NCBI GenBank assembly: GCA_025774865.1
Contig: JALGZO010000063.1
Location: 1-14,308 of the forward strand
Length of the DNA: 14,308 bases
Origin: a bacterium
GTDB taxonomy: Bacteria > ARS69
Direction: 5' to 3'
Below the pieces are notes generated by a model that was given only the letters and a program-made list of their open reading frames with translations, ran no database searches and was not told the DNA's origin. The translations under genes and the position numbers were made by a program. Below, piece by piece: positions 1 to 14,308 of this stretch. How positions within the stretch are numbered: the stretch's first letter is position 1; every line of letters begins with the position of its first letter.

Positions 1-1
1 G

Positions 2-253
2 CGCCGTTTTCTCGAGTATCGCGTGCAGCTTCGGGCGCAGGTGGGGTCTCCTTGCGCGACACACCTCGCGGACTCGTTCACGGAGTGGACCCCTTTCCCG
101 GACAACACCAATACGCCCATCGTGATCGGGGACGCTCCCCCGACGCAGTACACGGACCTGATCTCGCCCAACTGTGTCTGGGTTTTCACCCTCCAGGTTC
201 GAGATCCCGCCGGCAACCGGGGCGACGCGAGCTGCGAGATCGTCCAGCGGTGA
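2..253 (+). CDS. C-terminal end of an unidentified, probably exported protein (5' truncated)
   Basis: The reading frame is already open at the left edge and ends at TGA 251-253, giving 83 visible residues. The end of the protein reads like a beta-sandwich (Ig-like or fibronectin-type) domain: a YRVQLRAQ strand near the start, and FTLQVRDPAGNRGD near the end, a D-x-A-G-N pattern common in bacterial Ig-like repeats. Three cysteines (in SPCATH, PNCVW and ASCEI) suggest a protein outside the cytoplasm, possibly disulfide-bonded. There is no C-terminal membrane segment or sorting signal. Function unknown. The start and any signal peptide lie outside the window. It is separated from mraZ by 243 nt and is probably not part of the dcw operon. 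Domain type is inference; that this is a real coding end is moderately well supported by the sensible composition. Confidence 0.55.
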   Translation, partial: RRFLEYRVQLRAQVGSPCATHLADSFTEWTPFPDNTNTPIVIGDAPPTQYTDLISPNCVWVFTLQVRDPAGNRGDASCEIVQR

Positions 254-300
254 ACTAGCGCCCCAAGCCGACCCTGACCGCACATTTCCCCGCCAATCGG

Positions 301-358
301 GTCCCGGGCCCTCGTCCGCTTTCCGGGACGAATCGCCCCGCTGGGCCCATTCCGGCCC
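301..358 (+). terminator. Weak hairpins between the upstream gene and mraZ; possible terminator
   Basis: Two short inverted repeats lie 50-105 nt after the upstream stop codon. GTCCCGG (301-307) pairs with CCGGGAC (323-329), a perfect 7-bp stem with a 15-nt loop. GGGCC (343-347) pairs with GGCCC (354-358), a 5-bp stem with a 6-nt loop, followed by TTCTCT. Neither has a true run of T, so an intrinsic terminator is only a guess. In DNA this GC-rich, stems of this size also arise by chance. Confidence 0.25.
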
Positions 359-400
359 TTCTCTGCCGACTTTCGCTGAAACTCGACCGGCGCGATCCTT

Positions 401-432
401 TTGCCTGGACATGGGTCAGAAGGGGTTCTAGT
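401..432 (+). promoter_or_regulatory. Tentative promoter ahead of mraZ
   Basis: TTGCCT (401-406) resembles a -35 element and TCTAGT (427-432) matches four of six positions of a -10 element, but the 20-nt spacing is too long for a standard sigma-70 promoter. The site lies where the dcw promoter is expected, about 65-95 nt ahead of the mraZ start, and within the series of TGGG-like boxes. Position is the main argument; the sequence match is poor. Confidence 0.2.
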
Positions 433-466
433 GTGCCGAAGTGGGTTGAGGTGGGGCAACGGGGAA
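412..466 (+). promoter_or_regulatory. MraZ box array: TGGG-like direct repeats every 10 nt
   Basis: Pentamers at exactly 10-nt steps read TGGGT (412), GGGGT (422), TGTGC (432), TGGGT (442), TGGGG (452) and GGGAA (462). The pair at 441-445 and 451-455 is the perfect repeat GTGGG. In E. coli and other bacteria MraZ binds direct TGGGN repeats separated by 5 nt, just ahead of its own gene, and represses the operon. Spacing, sequence and position all match, and mraZ begins 31 nt after the last box. The core 442-466 is well supported; the upstream boxes (412, 422) are less certain and 432 is degenerate. Binding of MraZ here is inferred. Confidence 0.7.
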
Positions 467-496
467 GCAGGGAACCGTGTTGGAAAGGTCCTCTCA

Positions 497-961
497 ATGG
501 CTTCGTTCCGCGGATCATTCCGCCATTCGATCGATCCGAAGGGTCGTCTGGCCCTGCCGAAGCCGTTTCGTCGGATCACCGGAGTCAAAGGAGAGGGTCA
601 GGAGCCGGCTCTGGTGCTCACGAAGGGATTCAACGACTGCGTCGCCGCGTATACGGAGGATGACTGGCCCACGTACGAGGGTCGGTTGCGCGAGGCGACC
701 TTCGTGGACCAGGGGTCCCGCGATTTCATGCTCGAACTCGCGGAACAGACGCGAGATGTCCTCATCGACAAGGTGGGGCGCATCGTCGTACCTCAGATGC
801 ACATGGACATCGGCGGGTTCGGCAAGAACGAAGAGATTCTCGTCCTCGGAATGTTCGATCACATCGAGCTGTGGAAGATTTCGCGGTACCAGGAGCACAT
901 CGCGAAATCGAAGGGAACGTTCGAGGAACGGGCGAGAGACTTCTTCCGGCGCAGAGCTTAG
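497..961 (+). CDS. mraZ: Transcriptional regulator MraZ
   Basis: 154 residues, the usual MraZ size. MraZ is a DNA-binding protein of the AbrB/SpoVT fold that forms ring-shaped oligomers and represses the dcw operon it heads. Both of its repeated half-domains are visible: the first has DPKGR (residues 13-17) followed by LALP, the second DKVGR (91-95) followed by IVVP. These are the two D-x-x-x-R DNA-contact motifs. The N-terminus (MASFRGSFRHSIDPKGR) is typical of the family. ATG 497 is preferred because GGAAAGG (482-488) lies 8 nt upstream and the family start fits. An in-frame TTG at 401 would add 32 unrelated residues and start inside the operator. It is the first gene of the cluster, downstream of the box array, and is followed by an unusually long gap before rsmH. 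Confidence 0.95.
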   Translation: MASFRGSFRHSIDPKGRLALPKPFRRITGVKGEGQEPALVLTKGFNDCVAAYTEDDWPTYEGRLREATFVDQGSRDFMLELAEQTRDVLIDKVGRIVVPQMHMDIGGFGKNEEILVLGMFDHIELWKISRYQEHIAKSKGTFEERARDFFRRRA

Positions 962-1161
962 GAGGCCCTCTCGCCCCCATTGGAAGTGGAGGCTGCACTA
1001 GGAAGGCTTCTTCCGCCCGCGGGCCAGCTCCCCGCGACCGCAAGACTTCTTCCCAGAGCCTCCGAACGAGAAGAGCAAGCGATTGGCCGGTCGCGTCCGG
1101 GCGGAGGTGTGAGGTGCCGGGGACATCGCTCGTCGAGGCACGGGTCGTCAGGAGGGCCACC
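962..1161 (+). other. 200-nt gap between mraZ and rsmH
   Basis: No convincing gene. It contains a small hairpin GGAAG-GCTT-CTTCC (1001-1014), the palindrome GCCCGCGGGC (1015-1024), and a second copy of CTTCTTCC (1046-1053; first copy 1007-1014). A 61-codon frame opens with TTG at 980 and closes at TGA 1163-1165, overlapping the rsmH start. It has no good ribosome binding site and a composition-driven protein, so I do not call it. The rsmH frame is also open through the gap but shows no RsmH-like sequence there. The gap could be a leader or processing region for the rest of the operon, or hold nothing. Confidence 0.4.
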
Positions 1162-2121
1162 GTGAGGCGCGACCATGAACCGGTCCTTCGGGACCGGGCC
1201 GTGGATTTCTGGGTCTCACCGGCGGCTGACCGTGTCGTCGACGGAACGGTGGGGCGCGCCGGCCATTCGCTTGCTCTCTTGGAGAAACATCGCGAGGTCA
1301 AGCTCCTTGCCCTCGATCGCGATCCCGACGCCGTCTCATCGGCCCAGCGCGGGCTCGCCGAGTTCGTCGACCGCGTGCAGGTCCGAGGTGGTTCGTACGC
1401 CGACCTCGGCGCGCACCTCGCCGAGTGGGGTGGCGGCCCGGCCGATGGGATCCTGCTCGATCTCGGCGTGTCTTCGCCCCAGCTCGACGACCCCGAACGC
1501 GGATTCAGCTTCCGGTTCGACGGTCCGCTCGACCTTCGGTTCGATCGCACCCGGGGGGAGTCGGCGGGGGCCTGGCTCGCGCGCGTCGATCCGGGTGAGC
1601 TGACGCGCGTCCTGCGCGAACTGGGCGAGGAACCTCGGGCGCGTCGCGTGGCGCGAGCGATCGTCGCGGCCCGCGAGGAGGCCCCGATCGACACGACCGG
1701 CCGGCTTCGAGACGTGATTCAGGGCGTCGCCGGACGGCGAGACGAAGTGAGCTCCAAATCTCTGGCGCGAGTGTTTCAGGCCATCCGGATCGCCGTGAAC
1801 GGCGAGCTCGAAGAGCTCGATCGGTTCTTGGACGGGCTCCGGGGTCATCTCGCGCTCGGTGGTCGCGTCGTGATCATCAGCTTTCACAGCCTCGAGGACC
1901 GACGAGTGAAGCGCGCCTTTCGCGCGGCCGCGCGCGACTGCATCTGTCCTTCGGAGCTTCCCGTGTGCGCATGCGGCGGAGGGCAAGCGTGGCTCCGCGT
2001 GCTCACGTCGCGCCCGGTGACGGCGGAACCGCACGAAGTCGAAGCGAACCCGCGGGCCCGGAGCGCCAAGCTGCGGGCCGCCGAGCGAGTGCCGACTCGG
2101 GGCGAGCGGGGAAACGAATGA
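1162..2121 (+). CDS. rsmH: 16S rRNA (cytosine(1402)-N(4))-methyltransferase RsmH
   Basis: 319 residues. RsmH (MraW) is a SAM-dependent enzyme that methylates N4 of C1402 in the ribosomal P site. Visible motifs: HEPVL at the N-terminus (5-9); SAM motif I as VVDGTVGRAGHS (25-36, with Ala33 where many members have Gly); acidic ALDRD (50-54); the family signature ILLDLGVSSPQLD (97-109), then RGFSFRFDGPLDLRFD; VVIISFHSLEDRRVKRAF near the C-terminus; and RSAKLRAAERV at the end. A CxC...CxC group (Cys260, 262, 269, 271) resembles that of other GC-rich RsmH proteins. GTG 1162 was chosen because GGAGGG (1151-1156) lies 5 nt upstream and HEPVL normally begins a few residues from the start. The frame stays open far upstream, so an annotation pipeline may extend it wrongly. 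The stop overlaps the ftsL start (ATGA). Confidence 0.95.
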   Translation: MRRDHEPVLRDRAVDFWVSPAADRVVDGTVGRAGHSLALLEKHREVKLLALDRDPDAVSSAQRGLAEFVDRVQVRGGSYADLGAHLAEWGGGPADGILLDLGVSSPQLDDPERGFSFRFDGPLDLRFDRTRGESAGAWLARVDPGELTRVLRELGEEPRARRVARAIVAAREEAPIDTTGRLRDVIQGVAGRRDEVSSKSLARVFQAIRIAVNGELEELDRFLDGLRGHLALGGRVVIISFHSLEDRRVKRAFRAAARDCICPSELPVCACGGGQAWLRVLTSRPVTAEPHEVEANPRARSAKLRAAERVPTRGERGNE

Positions 2122-2471
2122 GCTCGAATCTGCGCCGAGCGGAGAGGGCGGGACAGGCCGCAAAGACGACGATGCGCCGTCGACGGGAGCGTGAACGGGT
2201 GGTGTGGTGGACGACGGCCGTTCTTTTCGGCATCCCGCTTCTCTTCGTCGCGGTTTGGTTCCGGATGGAGGTCTCGACCGAGCTTCGGGTCCGGGACGAC
2301 CTGATAGCCGAGCGACGCCGTTTGGAGCGAGCCGTCGCGGAGCTGTCGGGCGAGAAGACACGTCTCTCGACGTGGGAGTCGATCGGGGCGCGTGCGCATC
2401 GAGCCGGATTGCGCCCGCCGAACACTTCCGAGGTTCTTTGGGTACGGGTGGGGAACGAACGGGGGAGATGA
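2118..2471 (+). CDS. ftsL: Cell division protein FtsL
   Basis: 117 residues with the FtsL layout: a short, strongly basic cytoplasmic end (residues 1-27, including RRRRERER), one membrane segment (about 28-48, VVWWTTAVLFGIPLLFVAVW), then a periplasmic helix rich in Arg, Glu and Leu (about 50-85) that should form a coiled coil. The tail SIGARAHRAGLRPPNTSEVLWV matches the usual FtsL/FtsB ending in which an 'A-x-x-x-G-L-x-P-P' turn precedes a beta strand. FtsL joins FtsB and FtsQ in the complex that activates FtsWI at the septum. FtsL is poorly conserved, so the call relies on topology and on position between rsmH and ftsI. ATG 2118 overlaps the rsmH stop, with GGGGAA just upstream, suggesting translational coupling. 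It ends 4 nt before ftsI. Confidence 0.88.
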   Translation: MSSNLRRAERAGQAAKTTMRRRRERERVVWWTTAVLFGIPLLFVAVWFRMEVSTELRVRDDLIAERRRLERAVAELSGEKTRLSTWESIGARAHRAGLRPPNTSEVLWVRVGNERGR

Positions 2472-2475
2472 TCCG

Positions 2476-4011
2476 ATGCGAAGAAGCCAGCCGACGGCGC
2501 GGTTCGAGCGCCGGCTCGTCGTAGGGGCGCTCGCCACCTTCATACTCGGTGGTCTGGTGGTCGCACGACTGATGCAGGTGCAGGTCGTCCAGGCGGAATC
2601 GCTCAGCGCCGAGGCCAAGAGCCAGCAGCAGCGAACTCAGGAGCTGGCGGCCGCGCGCGGCGCGATTCTCGCGCGCGGGGGTGAGCCTCTCGGCATGACG
2701 GTTCCGTCGGATCCCCGAGGGGGTCGGGGAGCCGAACGGGCTTACCCGCGCGGGTGCCTGGCCGCCCACATCATCGGGTTCTGCGGCGCGGACGGTCGTG
2801 GTCTCGAAGGCGTCGAGCTCGCCTTCGAGCAGCATCTGAAGGGGCGGTCGGGCTCCCGCGTCGTCGCGGCGAACGCGCGCGGCGACCTGTCCACCATGCC
2901 GGGCAGTCGGTTGAGGGCCGCCGAGGACGGCGCGACCCTCATTCTGACCATCGACGCGACGGCGCAGTCGGTGCTCGAACGCGAGCTGAAGGAGTGCGTC
3001 GAGAAGTCGGGGGCGATCAGCGCCACGGCGATCCTGATGGATCCACGGACCGGCGACGTGTACGCGATGGGGACGTACCCCAACTATGACCCCGGAGCCC
3101 CGAGCGCTTCGCGCGTCGAATTCCGTCGCAACCGGGCGATCACCGATGTGAACGAGCCCGGGTCGACGTTCAAGATCGTGACGGCCGCGGTGTGCCTCGA
3201 AAGGGGAATCGCGACGCCCGGAACGCTGGTCGAGTCGAGCAAGGAGCTCGGCCTCCAAGGTGGGCGTCTCCGAGACAAGGAAGACTACGGATGGGTCACG
3301 CTCGAGGAGACATTGACCCTTTCCGTCAACACGGCCACGGCGCGCCTGGCCCGTCAGGTCGGGGCCGAGTCTCTTTATCAATACGCGCGCGCGTTCGGTT
3401 TCGGGTGCGTCACCGGAATAGACCTGCCCGGTGAGGTGTCCGGAATCCTTCGTCGTCCGGCGAACTGGTCCGGCCGCTCCCTGGAGACGATCTCGATCGG
3501 GCAGGAGGTCGCGGTAACCCCGATCCAGCTCGCGTCGGCGTACGCCGCGGTGGCGAACGACGGTGTGCTCATGAGGCCGCGCCTCGTGAAGGAGATCCGC
3601 GACTCCTCCGGCAAGATCGTGCGGAGCTTCCGCGCGACGAGGATCCGGCGCGTCGTCTCATCGAAGACTGCGGCGACACTGACTGAGATTCTCGCCGCCG
3701 TCGTGGAGGACGGCACCGGCCGCGAGGCTCGCATTCCGGGGCTCGGCGTCGCCGGTAAGACCGGTACGGCGCAACGTGTCGATCCGGAGACCGGCCGCTA
3801 TGACTCCCGGCGACACGTGGCCTCGTTCGTCGGATTCCTTCCCGCCCGCGATCCCAAGCTGGTCGGTGTCGTCGTGGTCGATCGCCCTCAGGGCGTCGGC
3901 TACGGCGGACAGGTCGCGGCGCCTTGCTTTCGCCGCATCGTGGAGGGAACTCTCCTCACGAGTCGCGGTTCCTCGAATCTCGATCTTCCTTCGATCCGCA
4001 CCGATCTCTGA
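2476..4011 (+). CDS. ftsI: Septal peptidoglycan transpeptidase FtsI (class B PBP), with a shortened N-terminal module
   Basis: 511 residues. FtsI (PBP3) crosslinks septal peptidoglycan as the partner of FtsW. It has a basic start, a membrane anchor (about 14-30), the class B module opening with RGAIL (61-65), and a transpeptidase domain with all three motifs: STFK (230-233, nucleophile Ser230), SVN (283-285) and KTGT (428-431). Spacings in the catalytic domain (53 and 198 residues from the Ser) are close to E. coli PBP3. The distance from the RG motif to the Ser is only 169 residues, against about 236 in E. coli. Only 14 residues (74-87) separate EPLG from RAYPRGCLAAHIIGF, where a whole lobe normally lies, so the protein lacks most of the head of the pedestal module. 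No PASTA domains. ATG 2476 has GGAG 8 nt upstream; an in-frame upstream start at 2392 would overlap ftsL. Confidence 0.92.
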   Translation: MRRSQPTARFERRLVVGALATFILGGLVVARLMQVQVVQAESLSAEAKSQQQRTQELAAARGAILARGGEPLGMTVPSDPRGGRGAERAYPRGCLAAHIIGFCGADGRGLEGVELAFEQHLKGRSGSRVVAANARGDLSTMPGSRLRAAEDGATLILTIDATAQSVLERELKECVEKSGAISATAILMDPRTGDVYAMGTYPNYDPGAPSASRVEFRRNRAITDVNEPGSTFKIVTAAVCLERGIATPGTLVESSKELGLQGGRLRDKEDYGWVTLEETLTLSVNTATARLARQVGAESLYQYARAFGFGCVTGIDLPGEVSGILRRPANWSGRSLETISIGQEVAVTPIQLASAYAAVANDGVLMRPRLVKEIRDSSGKIVRSFRATRIRRVVSSKTAATLTEILAAVVEDGTGREARIPGLGVAGKTGTAQRVDPETGRYDSRRHVASFVGFLPARDPKLVGVVVVDRPQGVGYGGQVAAPCFRRIVEGTLLTSRGSSNLDLPSIRTDL

Positions 4012-4029
4012 GCCGGAAGGAACGAGGGA

Positions 4030-5556
4030 ATGGCGCTCGCGAGTCTGTGGGGGAGGAATGACGCCCGCATGCTGACCTTGAGCCGGCTCGTCGCTGGCGT
4101 ACCCGGAGTGACCGTCGTTCGCGGCGGGGACTCGGACGTCGCGAAAGTCCAGGTCGACTCGCGACGAGTCGGCCCCCACGACCTCTTCGTCGCGATTCCC
4201 GGACTGCATCGGAACGGGATGCTTTTCGCCGCGGACGCCCTGGAGCGTGGCGCGGCGGGCGTCGTGGGGCCGGCGGACGCGACGCCTCCTTCAACCGGCG
4301 CGTGGCTCGTGGCCGAGGACGCGCGGCTCGCGGCGGCGCTCCTGGCGACCCGGGCGTGGGATCGACCCTCCCGCCGACTCGACGTCCTCGGGGTCACGGG
4401 TACGAACGGCAAGACCACGACCGCGTTTCTCGTTCGTTCCATCTGGAGCGCCGCGGGCCGGCGCACGGCAATTCTGGGGACGCTCGGGACGCTCCTCCCC
4501 GATGGCGAGCTTCCGCAGGCGCGTACGACGCCGGAGGCGCCGGATGTGCAGCGCACGTTGGATCAGGCCGTGCAGCAGGGCGCCCACGTGGCCGTGCTCG
4601 AGGTTTCTTCGCACGCGCTGGACCTTCGGCGCGTGGACGGGACCGAGTTCGCCGCCGCCGCGTTTCTCAATCTCACGCCGGAACACCTCGACTGGCACGG
4701 TTCGATCGAAGCCTACGGAGAGTCGAAGCGGCGGCTCTTTTCGGATCTCCTGTCGCCGGGACGGGCTCCGAACGGTCCCCGCGCGGTCCTGCACGCCGAT
4801 GACCCTTGGGCGAATCACATTCGGGAGGTGGTGGACGACGCGCTGTTCTTCGGACTGGAGAGTCGTGACGCGGCCGTGACGGCTCACGGCGTTCGCGCGA
4901 TCTCGGCAGGGGCGGCGTTCACCCTCGAGTCACCGGCAGGCTCGGCCGAGATCGAACTCTCACTCCCGGGCCGCCACAACGTCGTCAACGCGCTCGCGGC
5001 CGCAGGTCTCGCGATCGTGATGGGTATCCCGTTGGGCGCGATCGCCGACGGCCTCTCGACCGCGGCGGCTCCGGCCGGACGCTTCGAGCGGGTTCACTCC
5101 GGATCATTCGACGCCTATGTGGATTACGCGCACACGGAGGACGGCCTGCGTAGAACGCTCGACGCCGCCCGCGAGATCACCCGGGGTCGTGTGATCGTCG
5201 TGCTCGGGTGTGGTGGCGAGCGCGACCGTGACAAACGACCCATCATGGGTGGGCTCGCGGCCGGACTCGCCGACCTCGCGATATTCACGACGGACAACCC
5301 CCGAAGCGAGGATCCGAACATGATCGTCGAGGAGATGCTGAGGGGTGCGGGATCGCGTCGAGATCACGTCGTCGTCGAAATGGACCGCGAGCGAGCGCTG
5401 GCGCGGGCGGTCGAAGCCGCGGGCGAAGGTGATCTCGTTCTCGCCTGCGGGAAGGGCCACGAGGCGGTTCAGTCGATTGCGGGCGAGGACCAGCCCTTTC
5501 CGGAGCGCGAGATCTTGGCCCGGCTCGCGGCTCGGCGGGACGGGGCGAAGGGATGA
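4030..5556 (+). CDS. murE: UDP-MurNAc-L-alanyl-D-glutamate--2,6-diaminopimelate ligase MurE
   Basis: 508 residues (E. coli about 495). This cytoplasmic ATP-dependent Mur ligase adds the third stem residue. It has an N-terminal UDP-binding domain with VDSRRVGPHDLFVAIPG, the ATP P-loop GVTGTNGKTTT (121-131), the carbamylated-lysine region YGESK (Lys233), then RHNVVNALAA-type and C-terminal ligase motifs. DNPR (422-425), followed by SEDP, is the hallmark of meso-diaminopimelate selection; lysine-adding enzymes differ there. ATG 4030 has GGAAGGA 8 nt upstream and starts 18 nt after ftsI. An in-frame ATG at 4069 gives MLTLSRLVAGV, closer to the usual MurE start, with GGAGG 12 nt upstream, so the first 13 residues are uncertain. 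The stop overlaps the murF start (ATGA). Confidence 0.96.
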   Translation: MALASLWGRNDARMLTLSRLVAGVPGVTVVRGGDSDVAKVQVDSRRVGPHDLFVAIPGLHRNGMLFAADALERGAAGVVGPADATPPSTGAWLVAEDARLAAALLATRAWDRPSRRLDVLGVTGTNGKTTTAFLVRSIWSAAGRRTAILGTLGTLLPDGELPQARTTPEAPDVQRTLDQAVQQGAHVAVLEVSSHALDLRRVDGTEFAAAAFLNLTPEHLDWHGSIEAYGESKRRLFSDLLSPGRAPNGPRAVLHADDPWANHIREVVDDALFFGLESRDAAVTAHGVRAISAGAAFTLESPAGSAEIELSLPGRHNVVNALAAAGLAIVMGIPLGAIADGLSTAAAPAGRFERVHSGSFDAYVDYAHTEDGLRRTLDAAREITRGRVIVVLGCGGERDRDKRPIMGGLAAGLADLAIFTTDNPRSEDPNMIVEEMLRGAGSRRDHVVVEMDRERALARAVEAAGEGDLVLACGKGHEAVQSIAGEDQPFPEREILARLAARRDGAKG

Positions 5557-6974
5557 GACCGGAGGTAGCGGTGGCGCGGTGGACGGCCGAGCGGGTCGCG
5601 GCCCACCTCGGCGGAGAGCTCATTGGCGAGGCGAGCGTCACTTTCGATGCCGTCACGACGGACAGCCGGACGGCTCGTGAGGGCACGGCGTTCTTCGCCC
5701 TCGACGGGTCGAGGGTTCGGGGCGTGGAATTCGTCCCGGCGGCCTTCGGGTCCGGCTGCTCCGTCGTGGTGGCGCCGCGGGACTGGGAGGGAGAGCCGCC
5801 GGCCGGTCGCGCGGCGGTGCGCGTCTCCGATCCGCTCGAGGCCCTCGCCAACCTCGCCATCATCGCGCGCAACGACTGGTCGTGTCCCGTCGTCGCCGTG
5901 ACGGGTTCGACCGGAAAGACCACGGTCAAGGAGATGGCGGCGCACGTGCTCGCTGGTCGGGCGAACGTGCTTCGCTCGCCGGGGAACTTCAACACGATCG
6001 TCGGGCTCGCGCCGACGCTCCTCAACTGGCCGGCGGACCCGGAGCTCGTCGTCCTGGAAGTCGGCGCGTCGGAGCCCGGAGAGATCGCGCGTCTCGCCCG
6101 CATCGTGCGGCCCACGGCTGCCGCGCTCACCAACGTCGCGCCCGCTCACCTGGAAGGGTTCGGAGGCGTGGAGCAGGTGGCCCGCGAGAAGGGGGAACTG
6201 CTGGCGGCCGTTCCGGCGGAAGGTCTCTGCGTGATCGACGGGGACGATCCGCGTGTGGCGACCCTGGCACCCTCCTGGACCGGAAGGGTCGAGCGGGTCG
6301 GCCTCGGTCCGGACAACGACCTCCGGGCGATCGCGATCGAGCGACGGTCCGGCGGTGGCACGACGTTTCAGGTCGCGCGCGCGACCGCCGAGCGCGAGGC
6401 GTTCACGGCCGAGCTCGCGGTTCCCGGTGAGCACCAGGTGCGGAACGCGCTCGTCGCGCTGGCCCTGGCGGCAGAGCACGGGGTGGAGCTGCCCGAGGGG
6501 ATCGAACGGCTGCGGGAGTTTCACGGCGTCGCCGGTCGGCTCGCCGTGTCGGTAAACGAGGGCGTCACGGTCGTGGATGACACCTACAACTCGAACCCGG
6601 CCTCGGTCGGGGTCGCGCTCGATTGGTTCCGGGAGCTCGAGGCCAAACGCAAGGCGGTCGCGCTGGGCGACATGCTCGAGCTCGGGGAAGGATCGAGGCG
6701 CTACCACCAGGAGCTCGGTCGCCAGGTCGCGGAGCTTCGCCTCGACCTCGCGATCTTCGTCGGTCCCGAGAGTCGGGCGGCCTTCGAGGAGGGGAGTGAG
6801 CGGGCAGGGGACCCTTCGCGGTACCGCCACGTCTCCGATTCCGTCGAGGCCGCCCGGACTCTCCGGAGTTGGGTCCGCGCCGGGGATGCCGTGCTCGTGA
6901 AAGGATCGCGCGGAATGTGTATGGAGCGAGTGGTGATCGCGCTCACGGAAGGGGAGAGCGCCGATGCTCTATGA
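5553..6974 (+). CDS. murF: UDP-MurNAc-tripeptide--D-alanyl-D-alanine ligase MurF
   Basis: 473 residues, normal for MurF, the last cytoplasmic ligase of the pathway; it adds the D-Ala-D-Ala dipeptide. Seen: an N-terminal substrate domain with DSRTAREGTAFFAL; the P-loop VTGSTGKTTVKEM (from residue 116), whose S-T/S-x-G-K-T form separates MurF from the T-N-G-K-T of MurD and MurE; GNFNTIVGLAPTLL; LEVGASEPGEIARL; NVAPAHLEGFGG; DDTYNSNPAS (342-351), the MurF version of the adenine-binding region; ALGDMLELGE; and a C-terminal VLVKGSRGMCMERVV. The ATG shares four bases with the murE stop. The 3' end overlaps mraY by 11 nt, so the three genes are probably translated together. The D-Ala-D-Ala ligase (ddl) that supplies its substrate is not in the window. 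Confidence 0.96.
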   Translation: MRPEVAVARWTAERVAAHLGGELIGEASVTFDAVTTDSRTAREGTAFFALDGSRVRGVEFVPAAFGSGCSVVVAPRDWEGEPPAGRAAVRVSDPLEALANLAIIARNDWSCPVVAVTGSTGKTTVKEMAAHVLAGRANVLRSPGNFNTIVGLAPTLLNWPADPELVVLEVGASEPGEIARLARIVRPTAAALTNVAPAHLEGFGGVEQVAREKGELLAAVPAEGLCVIDGDDPRVATLAPSWTGRVERVGLGPDNDLRAIAIERRSGGGTTFQVARATAEREAFTAELAVPGEHQVRNALVALALAAEHGVELPEGIERLREFHGVAGRLAVSVNEGVTVVDDTYNSNPASVGVALDWFRELEAKRKAVALGDMLELGEGSRRYHQELGRQVAELRLDLAIFVGPESRAAFEEGSERAGDPSRYRHVSDSVEAARTLRSWVRAGDAVLVKGSRGMCMERVVIALTEGESADAL

Positions 6975-8049
6975 GCTTCTGTATCCCTTCCGGGACGACT
7001 TCATCCTCTTCAACGTCTTTCGGTACATCACGTTTCGCGCTGCCTACGCGGCGATCACGGCTTTCCTGCTGGCCGTGTTGCTGGGTCCGTGGGTGATCGC
7101 GAAACTCCGGGCCCGCGGAGTGGTGAAGCACATCCGGCAGGAGGGACCCAAGGCACACCACAGCAAGAAGGGCACCCCGACGATGGGCGGCTTGCTCATC
7201 CTGGCCGCGATCGCGATCCCGACGCTCCTGTGGGCCGATCTCGGTAGCCGCGAGGTGCGCGTCGCGCTACTCGCGACATTGTGGCTCGGTGGGATCGGCT
7301 TCCTCGACGATTACCTGCAAGTAGTCCGCGGCCAGCCCAGGGGCCTCGTCGGCCGCGCGAAGATCGTGGGCCAAGTGACGCTCGGCATCATCGTGGGCGT
7401 CGCCGCGATCAGCGTGCTGGATCGCCCGAACCTCGCGACCTCGACGACGGTACCGTTCCTCAAGGAGCAGTTCGTCGATCTCGGCTGGCTCTACATCCCC
7501 TTCGTCATCCTCGTGATCACCGGCTCGTCCAATTCCGTGAATCTCACGGACGGTCTCGACGGGCTCGCGATCGGAATCGTCGCGTTCGCGGCGGTTGCGT
7601 TTGCCGGGTTGTCGTACGTCTCCGGGCACTCGAAGATCGCCGACTATCTCCAGATCCTCTACCTCCCGGGCAGCGGAGAGCTCACCGTGTTCTGCGCCTC
7701 GATCTTCGGGGCGTCCCTCGGTTTCCTCTGGTACAACAGCCACCCGGCGGAGATCTTCATGGGGGACACGGGGTCACTGGCGCTCGGTGGCGCGCTCGGG
7801 ATCGTCGCGATTCTCATCAAGATGGAGCTGATCCTGGCGATCGTCGGCGGGCTCTTCGTCGCTGAGGCGCTGTCGGTGATCCTCCAGGTCGGGATGTTCA
7901 AGCTGACGGGGAAGCGCCTCTTCCGAATGGCGCCGATCCACCATCACTTCGAGCTCTTGGGCTGGCCCGAGACCAAGGTGGTGGTTCGCTTCTGGATCGT
8001 CGCCGGGTTGCTCGCACTACTCTCGCTCTCGACCCTGAAGCTCCGATGA
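6964..8049 (+). CDS. mraY: Phospho-MurNAc-pentapeptide-transferase MraY
   Basis: 361 residues, almost the same length as E. coli MraY. This integral membrane enzyme transfers phospho-MurNAc-pentapeptide from UDP to undecaprenyl phosphate, forming lipid I. The N-terminus (MLYELLYPFRDDFILFNVFR) is the Gram-negative type. Motifs in order: GTPTMGG (70-76), FLDDY with the Mg-binding/catalytic pair Asp115-Asp116, NSVNLTDGLDGLA (190-202), MGDTGS (266-271, Asp268) and the histidine loop PIHHHFE (324-330). About ten hydrophobic segments are spread along the chain. GGAAGGGGAG ends 6 nt before ATG 6964, inside murF. The stop overlaps the murD start. All active-site residues I know of are present. Confidence 0.97.
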   Translation: MLYELLYPFRDDFILFNVFRYITFRAAYAAITAFLLAVLLGPWVIAKLRARGVVKHIRQEGPKAHHSKKGTPTMGGLLILAAIAIPTLLWADLGSREVRVALLATLWLGGIGFLDDYLQVVRGQPRGLVGRAKIVGQVTLGIIVGVAAISVLDRPNLATSTTVPFLKEQFVDLGWLYIPFVILVITGSSNSVNLTDGLDGLAIGIVAFAAVAFAGLSYVSGHSKIADYLQILYLPGSGELTVFCASIFGASLGFLWYNSHPAEIFMGDTGSLALGGALGIVAILIKMELILAIVGGLFVAEALSVILQVGMFKLTGKRLFRMAPIHHHFELLGWPETKVVVRFWIVAGLLALLSLSTLKLR

Positions 8050-9455
8050 AGGAGGAAGTCGGCATCAGCGCCAAGCTCGTCAACGAGCGAGGACCTTCCC
8101 TGAACGAAGCAGTCGTGGTCGTTCTGGGTTTCGGTCGAAGCGGGCGCTCCGCCTCGCGGCTCCTCGCGGAAGCCGGAGCCCGGGTTCGGGTAACCGACGC
8201 CTCGTCCGTCGCCGAGCTCGGGGTCGCCCCGGGGGACATCCCCGGCAGCCCGGAGTGGATGGGACGGGAGCATCCGTCGATCCTCGCCGGCGCCGACCTC
8301 GTCGTCGCCAGCCCTGGCGTTCCCCCGACGAACCCCGTGCTCGCCCGGGCTCTCGAGTCGGGGCTGCCCGTGCGCAGCGAGCTCGAGCTCGGGTGGTGGT
8401 TCACCAACGGTCCGGTGATCGGGATCACGGGGACGAACGGGAAGACGACGACGTCGGAGCTCGTCGGAGAGATGGGAAGAGCCGCGGGCCGGTCGGTCGC
8501 GGTCGCGGGCAATGTGGGGCGACCGGTGTCGTCCCTCTCCGGCGCGGACCACGACCTCTTCGTGCTCGAGGTGTCGAGCTTTCAGCTGTTCCTGTGTGAG
8601 GACTTCCGACCTCACGTCGGGGCGATCCTGAATCTCGCGCCGGACCATTTGGATTGGCACCCGGACTTCGAGCACTACGCGAACTCGAAGAAGCGCATGT
8701 TCGATCGCCAGCTTCCGGAGGACGCCGCAGTCCTGAACGGGACCGATCCCGAAGTGACATCGCGTTTCGATCGACTGCCGGCGGAGCGCTTCTTCTTCCA
8801 GGAGTCGCCCGCGCCCGAACGCGGTGCGTTCATCCGGGACGAGAGGCTCACCTTCCACCTCGGGAACGAGCTCGAGTCGATCTTTCCGCTGTCCGAGTGG
8901 CGCCTCACCGGTCGTCACAACCGCGAGAATCTCCTCGCGGCGGCGCTGTGCGCGCGGCTCATCGGACTTTCGGACGAAGCGATCGTCGCGGGAGCGCGCC
9001 GCTTCCGCGGGCTACCGCACCGCATGGAAGTCGTGGCGACGATCGACGGGGTGACCTGGATCAACGACTCGAAGAGCACGAACCCGGCGTCCCTCGAGAA
9101 GGCGCTCGACCCGGAGGTCCCCACGCTGCTCGTCGCGGGGGGGATCACGAAGGGTTGCGACTTCCGCCCCCTGCGCGACGCGGTGGCGGCGGGCGCTCGC
9201 GTCATCTACCTCATCGGGGAGGGGGCGGCGGGGCTGGCAGAGGCGTGGCAGCCCGTGGCCGAGACGGTGCGGGCCGGCGACCTCGAAACGGCGATCGATC
9301 TGGCCGCTGAGAAGGCTCGGGAAGGCGAGCGAGTCCTGTTTTCGCCGGGGTGCGCCAGCTTTGATCAGTTCGAGCACTACGCGGAACGCGGCGACCGTTT
9401 TCGGGAGCTCGTTCGTGAGCGCGAAACCACGAGACACACGGAGGGTCGAGAATGA
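8046..9455 (+). CDS. murD: UDP-MurNAc-L-alanine--D-glutamate ligase MurD
   Basis: 469 residues (E. coli about 438). Cytoplasmic Mur ligase that adds D-glutamate. The N-terminal Rossmann-like domain shows VLGFGRSGRSASRLL, followed by the P-loop GITGTNGKTTT (126-136). Then come EVSSFQLF, LAPDHLDWHP, GRHNRENLLAAAL, NDSKSTNPAS (340-349), the MurD-type LLVAGGITKGCDF, and near the end VLFSPGCASFDQFEHYAERG. These last three distinguish MurD from the other Mur ligases. ATG 8046 overlaps the mraY stop (ATGA). The first 17 or so residues (MKEEVGISAKLVNERGP) have no clear MurD counterpart, so the true start may be slightly downstream, though no better start codon is visible. The 3' end overlaps ftsW. 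Confidence 0.96.
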   Translation: MKEEVGISAKLVNERGPSLNEAVVVVLGFGRSGRSASRLLAEAGARVRVTDASSVAELGVAPGDIPGSPEWMGREHPSILAGADLVVASPGVPPTNPVLARALESGLPVRSELELGWWFTNGPVIGITGTNGKTTTSELVGEMGRAAGRSVAVAGNVGRPVSSLSGADHDLFVLEVSSFQLFLCEDFRPHVGAILNLAPDHLDWHPDFEHYANSKKRMFDRQLPEDAAVLNGTDPEVTSRFDRLPAERFFFQESPAPERGAFIRDERLTFHLGNELESIFPLSEWRLTGRHNRENLLAAALCARLIGLSDEAIVAGARRFRGLPHRMEVVATIDGVTWINDSKSTNPASLEKALDPEVPTLLVAGGITKGCDFRPLRDAVAAGARVIYLIGEGAAGLAEAWQPVAETVRAGDLETAIDLAAEKAREGERVLFSPGCASFDQFEHYAERGDRFRELVRERETTRHTEGRE

Positions 9456-10576
9456 TTCGAGGGGGTGTGGCCGACCGGATCCTCCTCCTCACCGTGCTTC
9501 TTCTGCTGGGGTTGGGGAGTGTGGTGGTGTTTTCCTCGAGCACGGCCGTGTCCGAGGAGTACTTCGGAGCAAGCACGAAGATGATCGTCAGCCACCTCGT
9601 CAAGGTGATGATGGGGCTTGGCCTCCTGTTCCTGCTGTCGCGAGTCGACTACCGGGCGATTCGTCGGCTGGTGCTGCCGCTCGTCGCCGCCTCGACGGGG
9701 CTTCTCGCGCTGACGCTGGTGCCGAACTTCCCGTGGGCGGTGACGACGAAGGGAGCGACCCGGTGGCTCGACTTCGGCTTCATGGTCGTGCAGCCGGCCG
9801 AGCTCGCGAAGCTCGCCCTGGTCATCTACATCGCATCGATCCTGTCGTCGGGCGAGGGGCGCATCCGCGACTACCGCCGCGGGTTCGTACCGGTCTTGAC
9901 GGTGCTCGGGATCTTCGTCTTCTTCCTCGTGCAGCAACCGAACTTCGGCAACGTCCTCACGCTGAGCCTGCTCGCGGGTGTCATGCTGTTTCTCGGCGGC
10001 GCGCGGCTCGTGCACCTCTTCGGCTCCGGTCTGTCGACGATGCCTCTGGTCGTGTTCATCGCGATCCAGGAGCCGCACGTGATCCGGCGGTTCAAGACCT
10101 TCTTCGATCCCGGCGCCGATCCGCTCGGGGCTGGCTTCCAGCTGCGCCAGTCGCTCGTGGCGCTCGGGTCCGGCGGTGTCTTCGGGCTCGGACCGGGGGC
10201 GGGCCGCCAGTCGGAGTTCTTCCTGCCGGACCCGCACACGGATTTCGTATTTGCGGTCCTCGGAGAAGAATTTGGACTTCTCGGCACCCTCGCCGTGGTG
10301 GCACTCTTCGGATTGCTCATGTGGCGCGGCGCCGTGATCGCCCGTCGCGCGAAGGACTTGTTCGGGCGGTACCTCGCAATCGGCGTGACGGCGATGATCG
10401 GGATCGTCGCGTTCCTGAACGTCGCGGTCGTGTTGGGGCTCGCGCCGACCACGGGACTGCCGCTGCCGTTCGTGAGCTACGGGGGATCGGCGATGATGGT
10501 GAATCTCGGGGGGATCGGCATCCTGCTGTCGATCGCGTCCCGGGCGGGATTGGGACGACGCAAGGTGGTGGGGTGA
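9452..10576 (+). CDS. ftsW: Septal peptidoglycan glycosyltransferase FtsW (SEDS family)
   Basis: 374 residues. FtsW is the SEDS-family enzyme that polymerises lipid II at the division site as partner of FtsI. About nine or ten hydrophobic segments are visible, starting at residues 9-28. The large extracytoplasmic loop carries PDPHTDFVFAVLGEE with the catalytic aspartate Asp264. Other family marks are KGATRWLDFG, QPAELAKLALV, QPNFGNVLTL, GFQLRQSLVALGSGG, and NVAVVLGLAPTTGLPLPFVSYGGS (FVSYGGS at 340-346). It is FtsW rather than RodA because of its place in the dcw cluster beside ftsI; sequence alone separates them less clearly. ATG 9452 overlaps the murD stop, with GGAGGG (9440-9445) 6 nt upstream. 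A 46-nt spacer separates it from murG. Confidence 0.95.
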   Translation: MIRGGVADRILLLTVLLLLGLGSVVVFSSSTAVSEEYFGASTKMIVSHLVKVMMGLGLLFLLSRVDYRAIRRLVLPLVAASTGLLALTLVPNFPWAVTTKGATRWLDFGFMVVQPAELAKLALVIYIASILSSGEGRIRDYRRGFVPVLTVLGIFVFFLVQQPNFGNVLTLSLLAGVMLFLGGARLVHLFGSGLSTMPLVVFIAIQEPHVIRRFKTFFDPGADPLGAGFQLRQSLVALGSGGVFGLGPGAGRQSEFFLPDPHTDFVFAVLGEEFGLLGTLAVVALFGLLMWRGAVIARRAKDLFGRYLAIGVTAMIGIVAFLNVAVVLGLAPTTGLPLPFVSYGGSAMMVNLGGIGILLSIASRAGLGRRKVVG

Positions 10577-10580
10577 CGAG

Positions 10581-10606
10581 CCGACCGCAGCAAGCGGACG
10601 GGTCGG
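10581..10606 (+). repeat. Inverted repeat between ftsW and murG
   Basis: CCGACC (10581-10586) pairs with GGTCGG (10601-10606), and inside it CCGC (10585-10588) could pair alternatively with GCGG (10594-10597). The hairpin ends 7 nt before the purine-rich murG ribosome binding site. There is no T-run, so it is not a terminator. It could affect RNA processing or murG translation, or be a chance product of high GC. Confidence 0.3.
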
Positions 10607-10622
10607 GTCGTCGGGAGGGGAG

Positions 10623-11714
10623 TTGAACAAGGTGTTGATCGCCGTGTCGGGAACGGGAGGGCACGTCTATCCCGGGATCGCGGTCGCCGAGGAAATCCGC
10701 GCCCGCCGTCCGGACGTCGGCGTCCTGTTCGCCACGGCGCGCGGAAAGCCCGGGGCCGACTGGATCCGGAAGGCGGGTTTCGAGGTCCGGCCCGTCACGA
10801 TTCGAGGCCTCTCTCGCACTCCCTCCGTCTCCTGGCTCTTCTTCCCCTTCGCCCTCGTGCTCGGCGCGCTCGGTGCGCTCGGACTTCTCCTCGGAGAGCG
10901 TCCCGATCTGGTCGTCGGCACGGGCGGATACGTGTCGGGACCAATCGTCGTTTTCGCCGCTTGGCTCAGGATCCCGACGATCGTTCTCGAACAGAACGCG
11001 ATCCCCGGCATCTCGACGAAGCTCGGAGCGATCTTCGCGCGCGAAGTGCACGTCGCCGACGCCGAGAGCATCGCGGCGCTACCCCGGAAGAAGCGGGCGG
11101 TCGTCAGCGGGAACCCCGTTCGGCGTTCCGTCGAGAGCGGCGACGCCGCCCGGTTTCGAGCGACGCACGGCCTCGCCGAGAGTGAACCGCTCGTGCTGGT
11201 GTTGGGAGGCAGTCAGGGCGCGCGGGCCGTGACCCGAGCGGCGCTTGCGGCGGCGGAGATCTTGCAGGAAGAAGTCTCAGCGCTCATGGTGGTTCAGGCG
11301 GGGCGACTCGGGTTCGAGTCTGCTCGGGATCGTGCGCGCGATCTCTCGCGCGTGAAGGTCGTGCCCTTCCTCGACGACATCGGCGATGCTTACGCGGCCG
11401 CGAGCTTCGTCATCGCACGGGCGGGGGCCATGACGCTGGCCGAGCTGGCAGCGTCCGGGTTGCCGGCGATCCTGATTCCCTACCCGCACGCGAGTGAGGA
11501 TCATCAGATGGTGAACGCGAGGCGGCACGAAGCCGGGGGAGCGGCGCGGGTATTGCCGGAGGCGGAGATGACCCCGGAGCTCCTGGCGGCCTGGATTCGG
11601 GAGTTCGTCGAGGATCCGGAGCGACTCCGAATCATGGCGGAGGCGGCTTCAGCGGCACAGGGGGGGCGAGCCCGGGGGCGGATCGCCGACGCCTGCGAGG
11701 CGTACCTGGGCTAG
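10623..11714 (+). CDS. murG: UDP-GlcNAc--lipid I N-acetylglucosaminyltransferase MurG
   Basis: 363 residues, the usual size. MurG is a GT-B fold, membrane-associated enzyme on the inner face that adds GlcNAc to lipid I, giving lipid II. Seen: the N-terminal glycine loop as VSGTGGHVYPG (8-18; Val-Ser where many have Gly-Gly, but GTGGH is kept), TGGYVSGPIV, LEQNAIPGISTKLG, SGNPVR, the second-domain loop LGGSQGAR (194-201), and the UDP-GlcNAc-binding signature ARAGAMTLAE (265-274) followed by PYPHASEDHQMVNAR. The start is TTG 10623 with GGAGG (10614-10618) only 4 nt upstream; it gives the family-like MNKVLIAVSGTGGH. GTG 10632 is possible but would remove the first strand's beginning. It follows ftsW by 46 nt and precedes murC by 67 nt, the loosest part of the operon after the mraZ-rsmH gap. 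Confidence 0.95.
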   Translation: MNKVLIAVSGTGGHVYPGIAVAEEIRARRPDVGVLFATARGKPGADWIRKAGFEVRPVTIRGLSRTPSVSWLFFPFALVLGALGALGLLLGERPDLVVGTGGYVSGPIVVFAAWLRIPTIVLEQNAIPGISTKLGAIFAREVHVADAESIAALPRKKRAVVSGNPVRRSVESGDAARFRATHGLAESEPLVLVLGGSQGARAVTRAALAAAEILQEEVSALMVVQAGRLGFESARDRARDLSRVKVVPFLDDIGDAYAAASFVIARAGAMTLAELAASGLPAILIPYPHASEDHQMVNARRHEAGGAARVLPEAEMTPELLAAWIREFVEDPERLRIMAEAASAAQGGRARGRIADACEAYLG

Positions 11715-11732
11715 CGGCTCAATGCGGGCCGC

Positions 11733-11777
11733 AGGATGCCGATTTCAAGGGCATCCTCAGTGGTGGGGATGAGGAGG
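11733..11777 (+). promoter_or_regulatory. Possible structured leader of murC: competing hairpins beside the ribosome binding site
   Basis: AGGATGCC (11733-11740) and GGCATCCT (11750-11757) form a perfect 8-bp stem with a 9-nt loop. The right arm can pair instead with downstream sequence: CATCC (11752-11756) with GGATG (11767-11771), or TCCTCA (11754-11759) with TGAGGA (11770-11775). The latter would cover part of the murC Shine-Dalgarno sequence (GGAGG, 11773-11777). The first hairpin leaves that site free and the second hides it, as in on/off leaders. No T-run follows, so translation control is more likely than termination. The pairings are seen directly; a regulatory role is inference. Confidence 0.35.
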
Positions 11778-11781
11778 GGGT

Positions 11782-13197
11782 ATGTTCCACAAAATCCGCA
11801 ACATTCACTTCGTCGGGATCGGCGGCACCGGCATGAGCGGAATCGCCGAAGTCCTGGCGAACCTGGGCTACGAGGTCTCCGGTAGCGATCTCGCCGATGG
11901 CGACTCGGTCCGTCGGCTACGCCGGCTCGGGTGTCGGATCGCGATCGGGCACACGAAGGAGAACCTGGGCGACGCCCAGGTCGTCGTCGTCTCGTCGGCG
12001 GTGAACTACGGAAACCCGGAAGTCGCGGCGGCGCGGGATGCCGCCATTCCCGTCATCCCCCGAGCGGAGATGCTCGCGGAGCTGATGCGGATGAAGTTCG
12101 GAATCGCGGTCGCGGGTGCCCACGGCAAGACGACGACGACCTGGCTCTGCTCGCTCGTGGTGGACAAGGGTGGCTTCGATCCCACGATCGTCGTCGGCGG
12201 ACGGCTCCGCGCCTTCGACTCGAACGCGCGTCTGGGCCAGGGCCGCTATCTCGTCGCCGAGGCCGACGAGTCGGATGGTTCCTTCCTGCGACTGTCGCCG
12301 ACGCTCGCCGTCATCACGAACCTCGATCGAGAGCATCTCGACCACTACGGCTCGATGAAGAACATTCGGTCGACCTTCGTGGAGTTCGCGAACAAGGTGC
12401 CGTTCTACGGCGCCACGATTCTGTGCGTCGACGATCCTCTCGCACGGGAGCTGTTGCCCGACCTCGAGCGACGGGTGCTCACGTACGGCTTCTCGGAGGA
12501 GGCCGATGTACGGGCGATGAACCGGCGGTACGAGTCGTCCCGTACGGTATTCACGGTTGCGCGCGAGGGTGAGGTGATCGGCCACATCTCACTCGCAGTC
12601 CCGGGTGACCACAACGTCCGAAACGCGCTCGCCGCCGTCGCAGTGGGACTCGAGCTCGGCATCTCGTGGGAAAACATCGCCGTCGCGCTGTCCGAGTTCT
12701 CGGGCATTTCGCGGCGAATGGAGATTCGCTCCGAGGCAGACGGGGTCCTCGTGATCGACGACTACGCCCATCATCCCACCGAGATCGAAGCCACGCTCTC
12801 CGCTTGCCGCGACGTCTACGCGGACCGCCGCATCGTCGTGGTGTTCCAGCCGCACCGGTACTCGCGCACGCGAGACCTCGCGCCGGAGTTCGGCGCGCCC
12901 CTCGCGAAGGCGGACCGGCTCGTCGTCACGTCGATCTACCCGGCCGGAGAAACCCCCATCCCGGGGGTCGAGGCCGGAACGATCGTCGAGGCGGTGGCCA
13001 GCGTCGGAGGACCGGTCGTGTCCACCGTCGACAGCTGGGAGGACGCGGTCGACCTCATCCTGCCCGAGACGCGTCCGGGGGACGTCGTGCTCACACTCGG
13101 AGCGGGCGATGTCTGGAAGGCGGGTGATCTGCTTGCGGCGCGTCTCGCCGCGAGTCGAGCCGGCTCCCCGGTGAAGCTCTCCGACGAGGGCAGATGA
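11782..13197 (+). CDS. murC: UDP-N-acetylmuramate--L-alanine ligase MurC
   Basis: 471 residues. MurC is the first Mur ligase, adding L-Ala to UDP-MurNAc in the cytoplasm. The N-terminus has the MurC-specific IHFVGIGGTGMSGIAEVL. The P-loop is VAGAHGKTTTT (110-120), whose A-H-G-K-T form is typical of MurC. Further on come EADESDGSFLRLSP, TNLDREHLDHYGS, GDHNVRNALAA, VIDDYAHHPTE (324-334), FQPHRYSRT, and a C-terminal TLGAGDVWKAGDLL. ATG 11782 has GGAGG (11773-11777) 4 nt upstream in a long purine run, and the family start fits exactly. It follows a 67-nt spacer with competing hairpins, so it may be controlled separately from murG. The stop overlaps the murB ATG (ATGA), coupling the enzyme to the one that makes its substrate. 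Confidence 0.97.
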   Translation: MFHKIRNIHFVGIGGTGMSGIAEVLANLGYEVSGSDLADGDSVRRLRRLGCRIAIGHTKENLGDAQVVVVSSAVNYGNPEVAAARDAAIPVIPRAEMLAELMRMKFGIAVAGAHGKTTTTWLCSLVVDKGGFDPTIVVGGRLRAFDSNARLGQGRYLVAEADESDGSFLRLSPTLAVITNLDREHLDHYGSMKNIRSTFVEFANKVPFYGATILCVDDPLARELLPDLERRVLTYGFSEEADVRAMNRRYESSRTVFTVAREGEVIGHISLAVPGDHNVRNALAAVAVGLELGISWENIAVALSEFSGISRRMEIRSEADGVLVIDDYAHHPTEIEATLSACRDVYADRRIVVVFQPHRYSRTRDLAPEFGAPLAKADRLVVTSIYPAGETPIPGVEAGTIVEAVASVGGPVVSTVDSWEDAVDLILPETRPGDVVLTLGAGDVWKAGDLLAARLAASRAGSPVKLSDEGR

Positions 13198-14105
13198 AAA
13201 CCGCCGATCTTTCGACGGAGCTCGAGCGCATCGAGGGGCTCCGAGTGCGAACCGACGTTCCGCTGGGTCGCCTCACGACGTTCAAGATCGGAGGCCCGGC
13301 CGCGGTGTTGGTGACGCCGGAGTCGGTCGACGCCCTTCGCGACGCACGGCGGCTTCTGAGCGGGGCCGAAGTGCCGGTCACCATCCTCGGGAACGGCTCG
13401 AACCTCCTCGTCTCCGACGCGGGTTTCGACGGGGTCGTCATCCGGATCGGAAGCTCCCTCGGCGGAGTCGAGGTCGCCGCGCCCGATCGCCTCCGAATCG
13501 GCGCGGGCACCCTCTGGAGCAAGGTGCTTCGGTTCGTGATGAAGGAAGGGTGGACCGGGCTCGAGTTCGGGGCGGGGATTCCGGGCACGCTGGGGGGGGC
13601 CATCGCGACGAATGCAGGCACTCGCGGAGGAGCGACGGCCGATCGCCTGATCGACGTCGTCGGAGTGGACGCGGGGGGCGAGATCCAGACGCTCCCGGTC
13701 GCGGATCTCGGGTTCCGCTACCGGCGTTGTGACCTTCCCGCCGGCTTCGTCGTCACGGGCACTCTCTTCTCGGCCGAGCGCGACGATCCTGCCCGCGTCG
13801 AGGCGACCGTTCGCGGATACCAGGCCGAGCGGCGGCGTGACCAGCCCGAGCGAGAGCCGTCCGCGGGGTGCATCTTCCAGAATCCGCCGGGAGAATCGGC
13901 CGGCAAGCTGATCGATCTCGCCGGCCTCAAGGGCGAAACCGAAGGCGGCGCCATCGTCTCGCCGATTCACGGCAACTTCATCATCAATCGCGGTGGGGCC
14001 ACGGCCGCCGACGTCCTGAAGTTGATCGAGCGTGTGTGTGAGCGAGTTCTCGCCGAGCATGGGGTCGAGCTTGAGCTCGAGGTCCGCAAGGTGGGGTTCG
14101 ATTGA
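13194..14105 (+). CDS. murB: UDP-N-acetylenolpyruvoylglucosamine reductase MurB
   Basis: 303 residues, the length of type II MurB (E. coli type I is about 342). MurB is an FAD enzyme that reduces enolpyruvyl-UDP-GlcNAc with NADPH to UDP-MurNAc, the substrate of MurC encoded just upstream. Seen: TTFKIGGPA; the FAD-binding ILGNGSNLLVSDAG (from residue 64); GAGIPGTLGGAIATNAG (GIPG at 128-131); FRYRRCD; QPEREPSAGCIFQNP; LIDLAGLKG; and a C-terminal LELEVRKVG with the expected catalytic glutamate. The proton donor, Ser229 in E. coli, is replaced by Cys226 in AGCIFQNP. Cysteine at this position occurs in other MurB proteins, as I recall, so the enzyme is probably active. The start overlaps the murC stop and the stop overlaps the ftsQ TTG. 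Confidence 0.96.
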   Translation: MKTADLSTELERIEGLRVRTDVPLGRLTTFKIGGPAAVLVTPESVDALRDARRLLSGAEVPVTILGNGSNLLVSDAGFDGVVIRIGSSLGGVEVAAPDRLRIGAGTLWSKVLRFVMKEGWTGLEFGAGIPGTLGGAIATNAGTRGGATADRLIDVVGVDAGGEIQTLPVADLGFRYRRCDLPAGFVVTGTLFSAERDDPARVEATVRGYQAERRRDQPEREPSAGCIFQNPPGESAGKLIDLAGLKGETEGGAIVSPIHGNFIINRGGATAADVLKLIERVCERVLAEHGVELELEVRKVGFD

Positions 14106-14308
14106 CGCGTCGATCGGCCCGACGCCTCGCGGGCGGTCCGCGTCGCCGGAGCGCTCGGCGGCGGGAGCGCCCGTCGCGACCCCGGCGGCTTCCGCGTCCG
14201 GGGAAGAAGGTCTGGATCGCGGCGGGAGTCGTCGTTCTGGCGGCCGGGGTCGTTCTAGGGGCTGGAGCGGGCCTCAGGAGGCTCGCCACGCTGCCGGCGC
14301 TCGCGGTG
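14102..14308 (+). CDS. ftsQ: Cell division protein FtsQ, N-terminal part (cut by window end)
   Basis: An open frame runs from TTG 14102 to the last base: 69 residues, no stop. The layout is that of FtsQ/DivIB: a long basic cytoplasmic tail (about 15 arginines in the first 32 residues), one membrane segment (about 37-57, VWIAAGVVVLAAGVVLGAGA), then LRRLATLPALAV, as expected just before the POTRA domain of FtsQ, where a 'leucine-x-x-Val' stretch opens the first strand. FtsQ joins FtsL and FtsB in the divisome. The TTG shares four bases with the murB stop (TTGA), and AAGGTGGGG (14088-14096) lies 5 nt upstream. No in-frame ATG exists in the visible part. The identity relies on topology and on position directly after murB; the diagnostic POTRA domain is outside the window. 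No ddl lies between murB and this gene. Confidence 0.8.
   Translation, partial: MTRRSARRLAGGPRRRSARRRERPSRPRRLPRPGKKVWIAAGVVVLAAGVVLGAGAGLRRLATLPALAV

Follow-up and report, generated by a model that had tools for sequence, protein, structure and literature searches.

A headless FtsI in a bacterial dcw cluster, a lineage-wide and apparently recurrent variant of the division transpeptidase

The window, by which we mean the whole stretch of 14,308 nucleotides analyzed here, is an entire contig (C63) of the source genome, G000, and holds most of a dcw cluster. Its genes run in the order mraZ, rsmH, ftsL, ftsI, murE, murF, mraY, murD, ftsW, murG, murC, murB, and the start of ftsL overlaps the stop of rsmH. 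The genes and protein parts considered below are as follows.

2118..2471, + strand: ftsL, 117 aa, membrane helix and coiled coil, presumed partner (TIGR02209 E 2.5e-4, below cut-off; conserved in 5/5 genomes)
2476..4011, + strand: ftsI, a headless class B penicillin-binding protein (PBP), 511 aa (PF00905 E 5e-73; dcw position between ftsL and murE)
2497..2589, + strand: N-terminal membrane helix of FtsI, residues 8-38 (AlphaFold2 model)
2656..2661, + strand: RG motif, residues 61-62 (invariant in alignments A1 and A2)
2686..2706, + strand: first neck strand, residues 71-77, PLGMTVP (AlphaFold2 strand; equivalent of the FtsL contact P72-P78 in P. aeruginosa, PMC7614612)
2707..2730, + strand: junction loop in place of the head lobe, residues 78-85 (AlphaFold2 model; gap against headed FtsI in A2)
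2731..2748, + strand: second neck strand and RxYP, residues 86-91 (AlphaFold2 strand 86-89; equivalent of the FtsL contact F151-P156 in P. aeruginosa, PMC7614612)
2749..2934, + strand: remaining pedestal (linker and anchor subdomain), residues 92-153, kept (PBP_dimer match 87-137; structural alignment with PBP3 chains from residue 51)
3025..3945, + strand: transpeptidase domain (PF00905; SxxK Ser230 in EPGS, codon 3163-3165; SVN 283-285; KTGT 428-431)
9452..10576, + strand: ftsW, presumed glycosyltransferase partner (TIGR02614 350 bits, cut-off 337.5)

The product of the window ftsI is FtsI (class B3 PBP), a known enzyme; what differs is its natural, lineage-wide headless form. It has a single N-terminal membrane helix followed by a pedestal, and its PF00905 domain is complete with the SxxK, SxN and KTG motifs all in place, bearing out the intact transpeptidase domain described in the first-pass annotation. 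The slot between ftsL and murE is the same in the window and in four relatives. Profiles of related enzymes fall short of their cut-offs, both for PBP2/MrdA (TIGR03423, 290.8 against 455) and for SpoVD (TIGR02214, 385.9 against 688). The PBP_dimer profile (PF03717) does match (29.7 bits, cut-off 24.4), but only through its C-terminal part, profile positions 107-174 of 180; the head lobe of the pedestal, which is usual in FtsI though no formal criterion for it, is missing. The window protein carries no PASTA domains. Headless FtsI proteins of four other lineages (L125, L129, L131 and L201) do have C-terminal PASTA domains.

The distance from the RG motif at residue 61 to the active Ser230 is 169 residues, as first reported, compared with 224-285 residues in the headed FtsI proteins we measured (spacings of 373 and missing values returned by the motif regular expression are motif-matching artefacts and were left out). 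Exactly 169 residues separate the two motifs in 5/5 genomes of the phylum, which represent five genera. Because the source assembly is fragmented (785 contigs) and its contamination is estimated at 8.3%, an assembly error, a frameshift or a local deletion in one strain might be suspected. However, the window frame is open and its neighbors are whole both upstream (mraZ, rsmH, ftsL) and downstream (murE to murB), as had been noted from the sequence, and the relatives G001-G004, each of another genus, share the spacing at 60-67% identity and within intact clusters. Equal spacing in four further genera rules out an assembly error, to which we assign a negligible probability; the full-length FtsI in close relatives that would have pointed to such an error was not seen. 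Alignment on the fixed motifs PLA..P before the gap and R.YP.G after it shows that 8 residues of the window protein stand in for E. coli residues 89-165, a stretch of 77 residues (the residues that PMC10390529 and PMC7614612 name served to verify our numbering of the E. coli and P. aeruginosa proteins). The junction, bases 2707-2730, lies within the interval 2694-2745 to which the loss had been assigned.

An AlphaFold2 model of the window FtsI, built with 37 relatives (pLDDT 92.7, pTM 0.87), covers the whole chain and contains no head. At the neck it places strands 71-77 and 86-89, which a brief loop connects into a short hairpin. A headed control from Krumholzibacteriia (L063), run through the same pipeline, has neck strands 69-81 and 140-149 with an insert of about 58 residues between them, made up of a pair of longer helices plus one strand and one short helix (89-131). 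As judged from alignment and prediction, the head lobe is cleanly removed and the two neck strands are joined by a short loop. The initial description, loss of most of the pedestal/head lobe, holds for the head lobe; the linker and anchor of the pedestal remain. That a head might be supplied in trans or by other protein segments is scarcely credible, as the model of the full chain has none and FtsL, a short protein of the usual kind, carries no additional domain.

The window protein resembles FtsI/PBP3 of P. aeruginosa and E. coli (4kqo, 8bh1) in dcw position, membrane helix, linker, anchor, transpeptidase motifs and the neck positions that contact FtsL, and differs from E. coli PBP3 in the 77-residue head lobe. 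With P. aeruginosa PBP3 (4kqo, a 513-residue chain), 442 residues of the model align at 2.0 Å (fold Z about 52). The closest likeness to the natural cut is an engineered one. In EcTPd* (7onn), a linker of three glycines connects V88 of E. coli PBP3 to E164, with little change elsewhere in the fold (PMC8301747); the two cuts coincide to within a residue or two. Unlike the window FtsI, which keeps its anchor and membrane helix, EcTPd* is man-made and soluble, with the anchor loop deleted as well. A short PBP3 chain like 7onn in length and numbering, 8gpw, aligns with the model over 397/399 residues. Solved chains whose best-matching stretch crosses the junction include 8gpw/7onn as well as short chains, 4mnr among them (P. 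aeruginosa entries in that structure search are a chance match inside the head).

Some of these short chains, 4jbf (482 aa) and 4mnr (457 aa), may be of the PbpA type, a headless class B PBP family (PF21922), and a PbpA-type protein could in principle stand in place of FtsI. The pedestal profile of this family has just 83 positions and aligns across the junction of the window FtsI, and one headless lineage, f100, scores 29.4 with it. The window protein itself, however, reaches 26.7 bits, below the cut-off of 27, and is closer to FtsI/SpoVD-type chains (258 bits) than to 4jbf (151 bits). It also lies in the dcw cluster between ftsL and murE, where we know of no PbpA. On these grounds replacement by PbpA is disfavored and, in our judgment, highly unlikely.

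Whether the lost lobe matters for activation depends on where FtsL binds. In the P. aeruginosa FtsWIQBL complex, FtsL touches anchor residues of FtsI and the head residues L64, P72-P78 and F151-P156 (PMC7614612), and in models of the E. coli proteins the AWI contact is formed by two neck strands of FtsI, V84-P87 and Y168 (PMC10390529). The equivalents of the FtsL-contact positions in the window FtsI are residues 63, 71-77 and 86-91; all are present, and the packing positions among the neck contacts are mostly hydrophobic within the phylum. The removed tip corresponds to approximately residues 80-150 of P. aeruginosa FtsI, for which PMC7614612 lists no FtsL contact. By alignment, the ‘head’ contacts of FtsL are neck contacts that are kept here, and the loss is confined to the tip beyond the neck. 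We know of no solved partner of the FtsI head tip. Since the contact positions are all kept, FtsL could still find its main docking site despite the loss of the head, and because these contacts lie in the neck, head loss alone need not mean loss of the FtsL interface. The first-pass annotation had proposed an altered activation interface; the lobe on which that proposal was based is indeed gone, but the proposal was overstated, as every FtsL-contact position in the neck is present.

FtsL itself has distinctive residues at the corresponding surface. Its residues 77-80 (SGEK, window 2346-2357) place Ser-Gly (2346-2351) at the positions occupied in E. coli by the hydrophobic pair I85-L86. Across the phylum, an ungapped, by-eye alignment of the coiled coils puts Ser/Glu-Gly at the equivalents of I85-L86, which pack on the FtsI neck, and Lys or Arg at the equivalent of E. 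coli E88, where E88K is a superfission substitution. With Ser-Gly in place of the hydrophobic pair, the contact between FtsL and the neck may differ in detail.

Loss of the head might also rewire activation, leaving FtsWI without an FtsN-like input or constitutively looser, which we regard as possible but less likely than not. In the E. coli models, FtsN L75-P79, a poly-proline stretch, is predicted to bind the FtsI head, and FtsN bridges head and anchor (PMC10390529); for PBP2 it is mainly the head to which its partner MreC attaches (PMC5626683). The Lys or Arg that our by-eye alignment places at the E88 position of FtsL is a further point in favor of rewiring. The neck residues of the FtsL contact are kept, however, which argues against it. 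In addition, FtsN is not known from many of the headed phyla, so the presence of a head need not be tied to that of FtsN.

Taken as a whole, the sequences and the model are, we think, likely to be explained by a gene for the phylum’s division FtsI whose head has been cleanly lost, which functions normally in FtsWI by way of neck and anchor, and for which the tip is dispensable. Under this explanation the window protein would most likely be a normal FtsWI transpeptidase, FtsL would dock on the neck and anchor that are kept, and FtsQ, FtsB and FtsL would hold the transpeptidase domain off the membrane. The conservation of headless FtsI throughout whole lineages suggests that the head is dispensable for division there, and that the tip, with whatever binds it elsewhere, can be spared in septal synthesis.

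To survey the distribution of this form, a profile of headless N-terminal parts (A1) was run over 386 genomes, with one unbroken match of at least 80 bits as the threshold. Such a match was found in 17 genomes from seven families (f1, f89, f100, f118, f130, f137, f149); the match of headed FtsI to A1 is typically split into two pieces. One further genome, G149, whose profile span had suggested a possibly headless FtsI, proved to be headed, with 232 residues from RG to Ser. Headless FtsI occupies the equal dcw position in six families besides that of the window. At the loci examined, all seven families have rsmH and then the headless ftsI, and in the headless lineages examined ftsI is closely preceded by a short FtsL-like frame that combines a membrane helix with a coiled coil. 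Downstream, most headless families have murE, while f149 has ftsW and murB instead (a count that omits f100, G290 and G232). The RG-Ser spacing in headless families is 157-188 residues; a value of 211 for L127 stems from a chance upstream RG, the true spacing being about 161.

Entire phyla are affected. All ten genomes in the phylum of f130 (10/10) and both in the phylum of f118 (2/2) are headless, as are 93 of 100 in the phylum of f89 (rows counted by hand). Two fairly complete genomes of genus g362 in f89 (G465 and G487) gave no headless FtsI match, in an otherwise headless phylum. The phylum of f137 includes a sister family, f260, that is headed, with 231 residues from RG to Ser. Headless FtsI is a lineage-wide and apparently recurrent variant. 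A full-text literature search, mostly outside subscription papers, found no prior description of a natural headless FtsI in a dcw cluster.

The elongation enzyme presents a different picture. The other class B PBP of the source genome (contig C184) is PBP2/MrdA (TIGR03423, 597 bits, cut-off 455). Like FtsI it is a class B PBP with a SEDS partner, yet it retains a complete PBP_dimer domain (positions 3-177) and lies in an mreB-mreC-PBP2-rodA cluster. A PBP_dimer search of this genome matched only the window FtsI and PBP2/MrdA, which answers the question, raised at the outset, of a second FtsI: none was found in this assembly, with or without a head. Every headless genome except G001 (67% complete) has a PBP_dimer protein outside the dcw cluster, the protein of G004 being truncated by a contig edge; six of these proteins were classified and all are PBP2/MrdA. 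Head loss hits the divisome PBP, and the elongation PBP2 keeps its head where tested. The presence of headless FtsI and headed PBP2 in the same cells suggests differing partner needs in division and elongation. A PBP2-like frame in G003 (C2:86837-88156, L117) contains one internal TGA.

Did the head vanish once or several times? In a careful tree, parsimony calls for six changes (6-7 over the 5-95% range of bootstrap trees, 0% of which have one). Headless f137 groups with headed f260 (89/96), within one small phylum, and headless f118 groups with headed Actinomycetota (86/96); the junction loops, moreover, vary in length and sequence. All of this counts against a single ancient origin of headless FtsI with later spread by inheritance or by transfer between lineages. 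In favor of that scenario, the AU test on the careful tree does not reject a single headless clade (p 0.305), deep FtsI branches are weakly supported, and among quick trees the one held to a single headless clade scored even higher. Several losses are favored by these phylogenies, and we consider a single origin unlikely.

A broader reading, to which we give an even chance, is that the head lobe is an optional module that bacteria, whole phyla among them, have dropped several times. On this reading the cut always falls just above the neck to which FtsL binds, the lobe has been lost, at least for the most part, by the divisome enzyme and not by that of the elongasome, and septal synthesis in these lineages is controlled via neck and anchor alone. 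The variant is of interest as a natural test of head function in FtsI: division with a headless enzyme would mean that septal synthesis can proceed without the tip, and the contribution of the tip could thereby be told apart from that of the neck. Headless lineages also offer naturally compact FtsI proteins for structural work, similar to the trim engineered to crystallize E. coli PBP3.

Among the genomes of the phylum, G003 yielded candidates for all of FtsW, FtsI, FtsL, FtsB and FtsQ. In G003, ftsQ-, ftsA- and ftsZ-like genes follow murB; the FtsQ candidate (L200 7006-7797) is named by position and has no NCBIfam match. A search with PF04977 recognized no FtsB in G000, G001 or G004. Divergent FtsB candidates occur in G002 and G003, that of G003 adjoining enolase, and the same profile found FtsB/DivIC in every headless genome tested from other phyla. 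A missing FtsB as the cause of headlessness was rejected on this evidence. Because FtsB/DivIC or candidates for it are found in other headless genomes, its absence from G000 and G004 may reflect assembly or divergence. The PF04977 score of the G003 candidate is very weak, and the FtsB-like candidates of the phylum (L226:1171-1857, + strand; L218:1371-2222, - strand) carry a basic N-terminal extension, about 100 residues in length or longer, that precedes the membrane helix.
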